Origin: a virus
Length of the DNA: 37,745 bases
IMG/VR virus record: IMGVR_UViG_3300021185_000102
Location: 1 to 37,745 of that record
Strand: one strand, 5' to 3'
The notes beneath the pieces were generated by a model, which saw nothing but the letters and a program-made list of their open reading frames with translations, did not search any database and was not told the DNA's origin. Position numbers and translations under genes: made by a program. This document shows positions 1 to 37,745 of the stretch, piece after piece (the first letter of the stretch is position 1; each line of letters starts with the position of its first letter).

Positions 1-565
1 CCACCACTCACGAACAAAAGCAGTGACCTTGTTAGCCTTGAGCATATCCCCTGCGTCCTTCATGGACAATACGACATTCTTTGCCTTGTTAGGGGTGAAC
101 AAATCAAGGACTGACTTAGCCGCTAACTGCCCTGCTTTATCTGCGTCAAAACAAATGACTACGTTCTCAAAGGACTCTAACCACTCAAGGTTTTCTTTAA
201 TGTCTTTTGATGCTCCATTTGAGCCACTTCTAATGGAGACAACAGGCCATTTTCCGTCAAACATTTCGTGAACTGCAAGTGCGTCTGCCTCGCCCTCTGT
301 GACCGTAATGTATTTACCGCCACCCTTGAAAGCCTGTTGACCGAACAACCCAACATTATTAAATTCTCCTGTAGCATAAAAGTTCTTGTTGTCCACGATG
401 CGTACCTTAGTGCCTAACACTGCACCTGAGTCCTTGTCGTGGTATGGGTAATGATGTTTACTGACCTTCCCATCAGGGGCAAACTCAACGGTGACTCCGT
501 ACTTCTTAGCCACCTCTTGGCTTATTCTCCTGTCAGGGATTGCCGCTACTGTTCCTGTCATTTCC
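1..565. repeat. Left copy of imperfect terminal overlap
   Basis: These 565 bases match 37181-37745 in direct orientation with 11 mismatches (positions 19, 22, 112, 124, 130, 217, 218, 250, 313, 397 and 451) and no gaps, about 98% identity. The repeat lies inside the primase-helicase gene. I read it as overlap of a circular or circularly permuted assembly, not as a true terminal repeat of the virion DNA. Confidence 0.9.
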
Positions 566-735
566 AAATGCCTCGCTTTTCTTTGTGTTGCTTGTTCTAT
601 AACCTGACCGTTACCTTTCTCGTAGTAGTCACAACCACCTGAAAAACAGGTGGCGTGACCATCGGAGTACCTCGCCAAGTTATCCTTTGAGCCACACTTG
701 GGGCATGGCTCATGTCGGACAAACGAGGATGTCAT
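1..735 (-). CDS. Primase-helicase, N-terminal part (cut by window edge)
   Basis: This is the 5' part of a T7 gp4-like bifunctional primase-helicase: 245 codons, open from the ATG at 735 to the window edge. The N-terminus carries the primase zinc-binding module, with Cys11, Cys14, Cys30 and Cys35 and the conserved SDGH between the pairs. The TOPRIM core follows, with VTEGEADA and CFDADKAG. The gene continues at the other end of the window (36296-37745); joined there it would be about 539 residues, against 566 in T7 gp4. Bases 1-565 are a second, slightly different copy of 37181-37745. At the protein level the two copies differ only by Asn here for Ser there (codon 217-219). The start lies directly after the stop of the ssDNA-binding gene (736-738), so the two are probably co-transcribed. 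Family assignment is certain; the split is an effect of the window ends. Confidence 0.93.
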   Translation of the reverse strand, partial: MTSSFVRHEPCPKCGSKDNLARYSDGHATCFSGGCDYYEKGNGQVIEQATQRKARHLEMTGTVAAIPDRRISQEVAKKYGVTVEFAPDGKVSKHHYPYHDKDSGAVLGTKVRIVDNKNFYATGEFNNVGLFGQQAFKGGGKYITVTEGEADALAVHEMFDGKWPVVSIRSGSNGASKDIKENLEWLESFENVVICFDADKAGQLAAKSVLDLFTPNKAKNVVLSMKDAGDMLKANKVTAFVREWW

Positions 736-1101
736 TTAGAAGTCCTCTCCACCAGTATCTTCAGCTTGCTCTAAGACCTTGATCTTGTTAAGGTAGGTAG
801 GTATCCCATGTACAGGATGGGGCTGACCTTCTGTCCATAATACACGAACCTTAGACCCTCTACCAATGCGACCTTTAAAAGCACCACCATCAGCATCAAC
901 CACAGCCACATTGTACTTAGTTGAGAACTTCCGTTGCTTTGCGTCCTCATACTCACGCAACTTAACACCTTTACCTTCCAACTCGTCAGCAGTTGACTCA
1001 TCCAAGGTTAGGACAACTGAATACTTACCAGTTGACTGACCCTTATACATCTCATGCTCTTCCAAGTTTTCAAACGCTAATAGACCTTCTAATACTGCCA
1101 T
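736..1101 (-). CDS. ssDNA-binding protein (T7 gp2.5-like role)
   Basis: A 121-aa protein that probably coats single-stranded DNA during phage replication. A compact beta-rich body (YSVVLTLDES, KYNVAVVDADGG, KVRVLWTEG) is followed by an acidic C-terminal tail, EDTGGEDF, ending in phenylalanine. Such a tail is the hallmark of gp2.5-type SSBs, where it contacts the polymerase and helicase. It is much shorter than T7 gp2.5 (232 aa), so this is the reduced form seen in many marine podophages. It sits immediately upstream of the primase-helicase, with its stop next to that gene's ATG. The start at 1101 has an AGAGGT ribosome-binding site (CTC-rich on the plus strand near 1111). The role rests on tail, size and position rather than a close match to T7. 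Confidence 0.8.
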   Translation of the reverse strand: MAVLEGLLAFENLEEHEMYKGQSTGKYSVVLTLDESTADELEGKGVKLREYEDAKQRKFSTKYNVAVVDADGGAFKGRIGRGSKVRVLWTEGQPHPVHGIPTYLNKIKVLEQAEDTGGEDF

Positions 1102-1301
1102 AGTTACTACCTCTTTTTTCTAGCTTAGTGAATGACCCTTATGTATAACTTTTGTAACTTGTTATAACTTAAGAATCGTTTGGTTAATACTATAATTATA
1201 TATTAAATATTTTCCTTTAATACATAAGTATAGTATAACATGAATTAGGGCATAACCTTAATCATTCAAAGTTATACCCATTATTCATCAAATCAATACT
1301 A
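1102..1301 (-). promoter_or_regulatory. AT-rich leader upstream of SSB
   Basis: A 200-bp AT-rich gap separates the small accessory genes from the SSB/replication genes. It contains a 16-bp dyad at 1152-1167 followed by CTTAAG, and long A/T runs around 1185-1245. No convincing sigma70 promoter with correct spacing is visible on the minus strand. It is the natural place for transcription control of the replication genes. Confidence 0.4.
1152..1167. promoter_or_regulatory. Operator-like dyad, site A
   Basis: TTGTAACTTGTTATAA is an imperfect palindrome with half-sites TTGTAAC and GTTATAA around a 2-bp centre. The same 16-mer occurs at 4077-4092, and there the match extends to 19 bp (1152-1170 and 4077-4095). 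Related sites are at 2858-2873 and 30482-30497. This copy lies about 50 bp upstream of the SSB start. It may bind a phage or host regulator; the binding protein is not identified. Confidence 0.5.
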
Positions 1302-1502
1302 CTATTGCTCCTCCATATCCGCTAGGAATTCAAAGGGATTAACAACATCATCAAGAATCGTGTGCATAGGGCTGTCCAGTGTTGCCTCATTGGATGCTGA
1401 CAGGCAATCTGAGCATAACTCTGAGTATTCCCCTGTCGCTCTGTCAATCCTTCTCATCTCAAACTCATTCATTATAACGTCACATGCTTTGCATCTACTC
1501 AT
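1302..1502 (-). CDS. Small zinc-finger protein
   Basis: A 66-aa protein with two CxxC pairs, CKAC at residues 4-7 and CSDC at 30-33, which should bind one zinc ion. Between them is the stretch MRRIDRATGEYSELC, and similar short zinc-finger proteins occur in the early regions of T7-like phages. The C-terminal half is acidic. Its start overlaps the end of the upstream gene by 8 bp, so it is translated from the same message as the other small genes here. The function is unknown; DNA or RNA binding, or modulation of a host protein, would fit a small zinc finger but is not shown. Confidence 0.7.
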   Translation of the reverse strand: MSRCKACDVIMNEFEMRRIDRATGEYSELCSDCLSASNEATLDSPMHTILDDVVNPFEFLADMEEQ

Positions 1503-1716
1503 GGCTAAAAGCCCTCTTATGTTGGTCTAAAAACTCTTTGGCTGTCAGGGTGTTATAGTAAGCCCTAACGCTATCCTCTGCGCGTTGGTGCGCCTCCTGT
1601 AATGTCATGGCTAACATTTCATAGTCAACCATCTCATCAATCAATCGGGTAATGGGTCTGATGTCGTTGTCATCGCCTCCTTCATAACCGATCAAGCGTT
1701 CCTTTATTCTACTCAT
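1495..1716 (-). CDS. Small hypothetical protein
   Basis: A 73-aa protein starting MSRIKERLIGYEGGDD. I chose the ATG at 1716 over one 33 bases upstream because GGAGG lies just before it (GGTGGAGGAAATTGACAATG). This start also sits against the stop of the preceding gene (TAG at 1709-1711), which suggests translational coupling. The protein is charged and mostly helical, with a probable amphipathic helix around residues 25-60 (DEMVDYEMLAMTLQEAHQRA). I recognise no domain. It is one of a run of tightly overlapping accessory genes in the early arm. Confidence 0.65.
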   Translation of the reverse strand: MSRIKERLIGYEGGDDNDIRPITRLIDEMVDYEMLAMTLQEAHQRAEDSVRAYYNTLTAKEFLDQHKRAFSHE

Positions 1717-1930
1717 TGTCAATTTCCTCCACCTTATAGACATAACCAAAGGATATTACCAGTAATGGTAGTAGTATTATTGTACCACTAAAGGGCATTG
1801 CCTGTAAACTGAAAGGATCATTTTCGTTTACCGTCCATACTGCCCTAGAATCCACAAACTCAATATCTATACCTGTACCGTTCCTGAGTTCTATTGACAA
1901 CGTATTTTTACCTATTCGCCAGTTCATCAC
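1709..1930 (-). CDS. Small membrane protein
   Basis: A 73-aa protein with a short beta-like N-terminal part (residues 1-45). One hydrophobic segment follows, GTIILLPLLVISFGYVY at about residues 49-65, then a charged tail, KVEEIDNE. A single-pass inner-membrane protein is the simplest reading. Genes overlap at both ends (by 23 bp with the gene upstream and 8 bp downstream). Nothing identifies a function. Small membrane proteins in phage early regions sometimes block superinfection or disturb the host envelope, but that is only a possibility here. Confidence 0.6.
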   Translation of the reverse strand: MMNWRIGKNTLSIELRNGTGIDIEFVDSRAVWTVNENDPFSLQAMPFSGTIILLPLLVISFGYVYKVEEIDNE

Positions 1931-2132
1931 TTTCTCCCAATCGCTCCACAGCTACTAACATATTTTCAAGGGCTGTTTTAAGGCACCTTACTTCAATTTC
2001 TAACTCTCTTTTTGTCAACGTTTCAGCCTTATCTCTGTTAACTGAATCGAGCACCGCTTCCAAATAACACTTAATGTCAGCAATACTTTCCAAGTAGTCT
2101 GATGTGCTGTGTTTAGTTATTAGTATCATCAC
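1908..2132 (-). CDS. Small helical hypothetical protein
   Basis: A 74-aa, largely helical protein with a heptad-like, charge-rich stretch from about residue 14 to 68 (IADIKCYLEAVLDSV, then REIEIEVRCLKTALENML-type spacing), suggesting a coiled coil or helical bundle. No known family is recognised. It overlaps its upstream neighbour by 20 bp and its downstream neighbour by 23 bp. The start region begins Met-Met, and the exact first residue is uncertain by one codon. Confidence 0.6.
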   Translation of the reverse strand: MMILITKHSTSDYLESIADIKCYLEAVLDSVNRDKAETLTKRELEIEVRCLKTALENMLVAVERLGESDELANR

Positions 2133-2388
2133 TTTCTCCTGTAATCGTCAAATACCTCGTCTGTGGTTCTTCTGCGCTACCGCTACAAGGCCTATTGTCT
2201 AAAGCCACACCGCCCCAAGAGTTTTCGTAATAATTCATTTCACCATCAGCACCGTAGTCTCGTTTCACCCAATGACCGTCAGAGTATTCGTAATAAATCG
2301 ATTGACCTTTAGCGTTGTAGATTCTAAAACCTACCTCTACAACACCGAACCTAGCCTCATATTCTTTTCTTAGTTTCGTTTTACTCAT
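2113..2388 (-). CDS. Hypothetical protein with aromatic YYE-type repeats
   Basis: A 91-aa protein rich in Tyr, Gly and Asp. The segments YYEYSDGHWVKRDYGADG and MNYYENSWGGVALDNR form a loosely repeated pattern (YYE-S-G-W/G). Similar short repeats of unknown function occur in early proteins of T7-like phages. A beta-rich fold is likely. It starts within 4 bp of the stop of its upstream neighbour, with GGAG just before the ATG. Function unknown. Confidence 0.65.
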   Translation of the reverse strand: MSKTKLRKEYEARFGVVEVGFRIYNAKGQSIYYEYSDGHWVKRDYGADGEMNYYENSWGGVALDNRPCSGSAEEPQTRYLTITGESDDTNN

Positions 2389-2636
2389 AACTCCACCCCA
2401 TAAACAGTAGACATGAATAAGACTGCTTTATCACGCATAATCTTTCTTGCATGCTCAGTAAACGATCTAGAAGTATAGAGACTTTCCAATGCCTGCATAT
2501 GGAGGTTGGATAGATGCTCCCTTCTTACCTTGTCATATAGCAAGTTCTGAGCATAGGTTCTCTCATCCCCTAAGCGAGACAGAGCGTCAAACTGTGCCTT
2601 CACTATTTCCTTTTGTGTCAATCCTTCAATCTGCAT
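2385..2636 (-). CDS. Small hypothetical helical protein
   Basis: An 83-aa protein beginning MQIEGLTQKEIVKAQFDALS. I chose the ATG at 2636, not the one 33 bases upstream, because GGGAGG lies 7 bases before it and the longer form would overlap the upstream gene without a ribosome-binding site. Sequence and spacing suggest an all-helical protein rich in Arg, Leu and Glu. No domain recognised. It ends 4 bp inside the next gene's start, consistent with coupled translation. Confidence 0.62.
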   Translation of the reverse strand: MQIEGLTQKEIVKAQFDALSRLGDERTYAQNLLYDKVRREHLSNLHMQALESLYTSRSFTEHARKIMRDKAVLFMSTVYGVEL

Positions 2637-2637
2637 C

Positions 2638-2844
2638 TTAGTGCCTCCCTGATTCATCAAAATAATCATTGTTTAAAATAACCATATACGACCCGTTACT
2701 ATGGGGCAGTGCTACCATAACTTCGGTATCGTCATCATCCAAAGCGTTATACCAACCATCGCTATTAGTTACCGTAAAGCCTCCATCCTTTAACTGCTGA
2801 ATCAAAACTCGCAGCTCCTTTTTGTTCTCCATAAAACGTACCAT
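2638..2844 (-). CDS. Small hypothetical protein
   Basis: A 68-aa protein with an N-terminal amphipathic helix (ENKKELRVLIQQLKDGG) followed by a beta-type stretch (FTVTNSDGWYNA, EVMVAL, YMVILNND). The start at 2844 is preceded by AAAGGTG; a second ATG four codons in is possible. A conserved-looking dyad sits at 2858-2873, 14 bp upstream. No family recognised. Confidence 0.62.
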   Translation of the reverse strand: MVRFMENKKELRVLIQQLKDGGFTVTNSDGWYNALDDDDTEVMVALPHSNGSYMVILNNDYFDESGRH

Positions 2845-2857
2845 AAATCACCTTTAA

Positions 2858-2873
2858 TTGTAACAAGTTATAA
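2858..2873. promoter_or_regulatory. Operator-like dyad, site B
   Basis: TTGTAACAAGTTATAA has the same half-sites as sites A and C with the central TT replaced by AA. It lies in the 30-bp gap between the 38-aa and 68-aa genes, just upstream of the latter on the minus strand. Confidence 0.5.
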
Positions 2874-2874
2874 A

Positions 2875-2991
2875 TTAAGGAATCAGAGTAAAAAATTCCA
2901 ACGTACTAGCCATTATATAGACTCCTACCAAAACCACCACGCCTACCCATGACCAAAAGTCACTTTCGGGTTCTCTGTTATCATTCATCAT
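2875..2991 (-). CDS. 38-aa single-pass membrane peptide
   Basis: A very short gene: 38 residues, Met-Met-Asn start, TAA stop at 2875-2877. A charged N-terminus (NDNREPESDFWSW) is followed by a hydrophobic helix, VGVVVLVGVYIMASTLEFF at about residues 16-34. GAGAGG lies 7 bases before the ATG at 2991, which supports real translation. It overlaps the end of the upstream 53-aa gene by 11 bp. A membrane peptide of unknown role. Confidence 0.55.
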   Translation of the reverse strand: MMNDNREPESDFWSWVGVVVLVGVYIMASTLEFFTLIP

Positions 2992-3142
2992 TTTCTACCT
3001 CTCGCTCTTCTGGTAATTTTACATAAGTCCAGTAATCTTCTGTTCCACCTGAAATAGTCTCCAAAACATTAGGGTATCCACTATTATCATCAGTTGAGCG
3101 TAGAATATCTCCAGTTGCATGGTCAATAATATAATATTTCAT
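2981..3142 (-). CDS. 53-aa hypothetical protein
   Basis: A short ORF with start ATG at 3142 and TGA stop at 2981-2983. The product begins MKYYIIDHATGDILRSTDDN and ends in an acidic tail (LPEEREVENDE). The N-terminal YYIIDHATGDIL resembles the opening of small phage proteins with a short beta-hairpin. AAGGT precedes the start. Its stop overlaps the start of the 38-aa membrane peptide, a compact arrangement typical of this region. Function unknown. Confidence 0.55.
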   Translation of the reverse strand: MKYYIIDHATGDILRSTDDNSGYPNVLETISGGTEDYWTYVKLPEEREVENDE

Positions 3143-3217
3143 ACCTTAAAACCTCATGTAATCCATTCTAAGCCTATTTCATGGGTTAGGCTATGCTACC
3201 CTACTAATAAACACTAG

Positions 3218-3246
3218 AAAGTCTAAGAATGCAAACCATAGACTTT
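3218..3246. promoter_or_regulatory. Perfect 8-bp inverted repeat
   Basis: AAAGTCTA (3218-3225) and TAGACTTT (3239-3246) flank a 13-base loop in the gap between the 48-aa and 53-aa genes. A weaker 6-bp hairpin (3171-3176 with 3187-3192) lies beside it. No T tract follows on the minus strand, so it is more likely an RNA-processing or attenuation hairpin than a classical terminator. Confidence 0.35.
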
Positions 3247-3253
3247 GTGATGT

Positions 3254-3400
3254 TTACTTTATCTCCATACGCTGAATTAAGTCAATCGCTTGTTCTAAGC
3301 TCATTTCGTAATATTCCGCGAATCTAGCTACAGTTAGGAAATTATTCACCCAATCAAGGTACATATGTTCGTCACTAAAATGCTCGTATGCTTTTTTCAT
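3254..3400 (-). CDS. 48-aa hypothetical protein
   Basis: A short ORF from the ATG at 3400 to TAA at 3254-3256. The product begins MKKAYEHFSDEHMYLDWVNN and continues with a helical stretch resembling a small helix-turn-helix (VARFAEYYEMSLEQAIDLIQ). A strong TAGGAGG site lies 7 bases before the start and overlaps the last codons of the GP88-like gene, so translation is likely real and coupled. A role as a small DNA-binding or protein-binding peptide is conceivable, but no family is recognised. Confidence 0.55.
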   Translation of the reverse strand: MKKAYEHFSDEHMYLDWVNNFLTVARFAEYYEMSLEQAIDLIQRMEIK

Positions 3401-3404
3401 TGTA

Positions 3405-4058
3405 TTAGCCTCCTACAGCTATTAGATTATTAATTTGTTTTTTCATTGATATACCATGCGCAGGGTATCCGATTACTGATACATCTTTTTTCCAACAAGC
3501 ACGACATGATCCGCATTTGCCCTCGCGTGTACTGGCCTCGCAAACTGTAACTCCTTTTAAACTATGGCTTATTGTGGGCAATATGGTGCTACTATTTGCC
3601 ACATTAGGAATAACTTCACCTAATACGCCATCACTGGACAATCTGACAACCACGTTAGGCAATGACTCCATGTCTGCGATAACTTGGGCAAACTTGCTAA
3701 ACTTGTGCATTCTAGTTGGTAGCCAATGATTACACCACGGAGTCAACCGCATGACTTCAAGCATCTTTTGAGCGAGTTTTATACTGTACATATCACCTGA
3801 ATCAAACCAACGAAAATACCTATCGTTATCTAGTTCTGCGACCATATCATCAACCCATGAATCACGCTTCCAATCTTCCTTATTATGCTCCCTTGGTGCT
3901 TTGACATTAGGAAATCTATAGTTGCCGCTTGTGGCGTAGCATCCCTTACACGCAGGGACTAGATCACCGTTAGAATCTTTTGATGCGGGACACGTATCTA
4001 ATGCCTGTAGACTCCAAGACCTACAAGGCATCTTACCCGCTTTTGACAATTTAATCAT
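3405..4058 (-). CDS. GP88-like cysteine-rich phage protein
   Basis: A 217-aa protein beginning MIKLSKAGKMPCRSWSLQAL. I prefer the ATG at 4058 to one 15 bases upstream (4073) because GGAG sits 9 bases before it and nothing like a ribosome-binding site precedes 4073. The pattern matches the phage 'gene product 88' family: an early Cys cluster (CP...C..CYA), RWFDSGDMYS, a WLPTRM segment, VRLSSDG, and a late cluster CEAS...C..C..C. Eight or nine cysteines in two groups suggest bound metal, possibly zinc or an Fe-S cluster. The biochemical role is unknown in the family. It is the second gene of the minus-strand arm, and a dyad element (4077-4092) lies just upstream, so early and regulated expression is likely. 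Confidence 0.72.
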   Translation of the reverse strand: MIKLSKAGKMPCRSWSLQALDTCPASKDSNGDLVPACKGCYATSGNYRFPNVKAPREHNKEDWKRDSWVDDMVAELDNDRYFRWFDSGDMYSIKLAQKMLEVMRLTPWCNHWLPTRMHKFSKFAQVIADMESLPNVVVRLSSDGVLGEVIPNVANSSTILPTISHSLKGVTVCEASTREGKCGSCRACWKKDVSVIGYPAHGISMKKQINNLIAVGG

Positions 4059-4076
4059 TTGTATATACTCCATTAA

Positions 4077-4092
4077 TTGTAACTTGTTATAA
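4077..4092. promoter_or_regulatory. Operator-like dyad, site C
   Basis: TTGTAACTTGTTATAA is identical to site A over 19 bases (4077-4095). It lies about 20 bp upstream of the chosen GP88-like start and just ahead of its GGAG. Binding here could block transcription or leave a structured leader. Confidence 0.5.
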
Positions 4093-4141
4093 CTTTACCC
4101 ATAAATGCCGCTAGTATCTAACGGCATCTAGTGTATAGCTA

Positions 4142-4720
4142 TCATGCCGCTTTGTCTAGTGGTTCTAGTGCTTCCAGTAATTTCTCTTTGATCTGACATA
4201 GAGAGAGATCAACATCTATAATTGATTGTGACAGTTCACTATCTTGTTCTATTTTGGCTAGTTCTTCCGCGTATGCCGATAGTTGAAACAATGCTTCCGC
4301 TAGTGCTTCGACTGGTGATAATGCTTGACCATTAGGCGCTATTACACTTGCACCTGTAGACGCTTCACCAGTATCGCCTTCACCTTCACCACCATTGCCC
4401 GTGCCTTTACTAGCACCGCGCAACTGTGCTTCGACTAGCTTGCTATCTTTGACAACCATAGCGCGTTTGTCTATATCTAACTCTTTATGTATACGCTTAG
4501 TGACTCTATTAAAGATTGACCGAATCACCGCGAGTGATGCCTTATCCACCGCACAACCTTCCCATAGTGCAACCAGTACCTTTTCCGCGCCTTTACCAGT
4601 AGCAACGTGTACGTTATAAAGCTCGCTTACTATATCAGTCACTTTGGTTTTAACCGCTGTGCCTTCCACTAGTTCAACCGCGAGTTCCTTAGCTTGCTTA
4701 ATTGTCGTTAGCTTTGTCAT
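4142..4720 (-). CDS. Hypothetical protein next to the putative origin
   Basis: A 192-aa protein, the first gene of the minus-strand arm, starting about 20 bp after the non-coding origin region. An N-terminal helical, Lys/Val-rich part (residues 1-100) includes VIRSIFNRVTKRIHKELDIDKR, which could form a basic DNA-binding helix. A Gly/Glu/Thr-rich linker at about 105-125 (GTGNGGEGEGDTGEASTGAS) joins it to a C-terminal helical domain (SPVEALAEALFQLSAYAEELA onwards). The two-domain layout and position would suit an origin-binding or regulatory protein, but no family is recognised and this is inference. AGGTAG precedes the ATG at 4720. Confidence 0.65.
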   Translation of the reverse strand: MTKLTTIKQAKELAVELVEGTAVKTKVTDIVSELYNVHVATGKGAEKVLVALWEGCAVDKASLAVIRSIFNRVTKRIHKELDIDKRAMVVKDSKLVEAQLRGASKGTGNGGEGEGDTGEASTGASVIAPNGQALSPVEALAEALFQLSAYAEELAKIEQDSELSQSIIDVDLSLCQIKEKLLEALEPLDKAA

Positions 4721-4817
4721 AACTACCTACCTATATATGTATCAATGAATGTATGCACATATTAACAAATTGATCGACAGAGTACAATGCTCATTATGCA
4801 TGAACTATCAAAACTAT

Positions 4818-4868
4818 ATGCGCCTAGCGCATGACTACAGTATACCTTTGCATATGCGCGTGTACGCG
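4818..4868. repeat. Cluster of short palindromes
   Basis: Three close inverted repeats: ATGCGC-CTA-GCGCAT (4818-4832), GCATATGC (4850-4857) and CGCG-TGTA-CGCG (4857-4868). TATGCA-like words are scattered through 4750-4920. They lie at the left flank of the iterons and may be protein-binding sites of the origin. Confidence 0.5.
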
Positions 4869-4870
4869 TA

Positions 4871-4986
4871 GCAATAATCATGCCAACTTGTGTATGCTTG
4901 TGTCATGCAATATCTATGCCAATATGTAGCTATAGGTATCCTATGGCATACTCACACTTTACCCATGCAATACCCGTGCCAACATG
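4871..4986 (+). repeat. Three iteron-like 20-bp direct repeats
   Basis: The pattern GCAATA-NNN-RTGCCAA-NNTG occurs at 4871-4890, 4907-4926 and 4967-4986. The first and second copies start 36 bp apart, the second and third 60 bp. The second and third copies are part of a longer 27-bp match (4904-4930 and 4964-4990, 22 of 27 identical). They directly precede the DnaA boxes and resemble initiator-binding iterons. Confidence 0.6.
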
Positions 4987-4994
4987 GAGCCTTG

Positions 4995-5068
4995 TGTATA
5001 ACCTGTGGATAACTTATGCACAGGCCGTGGATACTGGGGATAACTCATGTATAACCTGTGGATAACTT
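4995..5068 (+). repeat. Two DnaA boxes in an exact 21-bp direct repeat
   Basis: The 21 bases at 4995-5015 recur exactly at 5048-5068, 53 bp apart (five helical turns). Each contains TGTGGATAA (5004-5012 and 5057-5065), the reverse complement of the consensus DnaA box TTATCCACA. Weaker boxes lie between them at 5026-5032 and 5036-5044. The spacing would place bound DnaA on one face of the helix. Confidence 0.65.
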
Positions 5069-5305
5069 TTGGGGGCGGGGGGGCCGTGGGTTATCGCAGG
5101 ATTGTTACAGTACCCTCTGGCATACAAAAAAGGAGTAAATTAGGAAAAAAGGGGTGTATCCTTAAGTATACCTAAGTCCTTGAATTACATAAGGAAAACA
5201 CAGGTGGCCCCCTAGTCTTGACACAAGCAGTTAAGGGACACACAGGTTGACACACAAGGGGCTTGGGTGTACTCAATATAATTTAGTAAATATAGAAAAT
5301 AATGC

Positions 5306-5334
5306 TTGACTTTTAGACTGATCTGTGCTATAAT
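5306..5334 (+). promoter_or_regulatory. Sigma70 promoter for the packaging genes
   Basis: TTGACT (5306-5311), a 17-bp spacer and TATAAT (5329-5334) form a near-consensus promoter firing rightward, with a transcript start expected near 5341 and a leader of about 135 bases before the small terminase. It shares an extended sequence, including GTGCTATAATAT and an upstream AAATATAGAAAATA, with the promoter at 10395-10423. Confidence 0.85.
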
Positions 5335-5372
5335 ATCAAGTATACTAAAGCAGTTAAAGGAAGCCGTCCGCG

Positions 5373-5390
5373 CCTTAAGTACCTTAAGTA
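5373..5390 (+). repeat. CCTTAAGTA tandem repeat in the terminase leader
   Basis: CCTTAAGTA occurs twice head to tail (5373-5381, 5382-5390) and once at 5160-5168. Variants occur at 5442-5450 (CTTAAGTAT register) and 5451-5459 (CCTTAAGAT). Each contains the palindrome CTTAAG. They lie mostly in the untranslated leader downstream of the promoter and could be operator or RNA-structure elements. Confidence 0.45.
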
Positions 5391-5475
5391 AACTATAGTA
5401 TTTTACTTTTATTAATAATTAAAGAAAATAACTAAACTCTACTTAAGTATCCTTAAGATAACTAAGGGGAATACT

Positions 5476-5889
5476 TTGAGTAAACCAGAAATAGATAGGT
5501 CAGCCACTGCCGCGAAGCGGAAGGGTCGGCCACCAAACAAATCTGTAGTGTCTAAAACAACAGGTAATAGAAAAGGGGTAGGTCGCCCCAAAGGTGATGC
5601 TTCAATCATCAACGACTATAAAGCTAGGATGCTTGCGTCCCCAAAGTCACGCAAAGTAATGGATGCAATCTTTGATGCGGCTCTTGACAACGATCATAAG
5701 AATCAGTCAGCGGCATGGAAGTTGGTAATGGATAGGATGTTACCTATCAGTTACTTTGAGAAGGAGAAAGGAGGTAGTGGTGGTCGTAGTGCTATCAACA
5801 TCTCTATCACTGGAGTAGGTGGTGAAACCACTGTTATCTCTGGTAATGAACAGCAAGACCCATTAGAGGGAGAAGTTGTCAATGATTAA
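5476..5889 (+). CDS. terS: Terminase small subunit (putative)
   Basis: A 137-aa basic protein that probably recognises the packaging site and loads the large terminase. It starts at TTG (5476), preceded by AAGGGG at a good distance; no ATG is available nearby. The N-terminus has two AT-hook-like motifs, KGRPPNK (about residues 15-21) and GRPKGD (37-42), which would grip the minor groove of AT-rich DNA. A helical middle part (NDYKARMLASPKSRKVMDAIFDAALDN) follows, then a Gly/Ser-rich tail. It comes first in the plus-strand arm, next to endolysin and large terminase, which is the main support for the assignment since small terminases vary greatly in sequence. Confidence 0.7.
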   Translation: MSKPEIDRSATAAKRKGRPPNKSVVSKTTGNRKGVGRPKGDASIINDYKARMLASPKSRKVMDAIFDAALDNDHKNQSAAWKLVMDRMLPISYFEKEKGGSGGRSAINISITGVGGETTVISGNEQQDPLEGEVVND

Positions 5890-6262
5890 TAACATTAATG
5901 ATATGTTAAGATACTTTAACAGGGAAGAGTTTGCCTGTCAGTACACAGGTAAGAATAAGATTGACGATCAGTTCCTAACCAAATTAGATCACCTACGTTA
6001 TGTATGTGGTTTTCCATTTATAATCACTAGTGGTTACAGAGACCCTAGTCATCCCATAGAGGCTAAGAAAAAAGTTGCAGGAACTCACGCACAAGGTATC
6101 GCCTGTGACATCAGGACTGAGAATTCTCAGCAAAGGTATGACATCGTTAAACACGCCACTGCGATGGGGTTCAACGGTATCGGAGTTGCTGACAGCTTTG
6201 TCCATGTTGACATCCGCAAGTTGGACGTTGGTGAGTCTCCTGTAATGTGGTGCTATAGTTGA
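5882..6262 (+). CDS. M15-family peptidase endolysin
   Basis: A 126-aa zinc peptidase of the M15 type (D-Ala-D-Ala / L-Ala-D-Glu endopeptidase), the likely endolysin cutting peptidoglycan cross-links at lysis. The metal ligands are visible in SGYRDPSHP and AGTHAQGIACDI (His69, Asp76) and in FVHVDIR (His108), with Asp110 nearby. I chose the ATG at 5882, 8 bases after GAGGGAGAAG, over a TTG two codons upstream. The gene overlaps the small terminase by 8 bp and ends within the large terminase start (TTGA). There is no signal peptide, so it needs a holin; candidates lie 15 kb away at 20350-21670. The catalytic domain is complete and there is no separate cell-wall-binding domain. Confidence 0.88.
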   Translation: MINNINDMLRYFNREEFACQYTGKNKIDDQFLTKLDHLRYVCGFPFIITSGYRDPSHPIEAKKKVAGTHAQGIACDIRTENSQQRYDIVKHATAMGFNGIGVADSFVHVDIRKLDVGESPVMWCYS

Positions 6263-7512
6263 CGGACTTAAATGTCTCTCTTCTACCGTGGCAACAGAAA
6301 GTATATAACAACGAAACAAGATTTAAAGTTATAGCCGCAGGTAGACGTACAGGCAAGAGTAGACTAGCGGCATGGATGTTAATACTCCGCGCTCTTAGTG
6401 ATACCAAAGGCCATGTGTTCTACGTTGCCCCTACACAGGGACAGGCTAGGGACATTATGTGGCAGATGCTACTAGAGTTAGGTCATAACGTCATAGCCTC
6501 TAGCCACGTTAATAACCTACAGATTAAACTCATTAATGGTGCTGTAATTGCCCTAAAGGGTGCAGATAGACCAGAGACAATGAGGGGTGTCAGCCTCAAG
6601 TTCCTAGTAATGGATGAGTACGCTGACATGAAGCCAGAGGTTTGGGAGCAGATACTGAGACCTGCCTTGGCTGACCAAAAGGGTGATGCGTTGTTTATAG
6701 GTACGCCTATGGGACGTAATCACTTTTATGAACTATATACATACGCTTGTGTATCTGATGATCCTAGTTTTGCAGGTTTTCATTTTACAAGCTATGATAA
6801 CCCATTGCTAGACCCTGAAGAGATTGAAGCGGCTCAAAAGTCTATGTCAGCTTTTTCCTTCCGTCAGGAGTTTATGGCATCCTTTGAGGCTCAAGGTAGT
6901 GAACTTTTTAAAGAAGAATATATTAAATTTTCTGAGGAAGAGCCTGAACAAGGTCAGTTTTACATTGCGGTTGACTTGGCGGGTTTTGCGGATGTCGCTA
7001 AAGTTACAACGAAGACAAAAAGACTTGACCAAACGGCTATCGCTATTGTTAAAGCGAACGAAGAAGGCTGGTGGGTTGCTAATATTGTACATGGGCGTTG
7101 GGGTGTCCAAGAGACTGCCAGAAGAATCTTCCAAGCAGTCAGAGACTACCAACCTGTAGCAGTAGGTATAGAGAAGGGAGCATTAAAGAACGCTGTACTT
7201 CCATACTTAAGCGACTACATGAAAAAGAATCAACGGTTTTTTAGAGTGGACGAGCTTACCCACGGCAATAAAAAGAAAACCGACAGAATTGTTTGGGCTT
7301 TACAAGGCAGGTTTGAACATGGTACAATCTCCTTAAACAAAGGAGAATGGAACAGTCAGTTCCTTGATGAGTTATTTCAGTTTCCTAATCAATTAGTACA
7401 CGATGATTTAATTGATGCATTAGCTTACATAGACCAATTAGCTAACATAGCATACACATCGGACTTTGAAGAAGAAGACTATCAACTATTAGACGCATAC
7501 GCAGGGTATTAA
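6259..7512 (+). CDS. terL: Terminase large subunit
   Basis: A 417-aa DNA-packaging motor: an ATPase that pumps DNA into the prohead, and a nuclease that cuts the concatemer. It starts with TTG at 6259, overlapping the endolysin TGA (TTGA). The N-terminal LPWQQKVYN, conserved in the family, requires this upstream start. Walker A is AAGRRTGKS (residues 26-34) and Walker B is KFLVMDE (114-120), with IGTP (147-150) the likely coupling motif. The RNase H-type nuclease residues are Asp239 (AVDLAG), Glu305 (GIEKG) and Asp386 (DDLIDALAY). The length is normal for a complete protein. Confidence 0.95.
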   Translation: MTDLNVSLLPWQQKVYNNETRFKVIAAGRRTGKSRLAAWMLILRALSDTKGHVFYVAPTQGQARDIMWQMLLELGHNVIASSHVNNLQIKLINGAVIALKGADRPETMRGVSLKFLVMDEYADMKPEVWEQILRPALADQKGDALFIGTPMGRNHFYELYTYACVSDDPSFAGFHFTSYDNPLLDPEEIEAAQKSMSAFSFRQEFMASFEAQGSELFKEEYIKFSEEEPEQGQFYIAVDLAGFADVAKVTTKTKRLDQTAIAIVKANEEGWWVANIVHGRWGVQETARRIFQAVRDYQPVAVGIEKGALKNAVLPYLSDYMKKNQRFFRVDELTHGNKKKTDRIVWALQGRFEHGTISLNKGEWNSQFLDELFQFPNQLVHDDLIDALAYIDQLANIAYTSDFEEEDYQLLDAYAGY

Positions 7513-7513
7513 T

Positions 7514-9466
7514 ATGCTAAATGAAGAAAAAGATCAATTTGTACTAGAACAAACACTTGAAGGATGGGTAATCAATAAATGTCAAGGATGGCGTGATCAC
7601 TTTGATACTAATTATTCATCTAAATTTGACGAATACTATCGGTTATGGAGAGGACAGTGGTCTTCCTTAGACAAAACTAGAGATTCAGAGCGTTCTCGAA
7701 TTATTAGTCCTGCCCTACAACAAGCGGTAGAGTCTTCAGTTGCTGAATTAGAGGAAGCAACCTTTGGTCGAGGCCGTTGGTTTGACATTGAGGATGATGT
7801 AAACGATAAAGAGAAGCGAGACATCTCACTTTTACGTGAAACTTTGTATAAAGACTTCAAAAAGAACAGAATACGTAAAGGTGTTGCTGAGTGTTTACTA
7901 AATGCCGCTGTATTTGGCACAGGTATTGCAGAGATTGTCCTTGAAGAAGAAAAAGAAATGGCTCCTGCAACCCAACCTGTTATGGGAGGCGAATTAACAG
8001 CAGTTGGTGTCAACATAACGGAAAAGACTTGTGTTAAACTCCGTCCTGTAATGCCTCAGAACTTCCTAATAGACCCTTTAGCTACCTCCGTAGAGGAAGC
8101 AATGGGTTGTGCTGTTGATGAGTTTGTATCCTTACATCTAGTTGAGCAATTACAGGAACAAGGAATATATAGGAACGTAGAAGTATCAATGGCGGCTCCT
8201 GATTTTGACATAGAGCCAGATCAAGACTTAGTAGCACACGATGATGATAAAGTACGATTGACTAAATACTATGGTTTAGTACCTAGACATTTATTAGAGA
8301 TGGCTCAAAAGGAATCCGAAGCGGAAGAAATAGCTACATTAGTTGATGACGATGAAGAAAGTAAAAGTTATTATGTGGAAGCTATTGTTGTAATTGCTAA
8401 TGATGGCACTTTGCTAAAAGCGGAATCTAATCCTTATATGATGGGTGATAGACCTATTATAGCATTCCCTTGGGATGTTGTTCCTAGCCGTTTTTGGGGT
8501 AGAGGGGTATGTGAGAAAGGATATAACTCACAAAAGGCGTTAGACGCTGAAATACGAGCTAGAATTGACGCTCTTGCGCTTACTATACACCCTATGTTAG
8601 CTATGGACGCTACAAGGATGCCTAGAGGCGCTAGACCTGAAGTACGTGCAGGTAAAGTTATCTTAACTAACGGTGCGCCTAATGAAGTTATACAACCATT
8701 TAACTTTGGCAATGTAAGTCAAATTAGCTTTGCACAGGCTGACGCTTTACAGCGTATGGTACAGACAGCTACAGGCGCTGTTGATTCCGCAGGTATCTCA
8801 GGATCAATCAATGGTGATTCCACTGCCGCAGGTATCTCTATGAGCTTAGGCGCTATCATTAAGCGTCATAAGCGAACTTTAATTAACTTCCAAGAATCTT
8901 TCCTGATTCCTTTTGTAACTAAAGCCGCACACCGTTATATGCAGTTTAATCCTGAAGCATATCCTGTTGCTGACTACAAGTTCCACACTTCCAGTTCACT
9001 GGGCATTATTGCGCGTGAGTACGAAGTTACACAGCTTGTACAGTTGTTACAAACCATGTCACCTGAAACTCCAATGTACTCACAGCTTATTATGTCTATC
9101 ATTGATAACATGAACGTAGGTAATCGTGAGGAACTTATAGCGGCTCTTGAAAAAGCTAATCAGCCTGATCCTGAAGCACAACAAGCACAACAAGCGGCTC
9201 AGGAATCACAGTTGGCATTCCAAGCGTCACAGACTGCGGCCTTAGAAGGACAAGCTATTGAATCACAAGCACGAGCGCAGAAGCTTGCTACTGAAGCTCA
9301 ATCTATACCTCAAGAGTTAGAGATTGACAAGATTAAAGCTATCACTACTAATATACGAGAAGGTAATGACGATGACCGCGAGTTTGAAAGAAGGCTTAAG
9401 GTTTCCGATCAATTACTAAAAGAAAGAGAAGTAGCAATTAAAGAGAGAGGACGTACTAATGGCTAA
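7514..9466 (+). CDS. Portal protein
   Basis: A 650-aa protein, the dodecameric ring at the capsid vertex through which DNA enters and leaves, and on which the tail is built. Size, position directly after the large terminase, and features of the podovirus portal type support it: a helical N-terminus with YYRLWRGQW and SRIISPALQQAVESSVAELEEATFG, a beta-rich wing region around residues 150-330, and PFVTKAAHRYMQFNPEAYPVADYK. The last 100 residues are a Gln/Ala-rich helix (NQPDPEAQQAQQAAQESQ onwards), matching the C-terminal barrel helix of P22-type portals. It starts 1 bp after the terminase stop and overlaps the next gene by 8 bp. Confidence 0.88.
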   Translation: MLNEEKDQFVLEQTLEGWVINKCQGWRDHFDTNYSSKFDEYYRLWRGQWSSLDKTRDSERSRIISPALQQAVESSVAELEEATFGRGRWFDIEDDVNDKEKRDISLLRETLYKDFKKNRIRKGVAECLLNAAVFGTGIAEIVLEEEKEMAPATQPVMGGELTAVGVNITEKTCVKLRPVMPQNFLIDPLATSVEEAMGCAVDEFVSLHLVEQLQEQGIYRNVEVSMAAPDFDIEPDQDLVAHDDDKVRLTKYYGLVPRHLLEMAQKESEAEEIATLVDDDEESKSYYVEAIVVIANDGTLLKAESNPYMMGDRPIIAFPWDVVPSRFWGRGVCEKGYNSQKALDAEIRARIDALALTIHPMLAMDATRMPRGARPEVRAGKVILTNGAPNEVIQPFNFGNVSQISFAQADALQRMVQTATGAVDSAGISGSINGDSTAAGISMSLGAIIKRHKRTLINFQESFLIPFVTKAAHRYMQFNPEAYPVADYKFHTSSSLGIIAREYEVTQLVQLLQTMSPETPMYSQLIMSIIDNMNVGNREELIAALEKANQPDPEAQQAQQAAQESQLAFQASQTAALEGQAIESQARAQKLATEAQSIPQELEIDKIKAITTNIREGNDDDREFERRLKVSDQLLKEREVAIKERGRTNG

Positions 9467-9737
9467 AGACCCTAGATTGGTAAGAGCAGGAGTTAGCGGT
9501 TTTAACAAACCTAAACGAACTCCTAATCATGCTACCAAAAGTCATGTAGTTGTAGCTAAGGAAGGAGATAAGGTAAAGACTATTCGCTATGGACAGCAAG
9601 GTGTTTCAGGTGCAGGTAAGAATCCAAAGACTGCATCGGAAAAAGCAAGACGTAAATCTTTTAAAGCACGACACGCTAAAAATATTGCTAAAGGCAAAAT
9701 GTCTGCGGCATACTGGGCTAATAAATCTAAATGGTAG
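9459..9737 (+). CDS. Small basic phage protein (DUF6321-like)
   Basis: A 92-aa lysine- and arginine-rich protein ending KARRKSFKARHAKNIAKGK then MSAAYWANKSKW. This C-terminal signature is shared with a family of small phage proteins I believe is DUF6321, often found near capsid genes in marine phages. GAGAGG precedes the ATG, which overlaps the portal stop by 8 bp. With a very high expected isoelectric point it may neutralise or bind packaged DNA or act in head assembly; neither is shown. Confidence 0.72.
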   Translation: MAKDPRLVRAGVSGFNKPKRTPNHATKSHVVVAKEGDKVKTIRYGQQGVSGAGKNPKTASEKARRKSFKARHAKNIAKGKMSAAYWANKSKW

Positions 9738-9746
9738 GAGAATACA

Positions 9747-9953
9747 ATGCCACAAGGTAAGGGTACATACGGAAGTAAGGTTGGAAGACCACCAGCAAAG
9801 AAGAAAGCTACGCCAAAAGCAAAACCTTTGGCTAAAAGAGCAAGAGCAATGCCTTTAAACGCTAAACAAGCTAAGGCGGCTATACAGACTCTTAGAAACG
9901 ATGCAGGGGCTAAGACCTACCGTAAAAACAAAGCTAAAGCTAAGAAGAAATAA
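9747..9953 (+). CDS. Small Lys/Ala-rich protein
   Basis: A 68-aa very basic protein beginning MPQGKGTYGSKVGRPPAKKK, with about one third of residues Lys or Arg and an Ala/Lys-rich, histone H1-like composition. The GRPP at residues 13-16 resembles an AT-hook core. AGGAG precedes the ATG closely. It is one of four consecutive basic mini-proteins between portal and scaffold; such proteins recur in marine phages with no assigned role. DNA binding inside the head is plausible. Confidence 0.65.
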   Translation: MPQGKGTYGSKVGRPPAKKKATPKAKPLAKRARAMPLNAKQAKAAIQTLRNDAGAKTYRKNKAKAKKK

Positions 9954-9954
9954 C

Positions 9955-10137
9955 ATGGCAGTTAAAAAGTCTACAGTTAATAAAGCAGGTAACTATACTA
10001 AGCCCACTATGCGTAAGAACTTGTTTAACAAGATCAAAGCAGGAAGCAAAGGTGGTAGCGCAGGACAATGGTCTGCAAGAAAAGCTCAGATGCTAGCAAA
10101 AGAATACAAAGCTAAGGGTGGAGGCTATAAAAACTAA
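9955..10137 (+). CDS. Small basic protein
   Basis: A 60-aa basic protein, MAVKKSTVNKAGNYTKPTMR onwards, ending WSARKAQMLAKEYKAKGGGYKN. The ATG at 9955, just after the stop of the preceding gene, is chosen over one 54 bases upstream that would lie within that gene. The C-terminal motif (ARKAQMLAKEYKAKGGGYK) recurs in small proteins of many marine phages. Its TAA overlaps the next ATG by one base. Function unknown. Confidence 0.68.
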   Translation: MAVKKSTVNKAGNYTKPTMRKNLFNKIKAGSKGGSAGQWSARKAQMLAKEYKAKGGGYKN

Positions 10138-10391
10138 TGGCTCTTAAAAAGTCACAAAAAAGTTTAAAAAAGTGGACAAAAGAAGAGTGGGGTACTAAAT
10201 CAGGTAAACCTAGCACTCAAGGGTCTAAAGCTACAGGTGAAAGATATTTACCTAAAAAAGCAAGACAAGCTTTATCAACTAAGGAATATGCCGCAACCTC
10301 CAGAAAGAAAAAAGCTGACACTGCTAAAGGGAAACAAGTCAGTAAGCAACCTAAAAAAATAGCTAAAAAAACATCAAAATATAGAAAATAG
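10137..10391 (+). CDS. Small lysine-rich protein
   Basis: An 84-aa protein, MALKKSQKSLKKWTKEEWGT then KSGKPSTQGSKATGERYLPKKA, ending in a Lys-rich tail. This KKSLKKWTK...W.TKSGKPSTQG...GERYLP pattern recurs in uncharacterised proteins of cyanophages and other marine phages. It starts within the upstream stop codon (TAATG), so translation is coupled. Its last codons overlap the upstream element of the promoter at 10395-10423. Role unknown; a virion or DNA-binding role is possible. Confidence 0.7.
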   Translation: MALKKSQKSLKKWTKEEWGTKSGKPSTQGSKATGERYLPKKARQALSTKEYAATSRKKKADTAKGKQVSKQPKKIAKKTSKYRK

Positions 10392-10394
10392 TTC

Positions 10395-10423
10395 TTGACT
10401 TTCAGACCAATACGTGCTATAAT
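10395..10423 (+). promoter_or_regulatory. Sigma70 promoter for the capsid genes
   Basis: TTGACT (10395-10400), 17-bp spacer, TATAAT (10418-10423). It matches the promoter at 5306-5334 in both hexamers, spacing, the GTGC before the -10, and an AAATATAGAAAATA upstream block, so the two are copies of one module. It lies 60 bp before the 78-aa gene and should add transcription of scaffold and capsid. Confidence 0.85.
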
Positions 10424-10482
10424 ATAACTATGTTATGTATTTAATATTTTTAATTTAAACTGTCCTAAAGGAGAAACAGTTT

Positions 10483-10719
10483 ATGAATGAACAAGAGCTT
10501 GAAAAGTTCTATCGTTCTTATGAGGAAATGTTCAGGACTGAAGGTTGGAAAACCTTTATATCTGACCTTACTGAGGACGTAGAAAGAATTAATTCAATAG
10601 AAGCTTGTAAAGATGGAGAAGACCTTTCATTTCGCAAAGGACAACTTTCTGTAATATACAGTGTCTTAAATATTGAAACACAGTTAGAAATAGCTCAAAG
10701 ACAAGCTGAAGAAGAGTAA
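10483..10719 (+). CDS. Small acidic hypothetical protein
   Basis: A 78-aa acidic, helical protein, MNEQELEKFYRSYEEMFRTE onwards, ending LNIETQLEIAQRQAEEE. It follows a strong promoter and an excellent ribosome-binding site (AAAGGAG), so it should be well expressed. Small helical proteins at this place in podophages are of unknown function. Its position just ahead of zinc-ribbon, scaffold and capsid genes suggests a head-assembly role, but nothing in the sequence proves it. Confidence 0.65.
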   Translation: MNEQELEKFYRSYEEMFRTEGWKTFISDLTEDVERINSIEACKDGEDLSFRKGQLSVIYSVLNIETQLEIAQRQAEEE

Positions 10720-10725
10720 ACTAAA

Positions 10726-10956
10726 ATGTTTATAATGATCGACTTCCGATGCGACAACGGACATACTACTGAAAAGCTTATAGATTCTAAAGCTACTGAA
10801 ATAGAATGTCCTGAATGTTCACTGACAGCTAATAGAATAATCTCTCCAGTTCGTAGTCTTTTAGACCCTCTTTCAGGTGACTTTGCAGGTGCTACCATGA
10901 AATGGGCGAGAGACCGCGAAAGGAAGATTCAAAAAGAGCGTAAGGCTAACTCCTAA
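10726..10956 (+). CDS. FmdB-type zinc-ribbon protein
   Basis: A 76-aa protein whose N-terminal half has the short zinc ribbon of FmdB/putative regulatory proteins: FRCDNGHTTEKL and IECPECSLTANRIISP, with Cys9, Cys27 and Cys30 visible and His12 possibly supplying the fourth ligand. The C-terminal half is helical and basic (KWARDRERKIQKERKANS). Such ribbons are frequent next to phage scaffold and capsid genes, where their role is unknown. The upstream ribosome-binding site is weak (GAAGAG); Met4 at 10735 is an alternative start. Confidence 0.7.
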   Translation: MFIMIDFRCDNGHTTEKLIDSKATEIECPECSLTANRIISPVRSLLDPLSGDFAGATMKWARDRERKIQKERKANS

Positions 10957-11011
10957 CCGAACCCTTACATACAATACACCTCCATAATGAGATTACTCAC
11001 GGAGTTTAATA

Positions 11012-11827
11012 ATGGCAACATTAATAGATGAGCGTCAACCTTTAGACGATACAACTGAAACTGAAAGCGTAACAGACATAACTAAACAAGAGCCTCCAGT
11101 AGAGCAACCTCTTGTAAATGCAGAACCTACACAAGAACCCGAACAACAGGAAATTCCTGATAAATATAAAGGTAAGAGTACAGCGGATATAGTGCGTATG
11201 CACCAAGAAGCTGAGAAACTCTTAGGTAAACAAAGTTCGGAAGTAGGTGAATTACGCAAAGTTGTTGATGACTATATACAGACACAACTCTCTGAAACAG
11301 AAGCACCGCAACAAACTTCTGAAGAAGAAGTAGACTTTTTCTCTGATCCCGACAAGGCAGTCGAAAGAGCTATAAGCAATCATCCTAAGATCAAAGAAGC
11401 AGAGCAAGTATCTGCTCAGTATAAACAAAATGCGGCTATGACCGAACTTCAAAACAGACATCCTGATATGAAGGATATTTTGGAAGATGGTAAGTTCGTA
11501 GATTGGATCAAAGGATCAAAGATTCGCACACAGCTTTTTGCACAAGCAGATCAGCAGTATGATTACGAGGCCGCAGATGAGCTTTTCAGTAACTGGAAGG
11601 AGCGTCAGCAGGTAGTAGGACAAACTGCCGCTAATGAGAAACAACAACGCAAAGACACTATTAAGGCCGCATCTACAGGTAATGTTAGAGGAAGCGGAGA
11701 GCAGTCGGCAAAGAAAGTCTACAGGCGTTCAGACATTATTAAACTTATGAAGGATGATCCTGAACGATACATGTCTTTGTCTGATGAAATCATGCAAGCG
11801 TATCAAGAAGGGAGAGTCCGTAACTAA
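11012..11827 (+). CDS. Capsid scaffolding protein
   Basis: A 271-aa highly charged, Gln/Glu-rich protein directly before the major capsid gene, the classical scaffold position. The acidic, disordered N-terminus (residues 1-60) contains PDKYKGKSTADIVRMHQEAE, a motif typical of podovirus scaffolds. Helices follow (GEVGELRKVVDDYI type, SNHPKIKEAEQVSAQYKQ), and the C-terminus is basic and helical (KKVYRRSDIIKLMKDDPERY) and should contact the coat protein. It would guide prohead assembly and then leave. The RBS is weak (GGAG about 10 bases before ATG). Confidence 0.85.
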   Translation: MATLIDERQPLDDTTETESVTDITKQEPPVEQPLVNAEPTQEPEQQEIPDKYKGKSTADIVRMHQEAEKLLGKQSSEVGELRKVVDDYIQTQLSETEAPQQTSEEEVDFFSDPDKAVERAISNHPKIKEAEQVSAQYKQNAAMTELQNRHPDMKDILEDGKFVDWIKGSKIRTQLFAQADQQYDYEAADELFSNWKERQQVVGQTAANEKQQRKDTIKAASTGNVRGSGEQSAKKVYRRSDIIKLMKDDPERYMSLSDEIMQAYQEGRVRN

Positions 11828-11848
11828 TCTTATTATAGGACTTTTATC

Positions 11849-12802
11849 ATGACTACATCAGTATATCCCGCAATGGGCGGGGCAGTAGACAACACTAGCG
11901 CGGCTACTTTTATTCCAGAGATTTGGAGTGACGAAGTAATTGCAGCTTATCAATCTAACCTAGTATTGGCTAACCTAGTCAAGAAAATGAGCATGACAGG
12001 CAAGAAAGGTGATACCATTCACGTTCCTAAGCCTACTCGTGGTTCTGCAAATGCTAAGGCAGAAAACACTGCTGTAACTATTCAGAACGCTGTTGAGGGC
12101 GAAATTCAGATTTCAATCAACAAGCACTTTGAATACTCTCGTCTTATCGAAGACATCACTCAAGCACAAGCTCTAGCTTCTCTACGTCAGTTCTACACTG
12201 GTGACGCAGGTTATGCTTTAGCCAAGCAAGTTGATAACGACTTGTTTACTTTGGGTAAGTCTCTAGGAAACGGAGACGGTTCTGATTGGACTCACAGCAC
12301 TGTTTATAACTTCTCAGGAGCTTCTGGTATTGAAACTTATGCTGTTGATTCCGTAGCATCAAGTGACGTATTCAATGACGCAGGTTTCCGTGCCGCTATT
12401 CAGGTATTGGACGATGCTGACGTTCCTATGGACAACCGATGCTTTGTTGTTCCTCCTTCTCTCCGTAACGCTATTATGGGCGTTGATCGCTACATGTCTT
12501 CTGACTTTGTAGACGGACGAGGTGTACGTAATGGTCAGATTGGAAACCTATACGGTGTTGACGTATTTGTTTCTAGCAACTGCCCAATCATCGAAACTGC
12601 CGCAGATAACAGTGCAGGTGGAGACGTTAAAGCCGCTATGCTACTTCACAAGGACGCTATGGTTCTTGCTGAACAGCAGGGTGTACGTTCTCAGACTCAG
12701 TATAAGCAAGAGTTCCTTGGTACTCTTTATACTGCTGACACTCTATATGGTACGCAAGTAATGCGTCCTGAAGCAGGTGTTGTATTGGCTGTTAATGGCT
12801 AA
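11849..12802 (+). CDS. Major capsid protein
   Basis: A 317-aa coat protein that forms the icosahedral shell, likely with the HK97 fold. The N-terminus (ATFIPEIWSDEVIAAYQSNL, VLANLVKKMSMTGKKGDTIHVPK) is the typical opening of podovirus capsid proteins of this class. The middle holds DVFNDAGFRAAIQVLDDADV and RCFVVPPSLRNAIM, and the end TADTLYGTQVMRPEAGVVLA is characteristic too. It follows the scaffold by 21 bp with an AGGA ribosome-binding site and is followed at once by a strong terminator, as expected for a highly expressed gene. No cleavage site is evident. Confidence 0.92.
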   Translation: MTTSVYPAMGGAVDNTSAATFIPEIWSDEVIAAYQSNLVLANLVKKMSMTGKKGDTIHVPKPTRGSANAKAENTAVTIQNAVEGEIQISINKHFEYSRLIEDITQAQALASLRQFYTGDAGYALAKQVDNDLFTLGKSLGNGDGSDWTHSTVYNFSGASGIETYAVDSVASSDVFNDAGFRAAIQVLDDADVPMDNRCFVVPPSLRNAIMGVDRYMSSDFVDGRGVRNGQIGNLYGVDVFVSSNCPIIETAADNSAGGDVKAAMLLHKDAMVLAEQQGVRSQTQYKQEFLGTLYTADTLYGTQVMRPEAGVVLAVNG

Positions 12803-12812
12803 GTAGTGAACT

Positions 12813-12855
12813 GGGGACTCCTCGCAATGGGGAGTCTCCTTTATTTTATTTTATT
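12813..12855 (+). terminator. Rho-independent terminator after the capsid gene
   Basis: GGGGACTCC (12813-12821) pairs with GGAGTCTCC (12831-12839): 9 bp including one G-U, with a 9-base loop. A T-rich tail (TTTATTTTATTTTATTT) follows. It lies 10 bp after the capsid stop and should limit flow into the fibre genes. Confidence 0.88.
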
Positions 12856-12867
12856 TAAGAGGTAAAC

Positions 12868-14139
12868 ATGTCATTATTTAGAGGCTCAACAGGTATAGGT
12901 ACAGGAACTATAGAGGCTAAGGCACTTACGTTATCTGACTATGATACTGCGTCTTGGAATGTTTATAGCTTTTTTGGAAACGGCACTAGTAAGGTTTTTA
13001 ACCTAGAATCAGACGCAGGAAGTTCAAACAACACACAAATTTATATAGATGGCGTTTACCAAGAAAAAGAAACATATAGTTTAACAGAAACAGTTCTAAC
13101 TTTTTCAGAAGCTCCTCCTCTTGGAGCATCTATTGAAGTCATGGTTGCAGAAATTATGCCTATTGGTGTAACTACTTCCGACCTAGTATCTCATTTACCA
13201 GAAGGCACAGGAGCGTCTTTTACTGACGTTCAAACTGAACTCCGAAGTCTAAAGAAAGCTGTTGGTGGTACTAATCAAATTTTGTCAGTAGATACCTTTA
13301 CTGGTGATGGTTCTACAACTACATTTACAATGACTGACTCCGCAGGTGATTCTTCCACACTTACTGTCGTTATTGACGGTTTAGTTCAAGAGATAGGTTC
13401 TTACAGTGTTACTAACGGCACTTCTTTAATTTTTTCTCAGGCTCCTTTATTGGGTTCCGTTATTGAAGTAAGGGCTTTAGTGCGTGGGGATATTATTTCT
13501 ACTGAGTTAAAGACTAATGAGTTTGTAGCTAACGGCACAACTCTTGATTTTACTCTTAGTGCTTCTGCTATTAAGAACAATACTTTTGTTTATATTAATG
13601 GTGTGTATCAGTTTAAAAGCTCTTACGCAGTATCAGACACGACACTTACTTTTTCTCAAGCTCCTCCTAATAACTCTGTTATTGAGGTTATGCTTGTTGG
13701 GTTTACTACATCTATCGTAGCTACACCAGCGGCAGACAGTGTAGGAACATCAGCTATACAAGACAATGCAATTACCACAGCCAAGATAGCAGATAATTCA
13801 GTTACCACAGCCAAGATAGCTGACGATGCTGTAACAGCGGCTAAAATAGCTTCAGAGCCTATATCGGTAGGCATAACAACTGTAGTTACTTCTGCATCCA
13901 TGACGGCTACGGTTAACACTCACGTTTACGTTAGCGCGGCAGGTAGAACTATTACGCTTCCTGCTTCACCAACCATAGGCCAAAGAGTCTTGGTTACGGT
14001 GGGTAACTTTACAGACACAGTGGTAGGTAGGAACGGAAGTAACATAATGAGCAGTGCTTCTGACTTCACAATGGATGCCGCTTATCTTTCCATACAATTC
14101 ATATATACAGACGCAACGCAAGGGTGGGTAATGTCGTGA
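12868..14139 (+). CDS. Repetitive tail fibre protein
   Basis: A 423-aa fibre-type protein built of repeats. Three copies of a roughly 60-residue beta module (residues 34-93, 143-204, 218-278) share F-GNG/GDG, a V/IYIDGVYQ strand, SY-V and LTFSQAPP-(x)-S-VIEV. A short helical stretch of three 10-residue repeats follows (301-329, ITTAKIADN type), the kind that trimerises into a coiled coil, then a C-terminal beta domain (TITLPASPTIGQRVLVTVGN). The repeats suggest an extended trimer, probably a structural shaft bearing receptor-binding tips. It begins just after the capsid terminator (AGAGGT ribosome-binding site) and its TGA overlaps the next start. Confidence 0.75.
   Translation: MSLFRGSTGIGTGTIEAKALTLSDYDTASWNVYSFFGNGTSKVFNLESDAGSSNNTQIYIDGVYQEKETYSLTETVLTFSEAPPLGASIEVMVAEIMPIGVTTSDLVSHLPEGTGASFTDVQTELRSLKKAVGGTNQILSVDTFTGDGSTTTFTMTDSAGDSSTLTVVIDGLVQEIGSYSVTNGTSLIFSQAPLLGSVIEVRALVRGDIISTELKTNEFVANGTTLDFTLSASAIKNNTFVYINGVYQFKSSYAVSDTTLTFSQAPPNNSVIEVMLVGFTTSIVATPAADSVGTSAIQDNAITTAKIADNSVTTAKIADDAVTAAKIASEPISVGITTVVTSASMTATVNTHVYVSAAGRTITLPASPTIGQRVLVTVGNFTDTVVGRNGSNIMSSASDFTMDAAYLSIQFIYTDATQGWVMS
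13772..13820 (+). repeat. 30-bp-period direct repeat within the fibre gene
   Basis: TTACCACAGCCAAGATAGC occurs exactly at 13772-13790 and 13802-13820, with a degenerate third copy following (13832-13850). Each 30-bp unit encodes one TTAKIADN-type decapeptide. The near-perfect DNA identity points to recent slippage or recombination that could lengthen or shorten the fibre. Confidence 0.8.
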
Positions 14140-14936
14140 GTAATTTTTCAGATTTCATAGGTAGTGGTGGAGGTAGTGCTTCATTCCCCACAATCTTTTT
14201 ACACAAGTCTCAAACATGGGTTCCTCCGCAAGACGGCAACATAATGATTCACGTTATTGGGGCAGGTGGTAGTGGTAGTTGTTCTAATAGTGCCTCCTAC
14301 CTTCAAAGCGGTGCGGCAGGAGGTTATTGCAAAAAGAACTCTTTAGCTGTTACCACATCTGGCTCCTTTACTGTGGTGACTGGTGCAGGTGGAGCGCAGA
14401 CAATAGGGTCTTTTTCGGCAGGAGTCGCAGGAGGCACTACGACTGTTGCAGGTACAGGACTAAGTGCTACGCTAACAGCTACTGGTGGTGCAGGAGGGGC
14501 TTTAAGTAGTGGCACTTACACTACTGGTGGTACTGCTTCCAATGGAGACATAAACAACGCAGGTGGACGCGGTGGCTGGAAGAGAGGCGGTGGTGCTGTT
14601 GGTTTAACAGGAGCAGGTAATGACGGGGTTATAGTAGATTTTTTAGGTACTGGAGGTAATTGCGATATTTTAGGAGATTTTTATTCTTCTAGTTTGGGCC
14701 AGTTGTCTGGCAGTGCTGGTGGCACAGGTACATATGTTTACACATACGGTATTGGTGGCGATTATGCGGCAGGGCCGTTAGCAGGTGCGGCAGGAATTTA
14801 CAAAGAATCATTAAATGCCGCCTCTGGTAATGCCTCTATAGGTGGTGGAGGTGGCTGGGGTTATTATAATGGCGTAGGATACGTTACCTCAGGCCGTGGT
14901 GGTGAAGGCTGTGTTGTTATTCAGTACATACCGTAA
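14136..14936 (+). CDS. Glycine-rich tail/adhesin protein
   Basis: A 266-aa protein starting with GTG at 14136 inside the preceding stop (GTGA); a GTG four codons upstream is the alternative. A short N-terminal part (FIGSGGGSASFPTIFLHKSQ, WVPPQDGNIMIHVIGAGGSG) leads into a long glycine-rich region with many GGAGG and GTGG stretches and the C-terminal GGGGGWGYYNG. The ending GRGGEGCVVIQYIP recurs in glycine-rich phage fibre and adhesin proteins. Such domains can stack as polyglycine II helices, as in T4-like gp38 adhesins. It is probably a receptor-binding or spike component. Composition is biased toward Gly, Ala, Ser and Thr. Confidence 0.68.
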   Translation: MSNFSDFIGSGGGSASFPTIFLHKSQTWVPPQDGNIMIHVIGAGGSGSCSNSASYLQSGAAGGYCKKNSLAVTTSGSFTVVTGAGGAQTIGSFSAGVAGGTTTVAGTGLSATLTATGGAGGALSSGTYTTGGTASNGDINNAGGRGGWKRGGGAVGLTGAGNDGVIVDFLGTGGNCDILGDFYSSSLGQLSGSAGGTGTYVYTYGIGGDYAAGPLAGAAGIYKESLNAASGNASIGGGGGWGYYNGVGYVTSGRGGEGCVVIQYIP

Positions 14937-14947
14937 AGGAGAATTAA

Positions 14948-15244
14948 ATGAAATATATAGTTAAAGATGCTGACGGTAACATCACAAATACCATCGTTGC
15001 AGACGCAGAGTTTGTTGAGGCTAACTTTGAACACTATGAAGAGTGGGTTGCCCCTACACCCCCAGAGCCTACAGCAGAAGAGACTGCTCGTCAGTGGCGA
15101 GATTCAGAACTAGCCTCTACTGATTACATTATTTCTTTAACAGATCATCCACAGCGTGATGCTTATATAATTTATCGGGAAGCACTTAGGGCGTGGCCTT
15201 CTACAGATGCGTTCCCTGCTACTCGTCCCGAATTAGGAGAGTAA
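14948..15244 (+). CDS. Tail assembly chaperone-like protein
   Basis: A 98-aa protein with a short beta N-terminus (MKYIVKDADGNITNTIVADA), a Pro-rich linker (APTPPEPTAEE) and a C-terminal helical motif, ARQWRDSELASTDYIISLTD then HPQRDAYIIYREALRAWPST. This last part matches the phage tail assembly chaperone family (Phage_tail_APC type). Such proteins help fold or attach tail fibres and often sit beside them, as here between a glycine-rich protein and two tailspikes. AAAGGAG precedes the ATG. It is probably a folding helper for one of the neighbours. Confidence 0.7.
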   Translation: MKYIVKDADGNITNTIVADAEFVEANFEHYEEWVAPTPPEPTAEETARQWRDSELASTDYIISLTDHPQRDAYIIYREALRAWPSTDAFPATRPELGE

Positions 15245-15245
15245 T

Positions 15246-17090
15246 ATGTCTTTAACAAAAGCAACAAACACGATGATCGAAGGAGCGCCTAACAATGTTA
15301 GAGACTTTGGTGCGAAAGGCGATGGTACTACAGATGACAGTACCGCTATTCAAGCCGCGTTAGACTTAAAAGGTCAGGTTTATATCCCTAGTGGCACTTA
15401 TCTAATCAACACTACCTTAAGAATAAAGTCTAATACTAAGCTATATGGTGATGGTATTGAGGCAACTGTTTTAAAAGAAGGTGGTGCAGGTACAACCCTA
15501 GCTACGATGGCTACATCAATTCTTGTCAATCAAGCGTACTCCGATAATGATGCGGCTGGTAATGATTCAATGCACGTTGAAAATATTGCATTTCATGGGC
15601 AAAGGTCTACTGCTGTTGCTGATGGTTCAGCTACTTCTTCTAACAAAGGCATTGGCGGTGTGTACTTTAAGTATGCTAGTCGATCACGTATTAGGGATTG
15701 TTACTTTAAAGACGGTTGGTGTGGCTTTGTAATTACTGGGACTCGCACAGGGTTTAATTCCCAGTCACAAAATTCTATATTTGATTGCACTGTATATAAC
15801 GCAACCTCATGGAATCAAAATGGTAATGCTGGCGTTCCAAGAGGAATATTAATTAATACTGCATATACTTATATGCGCGGTTGTTCAACTAACTCTTGTG
15901 CTACAGGGTTTTATATTGGTGGAGAACAGCTTGTCGTTGATTCCTGTAACACTTTTAACTGGACGTATGACAATGGGTTCTATTGTTTGGCCCCTGAGTT
16001 AGCTATGTCTAACTGTCGTGCAGACGGTAACAACTACGGCAACGGCATTACTCTAGCGTATAACACTGGAGCGCAATTAACTAACTGCTTTGTTCGAGAC
16101 TGTTCTAACATGGGCTTTAGAATACACGCTCCGCAAAGAAACACTAACCTGACTAACTGTAGTGCAATCAACTGTGGTTACGGATTCAGGGCAGAGAACA
16201 CTTTAGATTTTACAGGGGCTACCGTTACTGCGGCAGATGAAGTTATTAATGTAGCGCCTAGTGGTACAGCCAACGTTACAGTAAGAATGGTTACTGTTGA
16301 CTTAGGAACGCCCATATCAGGCACGCTGTTTACTGCTGATGGTTGGCTTAATATGTCTGGCGCTAGTGTTGCAGGGTTTAACGGATCATTTCCTATATAC
16401 AGTGTTAGCGGTAATACTATTAAGTACATATCTGAAGACGCTACTGCTGGCAATGCTGGCGGTACACCAGTAGTTAAATATTGTACTCACGATATAAACT
16501 TAAACAACATTGTTTCTGATACATCTGAATTAGATGGCATTCAATTACATGAAGCAGGCAATGTAGTAATTAACAACGCTACTGTTAGAACTGCAAAAAG
16601 AAATGGTGTGGGTATTGAAGACTCTAGGTCTATCACAGTCCATAACTCTATGTTCTACGAGACATACAAGTCTGCTGTGTACTCAGAAGATTCACGCAAT
16701 GTTTGTATTGATAACGTGAAGACTTACGATACAAAAGGTGCGGCAGACACTGCATCTAATCGAGGTGTTGTTAGTTGGTATCAAACGCAAGGACTTACAG
16801 TGACTAATGTGGTAGGCACTAGCTATAAGGCGTATTGGATTTCTCAATTATCTACCGCTGAGACCATACCAAGTACAGGTATTGTTAAAGATAACTTTAG
16901 AACAGATAACATTACACAACAAGATTACACTAAATTTCCTATTCATTACGAGGGTTCTGGATCAGGTTCTCCTGAAGGTGTAGTGCTTGCTGGAGTAGGC
17001 TCCGTTTGGTATCGAAATAACGGAGGCGCTAATACATCTTTATACATCAAAGAATCTGGCACAACCAATACTGGTTGGGTTGCTAAATAA
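15246..17090 (+). CDS. Tailspike, right-handed beta-helix (pectate-lyase-like)
   Basis: A 614-aa tailspike. After a 15-residue N-terminal tag shared with the next gene (LTKATN-MI-GA), the VRDFGAKGDGTTDDSTAIQA motif opens a pectate lyase-type right-handed beta-helix; YIPSGTYLINTTLRI and KLYGDGIEATVL follow. Repeated short strands with Asn/Cys-rich turns (SNCRADGNN, LTNCFVRDC, NCSAINCGYG) run to about residue 530. The C-terminal end (SVWYRNNGGANTSLYIKESG) is common in phage spikes and may trimerise. It probably binds and may cleave surface polysaccharide. The active-site residues cannot be fixed by eye. Confidence 0.82.
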   Translation: MSLTKATNTMIEGAPNNVRDFGAKGDGTTDDSTAIQAALDLKGQVYIPSGTYLINTTLRIKSNTKLYGDGIEATVLKEGGAGTTLATMATSILVNQAYSDNDAAGNDSMHVENIAFHGQRSTAVADGSATSSNKGIGGVYFKYASRSRIRDCYFKDGWCGFVITGTRTGFNSQSQNSIFDCTVYNATSWNQNGNAGVPRGILINTAYTYMRGCSTNSCATGFYIGGEQLVVDSCNTFNWTYDNGFYCLAPELAMSNCRADGNNYGNGITLAYNTGAQLTNCFVRDCSNMGFRIHAPQRNTNLTNCSAINCGYGFRAENTLDFTGATVTAADEVINVAPSGTANVTVRMVTVDLGTPISGTLFTADGWLNMSGASVAGFNGSFPIYSVSGNTIKYISEDATAGNAGGTPVVKYCTHDINLNNIVSDTSELDGIQLHEAGNVVINNATVRTAKRNGVGIEDSRSITVHNSMFYETYKSAVYSEDSRNVCIDNVKTYDTKGAADTASNRGVVSWYQTQGLTVTNVVGTSYKAYWISQLSTAETIPSTGIVKDNFRTDNITQQDYTKFPIHYEGSGSGSPEGVVLAGVGSVWYRNNGGANTSLYIKESGTTNTGWVAK

Positions 17091-17107
17091 AATATAAGGA
17101 AAATAAC

Positions 17108-18787
17108 ATGGCTTTAACAAAAGCAACAAACAGAATGATCAAAGGCGCTCAGGTCAACATAAAAGATTTTGAAAGCCTTTCTTCTGGTGGTACTGACTGG
17201 CAACCAGCAATTCAAGCGGCTATTGATAGTTTAGATACTGGAAGTGACTACATTACAGGTGGAGTAATTTACTTTCCAGTAGGTCGATACTACATTAAGT
17301 CACCTATTGTAATTCGTACAACTGGAGAGGGAGTAGAAAAATTAACATCTGTTACCTTACAGGGTGAAGGAATTCATAACACTATTATTGATTGTGCGGA
17401 AGGGTTTGTGGGCAATGGTGAGTCCGCGCAATGGCAAGCTATTCAAGCATTAAACCCTACTTACTGCGCGTTTAAAGACTTTCAAGTGTTAGGAAACAAT
17501 CGTGTGGCGATTGGACTTGAACTAGAAGGTGGAACCCCTCTTGTCGCTGGAAGTGAGATACTTGTTGAAAGAGTTTTTAGCCAAAACTTCACAGCCTCCT
17601 GTTTCCTCGTTCATCGTTGCTTTATGGTGACAATGACTCAGTGTCGATCTAAGGGCGGTGTAACAGGTTTCGATTTTAGTGGCGGTTACAACACTTCATT
17701 AAACGTAGAAAACTGCTATGCGCTAAATACTACTACCACAGGACAAGGTTTCTTAATTTCAGACGTAAGTTACAGTAACTTTACAGCCTGTGGCGCTGAC
17801 AATACTGGTCGTTATGGGTATCGAGTAAGAAATACATCAGGTGTTTCTTTTGATAATTGTGGTGCTGAATCATCTTTAAGGTCGGGTTTTTTGTTTGAAG
17901 CAAATACAACATTTGATGATGATGCTTTAATAAGTGGAACTAGATGTACATTAAATTCTTGTTTTACGTCTGCTACTAATTCAGCTAATTCGGGGTACGG
18001 TTCGTTACGTAGCGAGTTAGAGAATCAAAATAAATTTTCTTTCACTATGCCTTCTGGAACGCCAGTAGTAGGTAACAATTATACTGTTAACGGATCGACA
18101 TATAATGTTTATTATCTTAAGGTAAACGGAGACGGAAGCTCTTTTATTAAAACCACAAGAACAGTAGGATCAACTACACCCCCTGCATCTGGAACATTAA
18201 GCGGCACTCCAAATTTAACGTTTAATGCTTCTTCAGACCTTTTAAGCTCTGTTGATGTTGAGATTAACAGGTATGCTGAAAACAGTGTTACAGGTGCTAT
18301 TTCAGTAACAAATGGAGGGGTTGATGAAAATCATAAACTTTCTCTTAATAGCTGTAAACTTACTGGTTCTATTGCAAGCACAGTTGCAGTTCTTAATCCT
18401 ATTGATGTAACTCGCGTAAACAACTTGCCTGTTACTGGCGCTAATACTCCTGTTGTAGATTTAGCTTCTATATTTGGTAACTCTCTTAATTACTCAGGCA
18501 TATTGCATATTGTTGCTAGTAACTCATCACCTGTCAGTTTATCGGCCGCTAATACTTCTTCTTATGTTCTTCTTGTAACAAAGTATACAATCGGTGCTGA
18601 CTCTTATGCAATTAATGTGACAGAGATTGCTAAAAATGGATTAATAACAGGCGGTAGCGCAAATCATCCGTCATTTACATGGACAGGTGACGAAGCAAAC
18701 AATCAATTAGAAGCTACTCCAGTTAGCAATACATCTGGTAACTTTTATTTTCACATTGGGCAGTTAGGCGCATTGTCCGCATCTTAA
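17108..18787 (+). CDS. Second tailspike, beta-helix
   Basis: A 559-aa protein whose start (MALTKATNRMIKGAQVNIKDF) is clearly homologous to the upstream spike; 21 bases of DNA (15250-15270 and 17112-17132) are identical. GGVIYFPVGRYYIKSPIVI and LQGEGIHNTIIDC mark the first turns of a right-handed beta-helix, which continues through short repeats (SYSNFTACGADNTGRYGYRV). The C-terminal half beyond residue 330 differs in composition (VVGNNYTVNGSTYNVYYLK) and probably forms separate beta domains for receptor recognition. It is likely a second specificity determinant attached through the same N-terminal tag. Confidence 0.78.
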   Translation: MALTKATNRMIKGAQVNIKDFESLSSGGTDWQPAIQAAIDSLDTGSDYITGGVIYFPVGRYYIKSPIVIRTTGEGVEKLTSVTLQGEGIHNTIIDCAEGFVGNGESAQWQAIQALNPTYCAFKDFQVLGNNRVAIGLELEGGTPLVAGSEILVERVFSQNFTASCFLVHRCFMVTMTQCRSKGGVTGFDFSGGYNTSLNVENCYALNTTTTGQGFLISDVSYSNFTACGADNTGRYGYRVRNTSGVSFDNCGAESSLRSGFLFEANTTFDDDALISGTRCTLNSCFTSATNSANSGYGSLRSELENQNKFSFTMPSGTPVVGNNYTVNGSTYNVYYLKVNGDGSSFIKTTRTVGSTTPPASGTLSGTPNLTFNASSDLLSSVDVEINRYAENSVTGAISVTNGGVDENHKLSLNSCKLTGSIASTVAVLNPIDVTRVNNLPVTGANTPVVDLASIFGNSLNYSGILHIVASNSSPVSLSAANTSSYVLLVTKYTIGADSYAINVTEIAKNGLITGGSANHPSFTWTGDEANNQLEATPVSNTSGNFYFHIGQLGALSAS

Positions 18788-18804
18788 TTTAACGAGGTTT
18801 TAAA

Positions 18805-19140
18805 ATGTCAAATCCATTTATAGACAGGAAAAGAGAAGAACTTAACGGAAGCGTAACTGACATGGTTCCTGTGACTCCTTCTGATAGTACAGATAACGTA
18901 GGAACTAGTCCTAGATATAGACAGTCTACTTTAGCTTCACCCCCTGACGGTTCAGATGGCGTAACCAATAACATTGCTATTGGCCTATACATCACAGGAG
19001 CAGGAAACGTATCATTTCATAATATAGATGGAACTACGCGCACAATAGCTGTTCCTGATAACTTTTACTTAGTATGTTCTGTTAAGCGTGTGCTTGCTAC
19101 TGGTACTACAGCTACTGGCATACATGCGATAATTGCATGA
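18805..19140 (+). CDS. Small virion-associated protein (putative)
   Basis: A 111-aa protein with a disordered, charged N-terminus (residues 1-50) and a beta-rich C-terminal part: IGLYITGAGNVSFHNIDGTT, then FYLVCSVKRVLATGTTATGI. The second half resembles small phage proteins with a GAGDVSV...VKRVLATGTTAT signature, of unknown but probably structural function. It follows the spike by 17 bp and its TGA overlaps the next ATG (ATGA), so it is made with the glycine-rich protein that follows. Confidence 0.62.
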   Translation: MSNPFIDRKREELNGSVTDMVPVTPSDSTDNVGTSPRYRQSTLASPPDGSDGVTNNIAIGLYITGAGNVSFHNIDGTTRTIAVPDNFYLVCSVKRVLATGTTATGIHAIIA

Positions 19141-20012
19141 TTGGCGCTAATGTAAGTGCATTCTCTATCGGCAAGGCTGTTGGTCGTGGTGGTGGTGAAG
19201 GGCCATTTGAACTTACTTACGCTGTGCAAGCTGGTGGTGCTTCTGGTGGAGGTAACGGAAATCCTATGGGTGCTGGCGGTGGCGGTGGATTACTAACGGC
19301 TACAGACAGTTCTACTTATGTTAAAAATACCGCTTACTCAGTAACAGTTGGAGCAGGAGGTTCAGGGTATGGCACCCATACAGGAAACAACGGTTCTAAC
19401 TCTACTTTTGCTAGCCATACCTCTACAGGTGGAGGCGGTGGTGGTTATGGCGGTTCTCACGGAGTAGGTTCGGGAGGATGTGGTGGTGGAACTGGTTATT
19501 ACGGAGCGCCAGCTGGCACTGGAATAGCTGGCCCTCCAAGACAAGGATATGACGGTGGTATTGGGTCAGGTGTTAGCCCAGTCTATGGATCAGGAGGCGG
19601 TGGTGGAACTGCAAGTGCAGGACTCAACGGCACAAGCACCACTATTGGAAACGGTGGCGCTGGAACGCAAATAAGCGCATCAGGTTTGACTCAGAAATTC
19701 GGTGAAGGCGGTGGAGGCGGTGGTTTTGGCTCAGTAGGTTTAGGAGGCGGTAATAACTCTACAGGCGGTGGCGGTAATGGAGGCAATGGAAGTGTGTTGC
19801 CGCAAGCTGGAGGAACCAATAGTGGTGGTGGTGGTGGAGGAAATGCAGGAAATGGGGCTAGTGGGGGTTCAGGTATTATACTTTTAATTTATCCTACTTC
19901 TGTAACAGCAACATTCTCTGCTGGCGTTACTTCTAGCTCGTCAACTCACTCAGGAAATACTGTTACTCAAATCACAGCCGCTGGCCCATCTGACACAGTA
20001 ACCTTTGGATAA
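19137..20012 (+). CDS. Second glycine-rich tail/adhesin protein
   Basis: A 291-aa protein beginning within the preceding stop (ATGA). The N-terminus MIGANVSAFSIGKAVGRGGG is short. Then comes a Gly-rich domain with many four- to six-residue glycine runs from about residue 35 to 250 (GAGGGGGLLTATDSS, GGGGGGYGGSHGVGSGGCGG). The end of the Gly-rich part (GASGGSGIILLIYPTSVTATF) matches the closing strand of glycine-rich phage fibre proteins. It resembles the product at 14136-14936 in architecture, not in detail, so the phage encodes two glycine-rich probable receptor-binding proteins. Confidence 0.68.
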   Translation: MIGANVSAFSIGKAVGRGGGEGPFELTYAVQAGGASGGGNGNPMGAGGGGGLLTATDSSTYVKNTAYSVTVGAGGSGYGTHTGNNGSNSTFASHTSTGGGGGGYGGSHGVGSGGCGGGTGYYGAPAGTGIAGPPRQGYDGGIGSGVSPVYGSGGGGGTASAGLNGTSTTIGNGGAGTQISASGLTQKFGEGGGGGGFGSVGLGGGNNSTGGGGNGGNGSVLPQAGGTNSGGGGGGNAGNGASGGSGIILLIYPTSVTATFSAGVTSSSSTHSGNTVTQITAAGPSDTVTFG

Positions 20013-20017
20013 TCACT

Positions 20018-20362
20018 ATGGCACATTACGCAGTATTAGATAACAACATAGTCACTCAGGTGTTTGTCGGTAAAGACGAAGGCGACACTAACTGGGAAGA
20101 ATATTACGGAGCAAAGCGCACCAGCTTCAATACTAGTGGCGGTGTTCACGCTAACGATGGTACTCCCTTTCGAAAGAACTATGCAGGGATTGGCTACACA
20201 TTCGATGAGGAGCGTGATGCTTTCATACCTCCTCAGCCCTACCCTAGCTGGACACTGAACGAAGATACTTGTTTATGGGACTCACCTGTACCCTATCCAG
20301 AGGAAGGTATGTACAAGTGGGATGAAGACAATCAAGAGTGGGTAGAATTATGGACAGAGTAA
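20018..20362 (+). CDS. Conserved marine-phage protein of unknown function
   Basis: A 114-aa protein with the pattern MAHYAVLDNNIVTQVFVGKD, RKNYAGIGYTFDEERDAFIP, then PYPSWTLNEDTCLWDSPVPY, rich in Tyr, Trp and Pro. This RKNYAGIGY...DAFIPPQPYPSW signature recurs in uncharacterised proteins of cyanophages and many marine phages, often near tail-fibre genes. It is beta-rich and soluble. The start is ATG 5 bp after the glycine-rich gene. It overlaps the next gene by 13 bp. Confidence 0.72.
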   Translation: MAHYAVLDNNIVTQVFVGKDEGDTNWEEYYGAKRTSFNTSGGVHANDGTPFRKNYAGIGYTFDEERDAFIPPQPYPSWTLNEDTCLWDSPVPYPEEGMYKWDEDNQEWVELWTE

Positions 20363-20544
20363 AACAATTCTGGCGTAGCCGTAGTAACAGGTGGCAAGTC
20401 TTTGGTGTAACCTTGGCGGCTCTACAAGTCTACGTCCTACAGCTTAACTTATCTGCTGAAACTATTATGTTAGCTAGCATCCTATTTGGAATGGGTGGTA
20501 TATTCTTCCGCTATCAAACAACACAAGCAATGTCAGAGAAATAA
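20350..20544 (+). CDS. Small membrane protein with two segments (possible holin)
   Basis: A 64-aa protein, MDRVKQFWRSRSNRWQVFGV, with two likely membrane segments: about residues 16-35 (WQVFGVTLAALQVYVLQLNL) and 38-55 (ETIMLASILFGMGGIFFRY). The basic N-terminus should stay in the cytoplasm. I chose the ATG at 20350 over the GTG at 20338. It overlaps the upstream gene by 13 bp. Two membrane spans, small size and clustering with two other membrane genes make a class II holin or holin partner possible. Confidence 0.6.
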   Translation: MDRVKQFWRSRSNRWQVFGVTLAALQVYVLQLNLSAETIMLASILFGMGGIFFRYQTTQAMSEK

Positions 20545-20556
20545 AAGGAACTTATT

Positions 20557-20724
20557 ATGCTGGACGAACAAAGTAAACAAACTGTAGATGTGATTGCGGC
20601 CTCAACAGGGTTTCTTTCTTTAGCCGCTTGGTTGCCTCCCTTGGCTAGTTTATTTACTATTGTCTGGCTAGGCATTAGAATTTATGAGACAGATACAGTT
20701 CAACAATTATTAGGTAAGAAATAA
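20557..20724 (+). CDS. 55-aa holin-like membrane protein
   Basis: A short ORF from the ATG at 20557 to TAA at 20722-20724, with AAAAGGA before it. The protein MLDEQSKQTVDVIAASTGFL has a polar N-terminus, then hydrophobic segments about residues 12-25 and 26-41 (PPLASLFTIVWLGIRIYE) and a short C-terminal tail, TDTVQQLLGKK. The pattern TVDV...WLPP.A.LFTI.W.GIRIYETDTVQ.L.G.K is shared with small holin-like proteins of marine podophages. It is the best match here for a pore-forming holin to release the M15 endolysin. Confidence 0.65.
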   Translation: MLDEQSKQTVDVIAASTGFLSLAAWLPPLASLFTIVWLGIRIYETDTVQQLLGKK

Positions 20725-20726
20725 AT

Positions 20727-21266
20727 ATGACTATTCTTTTAACTAAATCAAGAAACATTACTGGCGCTCCTCTTGCTTCTGATCTTGCAGTAGGTAACGG
20801 CTCTACTACTTTTGGTGCTGAGTTAGCAGTCAATACTGCCGATAAAAAACTGTACGTTAAAGATAGTACGAATGCTGTAGTTGAGATTGCAGGAGCATTA
20901 CAGGCTTATCCTGTAGGTGCTGTTTATATCTCTGTGGACTTTACACCGCCTAGTACACTCTTTGGTGGAACTTGGGAAAGATTCGGAAAAGGTAGAACGC
21001 TTGTAAGTTTAGATAGCGAAGATACAGACTTTGACACAGCGGAAGAAACAATAGGCGCTAAGACGCATACGTTGACTACTGATGAACTTCCTGCTCACAC
21101 GCATAGTTTTACTGCTATGCAATATACTGCAATTAATAATGACCGTGGGGGCGCTGGTCAGTTAGCTGAGTCTTCCTCTAGCAACACAGAGGCTACTGGG
21201 GGCGGTGTAGCTCACAACAACATACAGCCTTCCATTGTTGTATACATGTGGAAAAGAACTGCATAA
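20727..21266 (+). CDS. Tail-collar/baseplate-type fibre tip protein
   Basis: A 179-aa protein. The N-terminus (residues 1-65) resembles a fibre head with a GSTTFGAELAVNTADKKLYV strand motif. From about residue 68 it carries the collar-domain signature of gp10/gp12-type fibres: YPVGAVYISVDFTPPSTLFG then GTWERFGKGRTLV, followed by LTTDELPAHTHSFTA and HNNIQPSIVVYMWKRTA at the end. The HTH motif can hold a metal ion in collar-type fibres. It probably forms a short fibre or spike tip contacting the cell. The stop overlaps the next ATG by one base (TAATG). Confidence 0.8.
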   Translation: MTILLTKSRNITGAPLASDLAVGNGSTTFGAELAVNTADKKLYVKDSTNAVVEIAGALQAYPVGAVYISVDFTPPSTLFGGTWERFGKGRTLVSLDSEDTDFDTAEETIGAKTHTLTTDELPAHTHSFTAMQYTAINNDRGGAGQLAESSSSNTEATGGGVAHNNIQPSIVVYMWKRTA

Positions 21267-21670
21267 TGTCTATTCTTCCTTCTTTGATTGAACCTATTTC
21301 AAGTTTATTAGATAAGTTTGTAGAGAATAAAGATCAGAAAAACTTACTAGCTCACCGAATAGCTACAATGGCAGAAAGACACGCACATGAGCTTGCCAAG
21401 GGACAGCTTGAAGTAAACAAAGTGGAAGCCGCACATAACAATATGTTTGTCGCGGGTTGGCGGCCAGCAGTAGGCTGGATTTGTGCAATGGGCATGGCAG
21501 GTAATTTTATCTTGATTCCTATGGCTAACTTTATACTAGCCTTGGTTGAATCTGAAATAGTAATACCTTTAATTGCTCTATCTGAAATGATGCCTGTTCT
21601 TTTAGGTATGTTAGGTCTTGGAGCCATGAGAACAGTAGAGAAAGCTAAGGGCGTACAGAGAGACAAATAA
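21266..21670 (+). CDS. Three-TM holin family protein
   Basis: A 134-aa membrane protein of the 'holin of 3 TMs' type. I chose the ATG at 21266 (TAATG overlap) over one 18 bases upstream, which lies inside the preceding gene. A helical, charged N-terminus (residues 1-55) contains a coiled region (KDQKNLLAHRIATMAERHAH). The family signature FVAGWRPAVGWICAMGMAGN follows, and then three hydrophobic stretches to about residue 125 (NFILIPMANFILALV, VIPLIALSEMMPVLLGMLGL). It would form lesions in the inner membrane at lysis or assist the other holin candidates. Confidence 0.78.
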   Translation: MSILPSLIEPISSLLDKFVENKDQKNLLAHRIATMAERHAHELAKGQLEVNKVEAAHNNMFVAGWRPAVGWICAMGMAGNFILIPMANFILALVESEIVIPLIALSEMMPVLLGMLGLGAMRTVEKAKGVQRDK

Positions 21671-21701
21671 TGCAATTAACAAAGCAAGGATACACAATCT
21701 A

Positions 21702-22352
21702 ATGACTTACTTACAGCTTGTACAGAGTGTACTAAGAAGGCTAAGAGAAGACGATACAATTCAGTCTGTGTCAGAAAATAGCTATTCAAGGTTAATAGGA
21801 GAGTTTGTAAATGATTCTAAAAGGATTGTAGAGGACTCTTGGGATTGGTCAGCTTTACGAACTACTTTTACTATTGACACAACAACTGATATTTTTAGGT
21901 ATCAGCTTGAAGGTTCTGACATCAGTCTTAAAATTCTTGATATTATAAATGACACATCTAATTATTTCTTAAAGCCTGTGACATCTAGTTGGATGAACAA
22001 TGCTTTTCTAAACAATCCTCCAGCTAAGGGTTCTCCTGCTTATTATTCTTGGAATGGCTTTAATGATAATGGGGAGGCAATCCTTGATTTATATCCTATT
22101 CCAGATGATAACTATTTTATACGTGTCAACACTATAGATAAGAAAGAGACACTAGTTGAAGATTCAGCAATTTTACATGTGCCTTCTAATCCTGTAATAC
22201 ATTATGCTGTTGCTTTAGCTTCAAGAGAGCGAGGGGAAACTGGCGGTACATCATCAGCAGAACTGTTTGCCATAGCGGATCAAACACTAGGCGACATGAT
22301 TGCATTTGACGTAGCTCGACACCCAGAAGAAACTGTTTGGAGACCTATATAG
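21702..22352 (+). CDS. Tail adaptor (T7 gp11-like tubular tail protein A)
   Basis: A 216-aa protein, the probable gatekeeper ring between portal and nozzle. MTYLQLVQSVLRRLREDDTI and IGEFVNDSKRIVEDSWDWSAL are characteristic of gp11-like adaptors, with a helical bundle at the N-terminus and beta-rich middle (residues 55-140). It ends with the TVWRPI motif also typical of the family. Size matches T7 gp11 (196 aa). It overlaps the next gene by one base (TAGTG), and together they would form the short tail. Confidence 0.85.
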   Translation: MTYLQLVQSVLRRLREDDTIQSVSENSYSRLIGEFVNDSKRIVEDSWDWSALRTTFTIDTTTDIFRYQLEGSDISLKILDIINDTSNYFLKPVTSSWMNNAFLNNPPAKGSPAYYSWNGFNDNGEAILDLYPIPDDNYFIRVNTIDKKETLVEDSAILHVPSNPVIHYAVALASRERGETGGTSSAELFAIADQTLGDMIAFDVARHPEETVWRPI

Positions 22353-24265
22353 TGGCTCAACAACTACAGAATGTAACAATTAATGCACCTGCGTTTGGAG
22401 GTATCAACACGCAGGATTCTCCTGTGGGTCTTGACCCTAGCTATGCGTCTATTGCAACTAACTGTGTTATTGATAAACTAGGACGAGTAGGGGCTAGAAA
22501 AGGCTCAGTATTGCTGTCTTCAACTGAGAACACTACAGGGGCTTCTACAGTAGGTACAAACACTGTAAAAGTAGAGACAATCTTTGAATCTTTAGATAAA
22601 AGCGGAGATAAGATTGTTTTCTCAGCAGGTAACAATAAGATATTTAGTGGCGTTGGTACTTTAACTGACATAACTCCATCAGGTTACACTATAAATAATA
22701 ACAAGTGGAAGATTGTAAACTTTAATGATCATGTTTATTTTTACCAGACAGGACATGAGCCTTTAGTTTACACTGATTCTGGAAGCCAAGGACTTGTTAA
22801 GCTGACATCAGTTACAGGTTTTGACGGCCCTAATGGTATTGTTTCGGTATTCAATGCAACAGCAACAGCTTCAGAGACGACAACACTTGTAGTTAATGAC
22901 GGCACTACAACAGTTAGTATAGCATCTGCATCCTACACTAGTGTTGCTGAACAAGTCACTGCAATACAAGGTGCTTCTAATTATAGTAATTTATTATTTA
23001 CTGTAGCATTAAACGATGCATCTGATGGTTTTAAATTTACTTATAAAACAACAGGTGCAGTCTCTTTTTCTCCAACTTTAACAGGATCAGGAAGCAGTCA
23101 CACAGTTACTCTTCTAATTGCAGGAAGTGTTGATGCTCCTTATCAAGCCAATGAAGTATTAGCGGCTTTTGGTCGTTTATGGATAGCAGACATCACAGGC
23201 AATAAACATACTATATACTGGTCAGACCTTCTTAATGGAAATGATTGGAATGGTGGTTCTACAGGTGCTATTGACTTAACAACAGTATGGCCTTCTGGTT
23301 ATGATGAAGTTGTAGCACTTGCGGCACACAATAACTTTCTTATTATTTTTGGTAGGATGTCTATTGTTGTTTATTCAGGTGCAGACAATCCTACTACAAT
23401 GGTTTTACATGATACTGTCAAAGGTGTAGGTTGTGTTGCTAGAGATTCTGTACAGCACACAGGTACTGACATTGTGTTCCTGTCTGACGCAGGTGTGCGT
23501 AGCTTTGGTAGAGTCATTCAAGAAAAGTCTATGCCGATGAGAGACATAAGCAGAAACGTCAGGAATGACTTAGTACGGCAGGTCAACGAGGAAAGAATAC
23601 TAGACTCTACGCTATCTTCTGTTAAGTCCTTGTATAGCCCAGAGGAAGCCTTCTATCTTTTAACTTTACCTACAGGCAACATAACGTACTGTTTTGATAT
23701 GCGACAGGCGTTACCTGATGGATCACACAGAGTTACTACGTGGGCAACTCCTATTGCGTTGTGTTATACAAGAACGCAGGAAGGCTTTATATATATGGGA
23801 AGACAAGGAGGCATATACAAATACACAGGTTTTGTAGATGGCTTGTGTACTCTTGTTGGCGGTACGTATACTTATTCAGTTTCTTCTTATCCTTTATCTT
23901 ATTTTAGCAATCCTTTAGATTTTGGAAACTCGTCAAACATTAAGTTTCTTAAGAAGTTTAAAATGACAATCATTGGAGATGCAGAGGCACAGTCTGTATT
24001 AAGTTGGGGATATGATTACTCAGACTCCTATTACAAACAAACTTTTAACTCTAAAAGAACTAACCCAAACATAGCTTATTATGGTGTAAGCGAATACAAT
24101 GTTACAACTTCTGAATACACAGCAGGTACTCAAACTCAAGTACCTAATGTACACGGTTCAGGACATGGAAACGTAGTCACTGTTGGTTTAGAGTCTACAA
24201 TTAGCGGTAGTGAATTTTCAATACAAAAAATTGATATAAACGTATTATTAGGGAGACTTTTTTAA
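22352..24265 (+). CDS. Tail nozzle (T7 gp12-like tubular tail protein B)
   Basis: A 637-aa beta-rich protein forming the tail nozzle through which DNA exits. The GTG start at 22352 overlaps the adaptor's TAG; a TTG five codons upstream would lie further inside that gene. NAPAFGGINTQDSPVGLDPS and YASIATNCVIDKLGRVGARK are the family's opening motif, and PYQANEVLAAFGRLWIAD and LNGNDWNGGSTGAIDL the middle. A segment of about 90 residues (roughly 160-250, ATASETTTLVVNDGTTTVSI) looks like an inserted beta domain. It is slightly shorter than T7 gp12 (794 aa). Confidence 0.87.
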   Translation: MAQQLQNVTINAPAFGGINTQDSPVGLDPSYASIATNCVIDKLGRVGARKGSVLLSSTENTTGASTVGTNTVKVETIFESLDKSGDKIVFSAGNNKIFSGVGTLTDITPSGYTINNNKWKIVNFNDHVYFYQTGHEPLVYTDSGSQGLVKLTSVTGFDGPNGIVSVFNATATASETTTLVVNDGTTTVSIASASYTSVAEQVTAIQGASNYSNLLFTVALNDASDGFKFTYKTTGAVSFSPTLTGSGSSHTVTLLIAGSVDAPYQANEVLAAFGRLWIADITGNKHTIYWSDLLNGNDWNGGSTGAIDLTTVWPSGYDEVVALAAHNNFLIIFGRMSIVVYSGADNPTTMVLHDTVKGVGCVARDSVQHTGTDIVFLSDAGVRSFGRVIQEKSMPMRDISRNVRNDLVRQVNEERILDSTLSSVKSLYSPEEAFYLLTLPTGNITYCFDMRQALPDGSHRVTTWATPIALCYTRTQEGFIYMGRQGGIYKYTGFVDGLCTLVGGTYTYSVSSYPLSYFSNPLDFGNSSNIKFLKKFKMTIIGDAEAQSVLSWGYDYSDSYYKQTFNSKRTNPNIAYYGVSEYNVTTSEYTAGTQTQVPNVHGSGHGNVVTVGLESTISGSEFSIQKIDINVLLGRLF

Positions 24266-24504
24266 TGAGTAATTATACAAAAGCCACAGACTTTATGGCT
24301 AAAGATAATTTACCAACAGGTAGTGCAGGTAAAATAGTAAAAGGTACAGAAATAAACGATGAGTTTAACTCTATCGCTACAGCTATTGCAACTAAAGCAG
24401 ACTTGTCAGGGCCAACATTCACAGGTGTAGTTACTGTTTCAACACTATCAGCAAGTAGCCTCACAGGAACACTATCAGGTACAATTAGCGGAGGGAGTTA
24501 CTAA
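24265..24504 (+). CDS. Short fibre-anchor module (fibre N-terminus only)
   Basis: A 79-aa protein, MSNYTKATDFMAKDNLPTGS onwards, with the motif KIVKGTEINDEFNSIATAIA and TKADLSGPTFTG. In longer podophage fibres these motifs form the N-terminal attachment to the tail, followed by shaft and tip. Here the gene ends after a Thr/Ser-rich stretch (SLTGTLSGTISGGSY) with no receptor domain. It may act as a stand-alone connector for a separately encoded tip such as one of the spikes, or be the remains of a trimmed fibre. It overlaps both neighbours by one base (TAATG at each end). Confidence 0.72.
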   Translation: MSNYTKATDFMAKDNLPTGSAGKIVKGTEINDEFNSIATAIATKADLSGPTFTGVVTVSTLSASSLTGTLSGTISGGSY

Positions 24505-25388
24505 TGGGTTTTTTATCAGACTTGTTATCATCAGGTCAAGCTTATCAGAGCTTAAAAAGAGATATAAAAAGAAAAACAGACTTTAGAGATGAAACACTAG
24601 AGCGTGGTACTGCCGTAGGTGAGCAAGGATACGAGCAGTCACAGTTTGTTCCCTTTAGTGTTACATCTAGCACAGGTGGTATACAAGGCAACGCTGAAGG
24701 TGGGTTTGATATGAACCTATCTGAAGAACAACAGGCTATGCAAGACCGTCTGTTTGGCATGTCAGGCGGTTTCCTAGATGAGCTAGGCGGTGATCCTCTT
24801 GATCGACAAAAGGCTTTATACGAGCAAATAAGAGGCATACAAAGCCCAGAGGAAGAACGTCAACGACTTGAGCTAGAGAACCGTTTAAGAGGACAGGGTA
24901 GGCTAGGTTTAATGACTGCTCAGTATGGCGGTAGTCCAGAGCAATTTGCACAAGCGTTAGCGCAAGAACAAGCACGTAATGAAGCGGCTTATCAAGCTTA
25001 TGGACAGTCTCAGGCAGACAGACAGCAAGCTTTCGGTTTAGCTAGTGGTCTTATGGGTCTAGGCTACGTACCACAGCAACAGTTAGGTGAGCTTTATAAA
25101 CTAGCTACTCCTACAGCATCCTTAGCACAAAGCGGTAGAGAAACAGGTGCGGCCTTAAATGTTGAATCAATGTTAAAAACCTTGTTTGACAAGGAAGGTG
25201 GTTACATTGGACAAACATTAGGAACAAATTATAACCCTAAGACAGGAGAACGTGTAGGTGGTATCTTTGGGGCGCAAGCGGCTAAAGATGACGCTAGAAG
25301 TGGTTTCTGGAATGATTTACTTGGTACTATAGAAAGTGCAGTTACTGCTGGCGCTAGTGGTGGCGGTGGTCGTAGCGGTGGTGGCTAA
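24504..25388 (+). CDS. Putative internal virion protein
   Basis: A 294-aa Gln/Gly/Ala-rich helical protein. Long helical segments include DRQKALYEQIRGIQSPEEER, EQFAQALAQEQARNEAAYQA and YGQSQADRQQAFGLASGLMG, and the tail is Gly-rich (GASGGGGRSGGG). In T7-like phages the genes after the nozzle code for proteins held inside the head and ejected with the DNA, and composition and place agree with such a role. No catalytic motif is seen. The start overlaps the upstream stop (TAATG). Assignment rests on context and composition. Confidence 0.62.
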   Translation: MGFLSDLLSSGQAYQSLKRDIKRKTDFRDETLERGTAVGEQGYEQSQFVPFSVTSSTGGIQGNAEGGFDMNLSEEQQAMQDRLFGMSGGFLDELGGDPLDRQKALYEQIRGIQSPEEERQRLELENRLRGQGRLGLMTAQYGGSPEQFAQALAQEQARNEAAYQAYGQSQADRQQAFGLASGLMGLGYVPQQQLGELYKLATPTASLAQSGRETGAALNVESMLKTLFDKEGGYIGQTLGTNYNPKTGERVGGIFGAQAAKDDARSGFWNDLLGTIESAVTAGASGGGGRSGGG

Positions 25389-25430
25389 TTGGTCTAAAAC
25401 CCAATAACAAATTATTAATAGGACAATATA

Positions 25431-26639
25431 ATGGCAGATCGAGATTTAGTAGGCTTATTAACAGGCACTCCTACGCAACCAATTCAACCTCTTACAAGAA
25501 ATCAAAGACTTGCTCAAGAAGCAGGAGGTGGCGGCAGGGCCGTAGGTAAGCTGTTTGCTAAACTAACAGGAAGAGAAGTTCCAGACAACCCTATGGAACA
25601 ACTAGAAAAATTACTTCCTAATATGAATCCTGAAAATCCTGACGATTTAAGTCAGCTTGCTAAGTTACAAATGTCTTCAGGAAATCAAGTAGGGGCCGCT
25701 AGGACAATAGCACAAAGAAATGCTATTTTAGAAAAACAACAGGCAGTTTTAGAAAAACAAGAGCTTGAAGATCAAGGAATGGCTGATAGGGTTTCTTTAT
25801 CTACGTATGTACAGGAAAAATATCCTGAACTACCTCAGTTAGCGATGTTAGTACAATCAGGAATTGTCACAGCTAAAAACTTAAAAGACTTTTTACCTGA
25901 TGCTACAGGAGATGTTAATGCTCAGTTTGGAGGATCAGATAAATGGGTAGATGAAGAAGGGAATTATTTTTATGGAACACAAATAAAAGACCCAAAAACT
26001 AAAACTACTTCAACATCTCTTTCCCCTGTTGATGCTTCGGGGCCAACTGAACCTGTAGGAAATGTTACTCCTGTTGGTTCTTCTGGAGAGACTTCAGCAG
26101 AAAAACAAGCAAGAATAATTGAAACGTCAACAGCTAAAGAGAAATCAAAAGAATTTCTAAAAAACAAAACTCAGGCTGTTGGTGGTTTACCTGCTTTACT
26201 TGATAATAAAAAGAACATTGAGGAAGCTCAAAAAATACTTGAAACTTTACCAACAGGCGGCCCTATCAACATAGCGGCTTACGGTATAGAAGATTTCTTT
26301 GGTGTAACTAGCGGCAATAGAGCAGACTTTGAGCGTGTGTTAGCTATGGAAACTTTTAAGTCGTTAAAGCCTATCTTTGGTGGTGTTATTTCTGATCCTG
26401 AAAGAATGGCCTTATTAGAAATAGCGGCAACAGTTGGAAGAGGAAACAAAGCTAATAGTGCAATTATTAAAAGATTAATTAAAGATATGAATCAAAGAAT
26501 TTCACAAGCTAAACTATATTCTGATTCAGAAGACTTTGACGAATACAATGCTTTTGTACAAGAGTTGTTAAAGGAAGATAAAGAACCCGAAAACGAAAAA
26601 GTAACGTTTGATATGTTGAAAAAAAGAGCGGGGAAATAA
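25431..26639 (+). CDS. Putative internal virion protein
   Basis: A 402-aa protein rich in Lys, Glu, Asn and Gln with alternating helical and disordered segments. The N-terminus (LLTGTPTQPIQPLTRNQRLA) is followed by NPMEQLEKLLPNMNPENPDD and helices with Gln/Leu spacing (AILEKQQAVLEKQELEDQ); a linker around residues 185-225 is Thr/Ser/Pro-rich. The last third (GIEDFFGVTSGNRADFERVL onwards) is helical. No enzyme motif is seen. It probably belongs to the ejection proteins, between the 294-aa and the 667-aa products; it ends in the next start (TAATG). Confidence 0.6.
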   Translation: MADRDLVGLLTGTPTQPIQPLTRNQRLAQEAGGGGRAVGKLFAKLTGREVPDNPMEQLEKLLPNMNPENPDDLSQLAKLQMSSGNQVGAARTIAQRNAILEKQQAVLEKQELEDQGMADRVSLSTYVQEKYPELPQLAMLVQSGIVTAKNLKDFLPDATGDVNAQFGGSDKWVDEEGNYFYGTQIKDPKTKTTSTSLSPVDASGPTEPVGNVTPVGSSGETSAEKQARIIETSTAKEKSKEFLKNKTQAVGGLPALLDNKKNIEEAQKILETLPTGGPINIAAYGIEDFFGVTSGNRADFERVLAMETFKSLKPIFGGVISDPERMALLEIAATVGRGNKANSAIIKRLIKDMNQRISQAKLYSDSEDFDEYNAFVQELLKEDKEPENEKVTFDMLKKRAGK

Positions 26640-28642
26640 TGAGTAAACTTTATGATGTTGATCTTCCTAACGGTGAAACTATTTATGACGTACCTGTGGG
26701 AACCAGTGAAGAAGTAGTCAAAGACTTAGCAATTTCTGGCGGCTTGGCTACTCTTGAAGACTTTGCTCCAAAACCAACTCCTACAGAAGAAGACTTGCCT
26801 TGGTATCAGGACGTAGGTGATTTCCTTAAGGGAAACATGGAAATACCTTTGGGTCTTGGAGGTAGTCTTGCAGGAGCCGCGGCAGGTATTCCTTTAGGCC
26901 CTCCAGGAATGGTAGCAGGGGGAATCATAGGCGGTTCAGTAGGGACAGGAGCAGGGTCTTTAACATCTGATGTTTTGGAAGGTAAAGAACTGGACTTTCA
27001 ATCTGCTGTTAAAGAAGCTTTAATATCCGCAGGGTTTGATGTAGCAACTTTAACTTTAGGTAAGTATTTAAAAGGGCCATATCTAGCCGCCAAAGCCGCT
27101 TTAGGTTATGGGCCAAAGGAAGTAGCGGAAGAAATAATAAAGGAAGGTTTAGAGACAGGATCAGCTGAGTCTTTAAAAGCAACTCAAAAGATTTTAGAAG
27201 AAAGTGGGTCTAGTTTAACGAGGTATCAAACAGGACAAGCCTCTAGTCTTGCTGTCTTTGCTGAAAAGATAGGGGATGCAGGTCTTTTATCAGGTAAGGA
27301 AGCCACAGGTAATGTAAAGAAAGTAAATGAAGCGGCACAGTCAGCGTTGAACGACATAGCTAATGCTGTTGACTTAAGAACTGGTGCGTCTCCTTCCGAT
27401 CTAGGGGAAGCAATGTTTGACATTTTATCCGCAGGTCGATCAGCACTTAGTGATTCCTATGGTGACGGTTTAGATTCTATTATGAGTCAAGTTAAAAACA
27501 GAACTGTAAACACGGCAGGAATTAAGAAACAACTAGAGTCATACTTAAAACAAAACACTATAAAAACCTCAGATGTAGTTGATGGTAAAGTGGTGACTAA
27601 AGATAAAATACTTCTTGACGATGCTACTATAGCATATATTGAAAAAGAACTAGCAGGAACTTTAGAATACGGAAATATGTCAGCACAAGCTTTAATTCGT
27701 CTTGATAAAATGATGTCAGCACAAATGCGTCAGTTTGGAACTAAAGGAACGCAAAACTATAATTCAGTGGCTGATGGAGAACTTATAAAATTACAAGGTA
27801 TCTTAAAAGATTCTTTTATAAATACTTTAAAACAAGCTGACCCTAAAATGGCAAAGGAATATGCGTTACTAAAGACTTCCTATAAAGAAGGACTGTCTGG
27901 TTTGCTTCCTGTGTTAAATAAAAATACAATAATGAGAGCAGAAATTGGTGATTATAAAGCTTTAGGCGCTATGTTGACTACTCAATCTAATAGTGACAAA
28001 ATTCAAGGTTTTATGAAAAGCATAGATGAGGCTTATAAAGAAATAGGTAAGAGAGAGGGATTACCTTCAGAAATAGCCTATGGTACAGCTAAGGAAGCAA
28101 AACAAGTCATTAAACAGTCTTTCCTTAGAAACTTGATTCCTGATGTATCTTCTCCTGATTTTGATATTTCACGTTACAATAGTCTAGCCGCCCAATTTAG
28201 TAAACCAGACGCAGACAAAAGATTAAAAGTTATTATGGGTGAAGACTACGCAAGGACAAAGCAGATATTTAATCTGTTTTCTGAAGCCAGTAAAAGACCA
28301 GAAGGAAACTTCGGTACTTTATTTCTAAGAGGTAAAGAGTTTCAAGCTCTTCAAGGGTTATCTTCTTCTGTTGGCGCAGGTGCAGGTGTAGCCATAACAG
28401 GTGGGGCTTTAGGTGCTATGGTAGGGGCGTTTGTAGCACCCTCTATAGTCTTAGCTACTCCTATTTTTCTATCAAAAGCTGCCTCTAATCCTAAAGCTGT
28501 GAACAAGTTACTTGCTTTTGAAAAGATGACGTTTAAATCTCCTGAAGCTATGGAAAAGTTCGCAAGTTTTATTGTCAGCGACACAATGGATGCTCTGTCT
28601 GAAGAAGAGCAAGCGGAAATGCGTAACTACTTTAGACAATAG
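26639..28642 (+). CDS. Putative ejection protein with glycine-zipper segments
   Basis: A 667-aa protein. The first 40 residues (YDVDLPNGETIYDVPVGTSE) form a short beta domain often found at the start of large phage internal proteins. Next comes a hydrophobic glycine-zipper stretch at about residues 71-105 (LGLGGSLAGAAAGIPLGPPG then MVAGGIIGGSVGTGAG), and a second near the C-terminus at about 577-610 (VGAGAGVAITGGALGAMVGA). Between them is a long helical part. Such segments suit proteins that insert into the cell envelope to carry DNA across the membrane. No transglycosylase motif is visible. Confidence 0.65.
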   Translation: MSKLYDVDLPNGETIYDVPVGTSEEVVKDLAISGGLATLEDFAPKPTPTEEDLPWYQDVGDFLKGNMEIPLGLGGSLAGAAAGIPLGPPGMVAGGIIGGSVGTGAGSLTSDVLEGKELDFQSAVKEALISAGFDVATLTLGKYLKGPYLAAKAALGYGPKEVAEEIIKEGLETGSAESLKATQKILEESGSSLTRYQTGQASSLAVFAEKIGDAGLLSGKEATGNVKKVNEAAQSALNDIANAVDLRTGASPSDLGEAMFDILSAGRSALSDSYGDGLDSIMSQVKNRTVNTAGIKKQLESYLKQNTIKTSDVVDGKVVTKDKILLDDATIAYIEKELAGTLEYGNMSAQALIRLDKMMSAQMRQFGTKGTQNYNSVADGELIKLQGILKDSFINTLKQADPKMAKEYALLKTSYKEGLSGLLPVLNKNTIMRAEIGDYKALGAMLTTQSNSDKIQGFMKSIDEAYKEIGKREGLPSEIAYGTAKEAKQVIKQSFLRNLIPDVSSPDFDISRYNSLAAQFSKPDADKRLKVIMGEDYARTKQIFNLFSEASKRPEGNFGTLFLRGKEFQALQGLSSSVGAGAGVAITGGALGAMVGAFVAPSIVLATPIFLSKAASNPKAVNKLLAFEKMTFKSPEAMEKFASFIVSDTMDALSEEEQAEMRNYFRQ

Positions 28643-28651
28643 GATAGTTAA

Positions 28652-30454
28652 ATGGCTGATAAAGAGTATGATAGCTTTTTAAGAGACCTTCTGGGAGAGT
28701 ATACTGTCAACACGCAGGAAAGATATGCACGTACTCCTGATTTTTTCCCTACTGCTGATGACGATGTAGGTTCAATTACTGCTGTTGATCCTACTTGGCG
28801 AGACTCCATAAGGAACATCCTTGCGGAGTCTTTAGGTGGAGAACGGAAAAACTATAGGCAAGCAGAAAACCTTTTATCTGTAGGTGACTTTCTACCTGCT
28901 GTTGGTGGTGGTTTGATGTCTGCCGATATTGCTGATGAATATGAGGCGGGAAACTACGGAACAGCAGGAATGTTGGCTATGTTAGGGGCTGTTCCAGTGG
29001 CAGGGCCATCTTTAGCCAGAGGAGGTAAGGGTCTCTTCTCAAGCGCAGGTAACTTAGTTAACAGAGTGGCGCAAAACGTCCCAACAGATATTGCTGAGTT
29101 TTATACTAACCCTGTAAAAGGGGGAATAAACTTTCTAAAAGAATACGGAAAGTCTGTAGCTCCTGCTGTTAGGGAAAGCATTGATCCTGCGGCTGTTGCA
29201 AAACGCAGGGTTTTAGGTATTTCTGATAGAAAGTTAGATGATTGGGCAAGTGATGTTGGACAAGACGCAGAAAAGACAGCTATCGCTATTAATAGGCAAC
29301 TTGATATGCCAGAGGATTCCTTACTTGAAAAAAGCGTTGTGGGGCTTAACTATTTAGATTCAAGAATTGCTAGATCAGACGGAGCCACCCTGTCTAAGGG
29401 CATAGGTCAAGGATTTAGAACTACAGGTGAGATTCCAGAGTCTATAATTCAAAGAGCTACCAAGCATTTGACTGATGGCCCTCATATTAAAAAACAAAAC
29501 TATAGATATGACTATCAAATTAAAGACCCTTCTGTAGATAAAAATGTAGGTTACGTAGAATCTATTGGTCTTTCAGGAGGAGGGGCGCAGGTAGTTAGGT
29601 CACTTCACGGAAAATCTACAGACACCTATTTAAAAGTCGTTAATAACCTCCGAAAATCTACAGGGACAAAACCCAAAGCTAAATTAGACTCTGAAGGAAT
29701 GGTAGAGTTTATGCAGATAGCTTCTACTTTAAACAACAACACCTATCAACTAATGAAAAAGCTAGGTGTTAGCGGTCAGCCTAGTCAAGTTGTAAATGAT
29801 TTATTAAGGGCTAGAGCAAAAACACTTAAAGGTTCTAAGCTTAAAAAAGGAGAACAAAAAGTTTTAGATTCTTTTAATAAACTATTAGACACTAAAGCTA
29901 TAAAAATGGCAAGAGTAAGTGACGAAGCAGGGAACTCTGTTGGTGCTAGAAATTTAACAGACATTAAAAAACCTGAAGGTTACTTAGTTACACAGCAGTC
30001 TTATAATTCAAGACAAAAAGAACTGGGCGGTGTTAATGCTTTTGTTGTAGTTGATCCTAACAAAGAAAAGATGTATACAATGTTGAGTGATGGACATGAC
30101 ATCTTTGGTAAAGACCCTGTTGGTGGTCATGGTTTAATCACTGTCTCTCCGCTGATTGAGTCTTCAATTAAAACAGGTGCTAAGTATAACAACAAACAAA
30201 TAAAAACCAACATGACAAAAAGAAAGATTAACAAAGCACTGAAAGAAACAGAAAAAGTAACAGGTGTAAAACAACTGCCAAAAGAAACAAACGAGGCTTA
30301 TACAAAAAGAGCCATGAAGTTTTCTAAACCTCAAGTTACTGAGGCTGACGTAGCTAGAGCTAATTCAGCTAAAAGAAAACTACAAGGGACAGCAGGGGCC
30401 GCAGGGTTACTAACGACAGCAGGGGTTGTTTCTGCACTAGAAGACGAAGAATAA
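28652..30454 (+). CDS. Large C-terminal protein of the ejection group, function unknown
   Basis: A 600-aa protein, last in the plus-strand arm. The segment SVGDFLPAVGGGLMSADIAD then YEAGNYGTAGMLAMLGAVPV, about residues 85-125, is hydrophobic and Gly/Ala-rich, and a second hydrophobic patch lies near the C-terminus (GTAGAAGLLTTAGVVSALED). The middle (residues 200-420) has mixed alpha/beta character, with YDYQIKDPSVDKNVGYVESI and DIFGKDPVGGHGLITVSPLI. No catalytic motif can be assigned. The position, size and hydrophobic patches suggest an ejected virion protein. AGGA lies before the ATG. Confidence 0.55.
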   Translation: MADKEYDSFLRDLLGEYTVNTQERYARTPDFFPTADDDVGSITAVDPTWRDSIRNILAESLGGERKNYRQAENLLSVGDFLPAVGGGLMSADIADEYEAGNYGTAGMLAMLGAVPVAGPSLARGGKGLFSSAGNLVNRVAQNVPTDIAEFYTNPVKGGINFLKEYGKSVAPAVRESIDPAAVAKRRVLGISDRKLDDWASDVGQDAEKTAIAINRQLDMPEDSLLEKSVVGLNYLDSRIARSDGATLSKGIGQGFRTTGEIPESIIQRATKHLTDGPHIKKQNYRYDYQIKDPSVDKNVGYVESIGLSGGGAQVVRSLHGKSTDTYLKVVNNLRKSTGTKPKAKLDSEGMVEFMQIASTLNNNTYQLMKKLGVSGQPSQVVNDLLRARAKTLKGSKLKKGEQKVLDSFNKLLDTKAIKMARVSDEAGNSVGARNLTDIKKPEGYLVTQQSYNSRQKELGGVNAFVVVDPNKEKMYTMLSDGHDIFGKDPVGGHGLITVSPLIESSIKTGAKYNNKQIKTNMTKRKINKALKETEKVTGVKQLPKETNEAYTKRAMKFSKPQVTEADVARANSAKRKLQGTAGAAGLLTTAGVVSALEDEE

Positions 30455-30455
30455 A

Positions 30456-30477
30456 AAGGGGCCACTTAAGGCCCCTT
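30456..30477. terminator. Bidirectional terminator between the two arms
   Basis: AAGGGGCC (30456-30463) and GGCCCCTT (30470-30477) form an 8-bp perfect stem with an ACTTAA loop. AAAAA lies upstream (a U tract when read leftward) and AGTTTTAT downstream, so it can stop transcripts from both convergent arms: the last plus-strand gene ends at 30454, the reductase at 30500. Confidence 0.9.
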
Positions 30478-30481
30478 AGTT

Positions 30482-30497
30482 TTATAACAAGTTACAA
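30482..30497. promoter_or_regulatory. Operator-like dyad, site D
   Basis: TTATAACAAGTTACAA is the exact reverse complement of sites A and C. It lies between the bidirectional terminator and the stop of the reductase (30500-30502), so here it is downstream of genes rather than upstream. Confidence 0.5.
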
Positions 30498-30499
30498 CT

Positions 30500-32374
30500 T
30501 TACACTATTTCACATGCTCCACCTACACACGCTAACTCTTGAGAACCTGTAGTATTATCCTCTTGTTCAAAATGTTCAAGGTCATTCCAATTAACACCCA
30601 CAGGCATCTGCTGTACTAACTCCTGATACTTATCCTCGCTGATGTCTTCATAAGGAGCTTGCTGATACACATGATCACTAACTGGCAACAAACTAATCCC
30701 ACTACACAAGTCAAAGTTATTCCAAATCCACTGAGCAACTTCCAAGAACTCATCGTCTGTATAATAAACAGTGATACTTGGCTTATGTTCACACCAGTGG
30801 TTCTGGTAAGCCTTCCATAACTTAAGCTGTTCCATTGCACCCACCTGTTTGACTGTAACACTAGTCTCTGGTGACTTCACAGGGAAACTATAGACTAAGG
30901 ATGCAGGGGACATAATGTCTTGCTCTACAGGGAATCCTCCTGCTGACATGAACTGTGCAAGTGGGTCTTTCGCGTCTGAACGAACTCTTCTAATGTAATG
31001 CTTAGAAAACCTAGGATGAATGCCACTAGCGCTATCGACCAACTGAGACACAGTACCACTAGGCTTAACGCACGTAATAGCCACTGACTGGTTGATTCCC
31101 AACTTGTTTGCCCAAGCTTTATTAGTTTTGATTGCCACATCTTTTAAATCCTCCAACCACTTTGCTGACGCTGTGTCATTACTTAAGACCTTATGATCCA
31201 TAATGCCTGTCAAGCTTAAACCAAGCAAAGCCTCTTCCTCTGTGTTTCTCTGCCACAACTTACGTAGATACCTGAAGTCAGTCAGAGTAGCCTGTAGTGT
31301 CCCTATAATAGCCGCCAGTTCTACTTTTTCCTTGAGGGTAGCTTTGGTATCGTTCGCACGTACAACCACCTCAGACAGATTACAGAACTGATTACTGCGT
31401 AATATGATCTCACTGCAAGGGTTAGTCCCGAAGTCCTGCTCTGCGTCTCTACGTCCATTCCTAGCGGCTATCTTCTGTGCCGCAACTCTACTAAAGATAC
31501 CACGCTCACCTGCCTTAGACTCGTACATATTCTGCATTTCAGACAGGAAGGACTCAAAGTCAGGCTTCTCTGTGTACGCTACGCTGTTGTTAGCTAGTCT
31601 ACGGTGTCCTTCACTGCGCCACCAATCACCCATCTTAGCCTTAGCCATGCGAGGGTCGGATAGGTTGGACAGGCTAATCAAAGCAGACCTACGTACACCA
31701 CCCACCACTACAATGTCAGCTATCTTACAGCAGATGTCGTGACACTCAATGGATGTCAGCTTGCGTCCTGTAGCCTTGGTGAACACCTCTATACAGAAGT
31801 TAAACAAATCTACCAAAGGCTCAGGGCCGCTTGCTCTACCACCGAATGTCTTAAGCCTTGCTCCCGCAGGTCTCACTTTGCTTACATCCCACTGAGGTAC
31901 TTTACCTGCGTACAACATAGCTATCAACTCACGGAATGCAGATGCCCAACCAATCTTACTGTCGGAAACAACAATCACACTGTCAGTTTTATGGAAGGAC
32001 TCAGCAACCATTGGTAGCTTGTTGATGAAGTTACGCTCAACACTAAAGCCTACACCTGTGCCACACATCAAGACATACATCAACTCATCAAAGCTACGAG
32101 GTGAGTCTATGTGCAAATAACTGCAGTTAAACCCTGCTACATTGTCTTTGTCGAGTGCTTCCCCTGCTGTCATCATACATCGCATTGAGGGCATTACTTT
32201 TAAGCTGTGTATTCCGTTGTACAGTCGTTTGGCTGTCTTCTTGTCAAGCTGTCCACGGTTGACCCAGAAGTCCACATAACGCTGTACTGTCTCTTCCCAA
32301 GTCTCTCTACGTTTTTCTTCAGGCATCCAACGTGCGTAGCGAGACTTATGTATAAACTGCTGATATTGATCCAT
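30500..32374 (-). CDS. Class II (B12-dependent) ribonucleotide reductase, monomeric
   Basis: A 624-aa adenosylcobalamin-dependent ribonucleoside-triphosphate reductase that converts NTPs to dNTPs for phage DNA synthesis. Lactobacillus-type landmarks are present: FNCSYLHI with Cys84, NPCSEI with Cys320 and Glu322, and FCNLSE with Cys331. The 11-residue spacing of the active-site cysteines equals that of C408/C419 in the L. leichmannii enzyme. C-terminal CVGGAC (Cys616, Cys621) is the expected redox pair that reloads the active site. It lacks the separate small subunit that class I needs. The length is shorter than the 739-aa Lactobacillus enzyme. It is the last gene of the minus arm; its ATG overlaps the upstream stop (TAATG). 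Activity depends on host or environmental cobalamin. Confidence 0.93.
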   Translation of the reverse strand: MDQYQQFIHKSRYARWMPEEKRRETWEETVQRYVDFWVNRGQLDKKTAKRLYNGIHSLKVMPSMRCMMTAGEALDKDNVAGFNCSYLHIDSPRSFDELMYVLMCGTGVGFSVERNFINKLPMVAESFHKTDSVIVVSDSKIGWASAFRELIAMLYAGKVPQWDVSKVRPAGARLKTFGGRASGPEPLVDLFNFCIEVFTKATGRKLTSIECHDICCKIADIVVVGGVRRSALISLSNLSDPRMAKAKMGDWWRSEGHRRLANNSVAYTEKPDFESFLSEMQNMYESKAGERGIFSRVAAQKIAARNGRRDAEQDFGTNPCSEIILRSNQFCNLSEVVVRANDTKATLKEKVELAAIIGTLQATLTDFRYLRKLWQRNTEEEALLGLSLTGIMDHKVLSNDTASAKWLEDLKDVAIKTNKAWANKLGINQSVAITCVKPSGTVSQLVDSASGIHPRFSKHYIRRVRSDAKDPLAQFMSAGGFPVEQDIMSPASLVYSFPVKSPETSVTVKQVGAMEQLKLWKAYQNHWCEHKPSITVYYTDDEFLEVAQWIWNNFDLCSGISLLPVSDHVYQQAPYEDISEDKYQELVQQMPVGVNWNDLEHFEQEDNTTGSQELACVGGACEIV

Positions 32375-32739
32375 TAACTATTCTCCTTGGAAACCATAAT
32401 GGTTAGTTTGTTTAAGTACCACTTAGCTTTATTTAAGTCCTCTACCTGCTTGCCCTTATAGTCGTACCTCCAAAGGTACTTCATACAGTTGCCCTTGAGG
32501 TATCCTTTGAATGCTACTGAAGACATGGACTCCTCTATAGCTTCAATACACTCAATGTTGCCAGTGTTGTAATGCTTTGGCTTATTAACTACGTCTTCAA
32601 GCTCTTCATCTGCAATGACATGGTAGGCTGTCATGGCCTCGTCAGTGACTATATAACTCTTAGGGCCGCAGGGTATTATAGCAGGATGTTCCTTAGCTAC
32701 CCTATCCCAATCAGCAGGAGTTGCGTCATTAAGTCTCAT
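32374..32739 (-). CDS. DUF3310 protein (possible nucleotide kinase)
   Basis: A 121-aa protein. Residues 50-115 match the DUF3310/SaV-like family: VVNKPKHYNTGNIECIEAIE, then FKGYLKGNCMKYLWRYDYKG and DLNKAKWYLNKL. T7 gp1.7, which phosphorylates nucleotides, is I believe related to this family, so a role in nucleotide supply is plausible, especially directly beside the reductase. Residues 1-50 are a separate short region (PADWDRVAKEHPAIIPCGPK). It overlaps the reductase by one base and the upstream 55-aa gene by 11 bp. Confidence 0.78.
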   Translation of the reverse strand: MRLNDATPADWDRVAKEHPAIIPCGPKSYIVTDEAMTAYHVIADEELEDVVNKPKHYNTGNIECIEAIEESMSSVAFKGYLKGNCMKYLWRYDYKGKQVEDLNKAKWYLNKLTIMVSKENS

Positions 32740-32896
32740 CTTCAGTATCCTCTGTAAATTTATCTCTATTAATAATTAAGCGATCTTCAAAAGCTTCCAA
32801 AATATCTTCAGGGGTTATGTCTAACACTTCACACAACAGAACAACATCGTACTCCCTTATTACTTCTTCCTTTAATTCCTCAAGTGTTAGTGACAT
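32729..32896 (-). CDS. 55-aa acidic hypothetical protein
   Basis: A short ORF, ATG at 32896 and TAA at 32729-32731. The product MSLTLEELKEEVIREYDVVL is helical and acidic, continuing with LCEVLDITPEDILEAFEDRL, which resembles the small all-helical partner proteins next to endonuclease I genes in marine podophages. It overlaps the endonuclease I gene by 17 bp and the DUF3310 gene by 11 bp, so a coding role is strongly suggested by the tight overlap. Function unknown. Confidence 0.65.
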   Translation of the reverse strand: MSLTLEELKEEVIREYDVVLLCEVLDITPEDILEAFEDRLIINRDKFTEDTEDET

Positions 32897-33260
32897 TTTT
32901 ATTCCTCACATACTTCAGTAACTCTTTGCTTGTCTTTACAGTGAAATGAGAGAAGCCTTCCTTATCACACCACTGCCCCATAGTTAATTTACTGCCCTTC
33001 CTTACTTTCTTGTTAGGGTCTGACAACACAAATACTAACTCCCAATCTCCGATAGAATCTCTTATGGATGTGTACTTCTGTGTGTCCCCTACTCTAAAGT
33101 AACCCTTAGCCTCAATCAGTATCTTCTTGTCTTCATGTACAAAGTCTGGAAGATAGTTCTTACGTATAATGTAAGGTAGCTTGTAAGGCTCATACTTAAA
33201 CTCTTTATTAAGAACATCGTAAAGAGCAGACTCAAGACCCGATCTAAAAACCTTCTTCAT
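32880..33260 (-). CDS. Endonuclease I, Holliday-junction resolvase (T7 gp3-like)
   Basis: A 126-aa nuclease that cuts branched DNA, helping break down host DNA and resolve concatemers before packaging. The T7 endonuclease I active site is complete: FRSGLE with Glu10, YLPDF with Asp39, and IEAKGYF with Glu50 and Lys52. Length is close to T7 gp3 (149 aa). It overlaps the upstream exonuclease by 17 bp and the downstream 55-aa gene by 17 bp, in keeping with one operon. Confidence 0.9.
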   Translation of the reverse strand: MKKVFRSGLESALYDVLNKEFKYEPYKLPYIIRKNYLPDFVHEDKKILIEAKGYFRVGDTQKYTSIRDSIGDWELVFVLSDPNKKVRKGSKLTMGQWCDKEGFSHFTVKTSKELLKYVRNKNVTNT

Positions 33261-34131
33261 CTAGTATGATCTCCTGTACGTTAGGTTCCTTAACTACTTT
33301 ACAAAGAAACTTAGGAGCGTAGGAATAATTGAATACTCTTAAGTCTGGGTAGCAATGTTTTTTGAACTGACAGTAAGAGCAACCAACGGAGAGTTTTAAG
33401 TTTCCTGACTTGCCATCGGGCAAAGGCTCGTAACAAAGTAACTCTGGTTCTGGATGCTCTACTAGCTTTTTTACATGGCGTACTCTCTCTGCTATATCCT
33501 GAGACAGCGCATCGTAAACTCTAGCATTCTTATCATCCAAGTCGTACTTGAGGTAGGTCAGGTGTCCGTTGGCTTTGTCCATAGCTAACCACCCGAACTT
33601 CCTGTCTCCTTCTGAGTGAGCGTAGGCTTTGATCTGATCAATATAACCAAAGGGATCGTCAAAGGCAAGCGATCCATCCTTGAACTTCTTAAACCCATAA
33701 CTGCTTGCTGACTTGACATCAGTAACAACACCGTCAATCTTGCAGTCCATGTGACCCACGATTCCTTCAACTTTACATACCTTTTGTTCGTCAGTTACAC
33801 TATGTCCTGCCATGCGAGTAAGGAATAACAACATCTCCTCAATCAAGTGACCGTACATAAACTTCACATAAGTGTGTGGTAGAATGTCTTCGCCCTCAGT
33901 ACCGTTGACATGATTCCATAGGTACTTATCGGTGCGCCCAATGTTAGACAGGCGTAGCTTACGGTTATCCTTACGCTTCTCCCTGCCAAACTCTGTACGC
34001 ATAAGAGCCTTAACACCCTCACCAAACTTATCTATCTCTGCCTCAACGTCTACGGATGAATCAGCGTCCTTGCTAATCATTAGATCGTAGATGTCTTGCA
34101 CCAAGTTATCCGTTGTCTTGTTGTTGTTCAT
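33244..34131 (-). CDS. RecB/Cas4-like PD-(D/E)XK exonuclease, likely Fe-S
   Basis: A 295-aa nuclease. The active site is visible as GHMDCKIDG (His127, Asp133), TDVKSAS (Asp138, Lys140) and YIDQIKAY (Gln166, Tyr170). C-terminal CSYCQFKKHC (Cys251, Cys254, Cys260) with Cys233 could hold an iron-sulphur cluster, as in Cas4 and AddB-type nucleases. In T7-like phages the gp6 5'-3' exonuclease has a related job in degrading host DNA and in recombination; here a RecB-type fold replaces it. It overlaps GIY-YIG and endonuclease I genes at either end. Confidence 0.82.
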   Translation of the reverse strand: MNNNKTTDNLVQDIYDLMISKDADSSVDVEAEIDKFGEGVKALMRTEFGREKRKDNRKLRLSNIGRTDKYLWNHVNGTEGEDILPHTYVKFMYGHLIEEMLLFLTRMAGHSVTDEQKVCKVEGIVGHMDCKIDGVVTDVKSASSYGFKKFKDGSLAFDDPFGYIDQIKAYAHSEGDRKFGWLAMDKANGHLTYLKYDLDDKNARVYDALSQDIAERVRHVKKLVEHPEPELLCYEPLPDGKSGNLKLSVGCSYCQFKKHCYPDLRVFNYSYAPKFLCKVVKEPNVQEIILDEEGF

Positions 34132-34714
34132 TTAAAACCCCTTTGGCTTCCTGTGGTGTACATTTGAACCACTCGTTATTCCTTTCAAACAACTGCTCTA
34201 ACTTTGAGTGGGCTGTAGATTCAGCCTTACGTCTATCATCAGTATCATAACTATAGTATAACACATAATCTCTAAAAGGGGAAGAGGTTTGATAATTTTT
34301 TAACCTGTCTTCCGCGTCTATAGCCATCCCTACTTTTACCCAACCGTCCCAAGCTTTGTTAGTAATTATGTAAACAGCACCTTCTTTAACAGTATTGTAC
34401 TGAAGATGTACATACTCGCCCAAAACACGAGCTTTTCTTTTTAATCTGTTTTGTCTGCTTTTGATATTATCGCAAGTTTTACAGATGTAATTATTTTTCT
34501 TAACATTCCCCTCCCCCCACACATCTTCTGTTAATTTAATTGAACAGCGGTTGCAGTGTTTATTAGTGGGTGTCCGCCCAACTATCTCCAACTTTAAACT
34601 CCCCTGCGAGGGGGCAGTTAAGTTTGTAGTGGAGTCCTGCGGCTTCGACACAACTGGTTGCAAGTCCTCCGAAAACCTTTGCTTTCTCTTCTCTGACCTC
34701 TGTCTGGATTTCAT
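34106..34714 (-). CDS. GIY-YIG (T5orf172-type) nuclease with zinc finger
   Basis: A protein of up to 202 aa. Residues 54-81 form a zinc finger (HCNRC, ICKTC: Cys54, Cys57, Cys78, Cys81). Residues 113-190 carry a T5orf172/MUG113-type GIY-YIG domain: AVYIITN, VKVGM (the YIG position), Arg137 and Glu165. This is likely a homing-type or free-standing endonuclease. The frame overlaps the polymerase 3' end by 152 bp. The first 40 residues before the zinc finger have no recognisable domain, and a TTG at 34591 would give a shorter protein starting just ahead of the zinc finger; I keep the ATG at 34714 as the longest supported form. It overlaps the exonuclease start by 26 bp. Confidence 0.8.
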   Translation of the reverse strand: MKSRQRSEKRKQRFSEDLQPVVSKPQDSTTNLTAPSQGSLKLEIVGRTPTNKHCNRCSIKLTEDVWGEGNVKKNNYICKTCDNIKSRQNRLKRKARVLGEYVHLQYNTVKEGAVYIITNKAWDGWVKVGMAIDAEDRLKNYQTSSPFRDYVLYYSYDTDDRRKAESTAHSKLEQLFERNNEWFKCTPQEAKGVLNEQQQDNG

Positions 34715-36293
34715 CGTGTATATTTCCTATAAAGTTATAGTCAATGTTCCATTTAGTTGCGTACTCATCCAACAAACACAAGGCTTTCTTCATAACAATA
34801 GCCCCTGCGGACTGCAACAAAGTGTTCAGTGCCGCGTGTTGTGATCGTACATAGACCCTTCGCCCATCCAAGCCAAGAACATAGCCTCTTCCAGATGCCA
34901 CTGCAACTCGTTCTCGTAGTCTTCCAAGAGATGGCGTATTGCCAAGGAATTTTTCCTTAAGTCGTTTACCATCCTTTGCACTTCCTCCAACGATACTTCC
35001 GATTTTGGAATCTCCTGCTCCATAAAGGAAAGCGTATATGAAAGTCTTTGCTTGGTCTCTAGTTTCAAGGCCGCTAGCCAACTGATTTGCCGTGTGAATA
35101 TCTCCTGTGAGAATTTCATTTGTATAGCCCTCGTCATTCATGTAATGTGCAAGCATCCGTAACTCAAGACCGCTTGCGTCCATACCTACAAGTTTGTAAC
35201 CTTCTGGTACTGTCCATACGTCCCTGCACTGCTTACCGTAAGGAGAGTAAACTGCAGGTACTTGACCCATGTTAGGACTGGAATGAGTCATACGTCCTGT
35301 CACTGCTCCGTTAGGATTAACGTAGCCATGTACTCTACCGTCCTCTTTAACAGCCTCTAACCAACTCTGAACTTGAGCCACACGCTTCTGTATCATAAGA
35401 TACTCAGCTATCAAAGCGGCCTGTGGTATGCCCTTCACTGTACCTAGCACTGCCTCATCAACGATGGCCTGTCCTGTCTCAGTGAATTGCTTAGGTTTCC
35501 ATCCATAATACTGGAGGTGTCTGCCTATCTGCTGTCTTGAACCTAGATTAAACACAGGGAAATCTATGCGACTAAAGGGTGCTACCGCTTCCTCCCAGTT
35601 ATCACCAAGAAACTTGAGTCCAACAACCGATTGCGTACCATCCTTCTTAAACTTGGGCGTAATCTCTTTGACAAATGTCGGTAACGGTTTGAAAACCTGA
35701 TGCACTTCATCTTCAAGGTCATTCTTTTTCTCCTTTAATGTAGCCAGTAAATGGTAAGCTTTCTCTTGGTCTAAGAGCCACCCCTGTTTAATCTGCTGAG
35801 TAACAATGCTTTGTACTTGATGCTCAAGATCAATACTTTCAGACTCAAAGCCTCTAAGCTCAGAAAGTAATCTCTGGTACACCAACGCATTAACTCTAAC
35901 GTCCTGTATGCAATACTCCAACATATCATACGAAAAAACATCCCAAACATTATGATCTCCTTTGGGGCAATTAAGTATAGAACCCCAGTTATCTAAGGAA
36001 TGACCACCCTCTCTTGACGGATTAGCTAGTCGGGACATTACCAGTGTGTCAGTTATTTTACACTTGCTAAAGTCTACCGCTAGTAGTTTTTCCAGTACAG
36101 GTATATCATATCCTATAAGGTTGTGACCAATTAGTTCGCACTCGTCCTGCAGTTGTAACCAAGTTATAAATTCAGGTAGTCTATCTCCCGACCAAGTTAA
36201 GGAATCATCGTGTCCTAGCTGTCGCACAACAATACACCATACTGTATCAGGGTCAAGGCCGTTGGCTTCAATGTCAAGTACAAACTGTTTCAT
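34563..36293 (-). CDS. DNA polymerase, family A (T7 gp5-like)
   Basis: A 576-aa replicative polymerase with proofreading. The 3'-5' exonuclease motifs are Asp7/Glu9 (LDIEANG), NLIGYD with Asp63, and YCIQD with Asp131. The polymerase motifs are A, GMDASGLELRML (Asp372); B, RDQAKTFIYAFLYGAG (Arg412, Lys416, Tyr420, Tyr424); and C, IHDEIQ (His526, Asp527). It is shorter than T7 gp5 (704 aa), probably through loss of the thioredoxin-binding insert. The ending FKVGDSWADTH is a natural family end. The residue matching E. coli Pol I Phe762 is Tyr420, as in T7. The start is ATG at 36293, 2 bp after the primase-helicase stop. Confidence 0.96.
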   Translation of the reverse strand: MKQFVLDIEANGLDPDTVWCIVVRQLGHDDSLTWSGDRLPEFITWLQLQDECELIGHNLIGYDIPVLEKLLAVDFSKCKITDTLVMSRLANPSREGGHSLDNWGSILNCPKGDHNVWDVFSYDMLEYCIQDVRVNALVYQRLLSELRGFESESIDLEHQVQSIVTQQIKQGWLLDQEKAYHLLATLKEKKNDLEDEVHQVFKPLPTFVKEITPKFKKDGTQSVVGLKFLGDNWEEAVAPFSRIDFPVFNLGSRQQIGRHLQYYGWKPKQFTETGQAIVDEAVLGTVKGIPQAALIAEYLMIQKRVAQVQSWLEAVKEDGRVHGYVNPNGAVTGRMTHSSPNMGQVPAVYSPYGKQCRDVWTVPEGYKLVGMDASGLELRMLAHYMNDEGYTNEILTGDIHTANQLASGLETRDQAKTFIYAFLYGAGDSKIGSIVGGSAKDGKRLKEKFLGNTPSLGRLRERVAVASGRGYVLGLDGRRVYVRSQHAALNTLLQSAGAIVMKKALCLLDEYATKWNIDYNFIGNIHDEIQTEVREEKAKVFGGLATSCVEAAGLHYKLNCPLAGEFKVGDSWADTH

Positions 36294-36295
36294 AA

Positions 36296-37745
36296 TTAAA
36301 ACTCCGATTCTTCACCCATAGGGCAACTAGTTTCAATCATCCGACCTGTCTCTTTATCATAGTAAAGGTAACAAGCCGCACCAGTGAGTCCAACAAATCT
36401 GTTCTTGAGTACACGAACTGTTGTGGTGTTCCGTGTCTCAGGGTCAGCGTGTTGCTGATCTCGTTCAAGTCCAATGACCATATCACTTAGCTGTGCGATA
36501 GCCGCTGAACCACGTAGTTCTCCTAAACTAATCTTACCACCATCTTCATGTGCCTTTGAGCCGCTAGGTCTACGCAAGTGTGATACTAGGAATAGCCCTA
36601 CACCTGTCTCCTGAACTAGCTTTCTAAGGTTAGTCATAATGCTGTCGATGGCTTTACGCTCGTCTCCATTGTCCTGATCGCTAACCACAATGCTTAGGTG
36701 ATCAAGAATGATCCACTTGCAGTCCAACCCTTTAGCCATATAACGTATGCGCCCAAGTAGGTTGTCCTCATTAGTAGAACCCCAGTGATCAAACATATAG
36801 ATGCGCCCAGAGCCTAACGTCTTATCCCAATAACTCTTCTTCTCTTCCTCAGAGATAGTCTGGTTAAGATGTAGTTGCTTCTCAGCTTCAATGGACATGA
36901 TGCCTAATGCTGTCTTAGGTATGTCCTCTTCCAACGCTAGGATGCCTATGTTGTCCTCCGTAGCACCTAGCAAGTAATGCTCTAACTCACGTACCATCTG
37001 AGACTTACCCATGCCGCTACCACTAGTGATTGTGACTAACTCACGAGGACGGAAGCCATAGGTGTACTCATTCAGACAAGCCCAAGGATAGGGTATGGAC
37101 TTGACATCGGATTGCTTGATGATTAAATCCCAAGTCTCATTACCTGCAATGATTCCATCAGGCTGATATGACTTAGCGTTCCACCACTCACGAACAAAGG
37201 CTGTGACCTTGTTAGCCTTGAGCATATCCCCTGCGTCCTTCATGGACAATACGACATTCTTTGCCTTGTTAGGGGTGAACAAATCAAGGACAGACTTAGC
37301 CGCCAACTGTCCTGCTTTATCTGCGTCAAAACAAATGACTACGTTCTCAAAGGACTCTAACCACTCAAGGTTTTCTTTAATGTCTTTTGATGCTCCGCTT
37401 GAGCCACTTCTAATGGAGACAACAGGCCACTTTCCGTCAAACATTTCGTGAACTGCAAGTGCGTCTGCCTCGCCCTCTGTGACCGTAATGTACTTACCGC
37501 CACCCTTGAAAGCCTGTTGACCGAACAACCCAACATTATTAAATTCTCCTGTAGCATAAAAGTTCTTGTTGTCCACAATGCGTACCTTAGTGCCTAACAC
37601 TGCACCTGAGTCCTTGTCGTGGTATGGGTAGTGATGTTTACTGACCTTCCCATCAGGGGCAAACTCAACGGTGACTCCGTACTTCTTAGCCACCTCTTGG
37701 CTTATTCTCCTGTCAGGGATTGCCGCTACTGTTCCTGTCATTTCC
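36296..37745 (-). CDS. Primase-helicase (T7 gp4-like), C-terminal part
   Basis: The major part of the bifunctional primase-helicase: TOPRIM motifs VTEGEADA and CFDADKAG, then the hexameric DnaB/gp4-type helicase with Walker A ITSGSGMGKSQMVRE, H2 KWIILDHLSIVVSD, H3 GVGLFLVSHLR and LGELRGSAAIAQLSDMVIGL. The frame runs off the window at 37745. Its first internal ATG at 37741 is residue 59 of the full protein, so a 481-aa reading from there would miss the zinc domain found at the other end (566-735). It overlaps in sequence with the left copy (1-565), and joining the ends restores the full gene. Confidence 0.95.
   Translation of the reverse strand, partial: EMTGTVAAIPDRRISQEVAKKYGVTVEFAPDGKVSKHHYPYHDKDSGAVLGTKVRIVDNKNFYATGEFNNVGLFGQQAFKGGGKYITVTEGEADALAVHEMFDGKWPVVSIRSGSSGASKDIKENLEWLESFENVVICFDADKAGQLAAKSVLDLFTPNKAKNVVLSMKDAGDMLKANKVTAFVREWWNAKSYQPDGIIAGNETWDLIIKQSDVKSIPYPWACLNEYTYGFRPRELVTITSGSGMGKSQMVRELEHYLLGATEDNIGILALEEDIPKTALGIMSIEAEKQLHLNQTISEEEKKSYWDKTLGSGRIYMFDHWGSTNEDNLLGRIRYMAKGLDCKWIILDHLSIVVSDQDNGDERKAIDSIMTNLRKLVQETGVGLFLVSHLRRPSGSKAHEDGGKISLGELRGSAAIAQLSDMVIGLERDQQHADPETRNTTTVRVLKNRFVGLTGAACYLYYDKETGRMIETSCPMGEESEF
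37181..37745. repeat. Right copy of imperfect terminal overlap
   Basis: Direct copy of bases 1-565 (offset 37180). Of the 11 differing bases, nine are single changes, each in its own codon and each synonymous. The other two share one codon (37397-37399) and give Ser here, Asn in the left copy. This pattern fits two natural variants rather than sequencing error. Confidence 0.9.

Follow-up and report, generated by a model that had tools for sequence, protein, structure and literature searches.

How does a phage that carries T7-type replication genes start DNA synthesis when it has no RNA polymerase of its own? In T7, replication starts from transcription by the phage's own RNA polymerase. The question is raised by a divergent intergenic region of the viral record IMGVR_UViG_3300021185_000102 (37,745 nt; this whole stretch is referred to as the window hereafter). 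Genes for a T7-type primase-helicase, a family A polymerase, a gp2.5-like SSB, an endonuclease, and a Cas4-type exonuclease were found in the window. In contrast, a T7-type (single-subunit) RNA polymerase, which a T7-type primary origin requires, was detected neither in the window nor in 11 relatives, while it was detected in the positive control, phage HTVC120P. The ends of the record overlap by 565 bp at 98% identity (window positions 1–565 and 37181–37745), despite its classification as linear, and the primase-helicase gene is divided across both ends. This overlap implies a true genome size of about 37.2 kb and a near-complete record; the assembly was probably drawn from mixed strains.

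The divergent intergenic region (4721–5475) lies between a leftward replication arm and a rightward structural arm. The first gene of the replication arm (4142–4720, minus strand) encodes 192 aa with no assigned function, and that of the structural arm (5476–5889, plus strand) encodes 137 aa and is small-terminase-like by position only, with no family match; the terminase and portal genes come after it. About 100 relatives were obtained by terminase and neighbour-gene searches of viral contigs, and about 60 further ones by two pattern scans, where genes of this phage group were present on all but two of the contigs. The locus comparison was based on 56 non-redundant aligned loci. A DNA search of the phage collection gave no relatives. 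The group consists of small marine bacterial viruses, and is large and uncultured. Host assignment via genome contigs yielded only three mixed MAG contigs (Sphingobacteriales, Verrucomicrobiales, and Crocinitomicaceae) and was not trusted. Throughout the group, a small conserved acidic protein (55 aa; 32729–32896, minus strand, in the window) is encoded between the endonuclease and kinase-like genes.

The first-pass annotation had pointed to a DnaA-type origin here, and its description of the boxes was confirmed. Two perfect DnaA boxes, TGTGGATAA, are located at 5004–5012 and 5057–5065 (motif matches, TTATCCACA on the minus strand), 53 bp apart and inside a 21-bp exact repeat; these are the only perfect boxes in the window, and the second is 5 bp from the G tract GGGGGCGGGGGGG (5071–5083, plus strand). 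Three weaker boxes, each with one mismatch, accompany them: TTATACACA at 4993–5001 (minus strand), from which the next box is at 11 bp, TTATGCACA at 5014–5022 (plus, i.e., the opposite strand), and the weak TTATCCCCA at 5035–5043 (minus strand). Over the whole genome, boxes with one mismatch or none show no enrichment (12 versus 10.3 expected); 5 of these 12 are packed into 73 bp, where about 0.02 are expected. A DnaA-box array thus does accompany T7-type replication genes in a phage that has no RNA polymerase of its own, and this combination is kept in relatives. The proposed comparison of box spacing in relatives disclosed a conserved phasing: their boxes are almost all on the same strand, the spacings between perfect boxes peak at 11, 22, 33, and 55 bp, and 55 of 120 pairs are exact multiples of 11, so that a cluster of phased boxes of the oriC type is present. 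The 11-bp spacing corresponds to the pitch of cooperative DnaA arrays, and slipped 11-bp duplications could contribute to it. The variation among relatives is greatest at position 5, the tolerated base (N) of TTATNCACA, and in 33 of 40 box-bearing loci a gap of 3–5 bp separates the last perfect box and the G tract. The conservation, the 11/22/33-bp phasing, and the drift mainly at the fifth base are together strong evidence for a genuine array, probably read by host DnaA or by something with its exact specificity; on this basis, we infer that DnaA occupies the array.

The first-pass annotation regarded conservation of boxes or repeats among relatives with the same genes as decisive. About one third of such relatives have neither; a sigma70 promoter is placed at the corresponding G tract instead, so that DnaA appears to be one of two interchangeable solutions. 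In eleven loci, an extended −10 sigma70 promoter (T[TA]GACM-N12-TRTGN-TA) replaces the array or, in the hybrid L039, is added to the boxes. These promoters end between 2 bp inside and 7 bp before the G tract, and the transcription start would fall in or beside the G tract. Another hybrid, L027, has boxes and a promoter with a decayed −35 element, where close relatives read TTGACA. In three box-less genomes, no perfect box occurs within about 20 kb of sequence each. The G tract is present with neither module recognisable in some loci (L008, L012, L018, and L080 are examples), and no sigma70 promoter is recognisable at the G tract of the window. In a quickly built TerL tree with 47 rows, the box and promoter types switch at least nine times, in some cases between near-identical TerL sequences (L030 versus L027 and L150). 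Since TerL may itself recombine against the region, the tree reveals repeated exchange but not the exchange unit. Directly upstream of the −35 element of the G-tract promoter, four box-less loci (L059, L062, L064, and L076) have inverted repeats, CGTGAC...GGTCAC, which are probably an activator or repressor site. In a 46-kb contig whose TerL match is only remote (L131, 290–390), a DnaA array is found just upstream of a TTGACT promoter-like sequence.

The best conserved intergenic columns among the 56 aligned loci include the G tract, two blocks designated R1 and R2, and the rightward sigma70 promoter P_R. Block R2 (GTACCCTCTGGCATACAAAAAAGG, 5110–5133) has the pattern GTACCC-N4-GGCATACAAAAAAG and is 37–40 bp from the start of the G tract in nearly all of the 56 loci; judging from this alignment, the invariant core is the G tract plus R2. 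Block R1 (4935–4956, minus strand) corresponds in relatives to the extended −10 element of a leftward sigma70 promoter, P_L (TATGC-TATAGG). Several relatives have a TTGACA-like −35 element there, and the copy in the window is without a good one. P_R (5306–5334, plus strand; TTGACT-N17-TATAAT with an extended −10) is intact in box-type and box-less relatives alike. R1, which overlaps the −10 element of the leftward promoter, and R2 share GTAYCC-N4-GNATAC, as if a single protein binds on each side of the switch. Conserved palindromic CTTAAGTATACTTAAG-like repeats at 5161–5176, 5382–5408, and 5442–5457, near P_R and the beginning of the first gene of the structural arm, are possible operators of a phage regulator.

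Three GCAATA-N3-RTGCCAA repeats are present in the window as noted before, with 16-bp cores at 4871–4886, 4907–4922, and 4967–4982 (spaced by 36 and 60 bp). They had been taken as iterons 1–3, bound by an initiator. On the minus strand, they read TTGGCAYnnnTATTGC and have the GG-N10-GC spacing, with the TGGCAC/TTGC elements, of the sigma54 −24/−12 promoter consensus TGGCACnnTTnTTGC (PMC8743547). With an approximate matrix written after the published consensus, site a (TTGGCATGATTATTGCT, 4870–4886), site b (TTGGCATAGATATTGCA, 4906–4922), and site c (TTGGCACGGGTATTGCA, 4966–4982), all on the minus strand, rank third, fourth, and first in the window, respectively. Site c, the best of the genome, scores 21.2 bits, compared with a mean best score of 14.4 and a highest score of 19.0 in 100 Markov genomes, and its 17-mer was counted 18 times among the 56 loci. 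Across relatives, 63 sigma54-type sites are oriented leftward, into the replication arm, and 12 rightward; the latter weaken a pure promoter reading, and a protein-binding site usable in either orientation would also fit. In the window, a sigma54 site sits about where relatives have the −35 element of P_L. The repeats are found only together with boxes: among loci found through TerL alone, 11 of the 15 box-type loci contain them, versus 0 of 17 others. The best explanation is that they are near-perfect sigma54-type sites directed into the replication arm, which sigma54 would use, and not initiator iterons. No enhancer-binding protein was found in the phage, nor was an NtrC-like site identified. 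A sigma54-like site at 7914 (plus strand) is inside the portal gene and is probably a coding coincidence.

Is the interval an origin? AT-rich DNA beyond the array, as reported in the first-pass annotation, was verified at 5376–5460: this stretch is the second least stable of the genome and a candidate unwinding region, 310 bp from the array. The least stable DNA, at 1141–1250 just upstream of the SSB gene, is a second unwinding candidate. The GC skew, suggested earlier as a check, does flip at 5.0 kb, but this cannot be counted as origin evidence because the skew follows gene direction at both ends: its minimum (5.0 kb) and maximum (30.5 kb) coincide with gene-direction switches, and the maximum is not opposite the minimum. 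The array also differs from an oriC-type arrangement, in which a DUE or DnaA-trios occur within 16 bp 3′ of the TTATCCACA boxes. None was found there, and 31 of 35 arrays have fewer than three NAN triplets, like control positions. The DUE of E. coli is on the opposite side of TGTGGATAA relative to the G tract of the window (the polarity was checked on E. coli oriC and against PMC8287927). Going by motif orientation, the polarity of the array is therefore wrong for a DUE of the E. coli type on the side of the G tract; a role of the G tract as GC spacer in a bacterial unwinding system was also rejected, as it is on the wrong side and without trios.

Taken together, the interval can be read as a divergent control and probable replication-initiation region, where host DnaA or host RNA polymerase opens the DNA at the conserved G tract; we assign this reading a probability of about 0.5, and the odds that the interval is the replication origin seem even to us. 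The duplex would first be opened at the conserved core, G tract plus R2, and the module just upstream of it would be exchangeable, with host machinery as its reader. In most relatives, as in the window, the same-strand, helically phased array would nucleate a host DnaA oligomer that ends 4–5 bp from the G tract; in others, the sigma70 promoter would yield a transcript starting in the G tract. In the promoter form, a start in a non-template-strand G run would favour R-loops, for which G-rich R-loop priming at mitochondrial CSBII (PMC6317783) is a precedent. A promoter upstream of such a G cluster is found in 11 box-less or hybrid relatives and is not recognisable in the window; thus, the R-loop idea rests on the relatives. 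In the array form, the DnaA oligomer may melt the G run or stimulate a weak start, as DnaA stimulates transcription at ori-lambda (PMC3985674). The opening would expose DNA for the T7-type helicase. As P_R is a strong promoter and intact in both types, the G-tract promoter or array is not needed for right-arm expression, and with the right arm served by P_R, opening the DNA for this helicase is the simplest use of the module. The opening may then prime replication, possibly via a G-rich R-loop or DnaA-stimulated transcription.

The main rival is a purely transcriptional switch, in which the boxes and sigma54 sites adjust the early operons of both arms to host physiology and replication starts elsewhere. 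We consider it rather unlikely, although the array sits between P_L with the sigma54 sites and P_R, the location of the window's sigma54 site near the P_L −35 position fits it, an interaction of DnaA with RNA polymerase is cited in PMC3985674, and a DnaA-trio or DUE is missing beside the array. The dispensability of the G-tract module for the right arm, whose P_R is 230 bp further on, argues against the switch, and the fixed geometry of G tract and R2 suggests more than a promoter. The same elements, with R1, might instead be recognition or cleavage elements of the terminase at a packaging or concatemer-junction site, the host sites being incidental. The region is just upstream of the terminase genes, and the ends of linear records of Saffermanviridae (A-4L and Pf-WMP3) fall between the same divergent arms. 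However, contigs run through the region with no excess of ends (the contig-end hazard near the G tract is 0.12 per 250 bp, within the range elsewhere), and the exchange of promoter and DnaA modules is left unexplained; we regard this explanation as improbable.

Still less credible is the model of the first-pass annotation, in which DnaA acts together with an iteron-binding initiator of the phage, much as in iteron plasmids. The repeats do adjoin the boxes and occur only with them, and their sites are seen in both orientations. An unrelated 44-kb viral contig (L141, 8239–8345) does resemble such a layout: its DnaA array adjoins three GGAACGTTTAGAGTTTTTTTT repeats and AT-rich DNA, in what looks like a classical origin of the iteron-plus-DnaA kind. 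Nevertheless, the repeats of the present group match the sigma54 consensus and are not regular tandem iterons, with 1–4 copies per locus and irregular spacings (28, 36, 60, and 101 bp), and no cognate Rep gene travels with them. A gene-content comparison of box-type and box-less genomes gave no discriminating gene, and no phage gene confined to repeat-bearing genomes was found; thus, a phage initiator is unsupported. Two candidates were rejected: the 192-aa neighbour (4142–4720) as an iteron binder is missing from many repeat-bearing loci, and the 55-aa gene at 32729–32896, box-specific at first sight, has a shorter homologue in box-less genomes. Finally, many phage copies could titrate DnaA and halt host initiation in a datA-like manner, most relatives having several boxes per genome. 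Such a sponge would need neither the fixed spacing of 4–5 bp to the G tract, nor the alternation with a promoter, nor a shared strand, and we give it very little credence.

The preferred reading, opening of the DNA at the G tract by host DnaA or host RNA polymerase, can be compared with known systems. With the T7 primary origin, the phage shares gp4/gp5/gp2.5-type genes and, in some relatives, a promoter followed by AT-rich DNA; unlike T7, it is without a phage RNA polymerase, and host sigma70 or host DnaA would stand in its place. Similar to the left DnaA-oligomerisation region of E. coli oriC, it has an array of TTATCCACA-type boxes that share a strand and are separated by gaps of 2 bp (11-bp pitch), but no DUE or DnaA-trio is found 3′ of the boxes, and the G tract is on the other side. 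As at ori-lambda, where transcription near the origin activates replication, host DnaA boxes are found beside a promoter. However, lambda encodes an iteron-bound initiator, O, and relies on the DnaB of its host, whereas the phage here encodes a T7-type primase-helicase and polymerase, and its boxes replace the promoter rather than assist it. The promoter of box-less relatives feeds a non-template-strand G cluster as in the mitochondrial LSP-CSBII R-loop primer (PMC6317783), although the phage start would be in or beside the G run itself and the R-loop is here a proposal from sequence. The Saffermanviridae A-4L and Pf-WMP3 resemble the group in their divergent arms, primase-helicase, family A polymerase, and Cas4-type exonuclease (the capsid is about 27–33% identical), but no DnaA array or G tract is present at their divergence; no equivalent array was found in the cyanophages A-4L, Pf-WMP3, and CHP58.

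Phage origins with DnaA boxes nearby and origins driven by RNA polymerase are already known. A limited search of open-access literature gave no case in which an array and a promoter are exchanged at a fixed G tract in phages with T7-type replisomes and with sigma54-type sites in the replication arm. Tentatively, we suggest that a widespread lineage may start replication at one G tract via two exchangeable host engines, a DnaA filament or sigma70 RNA polymerase, which have been repeatedly exchanged, and that the DnaA form may also put the replication operon under host sigma54. If true, this would explain how T7-type replisomes operate without T7 RNA polymerase, and would mean that an initiator-driven start and a transcription-driven one can be substituted for one another at a single site; the functional equivalence of DnaA and RNA polymerase in opening DNA would thereby become testable. 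It would also mean that a phage ties its replication arm to sigma54, a nitrogen and stress regulator of the host.
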